NCBI RefSeq assembly: GCF_000829395.1
Contig: NZ_AP014680.1
Location: 744,001 to 808,000, forward strand
Length of the DNA: 64,000 nucleotides
Reading direction: 5' to 3'
Source: Paucilactobacillus hokkaidonensis JCM 18461
Lineage (GTDB): Bacteria > Bacillota > Bacilli > Lactobacillales > Lactobacillaceae
Each line of letters opens with the position of its first letter. Position 1 is the stretch's first letter. Positions 1-64,000 of this stretch are shown one piece after another. The position numbers were made by a program, and so were the translations under genes. The notes beneath the pieces were generated by a model. The model had not been told where the DNA came from, searched no databases, and saw nothing but the letters and a program-made list of their open reading frames with translations.

Positions 1-2
1 GA

Positions 3-1322
3 ACTGGACTAAATGAAGATGTGATTCGAGAAATATCGCGGCAAAAAGAAGAGCCAAGCTGGATGCTTGAAATCAGGTTAACGGCTTACCATCAGTTTTT
101 GACGATGAAGATGCCCACGTTTGGTCCAGATTTGAGTAACCTAGATTTAGATCGAATTAATTATTTTCAACGGTCAACAGATGCGGTTGCACGAAAGTGG
201 GCGGATGTGCCTGATCAAATTAAAACGACATTTGAAAAAATTGGAGTGCCACAGGCGGAACGCGAATATCTGGCGGGTGCATCAGCGCAGTATGAATCGG
301 AGGCCGTTTATGCTAATTTGAAACATGATCTGCAAGAAAAAGGAATTATTTTTATGGATACGGATAGTGCTTTGCGGCAGTATCCGGAGTTAGTCCATGA
401 ATATTTTGCTCAGTTAGTGCCGAGTGATAATAATATTTTTGCGGCCCTGAATACTGCGGTTTGGTCGGGCGGTACGTTTATCTATGTACCCAAAGGTGTT
501 CATGCGGATGTGCCGATTCAAAGCTTTTTTAGAATTAATGCAGGTAATACGGGGCAGTTTGAACGGACGCTGATTATTGTGGACGAAGGTGGCAGTGTGA
601 ATTACGTTGAGGGATGTACAGCACCGACTTATTCAGACGATAGTTTGCATGCTGCTGTGGTGGAAGTATTTGTTAAGCGGGATGCTTTTTGTCGCTACAC
701 TACAATTCAAAACTGGTCTGATAACGTTTATAGTTTGGAAACTAAGCGTGCCTGTGCTGCCGAAAACGCAGTGATGGAGTGGGTTGATGGTAATTTAGGA
801 TCTAAGGTAACGATGAAGTATCCCAGTATTTATCTAACCGGAGAACACGCTAAGGGAACCATGCTATCAATTGCATTTGCTAATGGGCAAGTAGATCAAG
901 ATACTGGCGCACAAATGATTCATCAAGCACCGCACACTAGTTCAACTATCATTTCTAAGTCAATTTGTCGTGCGGGTGGCATCTGTGATTACCGTGGTAA
1001 AGTGGCGATGAATGCTGACAGCCATGGTTCTAGTTCGCATGTGGAATGTGATACGATAATCATGGATGATGAATCAACAAGTGATACCATTCCGTATAAT
1101 CAAGTGGAAATTGGGGATGTCACACTAGAACATGAGGCAAAGGTATCAAAAGTTTCAGAAGAAGAACTATATTATTTAATGAGTCGGGGGTTATCGGAAA
1201 ATGAAGCGACCAAAATGATCATCATGGGTTTCATTGAACCGTTCACGCAGCAATTGCCAATGGAATATGCAGTGGAATTAAACCGATTAATTGATTTTCA
1301 GATGGAGGGGTCAATCGGGTAA
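3..1322 (+). CDS. sufB: Fe-S cluster assembly scaffold SufB (5' end outside window)
   Basis: SufB is the core subunit of the SufBC(2)D scaffold that assembles iron-sulfur clusters in the cytosol. The frame is open from the first bases of the window with SufB-like residues, so the real start lies upstream; the GTG at 21 is internal. Family hallmarks are visible: QYESE near the start, [39 protein letters not shown], a conserved late cysteine in [11 protein letters not shown], and [22 protein letters not shown], ending in MEGSIG as in Bacillus SufB. In Firmicutes sufB usually ends a sufC-D-S-U-B operon, so those genes are expected just upstream. The stop codon overlaps the first base of a long palindromic element. 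Confidence 0.95.
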
Positions 1323-1470
1323 GAGTGTGATCCCCGCGGGTAGAAACCGGAGCACAACGGTAAAGACAGCAGTATAATTTCTTCGAACTTTGAAGTGATT
1401 ATACTGCTGTCTTTATTGTTGTGTGCAGGTCTTTGTGCGGGAGTGAGCACGTTTAGGCAATTTAAATAAA
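1322..1470. repeat. Dispersed long-palindrome element, copy 1
   Basis: An imperfect palindrome of about 130 bp begins at the sufB stop codon. Outer arms read AGAGTGTGATCCCCGCGGG on the left and the inverted equivalent ending GAGCACGTTTAGGCAA on the right. An inner hairpin (AGACAGCAGTATAAT paired with ATTATACTGCTGTCT) is followed by a short T-rich stretch and may act as the suf operon terminator. The outer arms match other copies in this window, whereas the inner stem is unique to this copy. Confidence 0.8.
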
Positions 1471-1510
1471 GTAAACCGTTTTAGCTTGTATTTTGTAATT
1501 GCTGTCTGCT

Positions 1511-1556
1511 AATATCGAACTATTCTTGCATAGACAAAATAGAATGTTCGTGATAG
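1511..1556 (+). promoter_or_regulatory. Candidate PurR box pair upstream of guaD
   Basis: Two inverted CGAAC cores are present: AATATCGAACTATTC on the plus strand at 1511-1525 and the same type of box on the minus strand, around GTTCG at 1546-1550. About 25 bp separate the cores, equivalent to about 17 bp between 14-bp boxes, which is the geometry known for Bacillus PurR PurBoxes. This is an inference from pattern; no purine riboswitch was recognised in this leader. Confidence 0.5.
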
Positions 1557-1590
1557 ACTAATTTCAACTTATAATCTTATTCTGAAGGGA

Positions 1591-2940
1591 ATGATTAAGG
1601 CTGTGGAGTCGTTAGTGATTGAAGGATCATTTTTTAGTGCATCTAAATCAACTGTAGTCAATTATAAACATCATTCATTAATAAGTATTGATCAAAATGG
1701 GATGATTGATCGAGTAATTAACGAACATCAGGAAGATTATGATCAAGTTCGAAAAAGAGCCGATCATGCAGGGCGGCTAATTGAGTTGCAGCCAGATGAA
1801 TATTTGTTACCTGGTTTTATCGATTTACACGTCCACGCGCCCCAGTGGCCACAAGCCGGGCTTGCATTGGATCGACCGCTGAATGAGTGGCTAAATCATT
1901 ATACATTTCCATTAGAAGCACGCTACCAAGATTCACAATTTGCCCAGCATGTTTATGAACAATTGGTTCCAGAATTATTGGCCAATGGAACTACAACTGC
2001 ATTGTATTTTGGCACAATTCATAATTCAGCTAATTTAATATTGGCCAAGGCTGCCGTTAAATTTGGTCAACGCGCGTTTATTGGTAAAGTGGCAATGGAT
2101 AATCCGGAGCAAACACCATCCTATTATCGAGATGAAAGTTCGCAGGCAGCACTCAGCCAAACAGATGAATTTATCCAGAAGATGGAATCATTGCAACAAC
2201 AGACTGGTGGGCACATCACTCCTGTAATTACCCCCCGATTTGTTCCTAGTTGTACAGATGAAACTTTAAATGGACTCGGCCAAATAGCACGAAAATATGA
2301 TTTACCAATTCAATCGCATTGTAGTGAAAGTAATTGGGAGCATCAATATGTGATTGATCGATTTGGACAACATGATGCACAGGTATTAGACAAGTTTGGC
2401 TTGTTAACTCAGCGTTCAGTCATGGCACATGGAACTCAATTAGATGATACAGATATTGATCTATTCAAGCAACGTGGTAGTGCTGTTGCCCATTGCCCGA
2501 TTTCAAATGCATACTTTGGCAATGGAGTTTTACCGGTTAATAAGCTGATAGTTAACCATAATAAAATTGGCTTAGGTAGTGATATTTCTGGTGGATATTC
2601 ACCAAGTTTGTATGAAAATAGTCGTCAAGCTGTTCAAGCATCAAGAATGCTGGAAGATGGAACGGATACCACTTTACCAGCTTCAAAACGGGGTGCTTCA
2701 AATAGGCGTATATCCATGAAAACATCTTTTTATATGGCAACAGTTGGTGGAGCTGACAGTCTAAATATTATGGCAGGAAAAATCGAACCTGGCTATGTTG
2801 CTGATCTTCAAATTGTGCAAGATAAAAATGCCGATTTTGCGGCCGAACCGGCGGATGTATTGGATCGGTTAATGTATCAGACGAGTCCTGCAACTATTAA
2901 AAAAGTTTTTGTTGGTGGACAATTAGTAACTGAAAAATAA
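1591..2940 (+). CDS. guaD: Guanine deaminase (amidohydrolase family)
   Basis: Predicted to hydrolyse guanine to xanthine plus ammonia in purine salvage. It shows the metallo-amidohydrolase pattern: HVH metal ligands at residues 80-82 in GFIDLHVHAPQ, then the conserved ITPRFVPSC, a metal His in SHCSES near residue 240, MAHGTQL near 277 and the metal Asp in GSDISGG near 330. At 449 aa it has the usual length. The ATG at 1591 lies immediately after a GAAGGGA Shine-Dalgarno, which is very close; the in-frame GTG at 1603 has better spacing and may be the true start. A purine permease follows after 11 bp, so the two form an operon probably controlled by the upstream PurR-box pair. Confidence 0.88.
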   Translation: MIKAVESLVIEGSFFSASKSTVVNYKHHSLISIDQNGMIDRVINEHQEDYDQVRKRADHAGRLIELQPDEYLLPGFIDLHVHAPQWPQAGLALDRPLNEWLNHYTFPLEARYQDSQFAQHVYEQLVPELLANGTTTALYFGTIHNSANLILAKAAVKFGQRAFIGKVAMDNPEQTPSYYRDESSQAALSQTDEFIQKMESLQQQTGGHITPVITPRFVPSCTDETLNGLGQIARKYDLPIQSHCSESNWEHQYVIDRFGQHDAQVLDKFGLLTQRSVMAHGTQLDDTDIDLFKQRGSAVAHCPISNAYFGNGVLPVNKLIVNHNKIGLGSDISGGYSPSLYENSRQAVQASRMLEDGTDTTLPASKRGASNRRISMKTSFYMATVGGADSLNIMAGKIEPGYVADLQIVQDKNADFAAEPADVLDRLMYQTSPATIKKVFVGGQLVTEK

Positions 2941-2951
2941 AGGAGAACAGC

Positions 2952-4292
2952 ATGCAAGCGCAAAATGAAGGATTATTGATTGGACCAGATGATAAAGTTG
3001 ATAATGTTGAGGCTGGTGTTTTAGGCTTACAACATGTGTTAGCAATGGATGTTTATGTTCCGCCAGTTATTTTGGCAGGAATGCTGTCCATGGGAACTGC
3101 TGATACTTCCGGACTACTCCAGTCAACATTCTTAGCAGCTGGAATTGGTACCATTTTACAAACGTGGTTGTTCATGAAAATGCCTGTTTCACAAGGCCCT
3201 TCATTTGTGCCACTAAGTGCTGCAGCTGGTGTTGTTTTAGCTAGTGGTGGCGTTGCCAGTGGAATGGGGACGTTACTGGGTGCCCTAATTGTAGGTGCAA
3301 TTTTGTTGATTCTACTCGGGCTTAGTGGTGCGTTTCAAAAAATAATTTCAACGTTAGTTCCAGCAGTTGTTGGTGGCACAATAATCACCTGTGTTGGTTT
3401 GTCATTAATTCCATCTGCTTTAAATGATAATGTATTTGAAGCGAGTGGCAATATTAATCAAAATATTGTGCTGGCTGTCATCACTGCTGGTACATTACTC
3501 CTTTCCGTAGCAATTAGTATTCGTTTTCCTAAGGTCCAACGGGTATTCAAGACTGGTTCGATTGTGTTGGCGTTATTAGTTGGCACCGGTGTTTCGGCCA
3601 TGATGGGTCGATTTGATTGGCAGACGGTTGCTAATTCACCATGGGTTAGTTTGCCTGGTCGAACTATTTTTCATTATGGGGTTCATTTTTCATTCACGGC
3701 CATTATCACGTTTATTATTATTTATGCAATTTTAACAACAGAAACTACTGGAACTTGGTTCGCCATGGGCGCCGTTACCAATCATAAAATTACTAAGCGA
3801 CAATGGAATCGGGGAATTATCGGTGAAGGATTAAGCTGTTTAGTGGCCGCTTTGGCAGGAACCACTCCGGTAACTGGATATTCAACTAATGCTGGAATTA
3901 TTTCAATCACTGGAATTGCAAGTAAGCGTGTCTTCATTGCTGCTGGTGGTTGGTTTATCTTATTAGGATTTTTCAGTAAATTGTCTGCGTTTCTGTCAGC
4001 TATTCCGGCCCCAGTGATCGGTGGTGTATTTGCAATTATCTGTGTGACGATCATGTTAAATGGCCTCAATGTTATTCGTGGACTAAAAACAGGTGAGAGT
4101 GATTTATATATTATTGGATTACCGATTATTTTGACAATTGCCCTTGTGTTACTTCCTAGCAAAGTATTGAATGAAACGCCACAAATGATGCAATACTTAC
4201 TTGCTTCGCCAATTGCGATTGCGGCAATTACTGCTATTATATTAAATTTAATTATGCCACGGCGTCGAAACTTTCAATCGTTGGATGATTAG
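2952..4292 (+). CDS. NCS2-family xanthine/uracil permease
   Basis: A polytopic membrane protein of the nucleobase:cation symporter-2 (NAT) family, about 12-14 hydrophobic segments in 446 aa. The N-terminal LGLQHVLAMD and PPVIL motif, the QGPSFVPLSA segment and the family signature region TTPVTGYSTNAGI are visible. It probably imports xanthine, guanine or a related purine; the exact substrate cannot be read from sequence. A strong AGGAGA site precedes the ATG, and the short gap after guaD implies co-transcription, which fits uptake of guanine or xanthine and its deamination. Confidence 0.85.
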   Translation: MQAQNEGLLIGPDDKVDNVEAGVLGLQHVLAMDVYVPPVILAGMLSMGTADTSGLLQSTFLAAGIGTILQTWLFMKMPVSQGPSFVPLSAAAGVVLASGGVASGMGTLLGALIVGAILLILLGLSGAFQKIISTLVPAVVGGTIITCVGLSLIPSALNDNVFEASGNINQNIVLAVITAGTLLLSVAISIRFPKVQRVFKTGSIVLALLVGTGVSAMMGRFDWQTVANSPWVSLPGRTIFHYGVHFSFTAIITFIIIYAILTTETTGTWFAMGAVTNHKITKRQWNRGIIGEGLSCLVAALAGTTPVTGYSTNAGIISITGIASKRVFIAAGGWFILLGFFSKLSAFLSAIPAPVIGGVFAIICVTIMLNGLNVIRGLKTGESDLYIIGLPIILTIALVLLPSKVLNETPQMMQYLLASPIAIAAITAIILNLIMPRRRNFQSLDD

Positions 4293-4363
4293 CTTTTTTA
4301 TTCTAGCTATATAAATCATACTATTTCATTGAGAAAATATTTGAATGACTAACGGCTAGAGCC

Positions 4364-4590
4364 AAAAAAAACACAACCAATAAATTCAAAGATCGAATTT
4401 ATTAATTGTGTTTTTCCATTTACACTACGACATTAAACCGTAGCGATTCACACTTTTTATTTAGACGTGTTCATAGTTACAAATGTCTAGAGTGTAAACA
4501 AAAAAACACAACCAATAAATTCAAAGATCGAATTTATTAATTGTGTTTTTTCATTTACACTACGACATTAAACCGTAGCTATTCACACTT
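4364..4590. repeat. Tandem hairpin duplication downstream of the LysM gene
   Basis: Two near-identical blocks of about 98 bp (about 4364-4462 and 4499-4598) are separated by a 135-bp offset. Each holds two hairpins: an A/T-rich one around AATAAATTC...GAATTTATT flanked by ACACAA/TTGTGT, and one around CTACGACATTAAACCGTAG. Read on the minus strand, the copy next to the gene starts AGTGTGAA just after the LysM stop and ends near GAACACGT, so it looks like a diverged member of the dispersed palindrome family. The hairpin plus T-run should terminate the minus-strand LysM transcript. Confidence 0.75.
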
Positions 4591-4596
4591 TTTATT

Positions 4597-5310
4597 TTAG
4601 TACCAACCAGTAGCATTTGAATGTGCCAATGCAGCTGACCATGAACCGTAACTCCTTGCTACGTATGAATCGGCAACACGTTCTTGATTAGCAGCTGAGT
4701 AATCACCATTTAGGTAACTTGAACTCAATTGATATTTACCAACGTATTGGCCATTTGTAGCTGTATATGAACCGCCTGATTCACGTGCAGCAATTGCAGC
4801 CTTGGCAGAAGCTTCTGAACCAGATGCTGAGCTTGTGTAACTGCTTGAAGTAGAAGTGTTTGAGCTTGATGCTTGTGAAGCAGTGCTTTGACTAGCTGAA
4901 GTTGCTTGACTAGTAGCAGTTGTACTTGTACTTGTTGCAGTAGAAGTAGCAACACTAGAAGTTGAAGTAGCAGTAGAAGTAGCTGCGCTAGAAGTTGTAG
5001 CACTTGAACTAGCAGCAGGAGTTGTTGCAACTTCTTGTTGTGTAGCTTGGTGAACATCACCATTATCTTCAATCATTAATTTTTGACCAACGTAGATCAA
5101 GTTTTTGTCAGCAATGCTGTTCTTTTGTGTCAAGGTATCAACCATGCTGAGATCATTAGAGTATTTGTAAGAAATTTCTGAAAGAGTGTCGCCTGATTGA
5201 ACTGTGTAAATTTCATCGGCGCTAGCGTTTGTGGCAACTGCAACGGTACCTAATGCAACTGTACCTGCGACTGCGGCTGTGAACTTAATAACGTTTTTGC
5301 TTAATTTCAT
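4597..5310 (-). CDS. Secreted LysM protein, aggregation-promoting-factor-like
   Basis: A 237-aa secreted cell-wall protein. From the chosen start (ATG at 5310, AAAGGATGG upstream) it has a signal peptide ending near ASA-DE at residue 31, one LysM peptidoglycan-binding domain (about 34-80, YTVQSGDTLSEI), a Ser/Thr/Ala-rich linker (about 85-165) and a C-terminal lysozyme-like domain (about 168-237) beginning AIAARESGGSY and ending SNATGWY. That arrangement is typical of lactobacillus Apf-type proteins. The longer upstream frame lacks a signal-like N-terminus and overlaps the ribosome-binding site, so I discard it. A low-complexity antisense frame inside the linker is a shadow. Confidence 0.87.
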   Translation of the reverse strand: MKLSKNVIKFTAAVAGTVALGTVAVATNASADEIYTVQSGDTLSEISYKYSNDLSMVDTLTQKNSIADKNLIYVGQKLMIEDNGDVHQATQQEVATTPAASSSATTSSAATSTATSTSSVATSTATSTSTTATSQATSASQSTASQASSSNTSTSSSYTSSASGSEASAKAAIAARESGGSYTATNGQYVGKYQLSSSYLNGDYSAANQERVADSYVARSYGSWSAALAHSNATGWY

Positions 5311-5506
5311 AAATTTAAAAACCATCCTTTTCATTTGTGAGTTACTTACATCAACGTCTATGTATACTACAGGATGAAGATTACAAACATATAACACGGA
5401 CTTTTCTTTTTCCTGGTTTTTTGTGTTGTTTGTAATAAAACGGGACAATATTGCAACAAAAACCCATAAAATGGGATTTCGTGCGATTTAATCTGGGATG
5501 ACAATC

Positions 5507-5545
5507 AAAAAGCCAACAACGAAATGATAAAATTTCGTCGTTGGC
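5507..5545 (-). terminator. Rho-independent terminator of the thioesterase gene
   Basis: On the minus strand a stem GCCAACGACGAAAT pairs with ATTTCGTTGTTGGC around a short loop, directly followed by TTTTT. It lies about 100 bp past the stop of the thioesterase gene. Between here and the LysM start (5311-5506) I see no gene, only the LysM leader and promoter region. Confidence 0.8.
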
Positions 5546-5648
5546 ACGCTGTTGATGTAACTGAACCGCTGAAAGAACGGGTTCTATAACTATAATATCG
5601 TACGTGGCATAAAAATCAACCGAAGATTTTGTGAACTTAATAGTACGT

Positions 5649-6164
5649 TTAGAATTTTGACCATGGAAATTCAATATTGATATTATCTATCGCTGTTTGA
5701 CTGGCTAACCGCAGCTGTTTACGTTGTGCAACACGTTCACTGTAGTTAGCACACATGGTCTGTTGTTCCTTGGTTTCGGGAGCAATATGATCAAATGTCA
5801 CTTCTGCAGTGACATCATCAATCACAAATGTGATAAAACAAGTGAACCCTAAAAATCGTTTACCAGTTTTTAAATGTTCACCAGTCACTTTGGCAAAGAC
5901 TTCAATGGAACGATTACCAAAACCGGTCACATATGCTTCAAGGCACATTGAATCTTGAGCTTTAAATGGGGCAATGAAGTTGACATGATCAATGGTGGCC
6001 GTCACGACAGTTTGACGTGCAATGCGCATTGCGGCGATCGAAGCTTCACGGTCCACTAAATCCAAAACACGACCGCCAAACAAAGTTCCGTGTTCATTTA
6101 AATCGGTTGGAAAAATTCGATGACAGGCGACTGCTAAAGTGTCATTGCAAGTGATTGTTGGCAT
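5649..6164 (-). CDS. Acyl-CoA thioesterase, hotdog fold (YkhA-like)
   Basis: A cytosolic hotdog-fold protein that should hydrolyse acyl-CoA thioesters. The family signature is clear: NEHGTLFGGRVLDLVD, followed by a second conserved strand around TATIDHVNFIAPF. About 171 aa is normal for single-domain enzymes of this group. Two ATGs are possible: the one at 6179 has no spaced Shine-Dalgarno, whereas the ATG at 6164 is preceded by AAGGATGG at about 11 nt, so I chose the latter. It is monocistronic with its own terminator. The natural acyl substrate is not predictable. Confidence 0.8.
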   Translation of the reverse strand: MPTITCNDTLAVACHRIFPTDLNEHGTLFGGRVLDLVDREASIAAMRIARQTVVTATIDHVNFIAPFKAQDSMCLEAYVTGFGNRSIEVFAKVTGEHLKTGKRFLGFTCFITFVIDDVTAEVTFDHIAPETKEQQTMCANYSERVAQRKQLRLASQTAIDNINIEFPWSKF

Positions 6165-6276
6165 GCTTAAATGCACCATCCTTAATAGATTAATTTAAAC
6201 CAGCATAGATATAATTTTAGCTGGAGTCAAACAATAGTTGGAAAAATGCTTTGGCAAATTTTATTTTATTCTAATT

Positions 6277-6366
6277 AGAAGTATAATTCTAAATACCTTT
6301 AAAGTGAGACTAATTAGAAGTATAATTCTAATTAACAGAAAATAAATAAAAACTAGAATTATACTT
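6277..6366. repeat. Three copies of AAGTATAATTCTA upstream of the ATPase gene
   Basis: Two direct copies of TTAGAAGTATAATTCTAA (TTAGAA-N6-TTCTAA palindromes at 6275-6292 and 6314-6331) are followed by an inverted copy TAGAATTATACTT at 6354-6366. Each contains a TATAAT-like core, so the sites could be operators overlapping a promoter for the downstream gene at 6388. Confidence 0.6.
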
Positions 6367-6387
6367 TTAATGGTAGGAGGGTGAAGC

Positions 6388-7578
6388 ATGGTTACACGAC
6401 AGTTATATTTAAATCGATTAAAAAAGTATCAGGATACAGAATTCATTAAAGTAATCACTGGGGTACGGCGATCTGGAAAAACATTTATTCTACAGATGTT
6501 TCGTGATTATCTTAAAAATAATGGTATTGAAGAAAAACAAATTATTTTTATTAATTTTGAATCAATGAAATATCAACATTTACTCAATAAAGATGCACTC
6601 TATCAGTTTGTAATTGATCATGTGCTCCCAGATAAAAAGATGTATTTGTTTTTTGATGAAATACAACGAGTGTCTGAATGGCAAGATGCTATTAATAGTT
6701 TTAGAGTTGATTTGGATGTCGATATTTATATTTCTGGTTCCAATGCATCATTACTATCTGGAGAACTTAGTACATTGCTGACTGGGAGAATGGTCGAAAT
6801 TCCAGTTTATCCACTATCTTTTAAAGAATTTATTCAATTCAAGGAGTATAGTGGAGCGCCTGACAAAATATTTAATGATTACGTCACTGAGGGTGGATTT
6901 CCTGCGGCAGTGCTGATTGATGATTTAGAAGTTAAACGCAGTGTGTTAGACGGAATTTATAGCTCAATTATTCTACGAGATGTCAGTGAAAGAGCTAATA
7001 TTCGTAATGATAGCATGTTAACCCGAATTACATCATTTTTGTTGAGTGAAATTGGTAATCCTATTTCTGCTAATAAAATCGCTGGTGTACTGAAAAGTGA
7101 AGGACTAACTACAGCTAATAATCAGTCCGTGGCAAAATATATTGCTTTGCTGCGTGAAGCATTTATCTTCTACCAGGCAAGGCGCTATGATTTACGAGGT
7201 AAAAGTTATTTGCGTTCAACCGCTAAATATTATGCTGTTGATACTGGTTTACGAAATACTACTTTGAACAAGAGCTATCAAGATAATTTTGGCCATCAAA
7301 TTGAAAACATTGTTTTTATTGAGTTATTACGTCGAGGCTACCGGGTAGATATTGGAAAATATGACAATAAAGAGATTGATTTTATCGCCAAAAAAGGAAA
7401 TGAAATTGAGTATTATCAAGTAATGATGCAGTTGCCAGAGAATAATGATCGAGAGCTTGGAAACCTAAAGTATCTTGATGATAATTATAAAAAAACGGTT
7501 ATTACGGCTAACAGAATGAATGTTGGGAGTGTTGACGGAATTGAGATTAAACATATTGTTGATTGGTTGTTAGAATAA
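6388..7578 (+). CDS. AAA-family ATPase with DUF4143 domain
   Basis: A 396-aa P-loop protein of the AAA_14/DUF4143 family. Walker A GVRRSGKT lies at residues 25-32, Walker B YLFFDEIQ near 90, and a sensor-like ISGSNASLL near 115. The C-terminal half (about 200-390) is the DUF4143 region with the nuclease-like D..E.DF pattern in KEIDFIAKKG. Such proteins are widespread and patchily distributed in bacteria; their function is unclear, with defence- or toxin-like roles suggested by the nuclease-like fold. GGAGG precedes the ATG by 8 nt. It is a lone gene between terminators and behind repeated palindromic sites. Confidence 0.8.
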   Translation: MVTRQLYLNRLKKYQDTEFIKVITGVRRSGKTFILQMFRDYLKNNGIEEKQIIFINFESMKYQHLLNKDALYQFVIDHVLPDKKMYLFFDEIQRVSEWQDAINSFRVDLDVDIYISGSNASLLSGELSTLLTGRMVEIPVYPLSFKEFIQFKEYSGAPDKIFNDYVTEGGFPAAVLIDDLEVKRSVLDGIYSSIILRDVSERANIRNDSMLTRITSFLLSEIGNPISANKIAGVLKSEGLTTANNQSVAKYIALLREAFIFYQARRYDLRGKSYLRSTAKYYAVDTGLRNTTLNKSYQDNFGHQIENIVFIELLRRGYRVDIGKYDNKEIDFIAKKGNEIEYYQVMMQLPENNDRELGNLKYLDDNYKKTVITANRMNVGSVDGIEIKHIVDWLLE

Positions 7579-7624
7579 GAAAATGGCTGAAAATCAGAGA
7601 TTGATTTTCAGCCATTTTCTTATT
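7574..7624. terminator. Bidirectional terminator between ATPase and permease genes
   Basis: A perfect 23-bp inverted repeat (AATAAGAAAATGGCTGAAAA... at 7574-7596 and its complement at 7602-7624) with a 5-nt loop. The left arm includes the ATPase stop codon. A/T ends on both sides let it serve the convergent permease gene as well. Confidence 0.8.
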
Positions 7625-7673
7625 GATAAAACTGTGTTCAATGAGTCATGTTGATGCTAAAAAATTAGTCGAC

Positions 7674-9014
7674 TCATCTTTCGTTTCCTTTTGCTTGTTT
7701 ATGCATCTGATAATAAAACACAGGAATACCAATAATTACAAAGATAAATGATAGCAAGACACCATGAAAATCAGACATAATTTCACTAACAATCACAAAC
7801 AATGATCCTAAAATTGCAATGATGGGTGTCAGTGGATACAGTGGAATTGAAAAGACGCGGTGTGCATTCGGATTACGCTTACGTAAAATCGTTGGGCCAA
7901 AGAAGGCCATTACATAGAAGCAATATACTGTAAAAATACATAATTCAGATAGTCGATCAGCATCGAAGAAGACAATCATAATGCCAGCAATTACTAGTGT
8001 TACCACAGTACACCAGATTGGAGTACGAGTGGTAGGACTTAAGTAGGCCAAAATACGTTGGAATGGCAATTCCTTATCTTTTGCCATGGCGTACATAATG
8101 CGTGGGAAAGTCATGATTTTCCCATTCATACAACCTACGATTGAAATGATAATACCAATACTCAGGATTTTACCACCAAGTGGGCCAAAGTCCTTATTAG
8201 CCATATATGGAATTGCGCCAGTGCCTAAGTCATGGATTTTCTGAGCAGGGATGCTTCTAAAAACACCAAATGTAACTAACAAATAAATAACGAGTACTAA
8301 TAAAATTCCAAAAACGATTGCTTGTGGCAGCCGTTTACTGGGGTTCTTAATTTCACCGCCTAGATTAGCAACTAATATCCAGCCATCGAAGGCAAACAAA
8401 GTAGCTAAAATAGCGACGCCAAAGCCACCGGTACTCTGATGAACTTGCGCAATAGAATGACCAAAGGCAGATTGATCACCAAAGAATAGTCCAAAAATAA
8501 CTAATGCTGCTACGGGTAATAATTTGCAGACGGTTGTGATTATTGCAAAGCCAGCACCATATCGATTAGAAAACATATTTAAAATTCCAACGGCAATTAT
8601 GGCAATTAACGCAATTGGAATTGTCCAACTATGTGGAATATGAAAAAAGTCAATTAGTAATAATGAAAGGTAGGCACCTAATGAAGCAATCATTGCTGGT
8701 CCATAAATAATAATCTGCATCCAACCGGACAAGAAGCCCCATAATTTACCGTATAGTTTTTCCATATAAACGTATAGGCCACCAGTTTCAGGCATTTGTG
8801 ATGCAATTTCAGCAATCGTCAAGCCAGCTGTTAATGTAATGATACCACCTGCTAACCACGCTAATAATGCACCAGTAGTTGAACCGGCATCATCTAAAAC
8901 AGCAGACTGACGTACAAAAATACCGACACCAATAATGGTTCCCACAACCAAAGATAATGCCGACCATAAACCAAGTGATCGATTTAACTCGACATCCTTA
9001 TGTTCATTTTTCAT
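7674..9014 (-). CDS. APC-superfamily amino-acid permease (SteT/LAT-like)
   Basis: A 446-aa membrane transporter with about 12 hydrophobic segments. The N-terminal LGLWSALSLVVGTIIGVGIF is the conserved APC glycine-rich TM1 motif; PETGGLYVYMEKLYG and AFDGWILVANLGGEIKNP match the LAT/SteT subgroup, which exchanges neutral amino acids such as Ser/Thr. The ATG at 9014 is preceded by GGGAAGAA at suitable spacing; the open frame upstream has no transporter-like features. It is divergent from the Met T-box transcription unit, so a link to amino-acid supply is possible but not shown. Confidence 0.85.
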   Translation of the reverse strand: MKNEHKDVELNRSLGLWSALSLVVGTIIGVGIFVRQSAVLDDAGSTTGALLAWLAGGIITLTAGLTIAEIASQMPETGGLYVYMEKLYGKLWGFLSGWMQIIIYGPAMIASLGAYLSLLLIDFFHIPHSWTIPIALIAIIAVGILNMFSNRYGAGFAIITTVCKLLPVAALVIFGLFFGDQSAFGHSIAQVHQSTGGFGVAILATLFAFDGWILVANLGGEIKNPSKRLPQAIVFGILLVLVIYLLVTFGVFRSIPAQKIHDLGTGAIPYMANKDFGPLGGKILSIGIIISIVGCMNGKIMTFPRIMYAMAKDKELPFQRILAYLSPTTRTPIWCTVVTLVIAGIMIVFFDADRLSELCIFTVYCFYVMAFFGPTILRKRNPNAHRVFSIPLYPLTPIIAILGSLFVIVSEIMSDFHGVLLSFIFVIIGIPVFYYQMHKQAKGNER

Positions 9015-9130
9015 ACTAATTATTCTTCCCGTCTTACTAAATTTTAATAATATCAATTTTACCGATAATGACAGCAAAAAGCAATTTTTAAGCCGACTAT
9101 TACCATTAAAATAGGATTTTAAAAATAAAT

Positions 9131-9159
9131 TTGACAAATCAAAGTCCACGTTTTATGAT
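9131..9159 (+). promoter_or_regulatory. Promoter of the Met T-box transcript
   Basis: TTGACA at 9131-9136, a 17-bp spacer and TATGAT at 9154-9159 form a good sigma-A promoter about 30 bp ahead of the T-box structure. Confidence 0.7.
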
Positions 9160-9165
9160 GTTAAC

Positions 9166-9448
9166 AATCAAATTATTAAAATACAGTGAAAAGATGAGTA
9201 CAAATAAAAGCCTGTTAAGAGAGTTTCTGGTTGGTGGAAAGAAATCTGGCGGTTATTTGGAAGATGGTCTTGAAGTGAGGGTTACTGAGCAATTGCAAGG
9301 TGACCATGGGTGCGCCCATTATTGCGCTATGGTATGTCAGTACCTAGTGAGGGGATATGTGGAAGTGTATCCTAAAATAAGGTGGTAGCACGATTAAAAT
9401 CGTCCTTACTTTTGCAATTTATTTGCAAAGGTGGGGACTTTTTTTATT
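9166..9448 (+). promoter_or_regulatory. T-box riboswitch, probably methionine-specific
   Basis: The untranslated leader carries a Stem I-like region (AAGAGAGTTTCTGGTTGGTGG), a candidate ATG specifier at 9264-9266 in GGAAGATGGTC, the T-box sequence AAGGTGGTAGCACG at 9379-9392, and a terminator stem (GTCCTTACTTTTGCAA with TTGCAAAGGTGGGGAC, 9402-9438) followed by eight T residues. Lactobacillales are known to use Met T-boxes instead of SAM riboswitches for metE-type genes. Uncharged tRNA-Met should promote antitermination and expression of the methyltransferase that follows. An open reading frame over this leader is an artefact. Confidence 0.88.
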
Positions 9449-9491
9449 GGCCAAATTCAAATTCATTAATTTATCAAGGGGAGAAAAACAA

Positions 9492-10613
9492 ATGACAACA
9501 AAAACAAAAATTGGACCATTCAAATACGATATTGTGGGGAGTTTCCTACGTACTCCTGAATTAAAAGATGCGATTGCGAAACACCGGGCAGGGGAATTAA
9601 CCGATGCCCAATTTATCGAGATCCAGCATGCAGAGATTAAAAAACTAGTAGAAATTGAAACACAGCATGGGCTAAAGGCCGTGACAGATGGTGAATTTAG
9701 TCGTAGTTGGTGGCATTTAGATTTTTTATGGGGCCTAAAGGGTGTTAAAAAATATGACTATCGTGAAAGCTATAAGTTCCACGGTGCTAAAACACGAACT
9801 GATAATGCTGAGCTAAATGGTAAAGTGGCATACAATCCAGATCATCCATTCTTTGCTGCATTTGAGTATCTTAATTCAGTGACGCCACAAGGAGTGGTTC
9901 CTAAACAAACAATTCCTTCACCAACAATGTTGTTCAGAGATAATCGGTCTGATAATTGGCCTAATTTTTACGATAACCGGGAAGATTATCTCCATGATTT
10001 AGCTAGTGCATATCATCAAACCATTTTGCATTTTTACGAATTGGGAGCCCGCTACATCCAAATTGACGATACAACGTGGGCGTTCTTAATTAGCAAATTA
10101 AACGAAACTAAAGATCAACCTGAGGTACATGCTAAGTACGAAACATTAGCACAAGAAGCGGTTGAAGTGATTAATGAATTATTGCAAAACCTACCTGATG
10201 ATTTGACAGTGACGACACATGTTTGTCGGGGTAACTTTAAATCAACATTCTTATTCTCAGGTGGCTATGAAGCTGTTGCCAAATATTTAGGACAGTTGAA
10301 CTATGATGGCTTTTTCCTAGAATATGATAATGATCGCGACGGCGATTTTGCTCCATTAGCAACGATTTTTAATGGTCGTAAAGACAAAACAATTGTTTTG
10401 GGATTGTTAACTTCTAAGGATGGACAATTAGAAGATCCGGATGCTGTGATTAAACGAATCAATGAAGCAACACAGTTTGTCCCATTGGAAAACTTGGCCT
10501 TGTCAACACAGTGTGGCTTTGCTTCTACCGAAGAGGGGAATGTGCTAACTGCTGACGAACAGTGGGGTAAGATTGATTTGGTTAAAGAGATTTCGAATAA
10601 GGTTTGGAAATAA
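9492..10613 (+). CDS. MetE-like cobalamin-independent methyltransferase (short YxjG/YxjH form)
   Basis: A 373-aa protein related to the C-terminal catalytic domain of MetE and to Bacillus YxjG/YxjH, which make methionine by methyl transfer to homocysteine; the methyl donor is uncertain. The zinc ligands are visible: His and Cys in THVCRGN, Glu in FFLEYDNDR and Cys in STQCGFAST. The conserved start YDIVGSFLRTPELKDA and DGEFSRSWWHLDFLWGL are family hallmarks. GGGGAGAAA precedes the ATG at 9492; the longer frame runs back through the T-box terminator. Expression should respond to methionine through the upstream T-box. Confidence 0.9.
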   Translation: MTTKTKIGPFKYDIVGSFLRTPELKDAIAKHRAGELTDAQFIEIQHAEIKKLVEIETQHGLKAVTDGEFSRSWWHLDFLWGLKGVKKYDYRESYKFHGAKTRTDNAELNGKVAYNPDHPFFAAFEYLNSVTPQGVVPKQTIPSPTMLFRDNRSDNWPNFYDNREDYLHDLASAYHQTILHFYELGARYIQIDDTTWAFLISKLNETKDQPEVHAKYETLAQEAVEVINELLQNLPDDLTVTTHVCRGNFKSTFLFSGGYEAVAKYLGQLNYDGFFLEYDNDRDGDFAPLATIFNGRKDKTIVLGLLTSKDGQLEDPDAVIKRINEATQFVPLENLALSTQCGFASTEEGNVLTADEQWGKIDLVKEISNKVWK

Positions 10614-10631
10614 ATTAAGATTATATGATTT

Positions 10632-10760
10632 TTTATTGCTGAAACGTGTTTTTTCAGCCAGGGTCCTAGGGCTAAGCTGATTATTTCATGTTCGCCAAGA
10701 GCCGCGAACACGAGATAATCAACTTAGCCTACGGAACCTTAACGGCTGAAAAAACACTCT
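10632..10760. repeat. Dispersed long-palindrome element, copy 2
   Basis: Runs from TTATTGCTGAAACGTG to CACTCT in the orientation opposite to copy 1. The arms CAGCCAGGGTCCTAGGGCTAAG and the inverted CTTAGCCTACGGAACC...GGCTG form a long hairpin. It starts 19 bp after the methyltransferase stop and ends 8 bp before an AGGAGG ribosome-binding site. Confidence 0.75.
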
Positions 10761-10777
10761 ACATAGGAGGCGAGAAA

Positions 10778-10916
10778 GTGCAACTTAGAAAAATTTATTA
10801 CTTACATTCAAGTAAAATTACTACTGCTGTTTTTCTTGCTGGGGACGGTATTGGTGATCATGTCATGTGGATTAACTGGTGAAGATAACTTGAGAACGTT
10901 GTTGGTTTATTGCTGA
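10778..10916 (+). pseudogene. Possible frameshifted small membrane peptide gene
   Basis: AGGAGG is spaced well for the GTG at 10778, which opens a 34-codon frame starting MQLRKIYYLHSSK. A second frame, from about 10812 to a stop at 10914, encodes a strongly hydrophobic stretch LLLLFFLLGTVLVIMSCG that resembles a signal or lipoprotein segment but has no start of its own. A single small indel would join them. I do not recognise a family, and this may be chance. Confidence 0.25.
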
Positions 10917-11159
10917 AACGTGTTTTTTTCAACCAGGCTCCTAGGACTAAGTCGATTATCTCATGCTCGACAAGAGCGCGAACACGAGATAATTCACTTA
11001 GCCTACGAAGCCTGACCGGTTGAAAAAACACTCTACTGCTGAAACGTGTTTTTTCAACCAGCCTTCTAGGGCCAAGCTAATTATCTTCCGTTCGCCAAGA
11101 ACACGAACAAAAGATAATTCACTTAGCCTACGAAGCCTAACCGGTTGGAAAAACACTCT
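10906..11159. repeat. Dispersed long-palindrome elements, copies 3 and 4 in tandem
   Basis: Two more copies of the same palindrome family stand head to tail (about 10906-11034 and 11036-11159), each beginning TGCTGAAACGTGTTTTTTC and ending AAACACTCT. They resemble copy 2 closely, with scattered compensating differences in the arms. The last copy ends 5 bp before the AGGAGG of the second methyltransferase gene. Confidence 0.78.
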
Positions 11160-11178
11160 TATAATAGGAGGAACTCAC

Positions 11179-12329
11179 ATGACATTACAAAGTACACAAA
11201 CATTCACAAAACGCACTACATCACCTTTTCGATTTGACGTTGTTGGTAGTTTTTTACGGCCTGCTGCCTTGAAAGAAGCTCGTGGTAAATTTGCTAAGAA
11301 GGAAATTACTGCTGACGAATTGAAAGCTGCTGAAGATAAAGCGATTATTCATTTGATTCAACAAGAAGAAACTGCTGGAATTAAATCAATTACTGATGGA
11401 GAATTTCGTCGTAGCTGGTGGCACTTAGATTTCTTCTGGGGACTCCAAGGAGTTGCTAAATTAACTGCAGGCAAAGGGTACGTTTTCAATGATGAGGTTA
11501 CTCGTGCTGAAACTTCTGGTTTAACTGGAAAAATCAGTGGTGAAAATCATCCATTTGTAGAACACTTTAAGTTTTTACGCGACCATTTGAGTGATCCCGC
11601 TACTGCTAAACAAACGATTCCTGCTCCTGCACAATTTTTAGCTGAATTACAACGTCCTGAAAGCGTTGAACAAACGCGTAAATTCTATACTACCGATGAA
11701 GAATTGATTCCTGCAATTGCACAGGCCTATAAAACAGTGGCACTGGATCTTTATAATGAAGGACTTCGGGTCTTACAATTGGATGATTGTACTTGGGGGA
11801 TGCTTGCCGGATTCAATGCTGGTGCTAAAGATAAAGAGATTATCAGTGCAGATGAAATTGAAGCCTCAAAGGAACAATATGTTCAAGTAAACAATGAATT
11901 TTTGGAAGGACTACCAGAAGATTTAATTGTGAATACACATGATTGCCGTGGTAATTATCATTCTACTTGGGCTTCAGCCGGTGGCTATGATGTTGTTGCT
12001 GATCCATTGTTTACTCGTGAAAAGGTGCTGCCTTTTTCTTGGAATATGATAATGATCGTTCAGGTGGCTTTGAACCACTAGCTAAGGTGCATGATGATCA
12101 GCTAGTGGTACTTGGACTGGTTACATCAAAGAATGGCAAGTTGGAAGACAAACAAACCGTAATTAATCGAATTCATGAAGCTGCTAAGTATATTTCATTG
12201 GATCAACTTTGTTTAAGTACTCAATGTGGGTTTGCATCAACTGAAGAAGGAAATGTTCTGACAGAAGAACAACAGTGGGCCAAAATTAAGTTGGTTAAAG
12301 AAGTAGCACAAGAGGTTTGGGGCGATTAA
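11179..12329 (+). pseudogene. Second MetE-like methyltransferase, frameshifted
   Basis: A paralog of the gene at 9492: SPFRFDVVGSFLRPAALKEA at the start, DGEFRRSWWHLDFFWGL, and the zinc ligands THDCRGN, LEYDNDRSGGFEPL and STQCGFAST. The frame breaks near 12025-12027 in GAAAAGGTGCTGCC: one base appears to be missing, so the first frame ends prematurely at 12081 with unrelated residues while the homologous remainder (from about 12027 to 12329) reads in another frame. AGGAGG precedes the ATG at 11179. Either a real disabling mutation or a sequencing error; the rest of the protein looks well conserved, suggesting a recent event. Confidence 0.85.
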
Positions 12330-12369
12330 CTAAGCCACTGTGCAATGAATAAAATTCAAAAGAATGAGA

Positions 12370-12400
12370 AGTTGACAAAATATTTTGTCGACTTTTTTTG
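12370..12400 (+). terminator. Terminator after the second methyltransferase copy
   Basis: AGTTGACAAAA and TTTTGTCGACT form a hairpin followed by seven T residues. The remaining stretch to the next gene (12401-12653) holds a promoter and an AT-rich leader with no gene that I can see. Confidence 0.7.
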
Positions 12401-12456
12401 TTGTATTAATGTCGTGAATCCAGTCATCATAGTCCAATTAAAGTTCATGATCTAAA

Positions 12457-12485
12457 TTGACAACTAAAAGTTTCAGGTGTATCTT
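12457..12485 (+). promoter_or_regulatory. Possible promoter of the aminotransferase gene
   Basis: TTGACA at 12457-12462 and a weak TATCTT at 12480-12485 with a 17-bp spacer. The resulting leader would be about 160 nt long, but no known leader motif was recognised in it. Confidence 0.4.
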
Positions 12486-12653
12486 ATCTATTATGAGAAA
12501 AGGATTAGATCTCACATAATTTTATAATATTGGAGGGATACACGAGGATTTATCAATAGTTCTACTTTTTTACCTGAGTAATTTACATAATTTGTTCAAG
12601 CGTCAAAATATTACAAAATCAGAGCTAATACAAATAAAAGGAGATTATTTAAA

Positions 12654-13838
12654 ATGACATATCATTTTTCAGATCGTGTACCAAAGTCAGACGTTGACCC
12701 AGTTGGAGATATCTTAAAAGTTGCTGGTGATCCCAAAGTCATGTCGTTTGCTGGTGGACTACCAGCTCCTGAATTGTTTCCAGTTAAACAAGTTAAGGCA
12801 GCGGCAGACGCTGTTTTTGATGAAAAGGGTCAGGCAGCTTTACAGTATGGTTCATCCCAGGGGGTACCTGAATTACGCGACGTGATTGTGGATCGTCTAA
12901 AAGTTGAAGGAATCGAAACTGATACTGATCATGTGATGGTTGCTACCGGATCACAGCAGTCAATTGATCTGACTGGAAAGATGTTTCTTGATGAAGGTAG
13001 TGTGGTTATCGTTGAAGATCCTACATACTTAACTGCTGTAGACGTTTTCCGTTCTTACGGAGCTCGATTTGTTGGCGTTGATATGGACGAAGATGGAATG
13101 AAAATGGATGCCCTAGAACAAGCTTTAAAGGATAATCCAGAAGCCAGATTAATTTATACAATTCCAACTTTTCAAAATCCAACTGGACGAACAATGACGT
13201 TAGAGCGGCGTAAAAAGCTGGTCGAATTGGCCGTTAAATACGATGTAATGGTTTTGGAGGATAATCCGTACGGTGCTATTCGTTGGGAAGGTGATAACTT
13301 GCCTTCACTTAAATCAATGGATACAACTGGGCATGTGATTTACATGGGCACATTGTCTAAAATCTTGGCACCAGGGTTACGGTTGGGTTGGGTAGTAGCT
13401 GAACCAGCACTAATCAAGAAGTATACGATGATGAAGCAATCTGCTGATCTACATACTGATAGCTTAGCCCAATATATTGCGGCCAAATATTTTGCCCAAA
13501 ATGATATTAACGCCCATATTGCCACAATCACTGCTTTGTATCATAAGCGTGAACAATTGATGGTAAATGCGATTGATAAGTATTTTCCTGCAGGTGTTAC
13601 GCACAGTAATCCAGAAGGTGGAATGTTCTTATGGGTTATGGTTCCTGGTGTTCAGGATACACAAAAATTATTCGACGCGGCGTTGAAACGCAATGTTGCG
13701 ATTGTTCCAGGGGATCCATTCTTTGGGAATGAAACGATCCCTGGTACATTTAGAATGAATTATTCAAATACACCGGAAGATAAAATTGAAGACGGTGTAA
13801 AACATCTAGCAGAAGCAATTAGTGAAGTGATGAAATAA
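12654..13838 (+). CDS. PLP-dependent aminotransferase, class I/II (LysN/AraT-like)
   Basis: A cytosolic fold-type I aminotransferase of 394 aa. The PLP-binding lysine is K236 in GTLSKILAPGLRLGW; FAGGLPAPELFP near the start and IPTFQNPTGRTM are typical of the MocR-related 2-aminoadipate/aromatic aminotransferase branch. GGAGA precedes the ATG. Such enzymes in lactobacilli transaminate aromatic, branched or methionine-type amino acids; the precise substrate is not readable, but its position beside the methionine genes makes a role in amino-acid turnover plausible. Confidence 0.87.
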   Translation: MTYHFSDRVPKSDVDPVGDILKVAGDPKVMSFAGGLPAPELFPVKQVKAAADAVFDEKGQAALQYGSSQGVPELRDVIVDRLKVEGIETDTDHVMVATGSQQSIDLTGKMFLDEGSVVIVEDPTYLTAVDVFRSYGARFVGVDMDEDGMKMDALEQALKDNPEARLIYTIPTFQNPTGRTMTLERRKKLVELAVKYDVMVLEDNPYGAIRWEGDNLPSLKSMDTTGHVIYMGTLSKILAPGLRLGWVVAEPALIKKYTMMKQSADLHTDSLAQYIAAKYFAQNDINAHIATITALYHKREQLMVNAIDKYFPAGVTHSNPEGGMFLWVMVPGVQDTQKLFDAALKRNVAIVPGDPFFGNETIPGTFRMNYSNTPEDKIEDGVKHLAEAISEVMK

Positions 13839-13889
13839 AAAATAATTACTTGAATATTTGAGTACTAAAAAAATTGATTTATGCTTGAT

Positions 13890-13923
13890 AAAATAGGACT
13901 GTCCTTATGGATTGTCCTATTTT
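13890..13923 (+). terminator. Terminator after the aminotransferase gene
   Basis: AAAATAGGAC and GTCCTATTTT form a 10-bp stem with a 14-nt loop about 50 bp past the stop; the T residues lie within the right arm. The stretch from here to 14146 holds the LytTR-type promoter P1 and no gene I can support. Confidence 0.55.
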
Positions 13924-13980
13924 AGTGAGTTATAACATGATAATTAAACTTCAATCTAAAATTACTGAAATAAAATAATG

Positions 13981-14043
13981 ACGTTAAAACAAAACTTTTA
14001 TACGTTTATAATCTAATCGTATTTCACTGCCGACTTGTAATAT
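13981..14043 (+). promoter_or_regulatory. LytTR-type bacteriocin promoter P1
   Basis: Direct repeats ACGTTAAAA (13981) and ACGTTTATA (14002) are spaced exactly 21 bp start to start, with a TAATAT -10 at 14038, 36 bp from the right repeat. This is the architecture of plantaricin-type promoters bound by PlnC/D-like regulators. The segment is homologous to P2 at 18198 well beyond the repeats. It drives the small membrane protein gene at 14147 rather than a bacteriocin. Confidence 0.8.
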
Positions 14044-14146
14044 GATATATAAAGTAAAAATAATTATAATCAAACGGACTGTTTTACAAACTGAAATGTC
14101 GGTTAATCCGCATGTTATAATAGTTATTGTCGGAGTGTGATTTATT

Positions 14147-14341
14147 GTGAATAATATATTAATAAATATGATTATCAGAGTGTTACTATCATTGGTGATG
14201 TTCACTGTTTCGTTTAGTTATGTTTACAGCTATAAAAACAAAAAATTTAGAGTTAATAGCTGGCGAAAAATAGGCGGTATTATTTTGATGGTTATTAGTA
14301 TTGCTTATTTGATATATTCATTTAAAGGTGTTTTATTTTAA
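14147..14341 (+). CDS. Small two-TM membrane protein, bacteriocin immunity candidate (paralog of 18695)
   Basis: A 64-aa protein with two hydrophobic helices (about 3-24 and 43-62) separated by a charged loop YKNKKFRVNSWRK. It is about 75% identical by eye to the product at 18695-18901, which directly follows a two-peptide bacteriocin pair. GTG start with GGAG upstream. It lies behind P1 but no bacteriocin gene intervenes, so it may be an orphan immunity gene left after loss of its partner peptides. Function is inferred from context only. Confidence 0.65.
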   Translation: MNNILINMIIRVLLSLVMFTVSFSYVYSYKNKKFRVNSWRKIGGIILMVISIAYLIYSFKGVLF

Positions 14342-14370
14342 TGTGTCATAGCTGATTAATAAATATAACT

Positions 14371-14407
14371 GTAATTCAATTAAGTTGAATTACGGTTCTA
14401 TTTTTGT
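14371..14407 (+). terminator. Terminator, duplicated at 18960
   Basis: GTAATTCAA and TTGAATTAC form a stem followed shortly by a T-run (CTATTTTTG). A near-copy follows the paralogous gene at 18695-18901, so the duplication spans promoter, gene and terminator. Confidence 0.65.
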
Positions 14408-14507
14408 ACGATTATATTGAATTGTTTGACGTTAAAAAATAAATGAGTAAAAGTGCTTAAAGGTTGTGCATAATGTTATTCGTACTGAATTTTATTAGGG
14501 GGATAAC

Positions 14508-15263
14508 ATGAAACATAAAAAATGGTTTTTATTAATTATTCTAGTAGCAATAATTGGAACTGCAATATTTGGTTTGAATAGCACTAATCATGCAAGTCAG
14601 TCGAAGAAAGATGCACATAAAACAAATACTTACATCGTTAAGGCGGCAAAAAGTAAGCTATATCGGGCAGAATATGTATCCGCCGAATATACCAGTTTAA
14701 CCAAGATTCCAAAAGAAAAGTTACTTGTTAATGATGGCGATCACGTAATTAAAGGGCAGAAAATATCCACTAGTTGGACTACCGCACCAATTAGCGGTGT
14801 TTTTTCTAATGATAAAGCCAGTGAAGATAGGATTTATAACTCACCAGGTTTGATTCAATTTAAGGTTTCGGAAAACGAACGGTCTAATTTTTCTCAAAAT
14901 AAATCAGTGACCATTGAATCATTAACCGATCAAAGATCAAAATTTCAGGGAACCATCAAGAGTATTTCTGCTCGGCCAGTGGCAGGTGGAGTGACGGCAC
15001 TATCTGAGTACAAAGTAACGGTCACGCCAGATGATCCAAACATGACCAACAGTATGTTTTTTGGAAAACATTTCAGTATTAAGGTTGGGGATGATGATTT
15101 AGCCATTCCTACAAAATATGTAACAAAATCAAATCAGGTAAACGAAAAACGATCAGGGTCTGGTTGGACTAAGGCTAATTTAAAGGTTGATTCAATTAGC
15201 AATGGATACTGCTATGTTAGTAAAAGCAGCATTCCTGTTGGAACGGAGCTGAAGCAACCATGA
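14508..15263 (+). CDS. MacA-like membrane-fusion/adaptor subunit of an ABC module
   Basis: A 251-aa protein with an N-terminal membrane anchor (about residues 5-24) and an extracytoplasmic domain with a lipoyl/beta-barrel-like layout (VNDGDHVIKGQKIS, then a short spacer to VTVTPDD). The GGGGGATAAC site precedes ATG 14508. It overlaps the ATPase gene by 4 bp and belongs to a three-gene MacA-ATPase-MacB-type set like Bacillus YknXYZ. Similar modules provide immunity or export for antimicrobial peptides; that role here is inferred from its place in a bacteriocin locus. Confidence 0.7.
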   Translation: MKHKKWFLLIILVAIIGTAIFGLNSTNHASQSKKDAHKTNTYIVKAAKSKLYRAEYVSAEYTSLTKIPKEKLLVNDGDHVIKGQKISTSWTTAPISGVFSNDKASEDRIYNSPGLIQFKVSENERSNFSQNKSVTIESLTDQRSKFQGTIKSISARPVAGGVTALSEYKVTVTPDDPNMTNSMFFGKHFSIKVGDDDLAIPTKYVTKSNQVNEKRSGSGWTKANLKVDSISNGYCYVSKSSIPVGTELKQP

Positions 15264-15949
15264 AAAATGCTAGTGTTGTAGTAACTGGATTAACCAAAAA
15301 ATTTGATGTGATGAAACAATCATTGACGGTATTAGAAAATCTCAATTTTGAAATTAAGCAAGGCGAGTTTGTTTCCATCGTTGGAGAATCCGGTTCTGGT
15401 AAATCAACGCTTTTAAATATTTTAGCGTTATTGGATAATTCATTTGAGGGTCAATATGAGCTAGCGGGTCTGGATATTACTAAATTAAAAGATCGCCAAT
15501 TATCGCTATTACGACGAGATAAGATTGGGTTCATATTTCAGGATTTTATGCTATTACCTAATTTAACGGTTGAACAAAATATATTATTGCAAATGGAGTA
15601 TTTAACACCAGTCCAACAAAATAAAGTGACAGTCGATTACGTTGAATTCCTACTGCAAAAAGTCGGCTTAATAGAGCGAATAAATTATTTGCCTGCACAA
15701 TTATCTGGTGGACAAAAGCAACGAGTTGCGATTGCACGGGCTTTATTAAACCAACCTGACATTATTGTTGCTGATGAGCCCACAGGGGCATTGGATTCCA
15801 AAACGTCGGTTCAAATTTTGGAGTTATTACAAAAGTTTAATGAATCTGGGCAAACAGTCATTGTGGTAACGCACAGTGAAAAGCTGGCCAAGCAAACCGA
15901 CAGACAACTATTAATTCATAACCGATCAATTGATGAGGTAACCAAATGA
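15260..15949 (+). CDS. ABC transporter ATPase (MacB/LolD type)
   Basis: A 229-aa ATP-binding subunit. Walker [10 protein letters not shown] is at residues 42-50, the signature LSGGQKQR near 150, Walker [10 protein letters not shown] just after, and a switch His in VVTHSE. The sequence [17 protein letters not shown] is typical of the LolD/MacB/YknY branch. It overlaps the adaptor gene upstream and the permease gene downstream by 4 bp each, so the three are translationally coupled and should act as one complex at the membrane. Confidence 0.9.
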
Positions 15950-17112
15950 AGTATTTTCTTAGAAATAGAATTAAAACATTGTTAGCTTTTCCAAAGCAAA
16001 ACGGTGCTGTCTTGATTTCAGTGATTGTTGCAATGATTAGTGTATTGGCCATTATTGCTACCGGCAATGGAATGGCCGATGGGATTGCTAATCAGTTGAA
16101 ACCGGCTAGCACTAAAAAGATTAGTTTTTTATACTCTAATAAAGACGGAAATAGTGGCAACTTAACTAGCGAAGATATTGCTTGTTTGAGATCAATGAAG
16201 GAAGTAAGAAAGGTCACGATATCAAGTGACACTGATAGTGCAAATCAGAATATAGATTTTAACAATTCACAACAACAAGCCACTGTGGGAAACATAAATC
16301 GATTCAATAATTTAAAAATGGTGGGTAGTCATAAAAAACTGACAGATAATAATTCTTCCAATGTCTGGATTAATCGAGGAGCTTCATGGATTCGGCCAAG
16401 TGAATATAAAGGTTTATTGGGTAAGAAGGTATTAATTGGAGATCAAGAATTTAATGTTGCTGGGGTGTATCAAACCTCGTTGTTAGATGGTGGTGATCTA
16501 CCTGATGTGATTTTACCAGCGACTACGTTTCATCAATTGGGGTTAAAAGTCCCCCACGATGAATTAGATATTCATTTTCAGCTAAATAAGGGAGAAAAAT
16601 TACCGACGTTAGAAGATAAGATACTGCATCGGTTGACTAACTTTAGTGCGGCTGGCGGTGCGGGAGATTTTTTGGTGTTAGATGACACAATGTTGTCCAG
16701 TTCAATGCATAAATTAGTAAAACATATTTCAACCTTTATTGTTTTCATTTCCAGCATGTCGCTTATTGTCTCTGGCTTAAGTATTTTAAATAATTCTTAT
16801 GCCAACATTGCAATGCGGTCGCCGGAGATTGCCTTAAGACGTGTTTTAGGTGCCAGTCAAAAAAAGATTCGGAATCAGTTTATTGCGGAATCGATTTTAT
16901 TGTTGCTGACAGGTGTGATTATCGGTGGAGTGGGGGCAAAACTGGTTGTTACCGTGTTAGCGATGTTTAAAGTAAAAGTTAGTTTAGATTTGTTTCAAAT
17001 TTGTATGGTTGGATTGGTACCACTGTGTATTGGTTTTATCGCCAGCGTTGGGCCAGCCAACATTGCGGGGAAGAAGAACATTACGACCTTATTGAGGACT
17101 GAGTACAGTTAA
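15946..17112 (+). CDS. ABC transporter permease, FtsX/MacB type
   Basis: A 388-aa permease with one N-terminal membrane segment (about 20-42), a large extracellular domain, and three C-terminal segments (about 255-275, 310-335, 345-370) in the MacB/FtsX arrangement. MRSPEIALRRVLGASQKKIRNQF is the usual coupling region of this family. It completes the adaptor-ATPase-permease module that starts at 14508. This architecture does not form a classic importer; it more likely senses or removes membrane-active peptides. Confidence 0.82.
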   Translation: MKYFLRNRIKTLLAFPKQNGAVLISVIVAMISVLAIIATGNGMADGIANQLKPASTKKISFLYSNKDGNSGNLTSEDIACLRSMKEVRKVTISSDTDSANQNIDFNNSQQQATVGNINRFNNLKMVGSHKKLTDNNSSNVWINRGASWIRPSEYKGLLGKKVLIGDQEFNVAGVYQTSLLDGGDLPDVILPATTFHQLGLKVPHDELDIHFQLNKGEKLPTLEDKILHRLTNFSAAGGAGDFLVLDDTMLSSSMHKLVKHISTFIVFISSMSLIVSGLSILNNSYANIAMRSPEIALRRVLGASQKKIRNQFIAESILLLLTGVIIGGVGAKLVVTVLAMFKVKVSLDLFQICMVGLVPLCIGFIASVGPANIAGKKNITTLLRTEYS

Positions 17113-17162
17113 GTGGATGCGAAGATCACAACCTGTGTATTTCTATTGGGAGGTGTTCTAAC

Positions 17163-17354
17163 ATGAAATTCAATAAATACTTTTTTAAAAATTCACTTTT
17201 TTGGTTGGGATTAGTGTTGATGGCATCTGTTTTATCATTAATTCCAGTTTTTCCAGCGCATTCAGTTTGTTTCACAACTTTATGGTGGATTAACGTTACC
17301 GAGCCAATTGTTGGATTGATATTGATTGTTACATCAGTATTAACCAAAAAATAG
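17163..17354 (+). CDS. Small two-TM protein, immunity-like (similar to 22640)
   Basis: A 63-aa membrane protein with GGGAGG eight bases before the ATG. The N-terminal pattern (KFNKYFFKNSLFWLGLVLM) is similar to the product at 22640-22831 (K-F-Y-K...FWFGLIFM), which follows the second bacteriocin pair. Both have two hydrophobic helices and basic ends. I regard it as a bacteriocin-associated immunity or accessory protein by context; no characterised family was recognised. Confidence 0.6.
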   Translation: MKFNKYFFKNSLFWLGLVLMASVLSLIPVFPAHSVCFTTLWWINVTEPIVGLILIVTSVLTKK

Positions 17355-17463
17355 TACCTTAATACAGATTGGTAAAAATACGATATATTCATTAGAATGT
17401 AAGCTAAGTTTGATTTTAGCTGAAAAAATTATTTAATTTAAAGTATGGGAGATTTAATTCAAA

Positions 17464-18165
17464 ATGGCGTTACGTAAAAAATATCTGTTTTTGATACCAT
17501 TGTTTTTTTATATATTATCAAATCGATTTAGAATTATTCCCTCTTTGGGATTTTCTGAAATAACAAGTATTGCCGTATTGGTGGTGTTTGGGTTGCTTGC
17601 GTTGTATTTAATTTGGACGACGTTGGTTAATGATTTTAAAACTTTAACCTGGGCGTCAATCTGGTATTTTCCCAGTATGCTGTTAGTCCAATTAGTAGTT
17701 AGATATCTGATTATATTTATTTTAATACTAGCAACTGATAAAATACCGGCCAACATCATTCAAAATAGTACCAATCAAAGTAGTCTGCAAAATTTTGGTG
17801 CAAGTATTGCAGGACAGGTGCTGCCAAATATGCTTGTTTTTATATGGGCCGCAATCATTGCACCGCTGATGGAAAATTTATTTTTTATTTATGTAATTCA
17901 AGGGATTGTATTAAAAAAACTAATTCGATCAGTTAAGTATGGTGCATTAATCAGAATAGTGATTGTTGCAATATTGTTCTGCCTGTGGCATGTGCAATCG
18001 GTTAGTGATCTTAATAACCCATTCTTTTATCAGTATCTATCATTGGGCTGGCTAGCGTATATTTATGAACAAACTGGTAATTTTGTTAAAACTTGGATTG
18101 CGCATATGGGGATGAACATGATTCCGATGGTGGCTGAATTGTTGATAAGCGGGGTTATCTTTTAA
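17464..18165 (+). CDS. CPBP-family membrane protein (Abi/immunity type) with altered first motif
   Basis: A 233-aa protein with six to seven hydrophobic helices, matching CPBP (CAAX protease and bacteriocin-processing) proteins that are common in lactobacillus bacteriocin loci as self-immunity factors. Motif 2 (FCLWH) and motif 3 (HMGMN, an HxxxN pattern) are intact. Motif 1, normally EExxxR, reads ENLFFIY here: the second Glu is Asn and the Arg is missing, so protease activity is doubtful. A GGGAGATTTAATTCAAA leader precedes ATG 17464. Confidence 0.78.
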   Translation: MALRKKYLFLIPLFFYILSNRFRIIPSLGFSEITSIAVLVVFGLLALYLIWTTLVNDFKTLTWASIWYFPSMLLVQLVVRYLIIFILILATDKIPANIIQNSTNQSSLQNFGASIAGQVLPNMLVFIWAAIIAPLMENLFFIYVIQGIVLKKLIRSVKYGALIRIVIVAILFCLWHVQSVSDLNNPFFYQYLSLGWLAYIYEQTGNFVKTWIAHMGMNMIPMVAELLISGVIF

Positions 18166-18197
18166 AGTATGTAATTCGGCCAAAAGCTAAAATAATA

Positions 18198-18260
18198 ACG
18201 TTAAAATAGAATCTTTAGACGTTTATAAATTAATCGAATTTTATTACCGATTTGTAATAG
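18198..18260 (+). promoter_or_regulatory. LytTR-type bacteriocin promoter P2
   Basis: ACGTTAAAA (18198) and ACGTTTATA (18219) spaced 21 bp, with a TAATAG -10 at 18255, 36 bp from the right repeat. It precedes the first two-peptide bacteriocin operon and closely resembles P1 in the flanking bases too. Confidence 0.85.
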
Positions 18261-18340
18261 AATCCTATGTATAAAGTAATAATATTTGTCGGCAAATTAA
18301 TTATTTTATAGTTTATATTTTAAATGGAAGGTGTTATGGA

Positions 18341-18496
18341 ATGGACAGTTTAAGTAGTTTTACTCTTATGAATAAAAATGAACTTGAAAAAATTAATGGT
18401 GGAAAAATTATATGGGTTGCGATAGCCGAGGAAGCATATAGGCATTCGGATCAAATTATAAAAGGGTTTAGGAAAGCTCAAAAAAAATATCGATAA
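18341..18496 (+). CDS. Double-glycine bacteriocin precursor, pair 1 peptide A
   Basis: A 51-aa prepeptide not marked by usual gene length. The 21-residue leader MDSLSSFTLMNKNELEKINGG has the hydrophobic spacing and GG cleavage site of class II bacteriocins; the mature 30-residue peptide (KIIWVAIAEEAY... ending RKAQKKYR) is cationic and amphipathic. GGAAGG sits 7 nt before ATG 18341. It lies 14 bp ahead of a second GG-leader peptide, so the two probably form a class IIb two-peptide bacteriocin, processed and exported by the C39 transporter at 23093. Expression should be driven by P2. Confidence 0.82.
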   Translation: MDSLSSFTLMNKNELEKINGGKIIWVAIAEEAYRHSDQIIKGFRKAQKKYR

Positions 18497-18510
18497 GGAG
18501 AATACTTGAC

Positions 18511-18693
18511 ATGAGTAAAAATGAATTAAATAAATTTGTAACATTGAGTCCTGAAAGCTTAAAAGATATTAGTGGTGGTTCATCAAATAAGTTTTGGCAA
18601 GGCGTAGGTTATGCTGCTGGATTCTTGACTAGCGTATCAATGCGTCGAGCAATTCGAAAGGGTTCGGCATCACGTTATAGTCGATATTACTAA
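18511..18693 (+). CDS. Double-glycine bacteriocin precursor, pair 1 peptide B (PlnK-like)
   Basis: A 60-aa prepeptide with a 23-residue leader ending KDISGG and a 37-residue mature peptide. The mature part has a GxxxG helix-packing motif (GYAAG in QGVGYAAGF) and a basic C-terminus (MRRAIRKGSASRYSRYY), resembling plantaricin K by pattern. AAGGAG precedes ATG 18511. Together with the peptide encoded just upstream it forms a likely two-component pore former; an immunity candidate follows one base after its stop. Confidence 0.85.
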   Translation: MSKNELNKFVTLSPESLKDISGGSSNKFWQGVGYAAGFLTSVSMRRAIRKGSASRYSRYY

Positions 18694-18694
18694 A

Positions 18695-18901
18695 ATGAGA
18701 TTTGCTATGAATACTATAATAATAAACATGGTTATTAGAGTTGTGCTGTCATTATTGATGTGCACAGTCTCGTTCAGTTACGTTTACAGTTATCAGAACA
18801 AAAAATTTAAAGTTGATAGTTGGCGCAAAACAGGTGGCATTATTCTGACATTAATTAGTATTGTTTATTTGGTGTATTCTGTTAAAGGTGTGTTATTTTA
18901 A
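18695..18901 (+). CDS. Small two-TM membrane protein, cognate immunity candidate for pair 1
   Basis: Encoded one base after the stop of bacteriocin peptide B, so translationally coupled. The ATG at 18695 gives 68 aa; by comparison with the paralog at 14147 the start may be ATG 18707 (64 aa). Two hydrophobic helices flank the loop YQNKKFKVDSWRK. Position directly after a two-peptide pair is where class IIb immunity genes usually lie. Function is inferred from this context; no named family recognised. Confidence 0.72.
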   Translation: MRFAMNTIIINMVIRVVLSLLMCTVSFSYVYSYQNKKFKVDSWRKTGGIILTLISIVYLVYSVKGVLF

Positions 18902-18959
18902 GACACGAATGTTGTGGATTAACAGTAATAACTGGTTATCGTAATCATTAAATGGGGTT

Positions 18960-18993
18960 GTAATTCAATTAAACTGAATTACAGTCCTATTTT
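18960..18993 (+). terminator. Terminator of bacteriocin operon 1
   Basis: GTAATTCA...TGAATTAC stem followed by CCTATTTTATT; a near-copy of the terminator at 14371. An inverted degenerate copy of the same stretch appears near 21460-21487. Confidence 0.6.
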
Positions 18994-19061
18994 ATTACTT
19001 ACAAACAATACGTTATTTGAATAATTGCTCAATTTCAATCTGGCATATCTGTTTAAAGTTA

Positions 19062-19127
19062 ACGTTAATCATTCAGAACGGTACGTTTATTTATTTTTTA
19101 TTAAGTATAAAATTTTATTGATATAAT
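19062..19127 (+). promoter_or_regulatory. LytTR-type promoter P3 of the regulatory operon
   Basis: ACGTTAATC (19062) and ACGTTTATT (19083) are spaced 21 bp, with TATAAT at 19122, 39 bp from the right repeat. It precedes the pheromone-kinase-regulator operon, giving the positive autoregulation expected of a three-component quorum-sensing system. Confidence 0.85.
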
Positions 19128-19164
19128 TAATTGGTAGTAATAGGATGAAAGGAGGAATTTAATT

Positions 19165-19287
19165 ATGAAGTTTAAGAAATTGTCTGAAAAAGAATTGCAA
19201 AAAATAAATGGTGGGGTAACTTTATCTGTTGCGACGCATTCAAAAAATGGATTAAAGAAGTTCTTTAAATGGGTTCGGAAATTATAA
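19165..19287 (+). CDS. Inducing-peptide pheromone precursor (PlnA-like)
   Basis: A 40-aa prepeptide starting at ATG 19165 behind AAAGGAGGA. The 17-residue leader MKFKKLSEKELQKINGG carries a GG cleavage site, and the 23-residue mature peptide is amphipathic and basic, with the C-terminal pattern GLKKFFKWVRKL recalling plantaricin A. It lies directly upstream of the histidine kinase and response regulator genes, the usual location of the secreted induction factor. The C39 exporter should process and secrete it. Confidence 0.85.
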   Translation: MKFKKLSEKELQKINGGVTLSVATHSKNGLKKFFKWVRKL

Positions 19288-19308
19288 AGTTATATTATTG
19301 GTGATATT

Positions 19309-20652
19309 TTGATATATATTGGATTTTTAGCTGAACTGCTTTTAAATATAAGTCAACTTTTTATGGTGCTTATATTGTATAGATTCATAGTTGGAAAATA
19401 TAAAGTGCACTATTTAATTGAAGATATATTAATATCGTTGCTGTTCGGAATTGTGGGATTAGTACTGGATGATAGTTATTTGATACTATTTCTTTTTATG
19501 TTTTTAATCAAAGAGGCTGTTGAAAATCACTCTCTGAAATTTAATTTAGAAAAAGCAATTACTATGGTTAGTGTATTAATAGTACAAGAGTTTATATATT
19601 TTTGTGCAATGTATGTTAGTAGATTAATAGTTTCGTTTGTATTTAAGCCTGTCAATTTAAATGAACTCGGGAATCATGATGTTGTTTTAGTATTAACGAC
19701 TAATGTTATTGACATAATAACTAGTTTCATATTAATTCATTTAATTAATGATCAAAAAAATAAAATTGATGAGCTTTTTTATAAAATCGAGAATTTTAAT
19801 GTCAGAAAACAAATATTTATTTTGATTCTGGCATTGTTTTTGTCTTATCAATTTATTTTTGGTATAAGTAATTTTCAAAAGGTGACAGCAAAAATACAAT
19901 TAAGTATCATTTTGACATTTACGTTATTTACTGCTTTGGTGATTTATCAAGTTATTTTATTTTTAAAAACGTATACAATGCGTCAAGAGAACATAGATGA
20001 AAAAAAGAGGAATGCACAGTTAAATGAGTATTTAATAAGCGTTGAGCAACAATACGATGAATTGAGAAAGTTTAAACATGATTATAAAAATATGTTGCTT
20101 TCACTTGGATCACTTGTAGAAAATGACAATAAAGATCAATTTAAAAATTACTATCAAGATTTAGTTAATCAAGACATTGTCAGTACCGAGCTAAAGGGCG
20201 GACTTATTGCCCAGACTGACAAAATCATGAATGACCCTTTACGAGGATTAATAATTCAAAAATATTTTAGTGCTCAAAATAAAAGTATTCAATTGGAATT
20301 AGAAGTTTCCGATGATCAATTTAAAATTGATCATGATAGAATACCAATTATTAGGATTATTGGTATTCTGTTGGATAACGCAATCGAATATACAGTTGAT
20401 ACAGATAATAAACAAATAACATGTGCTTTCGTTAAAACCCAAAATACTATTGAAATTTCTGTTGAGAATATAGTTGACGAAGGTTTTGGTTTGTCTAGAA
20501 TGAATGAATTTGGATATACAACTAAAGGGACCAATCATGGCAATGGTTTAACCAACATTAGAAACATAATTCAACAACATGACAATCTATTTTTTGAAAA
20601 AAGTCTAAATAAAAATAAACTTGTTATGACGTTATTGATTACGGAGGAATAA
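19309..20652 (+). CDS. HPK10-family sensor histidine kinase (PlnB/AgrC-like)
   Basis: A 447-aa membrane kinase. The N-terminal half (about 1-220) has six to seven hydrophobic helices for pheromone sensing; the phospho-acceptor is H257 in FKHDYKNMLLSLGS; the ATP-binding region includes DNAIEY and HGNGLTNIRNII near the C-terminus. This lacks a classic DxGxG box, as is usual in the HPK10 group. The start is a TTG at 19309 with GGTGAT upstream, only 21 bp after the pheromone gene. It should phosphorylate the LytTR regulator encoded 3 bp downstream. Confidence 0.88.
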   Translation: MIYIGFLAELLLNISQLFMVLILYRFIVGKYKVHYLIEDILISLLFGIVGLVLDDSYLILFLFMFLIKEAVENHSLKFNLEKAITMVSVLIVQEFIYFCAMYVSRLIVSFVFKPVNLNELGNHDVVLVLTTNVIDIITSFILIHLINDQKNKIDELFYKIENFNVRKQIFILILALFLSYQFIFGISNFQKVTAKIQLSIILTFTLFTALVIYQVILFLKTYTMRQENIDEKKRNAQLNEYLISVEQQYDELRKFKHDYKNMLLSLGSLVENDNKDQFKNYYQDLVNQDIVSTELKGGLIAQTDKIMNDPLRGLIIQKYFSAQNKSIQLELEVSDDQFKIDHDRIPIIRIIGILLDNAIEYTVDTDNKQITCAFVKTQNTIEISVENIVDEGFGLSRMNEFGYTTKGTNHGNGLTNIRNIIQQHDNLFFEKSLNKNKLVMTLLITEE

Positions 20653-20655
20653 AAA

Positions 20656-21393
20656 TTGTTACCAGTATTTTTACTTGAGGATGATAAGCAGCAATTAGCT
20701 ACATATCAGCAAATTATTAATAACGCAATTATGATCAATGAATTTGCCATGAAATTAATTGTGGCAAGTGATAATGTGGCCGATTTTGAACGGCAGTTAA
20801 CAATAACTAAACAAGGTGTTTTCTTTTTGGATATGGAAATTAGTGATGATAAACAGGCCGGGCTCAAAGTAGCTGAAAGAATAAAAGCACAGGTACCGTT
20901 TGCACAAATTGCATTTATTACAACGCATGAAGAACTATCCTTTTTAACACTTAAAAGGAAAATTGCTCCATTTGATTATATTTTAAAAGATGAAGGAATT
21001 GAATCAATAAAACAACATTTAAGAGCAGATGTAGACTTGGCTTATGAAAATTATGAAAAAACTATTTATCATCATAAAAGTTTATTTGGTTATAAAATTG
21101 GTGACCGCTATTTTTCATTGCCAATGTCAGAGTTAATGGTGCTATATACTGATAAGACTAAACCGGGTGACATAAATTTAGTTGCCGATAACGTGGAAGC
21201 TAGTTTTCCAGGCAATTTAAATCATATAGAACAACAGCATCCAAATTTATTTAGGTGTGATAAAAGCTACTTAGTTAATCTGGACAACTTAGAGTCCTAT
21301 GACGCACACAGGAGAGTTTTGAAATTTAAAAATAATGTTGAGTGTAAGGTTTCATTTCGAAAAGCTCGAGAATTAAAGAAGTTATTAAAGTGA
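20656..21393 (+). CDS. LytTR response regulator (PlnC/D-like)
   Basis: A 245-aa regulator with a receiver domain (about 1-125; acidic pocket ED at residues 8-9 and D59 in FFLDMEIS as phospho-acceptor) and a C-terminal LytTR DNA-binding domain (about 140-240; FRCDKSYLVNLDNLE). TTG start with GGAGG that overlaps the end of the kinase gene. LytTR proteins of this group bind paired 9-bp repeats phased by two helical turns, which matches the five promoters found in this region. Only one regulator is present here, unlike the plnC/plnD pair. Confidence 0.9.
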   Translation: MLPVFLLEDDKQQLATYQQIINNAIMINEFAMKLIVASDNVADFERQLTITKQGVFFLDMEISDDKQAGLKVAERIKAQVPFAQIAFITTHEELSFLTLKRKIAPFDYILKDEGIESIKQHLRADVDLAYENYEKTIYHHKSLFGYKIGDRYFSLPMSELMVLYTDKTKPGDINLVADNVEASFPGNLNHIEQQHPNLFRCDKSYLVNLDNLESYDAHRRVLKFKNNVECKVSFRKARELKKLLK

Positions 21394-21508
21394 CTAGAAT
21401 TTGAGTTGGATTAAATCATTAACTTATCTGAACCTGAATTATTCATAAGAATAAATTGTAGGACAGTAAATCAGTTTAATTGAGCTTTGCTATTTTTCCT
21501 GGATCATC

Positions 21509-21712
21509 GTGGTAATACTTTTCATATCTTTGATAGGTACGTTCAAAATCGTATTTATCGGTTTGATTGTCTATTTTTTTAAAAAAATTGAATTTGGTGA
21601 TTATCGCACAATAATTTCATCGACATTTTTCTATATTTTATACCCGCCATCTACAAGTAAACGGCTCATCAGTTTTATAGTTATTTTCAACGTTTTTTCG
21701 CCAAATAAATGA
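21509..21712 (+). CDS. Possible membrane-peptide remnant
   Basis: An open frame (GTG start, no convincing ribosome-binding site) for 67 residues with a strong hydrophobic segment (VILFISLIGTFKIVFIGLIV) and a second weaker one. It may be the remains of an immunity-type gene in the bacteriocin locus, or non-coding. The rest of 21394-22013 contains no gene I can support; it holds an inverted degenerate copy of the bacteriocin terminator near 21460-21487 and otherwise AT-rich sequence. Confidence 0.25.
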   Translation: MVILFISLIGTFKIVFIGLIVYFFKKIEFGDYRTIISSTFFYILYPPSTSKRLISFIVIFNVFSPNK

Positions 21713-22013
21713 ATACTTAATCTGCCGGAACAGTGTGACGCTCGACAGATTATTGGGCCTCTATTGGGTTATTTCAGTTCTGTTCAAAAAAGATAAAAAA
21801 TAATAATTATTTTTATGATTTAAGATGTAATTGTAATCAATTATTTGATTAGTCGCGACTACAATCATGGAAGAACGAATATGATTTTTTACTTGGCATG
21901 AAGTAAAATTTAAGTGTACACAAGTTAATGAACGAAACAGAGAATTAACAAAAACAGATAAAGTAGAATTTTCCTAAGAGTATATTAGAGTAGGAATGAT
22001 TTTTAAATTTATT

Positions 22014-22079
22014 ACGATAATCCTTGATTTTTGAACGATAATAAATAGATCAATACAAATTAAAAAAACGTGGTATTCT
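22014..22079 (+). promoter_or_regulatory. LytTR-type promoter P5, variant repeats
   Basis: ACGATAATC (22014) and ACGATAATA (22035) are spaced 21 bp, with TATTCT at 22074, 39 bp from the right repeat. The core differs from the other promoters (ACGATAAT instead of ACGTTAAT/ACGTTTAT) but is identical in both halves, so it may bind the regulator with different affinity. It precedes bacteriocin operon 2. Confidence 0.7.
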
Positions 22080-22202
22080 GTGCATGTAAAGTAATTAATA
22101 TAACTGTCGACAGTATATATACTTTATGAATTTATGTAAGTGTAAGTAGAAGGTCAATTTATTTAGTTGTAACTAAGTTAAATAAGATTGGAGATTTTTA
22201 TT

Positions 22203-22370
22203 ATGAAAAGTACATTTAAAAGTTTAGATGCATATAAAAATGTTAATTGTAAAGATGCAATTAATATTTATGGGGGGATTAGTCCATATGGAGTTGCTGC
22301 TAAGGTGATCTATTCTGGTGTTAAGCATTATAAGTCTATTTTAAAGGGAATCTCAATGGGGTACAAATAG
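22203..22370 (+). CDS. Double-glycine bacteriocin precursor, pair 2 peptide A
   Basis: A 55-aa prepeptide; ATG 22203 with GGAG nine bases upstream (an in-frame TTG at 22188 overlaps that site and is unlikely). The leader is unusual: it ends INIYGG at residue 25, with a Cys at position 16. The mature peptide (30 residues, beginning ISPYGVAAKVIYSG) has a GxxxG near its end (GISMG) and basic residues. It is followed after 20 bp by another GG-leader peptide, fitting a class IIb pair. Transcription from P5 is likely. Confidence 0.78.
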   Translation: MKSTFKSLDAYKNVNCKDAINIYGGISPYGVAAKVIYSGVKHYKSILKGISMGYK

Positions 22371-22390
22371 GTTAAACGGAGGTGACAATC

Positions 22391-22567
22391 ATGAAATCAA
22401 TGAATTTTGTTCAAGTTTCAAAATATTTCAGAGAATTTAACGATGATGAGAAAAATTTGATTCAAGGGGGATCGTTTGTTGGTGAATTATGGAAGGGATA
22501 CGGAGTTGGCGTTTCAAAAAGTATGAAGTTTGCATGGAAATCAGGTTATAATACGAATCCACATTAA
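22391..22567 (+). CDS. Double-glycine bacteriocin precursor, pair 2 peptide B
   Basis: A 58-aa prepeptide with GGAGGTGA before ATG 22391. The leader is 27 residues long, ending NLIQGG; the mature 31-residue peptide begins SFVGELWKG and holds a GxxxG motif (GYGVG) in a Trp/Lys-rich amphipathic stretch. With peptide A it should form a two-peptide bacteriocin. An immunity-like small membrane gene follows at 22640. Confidence 0.82.
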   Translation: MKSMNFVQVSKYFREFNDDEKNLIQGGSFVGELWKGYGVGVSKSMKFAWKSGYNTNPH

Positions 22568-22639
22568 ATCTGTTTAAGAGTGTGCATAGATATTAGATGT
22601 ACGCCTTTTTAAGTTTACGAGTATAGAGAGGTGAATATT

Positions 22640-22831
22640 ATGAGAATAAAACTAAATAAAAAATTTTACAAGACTTTAAACTTTTGGTTTGGTCTAATAT
22701 TTATGTCAGGATTCATTGATTTATTTAGTCATAGCTTCAGTATACTGTGGTTTATTGGACTAGTTATATGTTTTTATGGAGTCTATATGTTTATTAGATC
22801 CTTTATTGATTTTAATGGGAATACAAAGTAA
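22640..22831 (+). CDS. Small two-TM protein, cognate immunity candidate for pair 2
   Basis: A 63-aa protein (ATG 22640 with AGAGGTG upstream; the GTG at 22631 overlaps that site). Two hydrophobic helices, basic N-terminus MRIKLNKKFYKTL, similar in layout to the product of 17163-17354. Its place directly after the second bacteriocin pair supports an immunity role. Not assigned to a named family. Confidence 0.65.
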   Translation: MRIKLNKKFYKTLNFWFGLIFMSGFIDLFSHSFSILWFIGLVICFYGVYMFIRSFIDFNGNTK

Positions 22832-22957
22832 ATTACTGCAATAGTTTTGAAATAATTTTATTCCATGAGCCTTTAGTGCTAGTCATATATTTCAGATTTA
22901 TTTGGATATATGGTATAAAAATTATCCGATTGTTTTTTGAAAAAAATAACTAAAATT

Positions 22958-23039
22958 GGTGTACTTAATATTAACGTTTATCTAAAGAAAATTAACGTTA
23001 ATATTAAGTACACCCATTTTTTTAAAGATGCTTTAATAT
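22958..23039 (+). promoter_or_regulatory. LytTR-type promoter P4 embedded in a perfect 21-bp inverted repeat
   Basis: ACGTTTATC (22974) and ACGTTAATA (22995) are phased by 21 bp, with a TAATAT -10 at 23034, 39 bp from the right repeat. Uniquely, the whole site sits in a perfect inverted repeat: 21-bp arms at 22958-22978 and 22994-23014 with a 15-nt loop, followed by seven T residues, so the RNA form would be a strong terminator-like hairpin for transcripts coming from operon 2. It precedes the exporter operon. Confidence 0.82.
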
Positions 23040-23092
23040 GTGAATGTAATCATTTATTTAAATAATAAGACTACACTCACAGGAGAAGTAAT

Positions 23093-25270
23093 ATGACTTT
23101 TATTTGGAATAAAATAAAATTTAAGTACGTGCCTCAAGTCGATGAACGAGATTGTGGTGTTGCAGCTTTAGATATGGTACTAGAGGCATATCATTCAGAT
23201 TATTCATTAGCGTCTTTAAGAGAATTAGCAAAAACGGATATGGAAGGAACCACAGCTTTAGGAATTGTAAGGGCAGCTGAGCAAATTGGATTTGAAACTC
23301 AAGTGGTCAAGGCTGATATGTCATTATTTGATTTGGATGATATTCCGTATCCGTTCATTGCTCATGTTATTAAACCGGGCGGTCTCCTTCATTACTACAC
23401 TATTTTTTCAAAGACCAGTAAGTGTGTTATTTTGGGTGATCCAGATCCTTCAGTTGGTCTGATCAGAATGAGCAAAAAGCAGTTTCAAGGTGAATGGGAT
23501 GGGGTTGCCATCTTTTTAGCACCTTTGCCTGAATATCATCCTAAAAAGGAATCCAAAAGAAATTTATTTGCTTTGATTCCATTATTATTGAAACAGCGAT
23601 TGTTAGTAACTCAAATAATTTTGGCATCATTATTGGTTACACTAATCAGTATCGTGGGTTCATATTATCTGCAGGGTATCATTGATACATATATTCCTGG
23701 TGGACTTAAAAATACATTAGTAATTATATCTATTGGCATTATTACGGCGTACGTTATACAGCAGTTTTTATCATTTGCAGAAAACTATCTATTAATGGTG
23801 ATGGGACAAAGATTATCCATTGATATAATTTTAGGGTATATCCGTCACATCTTTGAATTGCCAATGAAATTCTTTGGAACCAGAAGAACTGGGGAAATTG
23901 TTTCTAGATTTACAGATGCTAGCCAAATCATTGATGCTTTAGCAAGCACAATTATTTCTTTATTTTTAGATGTTGGAATTGTTGTTATAGTAGGAATTGT
24001 GTTGGCGTTTCAGAATATTAATTTGATGCTCTTAACATTAATTTCAATACCACTGTATGCCATCATTATTTTTGTGTTTGTCGGTAGTTTTGACAAATTA
24101 AATAATGATCGGATGGAATCAAATGCCGTTTTGAGTTCATCAATCATTGAGGATATAGACGGAATAGAAACGATTAAATCTTTAAATAGCGAGCAGACCA
24201 CCTACCGAAAAATTGATCGTGAGTTTGTGGATTATTTGAAAAAATCATTTAAATATGAAAAATTAAGTATCACACAAGAAGCACTCAAAGAAGGATTACA
24301 GTTGGTACTCAATGTATTTGTACTCTGGTTTGGTTCAACCATGGTTATTGATGGAAAAATGACTTTAGGTCAGCTGGTTACTTTCAATGCGTTATTAAGT
24401 TATTTCACAACTCCGCTTCAGTCAATAATCGGATTACAAACTAAATTGCAAGCGGCCAAGGTGGCTAACAATCGACTCAACGAAGTTTATTCAGTAGATT
24501 CTGAATTTACTAAAGTTTCCGCGTTTAATGAAAAACCTAAGTCATTGACAAATTCGGAAATTACACTAACAAATGTTAAATTCAGGTATGGTTTTGGCAA
24601 TTATGCGTTAGATGATATTTCACTTACTATTAAAGCGGGTGCCAAAATTGCTCTTGTAGGTGCTAGTGGTTCTGGTAAATCTACTTTGGTGAAATTATTA
24701 GTTAGATTTTTTGAATCTGAGTCCGGCCAAATAAGATTTGGGCAGATACCATTAAATGAAATTAACCAAAAGAAATTGAGAGCAACCATAAATTATTTGC
24801 CCCAAGAACCATATATATTTTCTGGAACGATTTATGAAAATTTATTACTTGGTTGCAGTGATAAAAATGTAGGAATCCAAACAATTAATAACGCGTTAGA
24901 AATTGCGGCAATCAAAGATGATATCGAAGCAATGCAGTTGGGCTTGGAAACGCCACTCTCAGCGGACGGCAGTGGTATCTCAGGTGGGCAAAAGCAGCGT
25001 ATTGCAATTGCTAGAGCAGTTTTAGCTGATACACCGGTTATGATTATGGATGAATCTACAAGTAATTTAGATTTAATTACGGAACGTAAAATAATTGGAA
25101 ATTTATTAGCTTTCACGAATAAAACAATTATTTTTGTCGCTCATCGTTTAACCATTGCAGAAATGGTTGATGATATTTACGTAATGAACCACGGTAAAGT
25201 TATTGAACATGGTTCACATGAAAAATTGCGTAATGCAGGTGGCTTTTATTCGAAACTATTAAATGATTGA
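23093..25270 (+). CDS. Bacteriocin ABC exporter with C39 leader peptidase (PlnG/ComA-like)
   Basis: A 725-aa peptidase-containing ABC transporter. The N-terminal C39 domain has Cys21 in DERDCGVAAL, His100 in LLHYYTI and Asp116 in GDPDPS, the residues that cut GG leaders. Six membrane helices (about 160-430) follow, then the ATPase with Walker A GASGSGKST, signature SGGQKQR and Walker B VMIMDEST. It should trim and export the pheromone and all four bacteriocin peptides encoded nearby. AGGAGAAG precedes ATG 23093; the partner gene begins 6 bp after its stop. Confidence 0.93.
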   Translation: MTFIWNKIKFKYVPQVDERDCGVAALDMVLEAYHSDYSLASLRELAKTDMEGTTALGIVRAAEQIGFETQVVKADMSLFDLDDIPYPFIAHVIKPGGLLHYYTIFSKTSKCVILGDPDPSVGLIRMSKKQFQGEWDGVAIFLAPLPEYHPKKESKRNLFALIPLLLKQRLLVTQIILASLLVTLISIVGSYYLQGIIDTYIPGGLKNTLVIISIGIITAYVIQQFLSFAENYLLMVMGQRLSIDIILGYIRHIFELPMKFFGTRRTGEIVSRFTDASQIIDALASTIISLFLDVGIVVIVGIVLAFQNINLMLLTLISIPLYAIIIFVFVGSFDKLNNDRMESNAVLSSSIIEDIDGIETIKSLNSEQTTYRKIDREFVDYLKKSFKYEKLSITQEALKEGLQLVLNVFVLWFGSTMVIDGKMTLGQLVTFNALLSYFTTPLQSIIGLQTKLQAAKVANNRLNEVYSVDSEFTKVSAFNEKPKSLTNSEITLTNVKFRYGFGNYALDDISLTIKAGAKIALVGASGSGKSTLVKLLVRFFESESGQIRFGQIPLNEINQKKLRATINYLPQEPYIFSGTIYENLLLGCSDKNVGIQTINNALEIAAIKDDIEAMQLGLETPLSADGSGISGGQKQRIAIARAVLADTPVMIMDESTSNLDLITERKIIGNLLAFTNKTIIFVAHRLTIAEMVDDIYVMNHGKVIEHGSHEKLRNAGGFYSKLLND

Positions 25271-25276
25271 GGGATT

Positions 25277-26656
25277 ATGATGGATACCAAATACTTAGAA
25301 AGCAGCGAATTTTATGATAAAAGGTTTCGAAACTTTGCAACACTGGTAATCATTCCTGCATTTGTATTGTTACTATTAACAATTTTATTTGGTGTTTTTG
25401 CAAAAAAAGAAATTGTTACCAAGGCAACCGGTCAGATTATTGCAAACAAGCCGCTAGCAACGATTCAGTCAACCAGTTCAAATCGAGTGGATTTAACTGC
25501 TGTCACAGAAGGAAAGTTTGTTAGAAAGGGTAATAAATTAATTACATTTGCGAACACGAAAGAGCAAACGCAAATTAAATTGTTAACCTTAGAAAAAGAT
25601 AACCTGAATAGCAAGATTGATGCCATTACTTTATTGCAGACAGGTATTAATGAAAATAAAAATACTTTTTCGTCTGCAGATAATTTTGGTATGTCTAATA
25701 TTCTATTTAATTATTTAAGCCAAAATAAGGTTTCTCAGGCAAATAGTAATATTAATAATAAATCTGCCAGTGACCAACAAACATCCTATGAGGGGCAAAA
25801 AGATGAATTAAATACGTTGATAAAACAATATGGAAATAAAATTAGTGACTATAAATCAGTAATTAGTGCAGTTAATAATGGAAGTGGTCTCAGTAGTTCT
25901 AATTCACAAAAAAATTTGTTAACTAATTATCAGGCTCAAGCAAAACAAATGTCTAATCAAGAATTAAAATCTTTGCAGGTACAGACAACTTCTGATTTAA
26001 AATCACAAGTTGATCAGCTGCAAGAAACACTTGATGGCTACACACTGCAAGAAAAGGCTTTGTCAACACCAAGTGATCCCGGTGAGGTACAGATTATTAA
26101 CGTCGAAAAAACCGATGAAATCAAGCAAAATGCGCTTACTTCGGCCGCAAGTGATTTGTCAGATGCAAAGGAACAGTTGGCCGAAGTAACTGCCAAGTTA
26201 GATCTCTTTCAAGCTGATAATAGCGATAATACGATTTACGCTCCGGCTACTGGAGTTATTCACAGTTTAGTATCCAATGAACGCGTGCGTTACTATCCTA
26301 AAGGATCTGAGATAGCCGCGATATATCCAAGAATAAGTAAGCAAAAAAAGATTGCAGTTGAGTGCTTTGTCCAATCTTCAAAAATTGTTAATCTAAAAAA
26401 GGGTCAGCAAGTAAGGTTTAAATTGACTAATAAAAACCCGAAATCGCTAACTTTAAATGGGAAAATCAGTAAAATTGATAGCGCAGCAACACAGACCAAA
26501 GCAGGAAATTTCTTTAGAGTGAAAGCTGAACTTAACTTACCACGAGATCAGCGCCTGAACTTGCATTATGGGATTCAGGGACAAATTATGTTAGTTACGG
26601 ATCATAAGACTTATTTTAATTACTACAAAGATCTTATAACTTCGGGTGATAATTAA
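25277..26656 (+). CDS. Bacteriocin export accessory protein (HlyD/PlnH/ComB-like)
   Basis: A 459-aa membrane-fusion-type protein with one N-terminal transmembrane helix (about 22-44), a long coiled-coil-rich middle (about 90-310), and a C-terminal beta-rich domain starting YAPATGVIHSLV. This is the standard partner of C39 exporters in class II bacteriocin secretion. The gene follows the exporter by 6 bp, in one operon from P4. Start ATG 25277 (or the adjacent ATG 25280). Confidence 0.88.
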   Translation: MMDTKYLESSEFYDKRFRNFATLVIIPAFVLLLLTILFGVFAKKEIVTKATGQIIANKPLATIQSTSSNRVDLTAVTEGKFVRKGNKLITFANTKEQTQIKLLTLEKDNLNSKIDAITLLQTGINENKNTFSSADNFGMSNILFNYLSQNKVSQANSNINNKSASDQQTSYEGQKDELNTLIKQYGNKISDYKSVISAVNNGSGLSSSNSQKNLLTNYQAQAKQMSNQELKSLQVQTTSDLKSQVDQLQETLDGYTLQEKALSTPSDPGEVQIINVEKTDEIKQNALTSAASDLSDAKEQLAEVTAKLDLFQADNSDNTIYAPATGVIHSLVSNERVRYYPKGSEIAAIYPRISKQKKIAVECFVQSSKIVNLKKGQQVRFKLTNKNPKSLTLNGKISKIDSAATQTKAGNFFRVKAELNLPRDQRLNLHYGIQGQIMLVTDHKTYFNYYKDLITSGDN

Positions 26657-26711
26657 AAATATTCAATAGAAACATAAGACAATATAACAAATAGCTAGGG
26701 CGTGGTTAAAT

Positions 26712-27062
26712 ATGATAACAAGAATTATGTGTACACCAGTTGACGTGACCGGTTCTCATAAGTCAATTACAGGTAGTCTTTTATTAGATGCATTCTTTGG
26801 CGGGCGGTTTGAAGCCAAACTTTCAAATCTGCTTTGGAAAATGAAAATTGAAATATTGATTGATCATTGTAATTATGAAGACTTAGAAGCAAATGATACT
26901 CATCTGTATGTGATTAATGATAATGTAATGGATAATTTAAGAGCTGACCATGATTTGTTGTTTGAAAATTTAGTAACATTTTCAAACGAAGAGATGATGA
27001 GTGAAGATGGGATAAAAAATATCAGTACTCGGATTGGGGAAATATTGCGAAATAGAACATAA
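26712..27062 (+). CDS. Hypothetical protein at the end of the exporter operon
   Basis: A 116-aa soluble protein that I do not recognise. The N-terminal part contains TGSHKSITGSLLLDAFFGGRFEAKLSNLLWKMK, and the rest is acidic with no membrane helix. The initiation region (TAGGGCGTGG before ATG 26712) is only moderate. Same strand and 55 bp after the HlyD-like gene, so probably co-transcribed from P4; an accessory or regulatory role in bacteriocin production is possible but unsupported. Confidence 0.5.
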   Translation: MITRIMCTPVDVTGSHKSITGSLLLDAFFGGRFEAKLSNLLWKMKIEILIDHCNYEDLEANDTHLYVINDNVMDNLRADHDLLFENLVTFSNEEMMSEDGIKNISTRIGEILRNRT

Positions 27063-27099
27063 AAAATAGTATGTATGATCCTATTTTAAGGCAATTAGA

Positions 27100-28173
27100 T
27101 TAGCCAAGCCCAATGTGATCATTCAAAGTAATTGTATCGCGATTCAGTTGAAAATAAACTGGATTTTCCGATTCAGCACTCATATAGACGGCATCAAGAT
27201 CGGCGAACACCACATTTTTATGACTTGCTGCAAAAGCAACTGCTGCGGCAAGGCTAATTTGTGATTCGATCATACAGCCAATCATGCATTTAACACCATA
27301 CTGTTCACACAGTTGGTTAATTTGAGTGGCAATATTTAAGCCACCCGTTTTCATTAATTTAATATTTATGTAGTTACAAGCATGTAGTTCTAGAAGTTTT
27401 ATCGCATCTGCAACTGAAAAGACGCTCTCATCAGCCATGATTGGGATCTTGCTAGCCTGAGTCACTTGCTGCAGCCCGCTCAAATTGTCAGCCAAAACAG
27501 GCTGTTCGATAAATTCAATTGGTAGATTTAGTTGTTCTAATTTCCTAACTGCGTTTAATGCTTCCTCAGTTGACCAAGCTTGATTTGCATCTAACCGCAA
27601 CGTGATGTTTGACCCAATCGCATTGCTAATTTGTTTAACTCGACTTAAATCTTCAGATAATGAATGCGTTCCTATTTTAAGCTTAAGAGCAGTAAAACCC
27701 TGTTTAACCTTTGTTTGTGCATCCATAATCATATTTGGAGTCGTGTCGATGCCAATCGTAAAGTCAGTTGTTATTTGATAATTACTGCTGCCAAGTAAGT
27801 TAACTAATGGAACCCCAAATATTTGGCTGCGTAAGTCATACAAAGCAATTTCAATGGCAGCTTTGGCGGGAGTATTGTGTGCTACTGCGTGCTGCACGGT
27901 TAACATTAACTGTTCCCATTGTAATAAATTTTTGCCATGAATTTTAGGGACTAAGACAGTTTCTAAGATCGTTTTGACGTTATCCAAAATATCTCCAGTG
28001 ACTACTTTATTTGGCGTTGCTGAGCCATGACCAACTAATCCATTAACAAGTTCGATGGTAACCTGGACACACGACATTTGTGTGACAGTGTGGCGGGCAG
28101 TAGTGAAGGGTTTATTCAGTGGAACCTGTACTACTTGAATGTTAACTTGTTTAATGTCAGTGGGATTGCTCAT
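27100..28173 (-). CDS. Enolase-superfamily dipeptide epimerase (L-Ala-D/L-Glu epimerase-like)
   Basis: A 357-aa enzyme of the muconate-lactonizing subgroup. Catalytic KxK is K164/K166 in LKLKIG; metal ligands are Asp in RLDANQAW, Glu in FIEQPV and Asp in MADESV; the second general-base Lys is in INIKLMKTGG. By family knowledge it epimerises dipeptides such as L-Ala-D-Glu from peptidoglycan recycling, although other substrates (for example N-acyl amino acids or succinylbenzoate) occur in close relatives. Monocistronic and convergent with the bacteriocin exporter operon. Confidence 0.82.
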   Translation of the reverse strand: MSNPTDIKQVNIQVVQVPLNKPFTTARHTVTQMSCVQVTIELVNGLVGHGSATPNKVVTGDILDNVKTILETVLVPKIHGKNLLQWEQLMLTVQHAVAHNTPAKAAIEIALYDLRSQIFGVPLVNLLGSSNYQITTDFTIGIDTTPNMIMDAQTKVKQGFTALKLKIGTHSLSEDLSRVKQISNAIGSNITLRLDANQAWSTEEALNAVRKLEQLNLPIEFIEQPVLADNLSGLQQVTQASKIPIMADESVFSVADAIKLLELHACNYINIKLMKTGGLNIATQINQLCEQYGVKCMIGCMIESQISLAAAVAFAASHKNVVFADLDAVYMSAESENPVYFQLNRDTITLNDHIGLG

Positions 28174-28239
28174 TGATGGTTTCCTCTTATTCTGTGACCT
28201 ATTATCATTATAGTCTCAAATTAGTTTCATCACAAAAAT

Positions 28240-28273
28240 GGTTCATAATTCAATGTTTGCTGAATTATGAACC
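28240..28273 (-). terminator. Terminator overlapping the end of the gene at 28265
   Basis: GGTTCATAATTCA and TGAATTATGAACC form a perfect 13-bp stem with an 8-nt loop; read on the minus strand a TTTTTG run follows. The stop codon of the upstream minus-strand gene lies within the stem. Confidence 0.78.
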
Positions 28274-28624
28274 CATTCTAATATTATTTTGATGGATTAA
28301 GAAGTTTAGTGCTGGTAAGACGTCTGTGTTGTAGTAGCTTAGTGAATCTAGGAATAATATTTTATTTGTAGGGAAATCACCTGCATTAAAGAACTTTTCG
28401 AGACCGGGTTCACAAAGCACAACATCAACATTTTCCTGTTCTAATTTTTCAATATCGGCATCAGTATCATCAGCAATAATGTTCCAGTCTAGCTTTCTAT
28501 CGCTAACGGCTTGTTGCAACCTATCAATGTATGCATGATATTTTTTAATTCCATACAATGGCTTGTAAAATGGGCCTTGAAGTAACATATTTGTTCGGTA
28601 ATAAACTAAAACAGCTTTTTTCAT
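28265..28624 (-). CDS. Small cytosolic protein of unknown function
   Basis: A 119-aa protein starting at ATG 28624 behind AAAGGGAG. The first strand KKAVLVYYRTNML and the pattern NIIADDTDADIEKLEQENVDVVLCEPG look like a small alpha/beta fold, loosely like PTS IIB-type or receiver-like proteins, but I see no catalytic motif and do not assign it. The longer upstream frame has no ribosome-binding site. Stands alone between the epimerase and the toxin-antitoxin genes. Confidence 0.6.
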   Translation of the reverse strand: MKKAVLVYYRTNMLLQGPFYKPLYGIKKYHAYIDRLQQAVSDRKLDWNIIADDTDADIEKLEQENVDVVLCEPGLEKFFNAGDFPTNKILFLDSLSYYNTDVLPALNFLIHQNNIRMGS

Positions 28625-28783
28625 AGGTGAACAACTCCCTTTGTTATAGATAGTGTTTCGCGTTAGTGCAAGCATACACCTGCGATGGAAGAGATTGGGA
28701 AGTTAATTATTAACGTATCTATTTTGGTTAACATCGTACCGAATAACACGTTAGTCCCAAATAGAGGTGTTTTAGAATATTAG

Positions 28784-29119
28784 CTAGTAGTCCAATGAAT
28801 TGAGCTGAATGAATTTGTGAAATGCTAAAATGTCCTGGTTAGATAAATGTCCAAAACTAGTTTTTAAAGTAGTTAGTGGTAGCCAGATGGGATCAGAATA
28901 GGTGTCGATCCAAGATTGTTTTTTTAAACCGGTAATTTTCCAGTCTTTTATCTCAAAATATTTAGATTTAACTGTTTTTGATTTGTGCTCAAATTGTGAA
29001 GTGATTTTGTAAACTAGAGCCTCTTTGTTATGAATATCAGCAATATAAATTGGTCTTGGTTTACCAGTTGTTCCGTCAGAATAGAGCATGAAATGGGTGG
29101 TTAAATCATTCGCCTTCAT
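28784..29119 (-). CDS. PemK/MazF-like toxin of a type II toxin-antitoxin module
   Basis: A 111-aa protein with the PemK/MazF layout: GKPRPIYIADI near residue 20, a middle KITSQF strand, then DWKITGLKKQSWIDT and FGHLSNQDILAFHKF at the end. Such toxins are usually mRNA endoribonucleases. The ATG at 29119 overlaps the antitoxin gene by 14 bp, with GAGG inside the antitoxin's last codons. Assignment rests on pattern and on gene order; the family match is weaker than for a classic MazF. Confidence 0.7.
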   Translation of the reverse strand: MKANDLTTHFMLYSDGTTGKPRPIYIADIHNKEALVYKITSQFEHKSKTVKSKYFEIKDWKITGLKKQSWIDTYSDPIWLPLTTLKTSFGHLSNQDILAFHKFIQLNSLDY

Positions 29120-29408
29120 CAAACCATGCCTCTATTTCCTTTGGATTACTTAGGTGTCTAGGACCTCTAGCCCTAGAGTATTCTGCTATTTCCTGTTTTG
29201 CATTATCCACTGCCATTTGTTTTAAGTTTAAATATTCTTCGTAGTCTTTTTTTGAAATTGCAACGATTCCATCGTTAGGTCCTAGGTGTTCAGAGGCAAT
29301 GGTTATTTCTACTGGCTTATTTTGAGATAAAATACTTTTAAAAATATTTGCCTGATTTTTGCGAAAATTAGTTGGGGTATAGATATCAAGCGTGTCCATT
29401 GTGTCCAT
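29106..29408 (-). CDS. Antitoxin of the PemK/MazF-like module
   Basis: A 100-aa acidic protein, AGGAGG eight bases before ATG 29408, overlapping the toxin gene. The N-terminal half (TNFRKNQANIFKSILSQNKPVEITI) resembles Phd/YefM-type antitoxin DNA-binding domains, and the C-terminal half, ending NPKEIEAWFDEGE, would be the toxin-binding tail. It probably binds the TGTACA sites in its own promoter and represses the operon. Confidence 0.68.
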   Translation of the reverse strand: MDTMDTLDIYTPTNFRKNQANIFKSILSQNKPVEITIASEHLGPNDGIVAISKKDYEEYLNLKQMAVDNAKQEIAEYSRARGPRHLSNPKEIEAWFDEGE

Positions 29409-29437
29409 GTGAAGTTCCTCCTTTAGATTTTATTTTT

Positions 29438-29482
29438 ATTATACACCTTATATTGTACAAAATTCAAACAATATACTGTACA
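29438..29482 (-). promoter_or_regulatory. Toxin-antitoxin promoter with paired TGTACA operators
   Basis: On the minus strand TTGAAT (29467-29462), an 18-bp spacer and TATAAT (29443-29438) make a good promoter 30 bp before the antitoxin start. Palindromic TGTACA cores at 29454-29459 (in the spacer) and 29477-29482 (just upstream) are 23 bp apart and flanked by AT-rich sequence, suiting cooperative autorepression. Confidence 0.6.
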
Positions 29483-29601
29483 TAATAGTTAAATCAATTA
29501 CAAATAAGTGTCATTTGGATGGCCCTAGTTTGTACTTTATAAAATTGGATTTGCGTCAGTACCTAATACAAGTATAATAACAACAACTAGGGGGAATTTG
29601 A

Positions 29602-30084
29602 ATGAAACTAATCCGAGAAATGTTACCAAAAGACAATCCAAAAATGAAGTTAATTTTGCAAAAATGCCTGCGAGATGCAGGGTTAGATAAACCGGGCACA
29701 GCTTATTTTGATCCACAGCTAGACGAATTAGCACAATATTATCAACAATTACCCAGGGCGAAGTACTGGGTCGCAGTGGATCATCAGGATCAAGTTATTG
29801 GGGGATGCGGAATTGGCCCAGTTGAGTCTACTGAGGATATTTGCGAGTTACAAAAATTATACATAGATCCTATTGGGCGAGGTCAAGGCCTGTCAAAACA
29901 GTTTATTAAACTATCAATGCAAGCTGCCAAAGATTTAAATTATAAACAGATGTATATTGTGACGGATACTAAATTACCGATCGCCAACAAACTCTATCAA
30001 AAATTGAATTTTAAGAGCCTAGATGTACCACTGGATGGTGGTATTCATTCTGGATGTGATACATGGTATCTCAAGTCATTGTAA
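29602..30084 (+). CDS. GNAT-family N-acetyltransferase
   Basis: A 160-aa acetyl-CoA-dependent acetyltransferase. The acetyl-CoA-binding motif A is LQKLYIDPIGRGQGLSKQF (residues about 92-110), with a preceding beta strand YWVAVDHQDQVIGGCGIGP and a later NKLYQKLNF. Substrate unknown. AGGGGGAATT precedes ATG 29602. Single gene. The following 270 bp to the transketolase gene hold only AT-rich leader sequence. Confidence 0.82.
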   Translation: MKLIREMLPKDNPKMKLILQKCLRDAGLDKPGTAYFDPQLDELAQYYQQLPRAKYWVAVDHQDQVIGGCGIGPVESTEDICELQKLYIDPIGRGQGLSKQFIKLSMQAAKDLNYKQMYIVTDTKLPIANKLYQKLNFKSLDVPLDGGIHSGCDTWYLKSL

Positions 30085-30356
30085 ATTTTTAGTACCATAG
30101 GCTAATCAACTTTCTTGCTTTTTACTAATAATAATCATAAGATATAATTAAGAAAAGTGGACGGTTATGTGAAATCAGCACGTAGCTTTAATCTATACCA
30201 ATTAGCTAAAAACTTAAAAAATCACTATAAAATAGGTTTTTTGAAGTTTTAACTTGAATATACCAATTTGAACTGCTATGATATTTACATGCTCAATAAT
30301 TTATGAATTGCTAATCAAGTATTAGTAATAAATCGAAAATTTGTGGAGGTTTATAT

Positions 30357-32345
30357 ATGTTTGATGAAACAGATCAGTTAAGTGTAAATACATTACGAAT
30401 GCTCAGTGTCGATGAGGTTCAAGCTGCAAATTCGGGCCATCCTGGGTTACCATTAGATGCTGCGCCAATGGCATATGTTTTATGGCAAAAATTTATGAAT
30501 ACTAATCCTAAAGATAGCAAATGGTTTAACCGTGATCGATTTGTTTTGTCGGCCGGTCATGGTTCAGCATTACTGTACAGCCTACTTCATTTGTCTGGAT
30601 ATGATTTATCATTGAATGATTTAAAGGGATTTCGACAAGTCGATAGTAAGACACCTGGTCATCCTGAATATGGTCATACTGATGGTGTCGAAGCTACTAC
30701 TGGTCCACTGGGTCAAGGAATTGGTATGGCAGTGGGGATGGCAATGGCCGAATTACATCTCGGCGCAACCTACAATCGTGACGATTTTAAAGTAGTTGAT
30801 CACTATACATATGCATTGTGTGGTGATGGTGACTTAATGGAAGGCGTTTCGCATGAAGCAGCTAGTTTGGCTGGTCATTATGGTTTAGATAAATTAGTAA
30901 TGCTATACGATTCCAATGATATCTCGCTTGATGGGCCACTCAGTAATTCATTTAATGAAAATGTGAAGCAACGATTTGAGGCTTACCATTGGAACTATTT
31001 ACGGGTTGAAGATGGAAATAATCTTGATGAAATCGAGAAAGCGATCGCTGAAGCTAAGTCTCAACACGACAAACCAACGATTATTGAGGTCAAGACACAA
31101 ATCGGATATGGTTCACCAGATGCTGGGACCAACAAGGTTCATGGTGCTCCATTTAAAGAGGATGCATTAAAAAAACTACATGAGTTTTATAACTGGGATA
31201 AACCAGCCTTTACTGTGCCCGACGGTGTCTATACACAATTTGAAAATCAACTGCAAGCTCGGGGTGCTAACGCACAAACCGAGTGGAAAAAAATGTTAGC
31301 TGATTATAGCGAGTCTTATCCAGAATTAGCACAAAAGTTTAATGATGCAGTTGTTGGCAAGATCACAACTGATTTCAGCTTCTTACCTCAATTTGAGGAT
31401 GGCGATTCAAAAGCTACTCGTGCGACTGGTTCAGAAATTTTACAGTCAATGGCTGACAATATCCCCACAATTTGGGGTGGCTCTGCTGACCTATTCAGTT
31501 CTAATAAGACCCAAATCAATGATTCGGATCGATTCAGTAAGGATAATCCAACTGGTCGGAATTTATGGTTTGGAGTTCGTGAATTTGGGGAAGCAACTGC
31601 GGTTAATGGAATTGCATTGCACGGTGGAACTCGTGTTTATGGAAGTACATTTATGGCCTTTTCAGATTATATGCGTGGTGCCCTTAGATTGGCAGCTATC
31701 CAGCATTTACCAGTGACTTATGTATTTACCCATGATTCCATAGCGGTAGGTGAAGATGGACCAACCCATGAGCCAGTGGAACAATTAGTTAGTTTACAGG
31801 CTATTCCAGATCTTCAAGTAATCCGTCCTGCTGATGCCAATGAAGTGGTGGAAGCATGGAAGGTTGCATTGAGTGCAACTGATCATCCAACGGTCATTAT
31901 CTTGACCCGTCAAGGAGTTCCAGCATTATCAGGAGCACGCACTAATCCGGATGGGTTAAAACATGGTGGTTATGTAATTTCACCACAACAAGGTGAAAAA
32001 CCCGAAGCAATCATCATGGCTAGTGGTTCTGAAGTTAGTTTGGCAATTGAAAGTCAACACCGTTTGTTTGAAAAAGGAAAAGATGTGTCGGTGGTCTCAA
32101 TGCCAAGCATTAAAACGTTTAATGGACAATCTAAGGAATATCAGGAAAAGGTATTACCAAGTGATGTTCGCAAACGTGTTTCAGTAGAAATGGGAAGTTG
32201 CCAAGCATGGGGTAAATTTGTCGGACTCGACGGCAAGAGTTTGGGTATCGATGAATTTGGCCTAAGTGGTAATGGCCCAACAATTGTGAAAAAATTTGGT
32301 TTCACACCTGAAAACGTAGTAAAGACGGTTGAATCACTATATTAG
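30357..32345 (+). CDS. tkt: Transketolase
   Basis: A 662-aa thiamine-diphosphate enzyme of the pentose phosphate pathway that moves two-carbon ketol units between sugar phosphates. Seen are [19 protein letters not shown] at the start, the ThDP motif [22 protein letters not shown] with its NDI end, the central [10 protein letters not shown]-type block ([17 protein letters not shown]), and [15 protein letters not shown]. Full length and single gene; TGGAGG precedes ATG 30357. A dispersed palindrome abuts its stop codon. Confidence 0.95.
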
Positions 32346-32556
32346 AGAGTGTGAACAACCGCGGTTAGAAGCCGGAGTGTAACGGTAAAATACCACTGAT
32401 GAATGGTCGAATTTTGACCATTCATCAGTGGTATTTTGTTGTTACACGTAGGCTTCTGCGGTTGCGAGCACATTTCGGCAATCAAAATAAGGAGGAGATG
32501 GTCAAACTCTGGCCATTCATCAGTGGTATTTGATTGTTACACATAAGCTTCTGCTA
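32346..32556. repeat. Dispersed long-palindrome element, copy 5, with a partial duplicate
   Basis: AGAGTGTGAACAACCGCGG starts directly after the tkt TAG; the right outer arm ends GCGAGCACATTTCGGCAA. The inner hairpin ATACCACTGATGAATGGTC pairs perfectly with GACCATTCATCAGTGGTAT and is followed by TTTTG, so it can terminate tkt. A partial second copy of the right half (CCATTCATCAGTGGTATTTG...TTACACATAAGCTTCTGC) lies at about 32498-32556. Confidence 0.82.
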
Positions 32557-32606
32557 AAAATTTAAGCCCTAAATTAAATCCAGAAAATCACAATATACAA
32601 CTAAAC

Positions 32607-33287
32607 TCATTTCTCGTTTTGCTTAAAATATTCAGGGAATGTATCTAATAATGTTTGCTGCTCTTCCAGCATTAAATGTAAATGTCGACTAGCCAAAAAT
32701 CCAGCCTCATCAATATCATGATTTTTAACTGCATTTAAAATAGCAGTATGTTGGTCTTCCAACATGTTCCAATCTAGTTGGGCTACTTTAAGTCGTAGCC
32801 ATCTGAAACGATTTAAATGGATATTGACACTTTGCAGCCAATCCCAAACGATTCGTTTATCAGTAATTTCATAAAATTTGCGGTGGAAGGCTTCATCAGT
32901 ATCGAAAAAGCCAGCTACATTTTGTTGTTTAATTTGCTGTTTTTGTTGCTGCATAATTTCTGTAAAATCAAGTGCATCTTCGTCAGAGATCCGATTGCTG
33001 GCTTCCATCACCACTTTGCTTTCAATGTTTTCACGGACAAATCTTGCTGCAACAGCAGCGTGTAGATCAATCAGCGAGATAAAAGTACCGCTTTGCGGAA
33101 TAACATCAATTAAACCATCATGGCGCAAATGAATGAGCGCTTCACGAACCGGCGTCCGGCCAATTCCCACATCAGCTTCAATATCTTTTTCAGAAATTTT
33201 TTGTCCGGGTTCATAATTTGCCCGCAGAATATTGTTCTTAATTTGTTGATAAGCTTGGGTTTGTAGATTACTGGCTGAATTTTGCAT
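32607..33287 (-). CDS. GntR/FadR-family transcriptional regulator, likely hexuronate regulator
   Basis: A 226-aa regulator with an N-terminal winged helix (about residues 8-72; GRTPVREALIHLRHDGLIDV) and a C-terminal FCD ligand domain (about 85-215) whose Asp/His residues (DEAFHRKFY, RHLHLM) can hold a metal or acid ligand. Chosen start ATG 33287 lies eight bases after GGAGG; the GTG at 33302 would overlap that site. Divergent from uxuA, so it probably controls mannonate or glucuronate catabolism like UxuR/ExuR-type proteins. Confidence 0.85.
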   Translation of the reverse strand: MQNSASNLQTQAYQQIKNNILRANYEPGQKISEKDIEADVGIGRTPVREALIHLRHDGLIDVIPQSGTFISLIDLHAAVAARFVRENIESKVVMEASNRISDEDALDFTEIMQQQKQQIKQQNVAGFFDTDEAFHRKFYEITDKRIVWDWLQSVNIHLNRFRWLRLKVAQLDWNMLEDQHTAILNAVKNHDIDEAGFLASRHLHLMLEEQQTLLDTFPEYFKQNEK

Positions 33288-33408
33288 TGTAGTTGCCTCC
33301 ACAATTTATTGTGCGATAAGAGTAGGAAAGTGTCAATTAAAAATTAGTGTGTTGGACCTCAAGAGGGGCAGATAGATTTAATCAATCGAAGGAGATTAGT
33401 AATCTAAT

Positions 33409-33464
33409 TTGCATTTTTGTACCAGTCCGTTATAATGAAAGCGTGAACAAATATACTAATATAT
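33409..33464 (+). promoter_or_regulatory. uxuA promoter with cre and candidate operator
   Basis: TTGCAT (33409-33414), 16-bp spacer and TATAAT (33431-33436) form the promoter. TGAAAGCGTGAACA at 33436-33449 differs from the CcpA cre consensus at one main position and covers the start site, implying glucose repression. TATACTAATATAT at 33452-33464 resembles the palindrome in the kdgA promoter and may be the operator of the divergent GntR protein or of the IclR regulator. Confidence 0.6.
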
Positions 33465-33498
33465 CACTTTTAAATTAACATGAAGGGAAGATATAACA

Positions 33499-34572
33499 AT
33501 GTTAAAAATGGGATTTAGGTGGTTTGGAGCAAACGATGATCCAATTTCACTAAATAAAATTCGACAAATACCAGGAACAACGCAAGTCGTCGGAGCATTA
33601 TTTGATGTTCCGGTTGGTGAAGTCTGGCCAAAAGAAAAGATTGCACAACTCAAGCAAGAAGTTGAAGCGGCGGGTCTAAAACTGGAAGTTATCGAAAGCG
33701 TCAATATCCATGATGACATCAAAATCGGTAAGCCCAGTCGGGATCAATATATTGCTAATTATCAGCAAACAATTCGAAATTTATCAGAATATGGGATTAA
33801 AGTAATTTGTTACAACTTTATGCCGGTGTTTGACTGGATTCGCACGAATCTAGCCTATCAATTACCTGATGGTTCAAATGTGATGCAGTTTGAACAGGCA
33901 AAAGTGGAAGGTGATCCACAAGATATTATTAAGTCAGTTCAAAATGAAGCCAATGGATATTCACTGCCAGGATGGGAGCCAGAACGATTGGCCGAAGTTA
34001 AACGGTTATTTACTGAATATGCAGATGTGGATGCTGATAAGTTACGTGAAAACCTGAAGTATTTCCTTGATGCCATTATTCCAGTTTGTGAGGAATGTGA
34101 TATTAAAATGGCGATGCATCCGGATGATCCACCACGTCCATTATTTGGTCTACCGCGGATTTATAAAAATCGGGCAGACATGGAAGCAATTATAGCCATG
34201 CATGATAGTCCATACAATGCTTTGACAATTTGCACGGGCAGCCTTGGTGAAAATCCAGATAACGATGTACCTGCATTGATTCGTGAATTCGTTAAAATGG
34301 ATCGAGCACCATTTATCCATGCTCGCAATATTAAGTTTGCTGGAGCACCAGGTGATTTTCATGAATCAGCTCATCTATCGTCAATGGGATCGGTTGATAT
34401 GTATGAAGTTATGAAGGCTTTATCTGATACCAACTTTGATGGTTACATCCGGCCTGATCATGGCCGCAATATCTGGGGAGAAACTGGTCGACCAGGATAC
34501 GGTCTTTATGATCGGGCTCTTGGCATTACCTATTTAAACGGATTATGGGAAGCACTTCAGAAAAGCAAATAA
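33499..34572 (+). CDS. uxuA: Mannonate dehydratase
   Basis: A 357-aa enzyme that dehydrates D-mannonate to 2-keto-3-deoxygluconate in glucuronate breakdown. Typical UxuA features: [11 protein letters not shown] at the start, [51 protein letters not shown] and [11 protein letters not shown] with the metal-binding Cys/His/Asp residues. GAAGGGAAG precedes ATG 33499. The product feeds the KduD and KdgA enzymes encoded at 41-43 kb; a KDG kinase is not in this window. Confidence 0.95.
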
Positions 34573-34590
34573 TAATTTTTGAGTAAATTA

Positions 34591-34631
34591 AAAAGCGGCG
34601 AAAATCCAGATATTGGATTTTCGCCGCTTTT
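34591..34631. terminator. Bidirectional terminator between uxuA and the symporter gene
   Basis: A perfect 17-bp stem, AAAAGCGGCGAAAATCC with GGATTTTCGCCGCTTTT, loop of 7 nt, serves the convergent genes on both sides. Confidence 0.85.
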
Positions 34632-34660
34632 GTACTCTTATAAAGCTTAGTTATTACAAA

Positions 34661-36079
34661 TTATTTTTGTTCAGCTTTCAGCTTAGTTTCCAACTCATTG
34701 ACAATCTCACTATGTTTCTTTTCACTTAGTTCTACCTTAAACAGATAAACTAAAGCAGCAATGATGATTAGTACAATGGGTGCAAAGAACATGTAAGTTC
34801 TGAAGTTTAATAGTTGACCGGCACTAATACTACTTGGCTTGGCACTACCAATCATTCCTGAATGGACGGCTGCTAAACCGACAACACTATTAGCAATGGC
34901 TCCAGCAACCTTATCAATCAGTGGACGCACTGACAAGGTAACTGATTCGTTACGAGTACCATTCTTTAATTGACCATATTCAACACTATCTGTAATCGTC
35001 ATTAAGGCGGCTAAGAAGATCATTGGGTATGGGAAGAAGAAGATTCCTACGGCAAATAAAACAACGATTGTGTTTTGTCCGGCAAACAAGAATAGTAAAT
35101 ATCCAACTAGCATCATTGCGATACCACCAACGTAGATTGCGCGACGTTTGATTAAAGCAACTAAAGCAGGGAATAATGAAACTGAAATAATTCCCAAAAT
35201 AGCAGTAATTACTCCGACCAACCAGTATGAGCCTGGTTTGCCAAGTACATACGTGAAGTAGTAAGCCAATAGTGAGTTAGTAACCACATAACTAAGTGCA
35301 AATAGGAAGTATGACAATGCTAACCACATTAATTGGTCATTTTTTGCCAAGACTTTGAAGACATCCCGGAAACGAACTTTCTCTGTATTGTCACGAATTA
35401 AACTCTTCTTTTCTTTGGTACCAAGGGCCGTAGCCAATGCACCTAAGAAAGAAACTAACGCGATAACAACCGCAAATCCAATCCAACCGGCATGGGTTTT
35501 AGTATCACCATGCGTACCAGAGAATGTTTGTGAGAAAAAGACGATCAATGGGAAAATAACAATTGGAACACCTTGGGCACCTAAAGTAGAACCTAGGCGA
35601 CCAATGGTACCAAACTTAGCCCGAACCTTTGAATCAACACTTAAAGCAGGGAGCATTGACCAAAACGAAATATCTTTAAATGAATAGAAAATATCTAAAA
35701 TAACAAATGCAATTCCGAATAGGACTAAGTAAAGCATTGGATTGCTAGTAGTTAAACCACCGAAATCGGTGAAGACAACGACTAACATAACTGAACTGAT
35801 GGTAGCACCAACCATCAACCAAGGTTTGAATTTACCCCAGCGAGTTTCAGTGTTATCAACCGCACCACCAATTAATGGATCAAATACGATTTCAACTAGT
35901 CGAATTCCGGTCATCAGTAAAGTAACGTAACCGATCATTCGAGCGTTAAATGATTTATCACTAGTATCAAACAATTGACTAGTGACGAACAACATGAGAT
36001 AGGTACTTAATGTTTGGTAGAACGCATCATGTCCAAACGCACCTAAGGCATATGAAGTATACTGTTTTACATGTTTCAT
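34661..36079 (-). CDS. GPH-family sugar:cation symporter (MelB-like)
   Basis: A 472-aa membrane protein with about 12 helices. YALGAFGHDAFYQTLSTYLMLFVT at the start, FDPLIGGAVDNTETRWGKFKPW and the later ADSVEYGQLKNGTRNE-like sequence (TDSVEYGQLKNGTRNE) are hallmarks of the glycoside-pentoside-hexuronide family. No C-terminal IIA domain is fused, unlike LacS. It is divergent from galKTR and shares GalR-like operators with it, so galactose or a galactoside is the likely substrate, although its proximity to uxuA leaves hexuronides possible. Confidence 0.85.
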   Translation of the reverse strand: MKHVKQYTSYALGAFGHDAFYQTLSTYLMLFVTSQLFDTSDKSFNARMIGYVTLLMTGIRLVEIVFDPLIGGAVDNTETRWGKFKPWLMVGATISSVMLVVVFTDFGGLTTSNPMLYLVLFGIAFVILDIFYSFKDISFWSMLPALSVDSKVRAKFGTIGRLGSTLGAQGVPIVIFPLIVFFSQTFSGTHGDTKTHAGWIGFAVVIALVSFLGALATALGTKEKKSLIRDNTEKVRFRDVFKVLAKNDQLMWLALSYFLFALSYVVTNSLLAYYFTYVLGKPGSYWLVGVITAILGIISVSLFPALVALIKRRAIYVGGIAMMLVGYLLFLFAGQNTIVVLFAVGIFFFPYPMIFLAALMTITDSVEYGQLKNGTRNESVTLSVRPLIDKVAGAIANSVVGLAAVHSGMIGSAKPSSISAGQLLNFRTYMFFAPIVLIIIAALVYLFKVELSEKKHSEIVNELETKLKAEQK

Positions 36080-36112
36080 TATCCTCAGTCTCCTATGAAT
36101 TAAAATTTAAAA

Positions 36113-36355
36113 TTAATACCGACGTTCAATAATCTTTTCCAAAATCTCATCACGTTGACGTTCTTTAGCAACGTCAAACTGAGTTTCTTCTAGGTCGTTA
36201 AAGTCTTGGGCCAATAATTGTGCTTCCAAATATAGACGCAATTGTCTTTTGATGTAGACCAAATCATCTTCGTCATCTTTTTTGAGACTGCCGCCTAATA
36301 CCATGTGGGCAAAGTCAGTTGGGTCAATTTTCATTTTTTCATCTTTTCTAGCCAT
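36113..36355 (-). CDS. Small acidic/basic coiled protein of unknown function
   Basis: An 80-aa protein from ATG 36355 (GGAGAG upstream). It begins MARKDEKMKIDPTDFAHMVLGG and continues as a charged helix-rich tail (QLRLYLEAQLLAQDFNDLEE). It lies 33 bp upstream of the GPH symporter in the same operon; small proteins in this position occur with lactobacillus GPH transporters, but I know no assigned function. The longer frame from 36406 overlaps the cre region and is rejected. Confidence 0.6.
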   Translation of the reverse strand: MARKDEKMKIDPTDFAHMVLGGSLKKDDEDDLVYIKRQLRLYLEAQLLAQDFNDLEETQFDVAKERQRDEILEKIIERRY

Positions 36356-36378
36356 GCTTTTCTCTCCTTTTATTTTTT

Positions 36379-36651
36379 TGTAAACGCTTACCATAATGTA
36401 AAACATATTTAGTAAAAAAGCAACAATTTTTTACTAACAAATTATTAACATTACGTTCATTATACACGCAGAAAGCAAATTAGTATCTGTTAACGTGAAT
36501 AATGAAATTTATTTTACCAAGGCAAAATACAAGCGACAACAAATAAAGTTATGCGCTTTCATTGCTTTAATGACAATGATTTTATTAAAATAGGTTCTTG
36601 ACAAACAGGCGCCATGATTCTATATTTAATTTAGTAAAAATTTTACTCAAC
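36379..36651. promoter_or_regulatory. Divergent gal control region: cre, two GalR-like operators, galK promoter
   Basis: TGTAAACGCTTACC at 36379-36392 is a near-consensus cre ahead of the symporter operon. Inverted repeats TTTAGTAAAA...TTTTTTACTAA (36408-36436) and TTTAGTAAAA-A-TTTTACTCAA (36630-36650) look like GalR operators, one on each side. The galK promoter is TTGACA (36598-36603), 17 bp, TATATT (36621-36626), with the second operator over the start site. No gene lies in this interval. Confidence 0.65.
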
Positions 36652-36685
36652 TAAATTGAGCTTAAAAAACGGAGGAAAACAGATT

Positions 36686-37858
36686 ATGGATAAGAATCAA
36701 TTATTAGATCAATTCAAACAAGTTTTTGGTGTCAACGGCCAACGAGTTTACTTTTCACCAGGGCGCATTAATATTATTGGTGAACATACTGACTATAATG
36801 GTGGTAACGTATTTCCATGTGCAATTAGTTTAGGAACTTACGGTGTCTATGTACCACGGTCAGATAAGCAAATTCGACTATATTCAGAAAATATGAAAAA
36901 TGATGATATTGAAAGTTTTGAAATTGGTGATTTAAAACCAGAAACGCAAGCTAAGAGTAAATGGATCAATTATTTCAAAGGAATGGTCGTGCAACTATTA
37001 CAACATGGCTATCAGTTTGATCATGGATTTGATTTACTTGTTTATGGTAATTTGCCATATGGTGCTGGATTGTCTTCGTCAGCATCAATTGAGTTACTGA
37101 TGGGTTACATTTTAAAACATGAATTTAAGCTGGATGTCGAACAACTTGATTTAGTTAAATTTGGTCAAAAAGTTGAAAATGATTTTATCGGATTGAATTC
37201 TGGTATCATGGATCAATTTGCGGTTGGAATGGGTAAAAAAGACAATGCTATTTTACTTGATACGAATACAATGGAATATCATTATTATCCATTAGAACTG
37301 AATGATTATATTGTTGTGATTATGAATACAAATAAAGAACATTCGTTGATCGATTCAAAATATAACGAACGCCGGGAACAAACTGAAGAAGCACTTCGTC
37401 GACTTCAAAAAGGGTTAGATATTAAATCTTTAGGTGAGCTAGATGAAGATACTTTTGATCAACATACTTATTTGATTAATGATGATATTTTAATTCGGCG
37501 TGCTCGCCATGCGGTAATTGAAAATCAACGGACATTAAAGGCTAAGCAAGCACTGTTAGACCAAGATTTGGTAACATTAGGCCATTTGATTAATGCTTCG
37601 CATATTTCTCTACAGTATGATTACGAAGTTTCCGGCAAAGAACTCGATACTCTAGCTAGCACAGCTTGGCGACAACCTGGCGTTTTAGGGGCTCGAATGA
37701 TTGGTGGCGGATTTGGTGGTAGTGCCATTGCAATCGTTAAAAAAGATCAAGTTGAAACCTTCAAGAAAAATGTTGGAGATACTTACAAAAAAGAAATCGG
37801 CTATGCAGCTGAGTTCTACAATGCAGAAATTGTAGATGGACCACATGAGATAAAATAG
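36686..37858 (+). CDS. galK: Galactokinase
   Basis: A 390-aa GHMP kinase that phosphorylates galactose at C1 (Leloir pathway). Signature GRINIIGEHTDYNGG at residues 27-40, ATP loop LPYGAGLSSSASIE near 122, the catalytic Asp in NSGIMDQFAVGMG, and RMIGGGFGGSAIAIV near the end. ATG 36686 lies after CGGAGGAAAA; the upstream TTG frame is not needed. First gene of galK-galT-galR. Confidence 0.95.
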   Translation: MDKNQLLDQFKQVFGVNGQRVYFSPGRINIIGEHTDYNGGNVFPCAISLGTYGVYVPRSDKQIRLYSENMKNDDIESFEIGDLKPETQAKSKWINYFKGMVVQLLQHGYQFDHGFDLLVYGNLPYGAGLSSSASIELLMGYILKHEFKLDVEQLDLVKFGQKVENDFIGLNSGIMDQFAVGMGKKDNAILLDTNTMEYHYYPLELNDYIVVIMNTNKEHSLIDSKYNERREQTEEALRRLQKGLDIKSLGELDEDTFDQHTYLINDDILIRRARHAVIENQRTLKAKQALLDQDLVTLGHLINASHISLQYDYEVSGKELDTLASTAWRQPGVLGARMIGGGFGGSAIAIVKKDQVETFKKNVGDTYKKEIGYAAEFYNAEIVDGPHEIK

Positions 37859-37888
37859 GTAATAGTAGTGCATAAGAGGGAGAATAGT

Positions 37889-40489
<2,601 letters not shown>

Positions 40490-40570
40490 ATATCACCACC
40501 CACAAAATTTCCCATCCCTCCAAATTAGCGGTACAATATTTCCTAATAAGAAATAAGGACGGTTAATAAA

Positions 40571-41335
40571 ATGACAGAAGCAACCACACAAAATTTATAC
40601 GGCGGTGTCTTAATTAAGGGTAAGCAAATTATGGATTTTATTTTAGAAGCGCAAACTGCACCAACTTTAAAACAAATTAGTGATCAGGTTGATATGACTA
40701 AATCAACTGTTTTAAAAATTTTGAAAACGTTGGAATATTGTGGCTTTGTCCGTCGCAATGGGGAGGCCAAACAATACTATCTAGGAACAGTTTTTTTGGG
40801 TTATGCCCAAAAAGTTGATGAAACTTTTGATATTCGGCAAATCGCGTTGCCATTGTTGAGTGAACTGCGTGATCAGACTGGTGAAACGATTAACTTAGGG
40901 ATTATTGAGGACAATACGATTACACTCTTGGAAAAGCTAGAAAGTCCGCAGAGTGTATATCTAGTGTCACGGATTGGTGGCGGAATGAACATGTATTCAT
41001 CTGCAATGGGCAAGGTCACATTAGCTCAATATGATTCAAAAAAATTAAATCAATACTTTAGTAAAATTACTTTGACTAAACTAACGCCACACACAGTGAC
41101 AAGTGAAGCTAAATTGCGGCGAAATTTAGTTGAAATTAGACAACAAGGATATTCAGTGGATGATGAAGAAAATCAGCCTGATGTATATTGCATTGGCTTT
41201 TCCATTGCAACGGAGAACAAGGTTTACGGTGCATTCAGCATCAGTATTCCAAAGTATCGGGTAGACCAAACCAAACTAGCCGCAATCGTTAAGCGGGCAA
41301 AGGTGATTCAAAAGCGGATTATTGCGGGGATTTAA
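40571..41335 (+). CDS. IclR-family regulator (KdgR-like)
   Basis: A 254-aa regulator with an N-terminal winged helix (about 10-75; ISDQVDMTKSTVLKILKTLEYCGFV) and a C-terminal effector domain (about 90-250; AMGKVTLAQYD, IATENKVYGAFSISIPKYR). IclR proteins near kduD/kdgA commonly sense 2-keto-3-deoxygluconate. It is followed 150 bp later by the kduD-like gene, which has its own promoter. Start ATG 40571 with AAGGACGG upstream. Confidence 0.85.
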   Translation: MTEATTQNLYGGVLIKGKQIMDFILEAQTAPTLKQISDQVDMTKSTVLKILKTLEYCGFVRRNGEAKQYYLGTVFLGYAQKVDETFDIRQIALPLLSELRDQTGETINLGIIEDNTITLLEKLESPQSVYLVSRIGGGMNMYSSAMGKVTLAQYDSKKLNQYFSKITLTKLTPHTVTSEAKLRRNLVEIRQQGYSVDDEENQPDVYCIGFSIATENKVYGAFSISIPKYRVDQTKLAAIVKRAKVIQKRIIAGI

Positions 41336-41351
41336 GCAGTTAGGTAATTGC

Positions 41352-41387
41352 TTGCAAATTTAGTAATAACCACTATACTAATTATAT
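41352..41387 (+). promoter_or_regulatory. Promoter of the kduD-like gene with operator-like site
   Basis: TTGCAA (41352-41357), 16 bp, TATACT (41374-41379). TATACTAATTATAT at 41374-41387 resembles the TATACTAATATAT of uxuA and the palindrome in the kdgA promoter. The leader also has a hairpin TAACCTGCGT/ACGCAAGTTA at 41441-41465. Confidence 0.5.
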
Positions 41388-41486
41388 GAATAGCAAATAG
41401 GAAACAATGTTTCTTATATAGAAATACAAGAAAGAGCATTTAACCTGCGTGAGTAACGCAAGTTAGATTGACAGGAGGAAAGTTAA

Positions 41487-42302
41487 ATGGCTGAATCACA
41501 ACAAGAAATTAATGAGCGCGCTGAAGCGTTAAATACTTTTAAAATGAACTTCTTTGACTTGAAAGGTAAGGTTGCTATTGTTACTGGTGGTAATACCGGC
41601 TTGGGTCAAGCTTATGCAGTTGCTTTAGCAGAAGCTGGTGCCGATATTTTTGTTGTAACACATGGCACGCAGGACTGGGATGAGACTCGTAGTTTGATTG
41701 AAGCAAAGGGAAGTAAGGCTCAATTCTTCCAAGCTGATTTAACGGCTAAGAAAGCTGGCCAAAGAGTAATTGATCAGGCATTGGCTACATTTAACCATAT
41801 TGATATTTTAGTCAATAATGCGGGGATGATTAAGCGAAATCCGATTTTAGAATCTAAGGATGAGGATTGGGATGCAGTGATTAATATTAATTTAAATGCT
41901 GTTTATCATTTATCGTTGGTGGCAGCTAAGGTTTTTGCTAAGCAAAAGAGTGGCAAAATTATTAATATTGGTTCGATGTTGTCGTTTCAAGGGGGAAAGT
42001 TCATTCCATCTTATACGGCATCGAAACACGGTGTAGCTGGGTTAACTAAGTCATTTGCCAGTGAGCTAGGTGCTTACAATATTCAGGTAAATGCAATTGC
42101 TCCCGGCTATATCAAAACGGCTAATACTGCGCCAATTAGGGCAGATAAATCACGAAATGATGAAATATTAGGTCGGATTCCAGCTGGTCATTGGGCAGAA
42201 ACCTATGAATTGATGGGTTCAGTCGTATTCCTGGCTAGTAACGCTTCCAATTATGTTAATGGCCATGTGTTAGCGGTCGATGGCGGGTATCTGGTAAGGT
42301 AG
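41487..42302 (+). CDS. kduD: Short-chain dehydrogenase, KduD-like (2-keto-3-deoxygluconate 5-dehydrogenase)
   Basis: A 271-aa SDR. NAD-binding TGGNTGLG is near residue 37, NNAG near 110, and catalytic Ser-Tyr-Lys are in GSMLSFQ and YTASKHG. The pattern fits KduD, which interconverts 2-keto-3-deoxygluconate and its 5-keto isomer; related SDRs act as mannonate oxidoreductases, which would also fit next to uxuA and kdgA. CAGGAGGAAAG precedes ATG 41487. The stop codon abuts a dispersed palindrome. Confidence 0.78.
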   Translation: MAESQQEINERAEALNTFKMNFFDLKGKVAIVTGGNTGLGQAYAVALAEAGADIFVVTHGTQDWDETRSLIEAKGSKAQFFQADLTAKKAGQRVIDQALATFNHIDILVNNAGMIKRNPILESKDEDWDAVININLNAVYHLSLVAAKVFAKQKSGKIINIGSMLSFQGGKFIPSYTASKHGVAGLTKSFASELGAYNIQVNAIAPGYIKTANTAPIRADKSRNDEILGRIPAGHWAETYELMGSVVFLASNASNYVNGHVLAVDGGYLVR

Positions 42303-42444
42303 AGAGTGCGAGCAGGCCTGCTAAGGAGTCGTAGGCTAAGCCCAAGTCGATCATTGATAAAATCGGTCTTTGATTTATTGATGCTCGACTTGGACTTAGC
42401 CCTAGACCCCTAGGCCTGCGAGCACGTTTTTAAAAGCAATAAAC
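42303..42444. repeat. Dispersed long-palindrome element, copy 7
   Basis: AGAGTGCGAGCAGGCCTGC starts right after the kduD TAG and the right arm ends CTGCGAGCACGTTTTT...CAATAAAC. The inner arms (GGCTAAGCCCAAGTCGATCA and its inverted partner GCTCGACTTGGACTTAGCC) share the CTAAG/CTTAG core of copies 2-4 but differ otherwise. Confidence 0.78.
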
Positions 42445-42499
42445 AATTGAAGATAGTTCAATGTCTAACTGATTATCAGTATTTCAAATGATTGTTATG

Positions 42500-42528
42500 T
42501 TGTAAGACTAATATATTAGTTATATAAT
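42500..42528 (+). promoter_or_regulatory. kdgA promoter with perfect 14-bp operator palindrome
   Basis: TTGTAA (42500-42505), 17 bp, TATAAT (42523-42528). The perfect palindrome ACTAATATATTAGT (42507-42520) fills the spacer, so a bound repressor would block RNA polymerase. Related sites lie in the uxuA and kduD promoters. Confidence 0.65.
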
Positions 42529-42572
42529 GAATTTGATTAAAATAGTCTATCAATGGATGGGAGTAACAAGAT

Positions 42573-43217
42573 ATGAAACGAGCAGAATTAGTAGAAAAAA
42601 TGGTTAATACTGGCGTCATCGCCGTTATTCGTGCAGAGACACCAAAAAAGGCCGTTAAAGTTGCAGATGCAGTGATTGCTGGTGGCGTAACAGGACTTGA
42701 ATTAACGTATAGTGTTCCACATGCTGATACTGTAATTTCAGAATTAGTAGCTAAATATAAAGATACGAATGTGGTGGTTGGTGCCGGAACTGTGCTAGAT
42801 GCAACTTCTGCTAGATTGGCCATCATTGCAGGTGCTAACTTCATTGTTAGTCCTACATTTGATAAAGAAGTGGCCTTAATGTGTAACCTGTACCAAATTC
42901 CATACACACCAGGAACCTTTACGATTACAGAAGCACAAACTGCTTTGAAATATGGTTCTGAGGTGGTTAAGTTATTTCCTGGATCGATGGCTGGAGCTAG
43001 TGCCATTAAGGAATACCATGGTCCATTCCCTTATTTGAACGTAATGCCATCTGGTGGTGTCAACATTCAAAATATGCATGAATGGTTTGAAGCAGGTGCC
43101 GTGGTAGTTGGCGCTGGTGGTGGCCTGACTGCACCAGCTACAAATGATGACTTTGCTGGTGTTACTAAGAATGCTGAAGAATATATTAGTGAATATAAAC
43201 GAATTAAGAATAGTTAA
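42573..43217 (+). CDS. kdgA: 2-keto-3-deoxy-6-phosphogluconate aldolase
   Basis: A 214-aa class I aldolase splitting KDPG to pyruvate and glyceraldehyde-3-phosphate, the last step of hexuronate catabolism. The Schiff-base Lys is in SEVVKLFPGS; VIRAETPKKAVKVADA, GGVTGLELTYSVP, VGAGTVLD, PSGGVN and the final GAGGGL phosphate loop fit the KDPG/KHG aldolase family. Start ATG 42573 after ATGGGAG. Own promoter and terminator. Confidence 0.92.
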   Translation: MKRAELVEKMVNTGVIAVIRAETPKKAVKVADAVIAGGVTGLELTYSVPHADTVISELVAKYKDTNVVVGAGTVLDATSARLAIIAGANFIVSPTFDKEVALMCNLYQIPYTPGTFTITEAQTALKYGSEVVKLFPGSMAGASAIKEYHGPFPYLNVMPSGGVNIQNMHEWFEAGAVVVGAGGGLTAPATNDDFAGVTKNAEEYISEYKRIKNS

Positions 43218-43230
43218 GGCTAAATAAATA

Positions 43231-43280
43231 GATGGTACTTGGTCAGATGCACGTTAATCTGGGCGGGTACCATCTTTTTT
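43231..43280 (+). terminator. Terminator of kdgA
   Basis: GATGGTAC and GTACCATC enclose a second imperfect pairing (TGGTCAGAT/ATCTGGGC) and are followed by six T residues. Confidence 0.8.
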
Positions 43281-43324
43281 ATTTTGGAAGTTTGTTGGTG
43301 TTGAAATGTGGTTTTGAATTTTAT

Positions 43325-43451
43325 ACTGATTGAACGTGTTCCGAAAGGCAGCTTCCTGCGCTTAGCCCAATCCAATCCATGATCCCAAGTTCAGGGATCA
43401 TGGATTAGATCATGCTAATGCTCAGAAGCTGGGCGCCTTTCTCCACACTCC
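43325..43451. repeat. Dispersed long-palindrome element, copy 8
   Basis: Runs from GATTGAACGTGTTCCGAAAGG to CCTTTCTCCACACTC, ending next to the stop codon of the minus-strand aldo/keto reductase. The inner arms AATCCATGATCCC and GGGATCATGGATT are a perfect stem. Orientation is opposite to copies 5-7, matching the opposite gene strand. Confidence 0.72.
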
Positions 43452-44333
43452 CTAAGCTTGCATAATCCTATTCGGATCGCCATCTGGATTTCCATACCAC
43501 TGATAATCGTCATACCAACGCGAATGGTGTTCCTCATTTAGCTGATTAATTTGATCCATTTCATCAGCTGATAGACTGAAGTCGAAAATATCTGCATTTT
43601 CTGCAATTCGGTCTTCATGAACTGATTTTGGGATGACAATAACGTTGGATTGAACTTCCCAGCGTAGAATTACTTGAGCTGATGTCTTCTTGTGTGCTAC
43701 AGCTATATTATTTAGTAGAGGTAATTCTAATAGTTTACCATTACCAAGAGGTGACCATGCCTCGATTTGGATTCCCTTTGAGCGACAAAGATCAACCACT
43801 GCTTGTTGGTGAATTCTAGGGTTGAATTCAATTTGATTGATAGCAGGTGTCACAGAAGCATTTTTCAATAGATCAGTTAAGCGCTCAACGTCAAAGTTGC
43901 AAACACCAATTGCCCGCGCCTTGCCGGCATGGTAAATCTGTTCCATACCGCGCCATGTTTCGTTATATAAATCATTAACTGGCCAGTGCATTAATAACAA
44001 ATCAACGTGATCAGTTTGCAGGCGTTCTAATTGACCATCAATGGCATCTATACTAGGCTGATAGCCTTGGTCGCCACTATATACTTTTGTAGTAATGAAT
44101 AGGTCATCGCGATTTTTTCCAGCAACTTTCAAACCATCTTGAATTCCATTACCAACTCCCAGTTCGTTACCATATTGTTTAGCAGTATCAATTAAAACAT
44201 AGCCGTGTGAAATTGCCATGCTAACGGCAGTCGCAGCTTTAGCATTTGAGGCTTTCCAAACGCCTAGACCTAAAACGGGAATTTCAATGTCGTTATTCAG
44301 TTTTATTTTTGGTTCTAACGCCTCGTTATGCAT
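43452..44333 (-). CDS. Aldo/keto reductase
   Basis: A 293-aa NADPH-dependent TIM-barrel oxidoreductase. The catalytic tetrad is visible: Asp and Tyr in LIDTAKQYGNE, Lys in ITTKVY, His in LLMHWP. Cofactor loop IPKSVHEDRIAEN is typical. Close to the 2,5-diketo-gluconate reductase/YtbE-like group; physiological substrate unknown. Start ATG 44333 follows AAGGAAA. Same strand and 17 bp after the dehydrogenase gene at 44351-45307, so probably an operon. Confidence 0.86.
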   Translation of the reverse strand: MHNEALEPKIKLNNDIEIPVLGLGVWKASNAKAATAVSMAISHGYVLIDTAKQYGNELGVGNGIQDGLKVAGKNRDDLFITTKVYSGDQGYQPSIDAIDGQLERLQTDHVDLLLMHWPVNDLYNETWRGMEQIYHAGKARAIGVCNFDVERLTDLLKNASVTPAINQIEFNPRIHQQAVVDLCRSKGIQIEAWSPLGNGKLLELPLLNNIAVAHKKTSAQVILRWEVQSNVIVIPKSVHEDRIAENADIFDFSLSADEMDQINQLNEEHHSRWYDDYQWYGNPDGDPNRIMQA

Positions 44334-44350
44334 TCAGATTTCCTTCTTAT

Positions 44351-45307
44351 TTAATAACCTTTAATAAGGTCGACTTGATTGTACTTGAAGCTACCATCTT
44401 GTAAATATTGTTTTAGATTAGGCATAAATAACTCTAATTGTGCCTTTTTGAAGTGACGAATAACACCAGTGTTGTGGGGAGTAACAATCATATTTTTCAT
44501 TGACCAAAATGGACTGTCATCTGGTAATGGTTCAGTTTCAAAAACGTCCAAAGCAGCGTGACTTACATGGCCATCCTCTAAGGCAGCAACTAAGGCTTTT
44601 GAATCAACGGATGGACCACGACCAACATTGACAAATAAAAATAGATTTTCAAAGTGAGCAAAAAAGTCAGAATCATAAAAATGGTGGGTATCGTCAGTTA
44701 ATGGCATGATGTTAATGATTACATCAGCATGCCAAACACGATCATCAATTTTATTTAGTGCAATGGTTTCATCAAAGTATTCTGCCGGATGTCCAGTTGT
44801 ATTAACGCCAATAGTATGACCGCCCAAAGTTTGCAGTAGGCGCCCAATCTGTTGACCAATATGTCCCGTTCCAAACACAACGTATTTATAATCACTGATA
44901 GTAGCAGGATTAGTATCCGCATTTTTTTCCCATTGATGTTTAATTTGATGCTCACGTGCAATGTCTAATCCGCGGACAAAATGCAAGATATATGCGAGTA
45001 CAGATTGACTGATAGAGGTTGCATGAATACCACTTGCATTAGTCAACTTAATTCCACGTTTTGTTAAAGTTGCTAATGGCAAATAATCAACCCCTGCAGA
45101 AATTGCGTGAATCCATTTTAATTTCGAATTAGTTGCATCTAGCAACTTGCTGCTAATATCCTGTTTCCATCCATACATAATTGTAATATCAGCCGGTGAT
45201 ATTTTTTGATCTAACTCTTTTGGAGTAAAGACATTTACATCTAAATCAGTTAATAGGTGCACTTGATCGTCATTAATTGGCGAAATAGCTAGTAAATTTT
45301 CGGACAT
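44351..45307 (-). CDS. D-isomer-specific 2-hydroxyacid dehydrogenase family protein
   Basis: A 318-aa NAD(P)-dependent reductase. Rossmann motif GTGHIGQQIG lies near residue 145; catalytic Arg is in NVGRGPSVD, Glu in DVFETEPLPDD, and His in VTPHNTG. The substrate is a 2-keto acid or hydroxypyruvate-like compound, not predictable further. AAGGAGAG precedes ATG 45307. Confidence 0.86.
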   Translation of the reverse strand: MSENLLAISPINDDQVHLLTDLDVNVFTPKELDQKISPADITIMYGWKQDISSKLLDATNSKLKWIHAISAGVDYLPLATLTKRGIKLTNASGIHATSISQSVLAYILHFVRGLDIAREHQIKHQWEKNADTNPATISDYKYVVFGTGHIGQQIGRLLQTLGGHTIGVNTTGHPAEYFDETIALNKIDDRVWHADVIINIMPLTDDTHHFYDSDFFAHFENLFLFVNVGRGPSVDSKALVAALEDGHVSHAALDVFETEPLPDDSPFWSMKNMIVTPHNTGVIRHFKKAQLELFMPNLKQYLQDGSFKYNQVDLIKGY

Positions 45308-45350
45308 TTAATTCACTCTCCTTAGTAGATTACTTTCATTATATCATTTA

Positions 45351-46019
45351 CTATTTCTGGTTAGTCAATTGATAAGGCACTAAAAAGCTAGCAGACCAAC
45401 TTTTTAAGTTTTCCTTCCCAAAATCATCCAAAAGTCCATGATATTCTTGGAATTGAGCTAGTGTCAAATCTAAGTTCTGCTCTGCAATAGTTTTCAATTC
45501 AGCATAGTTTTTAAAATTAGTTGCACCTAAATTAGTAAAAATACGCCGTGTATAGCTATCTGCGATGAAAACGGGCTTATTAAGACAATAAAGTAAGATT
45601 GAATCTGCAGTTTCAGACCCAATACCAGGTAATTGTAAAAGTTGTGAACGTAGTGAAATTGTGGATTGGATTGCTAATTCATCCCAATCAAAATTTGAAT
45701 TTGCCAGCCAATTAAATAGAGCAACAATACAACGTGATTTATTTTTGAAGAAACCACTAGGACGAATTAATGGTTCTAGTTGTTTACTGGTTAATGCATG
45801 AATTTTGTCAGGCCGTAGTAGGGTGGTCCGGCGTAAATTATCGAGTGAATATTCCACATTTTTCCAGTTTGTATTTTGAACGAGAATGGCGCCAATGGCA
45901 ACTTCGAATTTAGATTCACCAGGCCACCAACCTTGTGGTCCCATTTGGTCAAACATAATTTGATAAAGTTCCTTAATTGTGATTAAAGTCAAATCAACAC
46001 TGCTTTCTGTAATATGCAA
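45351..46019 (-). CDS. HhH-GPD DNA glycosylase, MagIII-like
   Basis: A 222-aa base-excision-repair glycosylase. The WWPGESKFEVAIGAILVQNTNW block and IRPSGFFKNKSRC resemble Helicobacter MagIII (3-methyladenine glycosylase). The helix-hairpin-helix is LLQLPGIGSETADSILLY followed by the catalytic Asp in FIADSYTRR. The lysine that Nth-type enzymes use for lyase activity is a Glu here, and no iron-sulfur Cys cluster is present at the C-terminus, so a monofunctional alkyl-base glycosylase is likely. Confidence 0.78.
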   Translation of the reverse strand: MHITESSVDLTLITIKELYQIMFDQMGPQGWWPGESKFEVAIGAILVQNTNWKNVEYSLDNLRRTTLLRPDKIHALTSKQLEPLIRPSGFFKNKSRCIVALFNWLANSNFDWDELAIQSTISLRSQLLQLPGIGSETADSILLYCLNKPVFIADSYTRRIFTNLGATNFKNYAELKTIAEQNLDLTLAQFQEYHGLLDDFGKENLKSWSASFLVPYQLTNQK

Positions 46020-46074
46020 ATAATGAGAAATAAACTAATTAATAGTATTATACCACGCGTAAAATTAATCGTAT

Positions 46075-46101
46075 TTAGCACTCTCAACGTTTGAGTGCTA
46101 A
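46075..46101 (+). promoter_or_regulatory. CIRCE element (HrcA operator)
   Basis: TTAGCACTC-N9-GAGTGCTAA is a perfect match to the CIRCE consensus, about 70 bp upstream of the hsp20 start. It implies HrcA repression and heat induction. Confidence 0.95.
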
Positions 46102-46168
46102 ATGCTTGAATTTTTTTAACGAACTGACTACCATAAGAGTTGAACAAATAAGAAAGGAAGTTTTAGGT

Positions 46169-46615
46169 ATGGCAAATGAATTACAAAATCGGCGTAACGA
46201 TCTATTCGGTGACTGGAACGATTGGTTCAATGATGGGGCCTTCTCAAACCTAGGAAAGGCTTTCTCTTCGATGACACCACAAACTGGTTCCATGAAGACA
46301 GATGTAAAAGAGTCTGATAAGGATTATCAAGTAAAGATTGACTTACCAGGATTTGATAAAAAAGATATTCACTTGAATTATGCTAATGATATGTTATCGG
46401 TCACTGGTCATCGTACTAGTTTTAGTGATGATAGTGATGACAAAGGTAATATGATTCACAGCGAACGCACATATGGCCAGGTAAGCCGTCAATATAGATT
46501 ACCTGATGTGGATAAGAATAACATTTCAGCTAAGTACGATGATGGTGTTTTGAGCTTGGTATTGCCCAAGTTAGATAAACCATTGGAGAACGATAGTCAT
46601 ATAGAAATTGAGTAG
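46169..46615 (+). CDS. hsp20: Small heat-shock protein, Hsp20/alpha-crystallin
   Basis: A 148-aa chaperone that holds unfolding proteins. The alpha-crystallin domain spans about 45-140: DYQVKIDLPGFDKKDIHLNY, a GQVSRQYRLPDVD loop and the ISAKYDDGVLSLVLPK signature (A-x-x-x-n-GvL). AAAGGAAG precedes ATG 46169; the longer frame runs back over the CIRCE site. Regulated by HrcA through the upstream CIRCE. A palindromic element starts at its stop codon. Confidence 0.94.
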   Translation: MANELQNRRNDLFGDWNDWFNDGAFSNLGKAFSSMTPQTGSMKTDVKESDKDYQVKIDLPGFDKKDIHLNYANDMLSVTGHRTSFSDDSDDKGNMIHSERTYGQVSRQYRLPDVDKNNISAKYDDGVLSLVLPKLDKPLENDSHIEIE

Positions 46616-46736
46616 AGCGTGAACAACCGCGTTTAGAAGTCGGAACATAATGGTAAATGGACAAGCATGATTCAAAATACGAATCATACTTGTCCATTTG
46701 TTGTTATGTGCGGGGCTATTGCAAGTGCATAATTGC
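46614..46736. repeat. Dispersed long-palindrome element, copy 9
   Basis: AGAGCGTGAACAACCGCG overlaps the hsp20 TAG; the right arm has TTGTTATGTGCGGGGC...CAAGTGCATAATTGC. The inner stem AAATGGACAAGCATGATTC pairs with GAATCATACTTGTCCATTT, unique to this copy. Confidence 0.75.
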
Positions 46737-46781
46737 TAGGCTCAACAAAGAGGATGGGCAAAAATTTTATTTTGCTGCGTC

Positions 46782-46976
46782 CCCTTTATTATTTACGACC
46801 TTTTATTGCTAAAACGTGGAAAATAAGGCAGGTTCTTCCGATTAGCTACGATTAACAAACGATCCAAAGTCCGGATCATTCGTTAATCTAGGCTGCCATG
46901 AGAACTTACTGCTTTAGCAGTTAGTTCTTTGGACAACGAAGTATGCTCAGAATCTAATCGCCTTATTTTCCACTCT
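46782..46976. repeat. Dispersed long-palindrome element, copy 10 (long form)
   Basis: From CCTTTATTATTTACGACC and TTTATTGCTAAAACGTGG to CCACTCT. It is nearly identical to copy 11 at 50682, including about 20 bp beyond the common end, but has an extra segment of about 49 bp (a small hairpin around AACTTACTGCTTTAGCAGTTAGTT) in the right arm. It ends 16 bp before the stop of the minus-strand gene at 46993. Confidence 0.75.
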
Positions 46977-46992
46977 CTGAAATAATAAAGAT

Positions 46993-47196
46993 TTATTTTT
47001 CTGTTACAGTTTCAGTTGGTTCCGCTGGGTCTAAGTGTTCTTTAATCCCATTAGGGAAATCAGCGTCGATTTCTCGTAAAATAGGGAGCAAATAATTAAT
47101 ATAGGTATGGTAAGCCTCAATTGGCTTAGTACCCTTTGCGTTTGCACTGGTTAATGCGAGTGCGATTTCGTGTGCACGTTGTTCATTTGTAATCAT
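46993..47196 (-). CDS. Small protein of unknown function
   Basis: A 67-aa soluble protein (GAGGTG before ATG 47196). N-terminal helix region ITNEQRAHEIALALTSANAKG and a middle AYHTYINYLLPILREI; acidic Glu/Thr-rich tail. Such short lactobacillus proteins are common and uncharacterised. Same strand as the VanZ-like gene but separated from it by 45 bp, so co-transcription is possible. Confidence 0.65.
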   Translation of the reverse strand: MITNEQRAHEIALALTSANAKGTKPIEAYHTYINYLLPILREIDADFPNGIKEHLDPAEPTETVTEK

Positions 47197-47241
47197 ATGT
47201 TGTTCACCTCTGTACTGTTAGTGTACCAAACATTCTGTTAA

Positions 47242-47775
47242 TCAGGAAGTTAGTTTCAATTTTTTAAGCCAACTGTTGACGAAGGTCTTACTTAATAACC
47301 ATACAATGGCAATTCCAATCCAGACACCAACAGCATTTGTGATTAGGTCATCAACTTCAACCCAACGGCCTAATTGAACAAACCAGTTGATGATGAACTG
47401 AGTTGTTTCGATTGTTAAACCAGTCAGTAGACCAAATAAAAAAATTGATTTAACTGTACGTGGATGCCAGATTAATGCGTAATAGATGCCGGCAGGGATT
47501 GTCATGACAACATTAAGCCAAAATGCTGTGTCCATCGCTTGAAATGGAATTAAATTCAAAATAATGCCATGAATGAGAAAATAATGAATTTCATGAGTCG
47601 GTGTAAAAGAAAATGGCGCAGGGGCAAGGCAGATACGACAAATAAAATACGAGTAGATCCAAGCAGTGAATAACGTTACTTTCTGCCAGACCGTATCTTG
47701 TTTGCGTAAAATTAATTTGATCAAAATAATGAGCATAATAATCGAAATAATAATAAATGGAATCCAAGTTTTCAT
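47242..47775 (-). CDS. VanZ-like membrane protein
   Basis: A 177-aa protein with four to five membrane helices. NLIPFQAMD, a following helix, LFGLLTGLTIETTQFI and the VEVDDLITNAVGVWIG signature are typical of the VanZ family, some of which affect glycopeptide or lipoglycopeptide sensitivity. No cognate resistance genes are nearby, so its role is unknown. Start ATG 47775 preceded by AAGGAGTTACC. Confidence 0.85.
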   Translation of the reverse strand: MKTWIPFIIISIIMLIILIKLILRKQDTVWQKVTLFTAWIYSYFICRICLAPAPFSFTPTHEIHYFLIHGIILNLIPFQAMDTAFWLNVVMTIPAGIYYALIWHPRTVKSIFLFGLLTGLTIETTQFIINWFVQLGRWVEVDDLITNAVGVWIGIAIVWLLSKTFVNSWLKKLKLTS

Positions 47776-48034
47776 CTTAATAGGTAACTCCTTAAATGTA
47801 TACAGACTATTTTACGAGTTAACTGTCCAAAATACTATCTTTTTAAAATAATTTAAGTAAGAGTAAAAAAGTTTTAACTGGTGGTATGTCGAGCATTAGA
47901 GAAACTGAAAGTGAGAATTTAATGAAATAAAATTGGCATAGCCTCTTAGTTTTGCGATATAATTGTTATCATGCACTGGTTGATCAATGTTTTGTTTCGT
48001 AAAAATGTTAGAAAAAAATGAGAGAAGTGATCAA

Positions 48035-49396
48035 ATGGCAGAACAAGAGACCACGGGGCTAGCGCGAAATTTGAAGAACCGACACGTACAGTTAATTGCA
48101 ATCGGTGGTACGATCGGGACTGGACTATTCCTGGGGTCTGGACAATCGATTCATTTAGCAGGGCCGTCAATTTTAGTGGCATATATGATCACAGGGTTGG
48201 CATGCTTTATACTGATGCGAGCATTAGGAGAACTGTTACTTTCAAACTTAGAATATCGTTCTTTTATTGAAGCAATTCGTGAATATTTAGGTGACACGAT
48301 TGGATTTGTTACGGGCTGGACGTACTGGATTTGCTGGGTCACTATCGCAATGGCAGAGATGACAGCGATTGGGATCTATGTAAAACTGTGGTTACCGTCA
48401 GTACCCCAATGGTTGCCCGGTTTTATAATCTTGTTAATCTTATTAGGAGTTAACTTGATTACTGTCGGGGCATTTGGGGAAGTCGAGTTTTGGTTTGCTC
48501 TTATTAAAATTGTGGCCATTATTGGCTTAATTGTAATAGGGATTGTCTTATTGTTTATGAACTACAAGACGCCTAGTGGGCATGCATCTGTGACTAATTT
48601 AGTCAGTCACGGTGGTTTCTTCCCAACTGGAATAAAGGGTTTCTTATTGTCATTTCAAATGGTTGTTTTTAGTTTTATTGGAATTGAAATGGTTGGAATG
48701 ACAGCTGCAGAGACACAAGATCCTGAAAAGGTTTTACCTAAAGCAATTAATGATATTCCGCTTAGAATTATCATTTTCTATGTTGGGGCGCTGTTTGTTA
48801 TTATGAGTATTTACCCGTGGATTGATTTACAACCTTCACAAAGTCCCTTTGTAATGGTGTTCAAGGATATTGGAATTGCTGCGGCCGCAAGTGTGATTAA
48901 CTTTGTGGTGATTACCGCTGCTGCATCAGCTTGCAATAGTTCATTATACACAACGGGGCGCATGTTGGCCGAATTAACAATGGGTTCAAAAAATCCGCGA
49001 GTTAAAAAGATTAGTCGGTTATCAAAGCATCATGTTCCTGCTAACGCATTGGTAATCTCGACCATTGTTATTGCAGTCTCGGTCTTACTAAATTATTTTA
49101 TTCCTGATCAAGTATTTACGTTGGTTTCTAGTGTGGCGACAACGTGTTTCTTGTTCATTTGGGCAATCATTGTTTTAACTCACTTGAAATTCAAGAAAAC
49201 GCAAAAGGGAAAAGAATCGAAATTTAAAACACCATTTTACCCTGTTGGTGATTATCTGATTTTGGCATTTCTAGCCGCTGTTGCAGTTATTTTATGTTTC
49301 AAGAAAGAGACGTTTATTGCACTTGTACTGTCAATTGTTTGGTTTAGCATTTTATATCTGTTAGAACGACGAAAGACCGTTAATAAGCCAAATTGA
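48035..49396 (+). CDS. Amino-acid permease of the AAT family (CycA-like)
   Basis: A 453-aa transporter with 12 helices. RHVQLIAIGGTIGTGLFLGSG is the AAT-family start, followed by YMITGLACFILMRALGELLL, IGIEMVGMTAAETQDPEKVLPKAIN and SACNSSLYTTGRML. CycA-like proteins import D-alanine, D-serine, glycine or related amino acids; exact substrate uncertain. ATG 48035 with AGAAGTGAT upstream; the longer frame runs into unrelated sequence. The preceding 200 bp hold a TATAAT near 47960 but no gene. Confidence 0.88.
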   Translation: MAEQETTGLARNLKNRHVQLIAIGGTIGTGLFLGSGQSIHLAGPSILVAYMITGLACFILMRALGELLLSNLEYRSFIEAIREYLGDTIGFVTGWTYWICWVTIAMAEMTAIGIYVKLWLPSVPQWLPGFIILLILLGVNLITVGAFGEVEFWFALIKIVAIIGLIVIGIVLLFMNYKTPSGHASVTNLVSHGGFFPTGIKGFLLSFQMVVFSFIGIEMVGMTAAETQDPEKVLPKAINDIPLRIIIFYVGALFVIMSIYPWIDLQPSQSPFVMVFKDIGIAAAASVINFVVITAAASACNSSLYTTGRMLAELTMGSKNPRVKKISRLSKHHVPANALVISTIVIAVSVLLNYFIPDQVFTLVSSVATTCFLFIWAIIVLTHLKFKKTQKGKESKFKTPFYPVGDYLILAFLAAVAVILCFKKETFIALVLSIVWFSILYLLERRKTVNKPN

Positions 49397-49441
49397 TATT
49401 AGCAACTAAACTAATTGTAAGTAACAAATATTTTTTAATCT

Positions 49442-49481
49442 AAACAACCAATTTTCTGTTATTAGAAAATTGGTTGTTTTT
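49442..49481 (+). terminator. Terminator of the amino-acid permease gene
   Basis: AAACAACCAATTTTCT with AGAAAATTGGTTGTTT form a perfect 16-bp stem and 6-nt loop ending in T residues. Confidence 0.85.
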
Positions 49482-49561
49482 AAATTGCATTTAATTAAAA
49501 GCAGACTAAGATAAGGACTAGGTGATCAGGTTTTCTAATTAAAAATAGAGGCGAATGAACA

Positions 49562-50617
49562 ATGGCTGAAACAGTTTTATCAGTACCCAATTTACCAGCA
49601 ACAATGCGGGCCTGGAAGGTAACTACACCGGGACCGATCAATGGTGACCAGACTCCATTAGAATTTATCACAAAACCAGTGCCGACGCCCGCTCAGGGGG
49701 AAGTATTAGTTAGAGTGTTAACATGTGGAGTTTGCCATACGGATTTACACGTGACAGAGGGTGATTTGCCTGTGCATAAGCAACATGTAACTCCAGGACA
49801 CGAGATTGTCGGAGAGGTAGTTGCGACTGGTCCAGAAACAAGTCGATTTCAACTTGGCAACCGAATCGGGGTTCCGTGGTTGCGGTGGACTTGCGGGGTT
49901 TGTCATTTTTGTCGCTCCGGTCGTGAAAATCTTTGTCCAAATTCAAAGTATACGGGTTGGGATCATGATGGTGGTTATGCTGAGTATGTTACCGTTCCAG
50001 AGGGTTTTGCTTACAATATTCCGGATCAATTTAATTCGATTACGGCAGCGCCATTATTATGTGCTGGAATTATTGGATATCGCGCATTCAAAAGAGCGAA
50101 TGTCCCAGCGGGTGGCCGATTAGGATTATATGGATTTGGTGGTTCCGCTCATATTACGGCCCAAATTGCGATTAATCAAGGGATCGAAGTGCACGTCATG
50201 ACCCGTGGTAAAGATGCACAAAAATTTGCTTTGCAGTTGGGAGCAGCTTCTGCAAATGGTGCTTATGATCTCCCACCGGTTAAGTTGGATTCGTCAATTA
50301 TGTTTGCCCCAGTAGGCGATATCGTTCCTAATGCGTTGGAGGGGCTTTTACCTGGTGGAACACTAGCACTAGCAGGGATTCACTTGACTGATATTCCATC
50401 ATTAAACTATCAAAAGCATATTTTTCACGAGAAAAATTTAACTAGTGTTGAAAGTAATACCCGTAGTGACGGGGAAGAGTTTTTAAAACTTGCCGATCGC
50501 TTAAATATACAGCCTGAAACTACCCCGTATGCATTTAGCAAAGCTGCAGAAGCACTTAAATACGTTAAAAATGGTGATATTAAAGGTGCATGTGTTTTAA
50601 AAATTGGGGAAGATTAA
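49562..50617 (+). CDS. Zinc-dependent alcohol dehydrogenase (AdhP-like)
   Basis: A 351-aa medium-chain dehydrogenase. Catalytic zinc ligands lie in CGVCHTDLH and PGHEIVGEV; the structural zinc loop is CGVCHFCRSGRENLC; the cofactor loop GFGGSAHITAQ replaces the usual GxGxxG with a small change. Closest in layout to propanol-preferring AdhP enzymes that interconvert alcohols and aldehydes with NAD. Single gene flanked by strong terminators; start ATG 49562 with AGAGGCGAA upstream. Confidence 0.9.
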   Translation: MAETVLSVPNLPATMRAWKVTTPGPINGDQTPLEFITKPVPTPAQGEVLVRVLTCGVCHTDLHVTEGDLPVHKQHVTPGHEIVGEVVATGPETSRFQLGNRIGVPWLRWTCGVCHFCRSGRENLCPNSKYTGWDHDGGYAEYVTVPEGFAYNIPDQFNSITAAPLLCAGIIGYRAFKRANVPAGGRLGLYGFGGSAHITAQIAINQGIEVHVMTRGKDAQKFALQLGAASANGAYDLPPVKLDSSIMFAPVGDIVPNALEGLLPGGTLALAGIHLTDIPSLNYQKHIFHEKNLTSVESNTRSDGEEFLKLADRLNIQPETTPYAFSKAAEALKYVKNGDIKGACVLKIGED

Positions 50618-50635
50618 AGGCATTTTTCCCAGAAA

Positions 50636-50680
50636 AATAAAGGCAGCTGCAAAAAATAAAAATTTGCAGCTGCCTTTATT
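50636..50680 (+). terminator. Terminator of the adh gene
   Basis: A perfect 18-bp stem, AATAAAGGCAGCTGCAAA with its complement, loop of 9 nt, followed by ATTT. It is directly followed by palindrome copy 11. Confidence 0.85.
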
Positions 50681-50681
50681 A

Positions 50682-50818
50682 TTTACGAACTTTTATTGCT
50701 AAAACGTGGGCAATAAGGCAGATTCTTCCGCCTAGCTACGATTAACAAACGATCCAGAGTTCGGATCATTCGTTAATCTAGGCTATGCTCAGAATCTAAT
50801 CGCCTTATTGCCCACTCT
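50682..50818. repeat. Dispersed long-palindrome element, copy 11
   Basis: TTTATTGCTAAAACGTGGGCAATAAGGC to GCCTTATTGCCCACTCT, with inner arms GATTAACAAACGATCC and GGATCATTCGTTAATC. Ends 13 bp from the stop of the minus-strand DyP gene. Near-copy of element 10 without its extra 49 bp. Confidence 0.8.
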
Positions 50819-50831
50819 ATTCATAAAGATA

Positions 50832-51788
50832 TTAATTAAATGTTCCATCCGCGATTTGTTCTAGCAATTTTCGTGATGGAATAAAGAATAATTGGCCAGA
50901 TAAAATGGTTGAAAATGTAAGTAAAAAGTCGGAAGTATCAAGCATTTGCTGTAACATTAATTTAGTAACAGTCCAATGACGAGAGTATCCCATGAAATAT
51001 GTTCCAGTATTACCAGATGCTGGGTCAGAATAGGGTACATTCATCCGAATGATTTTTTGTTCCTCACCATCGACGTCGACTTTGGAACTCACGTTGTGAG
51101 CGTTATGATATTTATCTTCATCTTCTAATTCCAGATCATTAAACTTTTCTCGTCCAACAGCTTTTTCCTGCTCTTCAGTTTTTAGATGTTCCCAAAAATC
51201 CATATTATGATGCCATTTTTGGGCAAAAGCGTATGATCCATTAGTGAATTCAGGATCTTCATCACCAACGATTGCATAGTCAGCCGCATCTTCAACTGCA
51301 GGAGCTTCAGTACCGTCGATAAAGCCGATAATGGCACGGCCCTCAAAATAGCGGAATCCTTTTGTTTCATCAATAACTTCAGTAATGTCATTTAAAAATT
51401 TACTGAATTGAGTTTGGGCTTCATAAACGACAGCTTCATTGCTAGCACGAATATGAAAGAAAATATCGCCTTCTGTAGCAGGCATATTGTATTGTGGACC
51501 AGTCAAGTCAGTGTAAGTTTCTAGTTCCTTTGGTTTAGGAGAATTAGGGAATAGGTATTCCCAAGCACGATTACTAAATCCGATTGCAACTTTTAGCCCT
51601 GAAGCAGCAGCCAAATGGGAATCTCGAATTCGTAACGATCGAATAATGGCTTGTGATCGATCTGCAAATTCTTGAATTGCTTCTCGATCTGTTTCTGGGT
51701 TTTTCCGTTTCAGCTTTAATACGGTAAATTGAACGTGTTCGCCAACGTCTTTCCATACATCTTGCGCGTCGTTTACATTAACTGGCAT
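50832..51788 (-). CDS. DyP-type heme peroxidase
   Basis: A 318-aa dye-decolorising-type peroxidase. The GxxDG motif with its distal Asp is GFIDGTEAP (near residue 156), and the proximal heme His lies in KYHNAHNVSS (near 227); MGYSRHWTVTKLML near the C-terminus has the conserved distal Arg region. No Tat signal is present, so it is cytosolic. GGAGGAGGC precedes ATG 51788. It sits next to a PerR-type regulator, consistent with peroxide defence or iron release. Confidence 0.9.
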   Translation of the reverse strand: MPVNVNDAQDVWKDVGEHVQFTVLKLKRKNPETDREAIQEFADRSQAIIRSLRIRDSHLAAASGLKVAIGFSNRAWEYLFPNSPKPKELETYTDLTGPQYNMPATEGDIFFHIRASNEAVVYEAQTQFSKFLNDITEVIDETKGFRYFEGRAIIGFIDGTEAPAVEDAADYAIVGDEDPEFTNGSYAFAQKWHHNMDFWEHLKTEEQEKAVGREKFNDLELEDEDKYHNAHNVSSKVDVDGEEQKIIRMNVPYSDPASGNTGTYFMGYSRHWTVTKLMLQQMLDTSDFLLTFSTILSGQLFFIPSRKLLEQIADGTFN

Positions 51789-51873
51789 GGTGATGCCTCC
51801 TCCAAAAAGTAATTGATAATATGCAACAAGCTTAATTGAGAACTAACTGTTTGTCAACTAGATTATAATAGAT

Positions 51874-52326
51874 CTAAATTAAATGTAATTTACGCTGACA
51901 TTCAGGGCAAATTCCGTGCATTTCAATGTGATTACCAGTTACTAAGTAACCAGTTTTATCACGGGTTGTTTGTTCCATTGACTTGCTGATGGATGCAAAC
52001 TGATCGTCAAAGACATCAGTGATTTTACCGCAGTTATCACAAACAACGTGGTAGTGCGGATGCCCAAAGAAATCAAAGTGAGTACTGCCATCACCATTTT
52101 TAAGCTCGATTACGAGGGCGTGATCTACAAATAATTTCAAAGTATTATAAACAGTCGCAACACTAATATTATCAACTTGATCTTTGAGCGCGGTGTAAAC
52201 CATTTCGGCGCTGGGATGATTATGATGTGAAATTAGATACTGCAAAATAGTCCGGCGCTGCGGTGTTAAGCGGACTTTTTGCTCACGTAATTTGTGTAGT
52301 GCGTGTTGATAATCATCATTTGGCAT
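51874..52326 (-). CDS. perR: Fur-family peroxide regulator PerR
   Basis: A 150-aa metal-dependent repressor with a winged helix (about 15-85; LTPQRRTILQYLI, SVATVYNTLKLF) and a dimer/metal domain. Regulatory-metal ligands correspond to His in HNHPSAE, Asp in HFDF, His residues in PHYH, and an Asp in KITDVF at the position where PerR has Asp and Fur has Glu, which favours PerR. Structural zinc is held by CDNC and CPEC. Several ATGs are possible; 52326 is at a workable distance from AAAGGAG, while the ATG at 52338 touches it. Confidence 0.82.
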   Translation of the reverse strand: MPNDDYQHALHKLREQKVRLTPQRRTILQYLISHHNHPSAEMVYTALKDQVDNISVATVYNTLKLFVDHALVIELKNGDGSTHFDFFGHPHYHVVCDNCGKITDVFDDQFASISKSMEQTTRDKTGYLVTGNHIEMHGICPECQRKLHLI

Positions 52327-52422
52327 AGCAAACATCATCTCCTTTACTTGAATAAAACTTTCTTCCATTAAACCACTAAATTAGAAATATTCCAAACTTA
52401 GTGACTGGAAGTTAACATTTCC

Positions 52423-52470
52423 TTGCATTATTTACCTAGTTAGTTACAATGGAGATGATAATGATTCTAA
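52423..52470 (+). promoter_or_regulatory. Promoter of the DHA2 exporter gene with Fur/PerR-like box
   Basis: TTGCAT (52423-52428), 16 bp, TACAAT (52445-52450). TGATAATGATTCTAA at 52456-52470 resembles the Fur/PerR box (TGATAATNATTATCA) over the start site, suggesting control by the divergent PerR. Confidence 0.55.
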
Positions 52471-52486
52471 ATAGGAGACAATAATT

Positions 52487-53905
52487 ATGAATACAAGTAT
52501 TGATCAAACGGGAAAACAGTACAATCGATTTTGGTTTATTTTTACTTTATTAGCAGGAACATTTACGATGTCGATCAGTCAGTCGTCGTTATCGACGGCG
52601 TATCCGACATTAATGCGTTACTTTAATTTACCAGCCTCAACAGTCCAATGGTTGACAACAGGCTTTATGCTGATTATGTGTGTCACAATGCCGATCAGTC
52701 CCTGGCTATTAAATAATGTTCGTTTCAAGCCGTTATTCTTGAGTATATTAGCAATCTTTGATGTTGGAACACTAATCATTGTGTTGGCACCATCATTTTG
52801 GTTGATGATGGTGGGTCGAATGATGGAAGCCGTGGCAGTCGGTGTACTATTTCCATCTTTTCAAACGGTACTATTATCGATCACGCCAAAGGAGCAACGG
52901 GCATCTACAATGGGAACGGCAGGATTAGTGATGGGTTCGGCACTAGCCTGTGGACCAATCGTGTCAGGAATTGTCCTGAACTACTTTACGTGGCGTGGAC
53001 TATTTATCTTTTTTATGGTTGTCATTACACTTGTCTTTGTCTTCGGTATCAGCGGATTAATTAGGAATGTGATGCCGATCCATAAATCATCGTTAGACTT
53101 TTGGTCAGTATTTTTATCCATTGGACTAATCGGCGTCTTGTACGTGGTTAATCAAATTGGGCAAGCGAATGTTAATTGGGGAATTAATGCAACTATATTA
53201 ATAGTAAGTATACTTGCATTGACCTGGTTTGTTGTCCGCCAGTTTAAAGTCAAGACGCCATTACTACAGTTGCGCGTCTTGAAAACAGTGAACTTTGATC
53301 TAGCTGTGCTATTAACTGGTGTTTCGTATATCGCATTGATTGTTACTACAATTATCTTTCCGTTGTATTATCAAGAAGTTTTACACGTGTCGCCGTTTAT
53401 TTCGGGGATGGCGCTTGTACCAGCAGCGGTATTTTTGAGCATCCTGAATCCATTGACTGGAAAACTCGCAGATAAACTAGGATTTCGGTTTGTCATGTTG
53501 ACGGGGATGAGCATGATTGTGGTGGGCTGGTTAACGATTAGTTTGCTGGTCGGACACTTAAATTTAGTTGTGATGATGGTCTGCGCGATGATCATTGAAG
53601 GCGGAAATGCGTTTGTAATGATGCCAGCCGTGACAATGGGGGCCAATTCGTTACCCACTAACTTAGTGGCCGATGGTACCGCGGTCACAACAACGGTTCG
53701 TCAGATATTGGGCTCAACCGGTGTGGCAGTGGCAACCTTAATTTTAGGAATTGTGACGACACAACAGATTAATGGTGGTGCGACTGCTAGCCAGGCTCAA
53801 TTAGGCGGTTATCGCGCGGTGTTCTTGACCTTTTTTGGGATTTCGATTATCGGTTTGATAATGGCATTATGCTTGAAAAATACGGCTACTGAATCAACTA
53901 AATAA
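52487..53905 (+). CDS. MFS exporter of the DHA2 family
   Basis: A 472-aa transporter with about 14 membrane helices. LSTAYPTLMRYFNLPASTVQWLTTGFML and GRMMEAVAVGVLFPSFQTVLL (motif A-like), and ALACGPIVSGIVLNYFTWRGLF (motif C) identify the drug:proton antiporter DHA2 group. It probably exports drugs or other amphipathic compounds. Start ATG 52487 behind TAGGAGAC. Divergent from perR with a Fur/PerR-like box between. Confidence 0.86.
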   Translation: MNTSIDQTGKQYNRFWFIFTLLAGTFTMSISQSSLSTAYPTLMRYFNLPASTVQWLTTGFMLIMCVTMPISPWLLNNVRFKPLFLSILAIFDVGTLIIVLAPSFWLMMVGRMMEAVAVGVLFPSFQTVLLSITPKEQRASTMGTAGLVMGSALACGPIVSGIVLNYFTWRGLFIFFMVVITLVFVFGISGLIRNVMPIHKSSLDFWSVFLSIGLIGVLYVVNQIGQANVNWGINATILIVSILALTWFVVRQFKVKTPLLQLRVLKTVNFDLAVLLTGVSYIALIVTTIIFPLYYQEVLHVSPFISGMALVPAAVFLSILNPLTGKLADKLGFRFVMLTGMSMIVVGWLTISLLVGHLNLVVMMVCAMIIEGGNAFVMMPAVTMGANSLPTNLVADGTAVTTTVRQILGSTGVAVATLILGIVTTQQINGGATASQAQLGGYRAVFLTFFGISIIGLIMALCLKNTATESTK

Positions 53906-54037
53906 ATTTCTTCTTTAAATCTTCACAGTTAAGTCATTTTAGTAAATCTTATTAACTTTTCATGTTATATTTGTGACGAAAGGTTAATAGGTTTTTGTTT
54001 TTTTGAAAGCGGTTAACAATGGAGGAGGCCGGTTATA

Positions 54038-56713
54038 ATGAAATTTAACACGGAAAGTAAAACCCATTTTAAATTGTATAAAAGTGGCAAGCTTTGGTTA
54101 GTATCAGGGATTAGTACCGCGATGATGTTTGGTGCTAGTGTTTTGATGAATGATCAGCAAGTTCAAGCTGATGTAGCGCAGCAAACTTCCACTATCACTA
54201 TGGACAATGCAGCTGATAGTACACCAGCTGCTAACACAATTCACACCCCGGTCACAAGTGCGTCGTCTGCACATTCAACAACAGCGATTCCCGAAAGTGA
54301 TGGCACGATAACCAGTACGTCTGCAGGTAGTGCAGCGATTGCAACAACACCGGTTTCCGATACAACAGTTGATTCACAAGTAGCTGTACCAACATCAAGC
54401 AGTGTTACTTCTGCTGAAGAAGCAACAACCGCTGCGCTTGTTCAACCGACAAGTAGTCGAGCAGCTGTAACAGAAACGATTGATTCATGGATGCCCGATA
54501 AAAACTTGCAACTGGCTGTGTTAAAGAATTTAACGACCAAGGATAACGTCTATAACAAAGTTCAGATTCTGCCAACCGGTTCAACAGTCAATGACATTAC
54601 TAAGGAGGCATTATCCCAGTTAATCTCGTTGAGTGGTGATTCGTATAACATTGCAAGTATTGAAGGATTACAATATGCTACAAGTTTAATTCGAATTTAT
54701 TTAGTTCCTAATCTGGATGTCGGACATAATCGCGGCTTGATTACAGATATTTCACCGCTGACTAATCTGACGAATCTCAAAGAAGTCACGATGTTTAGCA
54801 ACCAAATTAATGATATAACAGCTCTTGCAAACAAGCCTACCTTGACCTCTGTGTCACTGGCTTACAATCAAATTACAGATATTTCACCACTGGAAACGGC
54901 AGGGATTAGTAATAGTACTAGTGGTAATTCAGTTGCATTCCAGGCAGTTAGTTTACCAGGAGTTTGGCTTAATCCCAATACTGATAGTTTTTCGTCATCA
55001 TCATTTATCTATAATTTATTAGGTGAGAATGTATCGGTTACACCGTATTATGCGGATGGATCTGGGGCTTACCAATATGCGATGTATTATAAGAGTACTG
55101 CTACTGGTACGAATATCAGTGGTCAAAATATTTCATGGACGAACTTTACTCAGAATTTACTCACCAATGCGAATGGTGTTAAATATGGGTATATGACGTA
55201 TTACTGGACGGACCCATTTTTAAACAATGCTGGTTATCCATATTTTGGCTGGATCATCCAACCATTTTATATTAACGATACGATTGGAAACGTGACGATT
55301 AATTATGTTTTAAATGAAACGGGCGCAACAATTCATCAGCCGTCTAATATTACGGGTTCACTGGCAACACAGTACCAAGTTGATCAGGATAGTACGGTTC
55401 AGCAGGCATACCAGCAACTAATTGATCAGGGTTACTATTTATATCGTACTAGTGGTGCCACTACAGGAACGTTTATCGAGCAGGCACAATCAGCGACACT
55501 GTACTTTTCTAAGACACTACCAACTTATGAGTTTAATGTGCATTATCAAACAAAAACAGGACGCACAATTATTCCAGATCAAACTTATGCGGGGAAAATG
55601 GATATTACTTGGACGGTGGATACAACACCACCAGCTGGTTATCGGTACCTATACGCGAAAGATGCAACAGGAAACATAATTACCGACTTAACTGGAAAAT
55701 ACAGTGCTACAGTTGGCGATATTACGCTGGTGTTCGCCTTAATTGAAGGGACAACGCCGACTTATGAACCAAGTACATTGCATGTTAATTTCGTGGATCA
55801 GAATGATAATGAAATTAAAGCCGGAAATATCCAAAATGGTTATGTAGGTAATGGATATGACGTGACAGCCCCAGAAATTTCAGGGTATAGATTGACATTC
55901 CAAGCAAACTATCAAGGACAACTAACTGCAACGGATCAAACGGTTACTTTTACGTATGAATTAATTGAAGGGGAGACCCCGACTTATGAACCAAGCACAT
56001 TGAACGTTAAATATGTTGATCAAAATGGTAACCCGATTAAAACCGAAATGGTTCTTAATGGTCACGCCGGCAACGGGTATAAAGTCGATGCTGCTAGTAT
56101 TGATGGCTATCGGTTGATTTCACAGTCAAATTACACTGGAGCATTAGTGGCGGGTAGTCAGACGGTTTCATTTGTCTATGAATTGATTGAGGGTGTAGTA
56201 CCTGAGTCTAAGCCAACAACAATTAACATTGAGTTCGTGGACGAACAGGGAAATAAAATCCAAGCAGATATTAATAAAAATGGTTTTGTGGGTAATGGGT
56301 ATTTAATTAATGCCCCAGAAATTACTGGTTATCATTATCTTAGACTTGGAACTGGTTCGGCAGCACTACAAGGACAACTGATAGATGGCGAGACGCGGAT
56401 AATTTTAGTGTATGCCAAGGATACTGATCCGGTGGAGCCAACCACACCAATTGAACCAACTATACCAACGCCAACTAATCCAGAAGCACCGACAGCAGAA
56501 ACACCTGTTTTAATGCCGGTCAATTCGACATCTGGTAGTGATGAATTACAAAAAGCTATAGTAGTTACTGCTGGACAAAACAATGATCAGGAAAAATTAC
56601 CACAAACTGATGAACGAGCGGGACAAACTGAAGCTTTGATTGGTTTGGGGATGTTAAGTCTTTGGTCTGGTTTGTTTGGATTGAAAAAACGCAAGAAAAA
56701 TAGTACACATTAA
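54038..56713 (+). CDS. LPxTG surface protein with leucine-rich and MucBP-type repeats
   Basis: An 891-aa cell-wall-anchored adhesin. The N-terminus has a KxYKxGKxW signal (HFKLYKSGKLWLVSG) with cleavage near VQADVA; a Ser/Thr/Ala-rich stretch follows (about 45-145). Residues about 155-300 carry internalin-like leucine-rich repeats (ITDISPLTNLTNLKEV, LAYNQITDISPL). From about 425 there are five MucBP-type modules, three of them closely alike (FVDQNDNEI/YVDQNGNPI/FVDEQGNKI). A Pro/Thr stalk leads to the sortase signal LPQTDE, a hydrophobic helix and KKRKK. GGAGGAGGCC precedes ATG 54038. Likely mucus or host-glycan binding. Confidence 0.92.
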   Translation: MKFNTESKTHFKLYKSGKLWLVSGISTAMMFGASVLMNDQQVQADVAQQTSTITMDNAADSTPAANTIHTPVTSASSAHSTTAIPESDGTITSTSAGSAAIATTPVSDTTVDSQVAVPTSSSVTSAEEATTAALVQPTSSRAAVTETIDSWMPDKNLQLAVLKNLTTKDNVYNKVQILPTGSTVNDITKEALSQLISLSGDSYNIASIEGLQYATSLIRIYLVPNLDVGHNRGLITDISPLTNLTNLKEVTMFSNQINDITALANKPTLTSVSLAYNQITDISPLETAGISNSTSGNSVAFQAVSLPGVWLNPNTDSFSSSSFIYNLLGENVSVTPYYADGSGAYQYAMYYKSTATGTNISGQNISWTNFTQNLLTNANGVKYGYMTYYWTDPFLNNAGYPYFGWIIQPFYINDTIGNVTINYVLNETGATIHQPSNITGSLATQYQVDQDSTVQQAYQQLIDQGYYLYRTSGATTGTFIEQAQSATLYFSKTLPTYEFNVHYQTKTGRTIIPDQTYAGKMDITWTVDTTPPAGYRYLYAKDATGNIITDLTGKYSATVGDITLVFALIEGTTPTYEPSTLHVNFVDQNDNEIKAGNIQNGYVGNGYDVTAPEISGYRLTFQANYQGQLTATDQTVTFTYELIEGETPTYEPSTLNVKYVDQNGNPIKTEMVLNGHAGNGYKVDAASIDGYRLISQSNYTGALVAGSQTVSFVYELIEGVVPESKPTTINIEFVDEQGNKIQADINKNGFVGNGYLINAPEITGYHYLRLGTGSAALQGQLIDGETRIILVYAKDTDPVEPTTPIEPTIPTPTNPEAPTAETPVLMPVNSTSGSDELQKAIVVTAGQNNDQEKLPQTDERAGQTEALIGLGMLSLWSGLFGLKKRKKNSTH

Positions 56714-56729
56714 AGACATTCAAACATTG

Positions 56730-56764
56730 GCTTCATCACTGATATAAGTGTTGGAGCTTTTTTA
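56730..56764 (+). terminator. Terminator of the LPxTG gene
   Basis: GCTTCATCACT and AGTGTTGGAGC pair with a few G-T pairs, followed by a T-run. The stretch 56765-57012 is AT-rich with no gene recognised. Confidence 0.65.
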
Positions 56765-57012
56765 TTATAGTTATCTAAAGGTTGAAAGTTAATTATTACT
56801 AATAAGATGACATTTTTATGGTTTCAACTTAAATATGTAAAATTAATTTTGCTTATATAAAAAATGCAATTAAATTGTAATAATAATTTTTACATTTACT
56901 ATTTACAACGTTTAATATCTATTATAGACTTATTAAGTCGTTCAAATAAGTAGCACGTAGTTTTAAAAAGTAAGTCTAACTATATAGATATGTAAGAAAA
57001 GAGGAGCTACAG

Positions 57013-57492
57013 TTGATAGATTTAACGGGGAAAAGGTTTGGCAGATTAACTGCAATTAGGCCGGCCAAAAAAAGAATCGCTAATGGAAATGTTTGTTGGG
57101 AATGTGAATGTAGTTGTGGTAACCATACAGTTGTTGATGGATATTTACTGAGAACGGGTGGCACAAGAAGTTGTGGCTGTTTACGAACAGAGATTGCTTC
57201 TGCGGCAGCAAAGGCGAACCCAGTATTCATGGCAAATAGTGGCAATATCAATAATCTGAAAACTTATAGTGGCGTTTTTAAAACCTCCGTTGTCAAAAGT
57301 AAAAAAAATCAAAGTGGGGTAATTGGTGTTTCTTACGATAAAAAGGAAGATTTATGGTTCTCACGGTTGATGGTTAAAGGAGACTACGTTCTTTTAAAGG
57401 GATTCAAGGAATTTGAAGAAGCCGTGGCAGCACGTAAACAAGCTGAGCGAAAATATTTGTTTAGACAAGATAATACTGAAATCTCAGTATAG
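57013..57492 (+). CDS. AP2-domain DNA-binding protein with a zinc-finger-like N-terminus
   Basis: A 159-aa protein. The N-terminal half (DLTGKRFGRLTAI, then CECSCGN and RSCGCL) has four cysteines in a likely zinc site; the C-terminal half (about 95-150; SGVIGVSYDKKEDLWFSRL...KEFEEAVAARKQAE) matches the AP2 DNA-binding domain. Such proteins are usually encoded by phages and homing endonuclease genes, so this is probably a mobile-element relic, though no phage genes adjoin it. TTG start with AGAGGAGC upstream. Confidence 0.75.
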   Translation: MIDLTGKRFGRLTAIRPAKKRIANGNVCWECECSCGNHTVVDGYLLRTGGTRSCGCLRTEIASAAAKANPVFMANSGNINNLKTYSGVFKTSVVKSKKNQSGVIGVSYDKKEDLWFSRLMVKGDYVLLKGFKEFEEAVAARKQAERKYLFRQDNTEISV

Positions 57493-57512
57493 ATACTGAT
57501 TGAATAAGCGAG

Positions 57513-57557
57513 AGCATCAATTGTTGGTTTAAAAGCCAGCCGTTGATGCTTTTTTTA
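57513..57557 (+). terminator. Terminator of the AP2-domain gene
   Basis: AGCATCAA and TTGATGCT form the outer stem with an inner GGTT/AGCC pairing, followed by seven T residues. The remaining gap to 57858 is AT-rich and holds only the promoter below. Confidence 0.8.
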
Positions 57558-57754
57558 TATAATGATTGCAAGAATATCAATACAATTAAATATTAATTTC
57601 AAATATGTGGTCAAAAAGATATTATGTTTTAATTATGTATTTTTGATTATCGATTGATAACATTACTAACACTGATAAACCAAGCTTTCAATAAAATGTG
57701 AATTTTTTTTGAATTTTAAATGACGTAATTGTTAAAGAAATGTTAAAGATTCTG

Positions 57755-57783
57755 TTATCATTCGATTAAAATGATGCTACAAT
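57755..57783 (+). promoter_or_regulatory. Probable promoter of the giant adhesin gene
   Basis: TTATCA (57755-57760), a 17-bp spacer and TACAAT (57778-57783), about 75 bp ahead of the start codon. Confidence 0.5.
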
Positions 57784-57857
57784 GAGTTTGTATAGTTGTC
57801 GGCCATATTAGTTAACCATGTTGTAAATTAAGCTGATACATAAATGGAGGGGTTAGA

Positions 57858-59783
57858 ATGACAGATCATCGAAAGCAAAGTAAATATTTGAAGTTGTTAC
57901 GGGATACGGGTCAATTGACGGAACATTTTAAGATGTATAAGTCAGGTAAGAACTGGCTGTTTGCAGGCATCTCGCTGCTGACATTCGGAGCAGGACTCGC
58001 AATTAATCAATCGGTTGTTAAGGCGGACGATGCTAAAGTTGCCGACAGTTCAAGTGACACGACCGTTGTTAATAGTAGCGCTGGATCGAATTCGGATTCA
58101 ACAGTAACGCTGAAGTCGGCATCAAGCACAACAAGTGACGCATCAAGTTCTAATGATACAGTAGCAAGTGATGTTTCGAACAAAGATAGCGAAGGTAGTT
58201 CTAGTTCCGAAAGTAACGCAACTAGTGGTTCAAATAGTACCGCATCAGCTGCTTCTGCTGATACAACTAATTCAAATGCAACATCAGTAACAACTGATGC
58301 TACTAATTCTAGTTCAGCTGCATCCTCGAATAACACAGCTGATCAGGATGCAACGAGTTCGGATACTAGTTCTGATGTAACCAAGCTAGCAACATTACAA
58401 ACTGAGTTACCAGCTGGAACGGTTATTTCGACGCAAAGTGATGGCACAACTGTTATTGAATTACCTGTGAATGCTGATATTGATCTGGCAAAGCAAATGG
58501 TTGATGCGACTAATTTGGTTAATGCTGTGACGGTGACTGCTAGAGCTGATACGTCTACAGGCCCGTTAACATATACAGGTGGTTTAACTAGTGGAACTGT
58601 TTACAATGGTGTTACTCAGGGTATGGCAACTGCCGTTACGATGGGTGATTTTGAATGGATTACGGCCGTTGGAACAGGAATGTTAAACGGTAAAGCGACT
58701 AGTTTAGCAGATATTGATAATTATTTTGAGAGTTTATATAATGCCAATAAGGGGAATTATCGGTTATTTGGAGCACTAAGATCCTCTGCAAATGCCAGTG
58801 CAGCAGACGAAGCAACTGAGGCAAATGCTGCTTCTTTTATGTATTACTACTTTTTAGGCTCGGATAATAGTTATGTCAGTGGATTAATAAAATATTTGAA
58901 CAGTCTGAACACGACTCAGTTAGCTAGTTTAGCACAAACTGTCTATGAAAATAATGATATAGATATTAGTAAGCTTATCACTCAACAAGGTACGTTTGTT
59001 CTGGAGACATTTTATGGTGCAGGAACTTCGTCACCTGTTAGCATTCAGGGTGGTGATCTTCAAATTTCAACATCAGAAAATGGTAGCTATTACTGGAAAA
59101 TTCCGTTTAGTGGTTCTGAAAATATTAGTGATTTTGAAAACTTTGTTAACTCGATTGTTTCACTTTACATTGCTGCTATGGTTCCAGGTGCAGAAACCTA
59201 TGTTATAGAGACTGTGTTACCTGCTATAGATACAGTTTCAGATACAACTGCATTAACTGATTATACCAATTTGGATTCAATTATTGGACAGATTGGTGAT
59301 CGGGCATACCAAACAGCGAAGAGTTTACTAACGATTGATGGCAGTTTTGATTTGACTAGTCTTGTTCCACATATTGGAACTTTATATGATGATGCAACTA
59401 TTCTAAGCATGTTTGACTCCGGATCAGGAGGATTTTTAGGACGATTTGTTGGTGCCATTGATCGAGTAAGTACAACTGATGGAAAAGCACTAAGCTATAA
59501 TGCGGATACATTATCTGGAAATGCTATTGGATTTAACAATTTTTCATTGTTTAATAGTTTGTATGTTGCATATGCTGAAGTACTTGTTAAGGTTCTGTAT
59601 GGAACTGCCATGTTGGGAAAATTTGAAGCTATTCAGGCAATGTATAACGATAAGGATGCTTTTATTAACTATATGAGTGGCAGGGCAAGTGCGGATGTTA
59701 ATATTACAGATTTTGAAAAAAATGTTTTAGGAATCACAACAACTAACACACTGTCAACAGACACTCAGACACTCAGACACTAG
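57858..59783 (+). CDS. Giant adhesin, N-terminal part (frame broken by an 8-bp repeat)
   Basis: Encodes 641 residues before an early stop. It has a KxYKxGKxW signal (HFKMYKSGKNWLFAG) with cleavage near VVKADD, a Ser/Thr/Asn-rich stretch (about 55-175) and then a large unfamiliar region (about 176-630; for example ETFYGAGTSSPVSIQGGDL) that is probably an adhesin head domain. GGAGGGG precedes ATG 57858. The frame ends TDTQTLRH and stop because of three tandem CAGACACT units; removing one unit joins it to the open frame downstream. As sequenced, the product would be secreted but lack repeats and wall anchor. Confidence 0.85.
   Translation: MTDHRKQSKYLKLLRDTGQLTEHFKMYKSGKNWLFAGISLLTFGAGLAINQSVVKADDAKVADSSSDTTVVNSSAGSNSDSTVTLKSASSTTSDASSSNDTVASDVSNKDSEGSSSSESNATSGSNSTASAASADTTNSNATSVTTDATNSSSAASSNNTADQDATSSDTSSDVTKLATLQTELPAGTVISTQSDGTTVIELPVNADIDLAKQMVDATNLVNAVTVTARADTSTGPLTYTGGLTSGTVYNGVTQGMATAVTMGDFEWITAVGTGMLNGKATSLADIDNYFESLYNANKGNYRLFGALRSSANASAADEATEANAASFMYYYFLGSDNSYVSGLIKYLNSLNTTQLASLAQTVYENNDIDISKLITQQGTFVLETFYGAGTSSPVSIQGGDLQISTSENGSYYWKIPFSGSENISDFENFVNSIVSLYIAAMVPGAETYVIETVLPAIDTVSDTTALTDYTNLDSIIGQIGDRAYQTAKSLLTIDGSFDLTSLVPHIGTLYDDATILSMFDSGSGGFLGRFVGAIDRVSTTDGKALSYNADTLSGNAIGFNNFSLFNSLYVAYAEVLVKVLYGTAMLGKFEAIQAMYNDKDAFINYMSGRASADVNITDFEKNVLGITTTNTLSTDTQTLRH
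59758..59781 (+). repeat. Slippage tract: CAGACACT x3
   Basis: Three perfect tandem 8-bp units at 59758, 59766 and 59774. With two units (or five) the reading frame continues as TLSTDTQTLVYQQGVWD into the downstream open frame; with three it meets TAG at 59781-59783. This is the form expected of a phase-variable contingency locus. Confidence 0.85.
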
Positions 59784-62700
59784 TTTATCAGCAGGGTGTT
59801 TGGGATGTTTATAATTATATTTATCCATTTTATGAAGCGGGTCTTGAGGATCAGGCAAGCGGAACGAAAATTACGAACACAGGTGATGATTCATACTTAA
59901 ATGCAGTTTGGAAACGTGCTAGTGAAGATGCTGTTACTGGTGATGGGATTATAAAGAATAGTGCTGGTAACGCGGCTGTTGTTGATTTGACCACTGATGA
60001 TGCAGGCTCTGCTGATTTGAACCCTCATGAGGTTGCAACCACTTCAAGTGCACAAACGACTGCCTATTTAGTATCATTTTATAACAGCGCTGCGAACTCA
60101 ACAGATCCGACCCAAGTTGTCTACAATGTGCAACCAGTTAGTCGGATAGTTATTAAAGATACAGTGGGCAATGTTGTCAATGTGGTTGATAAGATTATCG
60201 CACCCTTATCGGCTAATATTCAAGGAAAGCCTGGCGAAATTGCTGATGCTTCAACTTTGCCGACTGTAGAGGGTTATACAACACCCACTCAAGCGACATT
60301 AAACGCAGATAATATTGTTATTCCTGAAAACGGGGGTACATTGAATGTGCCATACGCTTCTATAGATCAAACTGCAGGAACTGAAAATATTGCATTTATA
60401 AATGCACCATCAACGGCAACATATAATTATAGTATTACTGACACGAACGGAACAGTTTATGGTACAGGTACAAATGTGTCTGCTGCTGATATTACAATGG
60501 ATATTGATATTGGACAAACTTTAACTATTTCAGCTGCTTCTAATGATAAGGACTATGTTGTTATTGGTGATGAAAATACTACTGGATCATATGATAAGGG
60601 TACTGCAACATATACAGTAACTTATGAGCAAAGTGGTGGTACGCTCACATTTACGTTCGAAAAAGCAGATGAAATTGTTCATAATAATGGTGATGACAGT
60701 AATCCAGTTAGTGAAGTTACAGTTACACGGACTATTAATTACACAGGCGCTGGGGCACAAAATCCAGACTCCGTAGTGGAAAATGTAGTTTACAAAGCCG
60801 TTACCAACAAGACAACTGGTGAAACTTCATGGACACCACAAGGTGTTTACGATGCGGTCAAGACACCAACTTTAACCGGCTTTACAGCTGATAAGAGTGA
60901 AGTAGCAACTGGCCATCCAAGCGCTGTATTATTAGCAATGGGAACACAGCCAAAAGATACGACTGAAACGGTAACGTACACACCAACGGATGAAATCGAC
61001 CATAATAATGGTGATGACAGTAATCCAGTTAGTGAAGTTACAGTTACACGGACTATTAATTACACGGGCGCTGGGGCACAAAATCCAGACTCCGTAGTGG
61101 AAAATGTAGTCTACAAAGCCGTTACCAACAAGACAACTGGTGAAACTTCATGGACACCACAAGGTGTTTACGATGCGGTCAAGACACCAACACTAACCGG
61201 TTTTACAGCTGATAAGAGTGAAATAGCAACTGGCCATCCAAGCGCTGTATTATTAGCAATGGGAACACAGCCAAAAGATACGACTGAAACGGTAACGTAC
61301 ACACCAACGGATGAAATCGACCATAATAATGGTGATGACAGTAATCCAGTTAGTGAAGTTACAGTTACACGGACTATTAATTACACGGGCGCTGGGGCAC
61401 AAAATCCAGACTCCGTAGTGGAAAATGTAGTCTACAAAGCCGTTACCAACAAGACAACTGGTGAAACTTCATGGACACCACAAGGTGTTTACGATGCGGT
61501 CAAGACACCAACACTAACCGGCTTTACAGCTGATAAGAGTGAAGTAGCAACTGGCCATCCAAGCGCTGTATTATTAGCAATGGGAACACAGCCAAAAGAT
61601 ACGACTGAAACGGTAACGTACACACCAACGGATGAAATCGACCATAATAATGGTGATGACAGTAATCCAGTTAGTGAAGTTACAGTTACACGGACTATTA
61701 ATTACACGGGCGCTGGGGCACAAAATCCAGACTCCGTAGTGGAAAATGTAGTCTACAAAGCCGTTACCAACAAGACAACTGGTGAAACTTCATGGACACC
61801 ACAAGGTGTTTACGATGCGGTCAAGACACCAACACTAACCGGTTTTACAGCTGATAAGAGTGAAGTAGCAACTGGCCATCCAAGCGCTGTATTATTAGCA
61901 ATGGGAACACAGCCAAAAGATACGACTGAAACGGTAACGTACACACCAACGGATGAAATCGACCATAATAATGGTGATGACAGTAATCCAGTTAGTGAAG
62001 TTACAGTTACACGGACTATTAATTACACGGGCGCTGGGGCACAAAATCCAGACTCCGTAGTGGAAAATGTAGTCTACAAAGCCGTTACCAACAAGACAAC
62101 TGGTGAAACTTCATGGACACCACAAGGTGTTTACGATGCGGTCAAGACACCAACTTTAACCGGCTTTACAGCTGATAAGAGTGAAGTAGCAACTGGCCAT
62201 CCAAGCGCTGTATTATTAGCAATGGGAACACAGCCAAAAGATACGACTGAAACGGTAACGTACACACCAACGGATGAAATCGACCATAATAATGGTGATG
62301 ACAGTAATCCAGTTAGTGAAGTTACAGTTACACGGACTATTAATTACACAGGCGCTGGGGCACAAAATCCAGACTCCGTAGTGGAAAATGTAGTCTACAA
62401 AGCCGTTACCAACAAGACAACTGGTGAAACTTCATGGACACCACAAGGTGTTTACGATGCGGTCAAGACACCAACACTAACCGGCTTTACAGCTGATAAG
62501 AGTGAAGTAGCAACTGGCCATCCAAGCGCTGTATTATTAGCAATGGGAACACAGCCAAAAGATACGACTGAAACGGTAACGTACACACCAACGGATGAAA
62601 TCGACCATAATAATGGTGATGACAGTAATCCAGTTAGTGAAGTTACAGTTACACGGACTATTAATTACACAGGCGCTGGGGCACAAAATCCAGACTCCGT

Positions 62701-64000
62701 AGTGGAAAATGTAGTCTACAAAGCCGTTACCAACAAGACAACTGGTGAAACTTCATGGACACCACAAGGTGTTTACGATGCGGTCAAGACACCAACACTA
62801 ACCGGCTTTACAGCTGATAAGAGTGAAGTAGCAACTGGCCATCCAAGCGCTGTATTATTAGCAATGGGAACACAGCCAAAAGATACGACTGAAACGGTAA
62901 CGTACACACCAACGGATGAAATCGACCATAATAATGGTGATGACAGTAATCCAGTTAGTGAAGTTACAGTTACACGGACGATCTATTACGACGGTGCTGG
63001 TATTCAGACACCAACTGACATCGTTCAAAGTGTTACCTATAAGGCCGTTACAAATGTAACAACTGGAGAGACAGCATGGACACCGCAAGGAAGCTATGGT
63101 ACGGTGACTAGCCCTAAAGTCCTTGGTTATACACCTAGCCAGGTAATGGTTGCATCAGAAAATCCTGAAGCAGTTATTTTGCCACAAGGTGAAAATCCTA
63201 AGGATAGTATTGTCAGAGTTACGTATACCCAAGATGAAACGATCACTGTTGATCCTGGTAATCCAAAGAATCCAACTGATCCAATCGATCCGAATAAGCC
63301 AGATGGGCCTAAGTATCCAGATGGTGTCGGTGAAAATGATTTGAACAAGACTATTAGTCGAACAATAACTTATGATGGTGCTGGCGATCAAACACCTGAA
63401 GATGTCACTCAGACAGCGGTTTATGGTAGAACGGCTATTGTTGATGCCAAGACTGGTGAATTCTTAAGTTATGGTGACTGGACATTGGCAACTAGCGATG
63501 ATGGTGATGCCACTGATGATGGTTTTACTGGCGTTACTAGTCCTAAGATTCTTGGATACAGTGCAGACAAGAGTGCTTCGGCTATTACATTGACTGACAG
63601 TGAAGTTTCAAACTTCAAGGCTGGCTCAGATGACGTAGCAGTGACATACACGCTTGATGATACTGTTGAAGTCACTACACCAACTGATCCAACACAGCCA
63701 GTTGATCCTGGCAATCCAACTGGTCCGAAGATGCCTGTAATTACTGCTGAAGATTTGAATCAGACTGTCAGTCGGACAATCACTTATCAGATTAACAGTA
63801 GCGATGATCCTAATACTTCGGCAGCACCAGCAACCGTTACTCAGACTACTAACTACAAACGTTCAGCGATCGTTGACAAGGTAACTGGTGAGGTACTCCG
63901 ATATACTGATTGGGTTGTTGATGGAACCAACGAGTTGGTCGAAGTTGATAGTCCTAAGCTTGAAAACTATGTAGCAGATCCAACGAGTGTTGCGAAAGTT
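59780..64000 (+). CDS. Giant adhesin, C-terminal continuation (3' end outside window)
   Basis: An uninterrupted frame of about 1,400 codons starting out of phase with the preceding gene part and running off the window. It begins LVYQQGVWDVYNYIYPFYEAG, continues through a beta-rich region (to about 60670), then seven 107-residue modules with Mub-B2/MucBP-like features (RTINYTGAGAQNPDS, KAVTNKTTGETSWTPQG, TGFTADKSEV, ETVTYTPTDEID), then at least three diverged modules (from about 62979) separated by Pro-rich linkers (DPGNPKNPTDPIDP). No start codon suits it, so it must be read with the upstream part. The expected LPxTG anchor lies beyond 64000. Confidence 0.85.
60680..62926 (+). repeat. Seven near-identical 321-bp tandem repeats
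   Basis: Units begin at 60680, 61001, 61322, 61643, 61964, 62285 and 62606 (marker CATAATAATGGTGATGAC); an eighth begins at 62927 but diverges after about 50 bp. Each is 107 codons. Differences are a few scattered bases (for example GAAATAGCA against GAAGTAGCA, ACAGGC against ACGGGC), so copies are being homogenised or were recently amplified. Confidence 0.95.

What the first reader, a model, noticed from the sequence alone, without database searches (positions are those of the whole stretch)
18341..18901. Apparently uncharacterised two-peptide bacteriocin 1 with cognate immunity gene
Two consecutive GG-leader peptides (51 and 60 aa precursors), the second with a GxxxG motif in GYAAG and a basic tail, followed one base later by a small two-TM protein. 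The first is too short for many gene callers. I do not recognise the mature sequences as any named bacteriocin.
Basis: partly seen in the sequence, partly recalled or inferred. Interest (0 to 1): 0.75.

Follow-up and report, generated by a model that had tools for sequence, protein, structure and literature searches.

The report
Two-peptide bacteriocin operon, silage Lactobacillus
A silage lactic acid bacterium carries an apparently undescribed pair of small antibacterial peptides with a likely self-protection gene, a new member of a known kind that sits in a cell-density-controlled cluster with a second such pair and spare self-protection genes.

Summary
18341-18496 and 18511-18693 encode 51- and 60-aa double-glycine-leader peptides, followed by a small two-TM protein (longest ORF 18695-18901; likely start 18707). 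The genome matches Lactobacillus hokkaidonensis LOOC260T. Profiles built from mature relatives pick peptide 1 (E 1.3e-8) and peptide 2 (E 8.1e-7) out of 1683 reading frames as beta and alpha partners of one known two-peptide type, that of acidocin X / enterocin X. Homologous pairs lie close together in Lactiplantibacillus, Fructobacillus, Leuconostoc, Enterococcus, and on Lactococcus and Staphylococcus plasmids. The operon has a plantaricin-like regulator site (two ACGTTWA repeats 21 bp apart) shared with other operons of a full cluster: inducing peptide, histidine kinase, LytTR regulator, second peptide pair, C39 exporter, accessory protein. Extra: 4 kb upstream is a copy of this operon that kept regulator site and immunity gene but lost both peptides; dN/dS between the immunity genes is 0.13. 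I read it as an inducible class IIb bacteriocin that permeabilises competitors; activity, target and immunity are inferred. In the papers searched I found only the inducing peptide, listed as a potential bacteriocin (PMC5471241). New member of a known kind.

The parts
18198..18226 (+). regulator site of the operon: two direct repeats ACGTTAA/ACGTTTAT, 21-bp period
   Evidence: plantaricin consensus TACGTTAAT with 12-bp spacer in PMC2714321 passages
18341..18496 (+). peptide 1 precursor (51 aa), beta-type; mature KIIWVAIAEEAYRHSDQIIKGFRKAQKKYR
   Evidence: beta profile E 1.3e-8, next frame 0.48
18511..18693 (+). peptide 2 precursor (60 aa), alpha-type with GxxxG; mature SSNKFWQGVGYAAGFLTSVSMRRAIRKGSASRYSRYY
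   Evidence: alpha profile E 8.1e-7, next frame 0.3
18707..18901 (+). putative immunity protein imm1, 64 aa, two TM segments (longest ORF starts 18695)
18950..18992 (+). terminator-like hairpin closing the operon
   Evidence: 7 such sites in the stretch scanned, 3.4 expected
19062..19090 (+). regulator site before the inducer operon
19165..19287 (+). putative inducing peptide, mature VTLSVATHSKNGLKKFFKWVRKL
   Evidence: same letters as the L. hokkaidonensis DSM 26202 entry in Table 7 of PMC5471241
19309..20652 (+). histidine kinase, GHKL type
   Evidence: PF14501 E 1e-11
20656..21393 (+). LytTR response regulator
   Evidence: PF04397 E 7.6e-18
22014..22042 (+). variant regulator site (ACGATAAT twice, 21-bp period) before the second pair
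   Evidence: 3 mismatches, so weak
22203..22370 (+). second pair, beta-like peptide
22391..22567 (+). second pair, alpha-like peptide
22640..22831 (+). putative immunity protein imm2 (63 aa)
22974..23002 (+). palindromic double regulator site inside a 30-nt inverted repeat (22952-23020) before the exporter
23093..25270 (+). C39 peptidase-ABC exporter for GG-leader peptides
   Evidence: TIGR01193 1059 bits; PF03412 E 1.2e-37
25277..26656 (+). bacteriocin secretion accessory protein
   Evidence: TIGR01000 417.8 bits
13981..14009 (+). regulator site of the peptide-less operon copy
14147..14341 (+). imm1 paralogue in an operon copy without peptides
   Evidence: 80% DNA identity over 206 bases; dN/dS 0.133
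15260..17112 (+). ABC ATPase and MacB-like permease between the two extra immunity-like genes
17163..17354 (+). small membrane protein similar to imm2
   Evidence: score 87, 0 of 1000 shuffles reach it
17464..18165 (+). CAAX-protease (Rce1-like) protein, a kind also present in the plantaricin locus
   Evidence: PF02517 E 6.8e-12; PMC2714321 passage

Best explanation
18198-18992 is a quorum-induced class IIb (two-peptide) bacteriocin operon of the acidocin X / enterocin X type. The inducer at 19165 is exported and sensed by the kinase at 19309; the LytTR regulator at 20656 binds the paired repeats and switches on this operon, the exporter and probably the second bacteriocin. The C39 exporter removes both leaders after GG and secretes peptide 1 (beta) and peptide 2 (alpha). 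They pair as helices, probably through GYAAG of peptide 2 and GFRKA of peptide 1, and permeabilise related Gram-positive cells; imm1 protects the producer. Shown by sequence: leaders, partner homology, operon, regulator sites, exporter. Inferred: induction, export, helix pairing, killing, target, immunity.
For: Profiles from mature relatives: peptide 1 is the one strong beta hit (E 1.3e-8) and peptide 2 the one strong alpha hit (E 8.1e-7) among 1683 window frames. Pairwise: peptide 1 is reached by 0 of 5000 shuffles against 8 of 10 betas and at best by 61 of 5000 against 10 alphas; peptide 2 by 0 to 11 of 5000 against 6 of 10 alphas and at best by 303 of 5000 against 10 betas. 8 of 10 loci examined that peptide 2 found (L005-L014) hold a beta-type gene nearby, and 3 of 3 further loci reached through beta peptides (L047-L049) hold an alpha-type ORF just upstream. 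Regulator pattern: 6 matches in 2.4 Mb, 5 of them in this cluster (4 sites); reversed-pattern control 3. Exporter, accessory protein, kinase and regulator identified.
Against: No expression, mass or activity data. Neither peptide reaches a curated cut-off except TIGR01847, a leader model, for peptide 1 (16.5 against 15.7 bits); the mature parts alone match no NCBIfam model. imm1 does not resemble small membrane ORFs near 5 related pairs (lowest 48 of 1000 shuffles). No match at E 0.01 in the 6 other genus members held, one of them 76% complete. Peptide 2 is not significant against 4 of 10 alphas (50, 266, 462 and 801 of 5000), and finds nothing in the plasmid collection at E 0.1. The promoter-like scan shows no excess (47 found, 54.4 expected).
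Confidence: 0.88

Rival explanations
1. The peptides act as single-peptide bacteriocins with separate spectra rather than as an obligate pair.
For: A review passage describes the components of enterocin X as tested alone, with mixing changing potency unevenly, 0.13-130-fold or 1.0-1020-fold (PMC4155820).
Against: Alpha- and beta-type genes lie close together in 11 related loci, and here one immunity gene follows the two.
Confidence: 0.15
2. One or both small peptides are signalling pheromones rather than antimicrobials.
For: Short cationic GG peptides; weak ComC hits to the leaders (19.7 bits against a cut-off of 20.4 for peptide 2).
Against: The inducer role is already filled by the 40-aa peptide directly before the kinase; the mature parts match two-peptide bacteriocins; a small membrane protein follows.
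Confidence: 0.04
3. 18707-18901 is not the immunity protein; protection comes from the CAAX-protease protein at 17464 or the MacB-like exporter.
For: imm1 matches no immunity family and has one plausible distant relative, a 65-aa ORF (E 5.3e-4, not the best-scoring hit) in a stretch where my filter found no GG peptide.
Against: Same operon, right size, two TM segments, and the peptide-less copy kept this gene under constraint.
Confidence: 0.15
4. Decayed or silent remnant.
For: One operon copy nearby has lost its peptides.
Against: The operon's own parts are intact, with ribosome sites, regulator site and terminator-like hairpin.
Confidence: 0.06

Closest known systems
Acidocin X (L. acidophilus DSM 20079) and its relative enterocin X (E. 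faecium KU-B5)
   Same: beta: HSDQIIKGF and basic tail (12 of 24 identical to acidocin X beta, 0 of 5000 shuffles); alpha starts alike (9 of 15 identical with a gap, 4 of 5000). Acidocin X letters from PMC5471241; enterocin X letters were not compared
   Different: peptide 1 is shorter (30 aa) with GFRKA for GFKRG; no cysteine in peptide 2; beta gene precedes alpha, whereas alpha comes first in 9 of 11 related loci read
Unnamed pair on Lactococcus plasmids (e.g. pUCCL635A, L048)
   Same: best alpha match to peptide 2 (14 of 33 identical, 0 of 5000 shuffles) and HSDQIIKG in beta
   Different: plasmid-borne, alpha first, alpha leader looks truncated
Lactococcin G / enterocin 1071
   Same: peptide 1 aligns to mature lactococcin G beta (0 of 5000 shuffles)
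   Different: below NCBIfam cut-offs (21.7 and 15.7 against 37); peptide 2 only weakly like lactococcin G alpha (102 of 5000), less than several other alphas; a 4-residue gap in the HSDQ segment
Plantaricin (pln) locus of L. plantarum C11
   Same: two two-peptide operons, an inducer-kinase-regulator operon, GG-peptide exporter, CAAX-protease genes, paired 9-bp repeats with 12-bp spacer (PMC2714321 passages)
   Different: one regulator gene instead of PlnC and PlnD; different peptides; extra immunity-like genes beside a MacB-like transporter

Membership tests
class IIb two-peptide bacteriocin | two adjacent GG-leader precursors in one operon with a small membrane protein gene | tested here: met
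class IIb two-peptide bacteriocin | helix-contact motif GxxxG or variant in each mature peptide | tested here: met
   GYAAG in peptide 2; only the GxxxA variant GFRKA in peptide 1 (sequence)
class IIb two-peptide bacteriocin | both peptides together needed for full activity | not testable with these tools
   needs synthetic peptides
acidocin X / enterocin X type | mature beta and alpha homologous to the type pair, partner-specific | tested here: met
   with acidocin X letters from PMC5471241; enterocin X itself not compared
lactococcin G / enterocin 1071 (NF038034, NF038035) | curated score cut-off | tested here: not met
   21.7 and 15.7 bits against 37; mature parts alone give no hit
lactobin A / cerein 7B (TIGR03949) | curated score cut-off | tested here: not met
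   18.9 against 21.5 bits for peptide 1
Bacteriocin_IIc (PF10439) | curated score cut-off | tested here: not met
   18.7 (peptide 1) and 13.2 (peptide 2) against 27.1 bits
plantaricin-type three-component regulon | inducer + HK + LytTR RR, and paired repeats of 21-bp period before the operons | tested here: met
   the site before the second pair is a weak variant (22014)
plantaricin-type three-component regulon | regulator binds these sites and the inducer activates | not testable with these tools
   needs gel shift or reporter

The most novel reading that the evidence does not exclude
The cluster carries a second, peptide-free immunity layer: an inducible copy of the first operon that kept regulator site and immunity gene but lost its peptides, plus an imm2-like gene, flanking a MacB-like transporter. 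It would guard against the cell's own two bacteriocins or against kin variants. In addition, peptide 1 may bridge the acidocin X and lactococcin G beta families and so hint at a shared type of receptor.
Probability: 0.25. Interest if true: 0.45.

Novelty: new member of a known kind. Interest (0 to 1): 0.3.

Why it matters
It adds an apparently undescribed two-peptide bacteriocin in a cold-tolerant silage bacterium that its sequencers expect to be useful as a starter culture (abstract of PMC4377027). It also questions the reading of a peptide printed as a potential bacteriocin that is more likely the inducer, so that adding this synthetic peptide may switch production on. The peptide-less operon copy is a testable case of immunity kept after loss of the peptides.

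Tried and rejected
Chance ORFs: rejected. Lactococcin G family membership: rejected on cut-offs, though peptide 1 alone resembles mature lactococcin G beta. Naming imm1 by homology led nowhere: the single-protein search gave 66 of 397 genomes at E 0.1, largely pieces of long frames, and a 3-row profile found the 3 sequences it was built from and 8 partial matches (E 1.7e-5 to 1e-3), 7 of them inside frames of 246 to 505 aa. A conserved copy of the cluster in the genus: among 6 other genomes the matches that I followed were two to the regulator/kinase genes (L056, L057); the first stretch showed no GG peptide by my filter and the second only two unconvincing ORFs. Solved-structure searches with both peptides: nothing relevant. 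Plasmid search with peptide 2: no match at E 0.1. Genome-collection search with peptide 1 alone: 141 pattern matches, no confirmed relative. Strand folding and structure prediction were not run.

Full report
WHERE IT IS. The window is positions 744001-808000 of contig 1 of a 2,400,586-bp, 3-contig genome; contig 1 has 2,277,985 bp. These figures equal the chromosome of Lactobacillus hokkaidonensis LOOC260T, 2,277,985 bp, plus plasmids of 81,630 and 40,971 bp (PMC4377027, passages); the newer genus name Paucilactobacillus is recalled. That paper contains the word bacteriocin 0 times. The inducer peptide has the same letters as an entry for L. hokkaidonensis DSM 26202 in PMC5471241 (passages); that this is the same type strain is recalled.

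THE OBSERVATION. A filter for a GG leader with hydrophobic positions plus a ribosome site finds 3 ORFs in the window: the two peptides and the inducer. Sixty first-order Markov shuffles gave a mean of 0.08, at most 2, and no tandem pair. The filter is strict and misses the second pair at 22203-22567. The immunity ORF probably starts at 18707: the paralogue at 14147 aligns over 64 residues without gaps from there.

FAMILY. Peptide 2 searched in 397 genomes of the family gave 57 genomes at E <= 1, most with weak scores; the better hits align over the leader and the first part of the mature peptide. Of the ten loci L005-L014 (E 1.6e-5 to 0.017), eight hold a GG-leader gene with H(S/T/A)D(Q/E)(I/L) nearby; L012 holds a plantaricin J-like peptide (label recalled) and L013 has neither. 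One search returned 4 named loci: Lactiplantibacillus plantarum EGD-AQ4, Fructobacillus sp. EFB-N1, Leuconostoc inhae DSM 15101 and Enterococcus ureilyticus LMG 26676. The first three have the contig lengths of L007, L005 and L010, whose peptides were in the query alignment, so they give names and not new hits; the Enterococcus locus is new. In Leuconostoc inhae a 72-aa ORF lies between beta and alpha. The plasmid search with peptide 1 gave 39 records at E <= 10 (33 Lactococcus, 5 Staphylococcus, 1 Enterococcus), with E 0.2-2 in the 20 listed, so weak alone; I opened two and both hold a candidate alpha ORF just upstream of the beta. PMC5471241 lists acidocin X beta with HSDQIIKGF and calls it 53% identical to enterocin X beta.

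CONTROLS. Mature peptide 1: 0 of 5000 shuffles against 8 of 10 betas, 2 against the L. apodemi beta, 237 against the window's second beta; against 10 alphas the best was 61. Mature peptide 2 against 10 alphas: acidocin X 4, Lactococcus 0, L. plantarum 2, Fructobacillus 2, Leuconostoc 2, E. ureilyticus 11, L. apodemi 50, S. epidermidis 266, the window's second alpha 462, L. rhamnosus 801; against 10 betas the best was 303 (all of 5000). Profiles from 10 mature betas and 10 mature alphas, none from the window, rank peptide 1 and peptide 2 first among 1683 window frames (E 1.3e-8, next 0.48; E 8.1e-7, next 0.3). The window's second pair is not picked up (alpha E 0.73, beta E 48). So each peptide of the named pair belongs to one partner type, and the two types are found close together elsewhere.

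ORDER AND MOTIFS. In 11 related loci with order read, alpha comes first in 9 (L005/L045, L006, L007/L044, L008, L009, L014, L047, L048, L049) and beta first in 2 (L010/L046, L011; in L011 the alpha is known from the hit only). The window has beta first in both its pairs. The GxxxG of peptide 2 (GYAAG) has counterparts at the same place in several relatives (GMGLG, GLGLG, GYVVG, GVGLG, GNVAG), not in the L. plantarum or Fructobacillus alphas; several betas have GxxxG after HSDQIxx where peptide 1 has GFRKA (by eye).

REGULATION AND EXPORT. ACGTTWA-N14-ACGTTWA occurs 6 times in the genome: at window 13981, 18198 and 19062, twice in the palindromic site near 22974, and once elsewhere; the reversed-pattern control gave 3. 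A looser search in the window (up to 3 mismatches) gave 14 matches against 7.64 expected, so only the near-perfect ones mean much. A variant, ACGATAAT twice at the same 21-bp period, lies before the second pair (22014). In plantaricin loci the sites are two 9-bp repeats, consensus TACGTTAAT, with a 12-bp spacer (PMC2714321, passages): the same period. The kinase (GHKL), regulator (LytTR), C39 exporter and accessory protein are clear. A terminator-like hairpin follows the operon at 18950-18992 and another the 14147 gene at 14367-14397; such sites are 7 in the stretch against 3.4 expected, and promoter-like sites show no excess (47 against 54.4).

THE PEPTIDE-LESS COPY. 13930-14420 aligns to 18140-18980: regulator site and promoter region match, then some 350 bases holding nearly all of both peptide genes are missing, and the immunity gene matches again (80% DNA identity over 206 bases). 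Between the two immunity genes dS is 0.90 and dN 0.12 (ratio 0.133; Fisher p 1.7e-7; Nei-Gojobori on one pair, 63 codons), so the protein was conserved over much of the divergence. 17163-17354 resembles imm2 (0 of 1000 shuffles). These two extra genes flank an ABC ATPase and MacB-like permease. I infer retained immunity; function is untested.

MECHANISM. Shown: genes, leaders, family, regulator sites, exporter. Inferred from established class IIb biology (recalled): GG cleavage during export, helix pairing, membrane permeabilisation through a receptor unknown here, immunity by imm1. Peptide 1 resembles mature lactococcin G beta (0 of 5000), more than the 10 other betas tested (best 183 of 2000). 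Peptide 2 is only weakly like lactococcin G alpha (102 of 5000), and several other alphas are more like it (1, 5, 16 and 29 of 2000). This hints at, but does not show, a common receptor type.

NOVELTY. Five fragments (one of peptide 1, two of peptide 2, one each of the second beta and the inducer) were searched in the held papers: only the inducer was found, in PMC5471241, where Table 7 lists it among potential class IId structural proteins. I read it as the inducer because it directly precedes the kinase. The species name occurs once in that main text, so its class IIb table does not name it; its supplement could not be opened. Fifteen held papers contain both hokkaidonensis and bacteriocin; I looked at passages of PMC5471241, PMC12417486 and PMC4972977, which do not describe this pair, and saw the other twelve only in the listing. 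Hence: new member of a known kind, interest modest.

Noticed in passing
window 22203-22831: A second two-peptide operon with immunity-like gene; its peptides resemble the pair printed for L. apodemi (0 and 3 of 5000 shuffles), which I recall as plantaricin NC8-like.
   Followed up: partly
window 13930-14420: Copy of the first bacteriocin operon without its peptides; immunity gene kept under constraint.
   Followed up: yes
window 22952-23020: 30-nt inverted repeat, 93% complementary, holding two regulator repeats in palindromic arrangement just before the exporter; may serve as operator or terminator.
   Followed up: partly
L048:988-1353 (Lactococcus plasmid pUCCL635A): Two-peptide pair before a C39 exporter; the alpha ORF is not annotated in the table and its leader looks truncated. 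33 Lactococcus plasmid records match the beta.
   Followed up: partly
L049:985-1356 (S. epidermidis plasmid pC066MK2): Tandem 'hypothetical protein' genes beside a C39-type transporter look like a two-peptide bacteriocin of the same family.
   Followed up: partly
window 26712-27062: 116-aa protein after the secretion accessory gene with no Pfam match at E 0.01.
   Followed up: no
L057:3560-6051: Kinase/regulator pair in another genus member with paired ACGTTAA repeats upstream; no convincing GG peptide seen by my filter.
   Followed up: no
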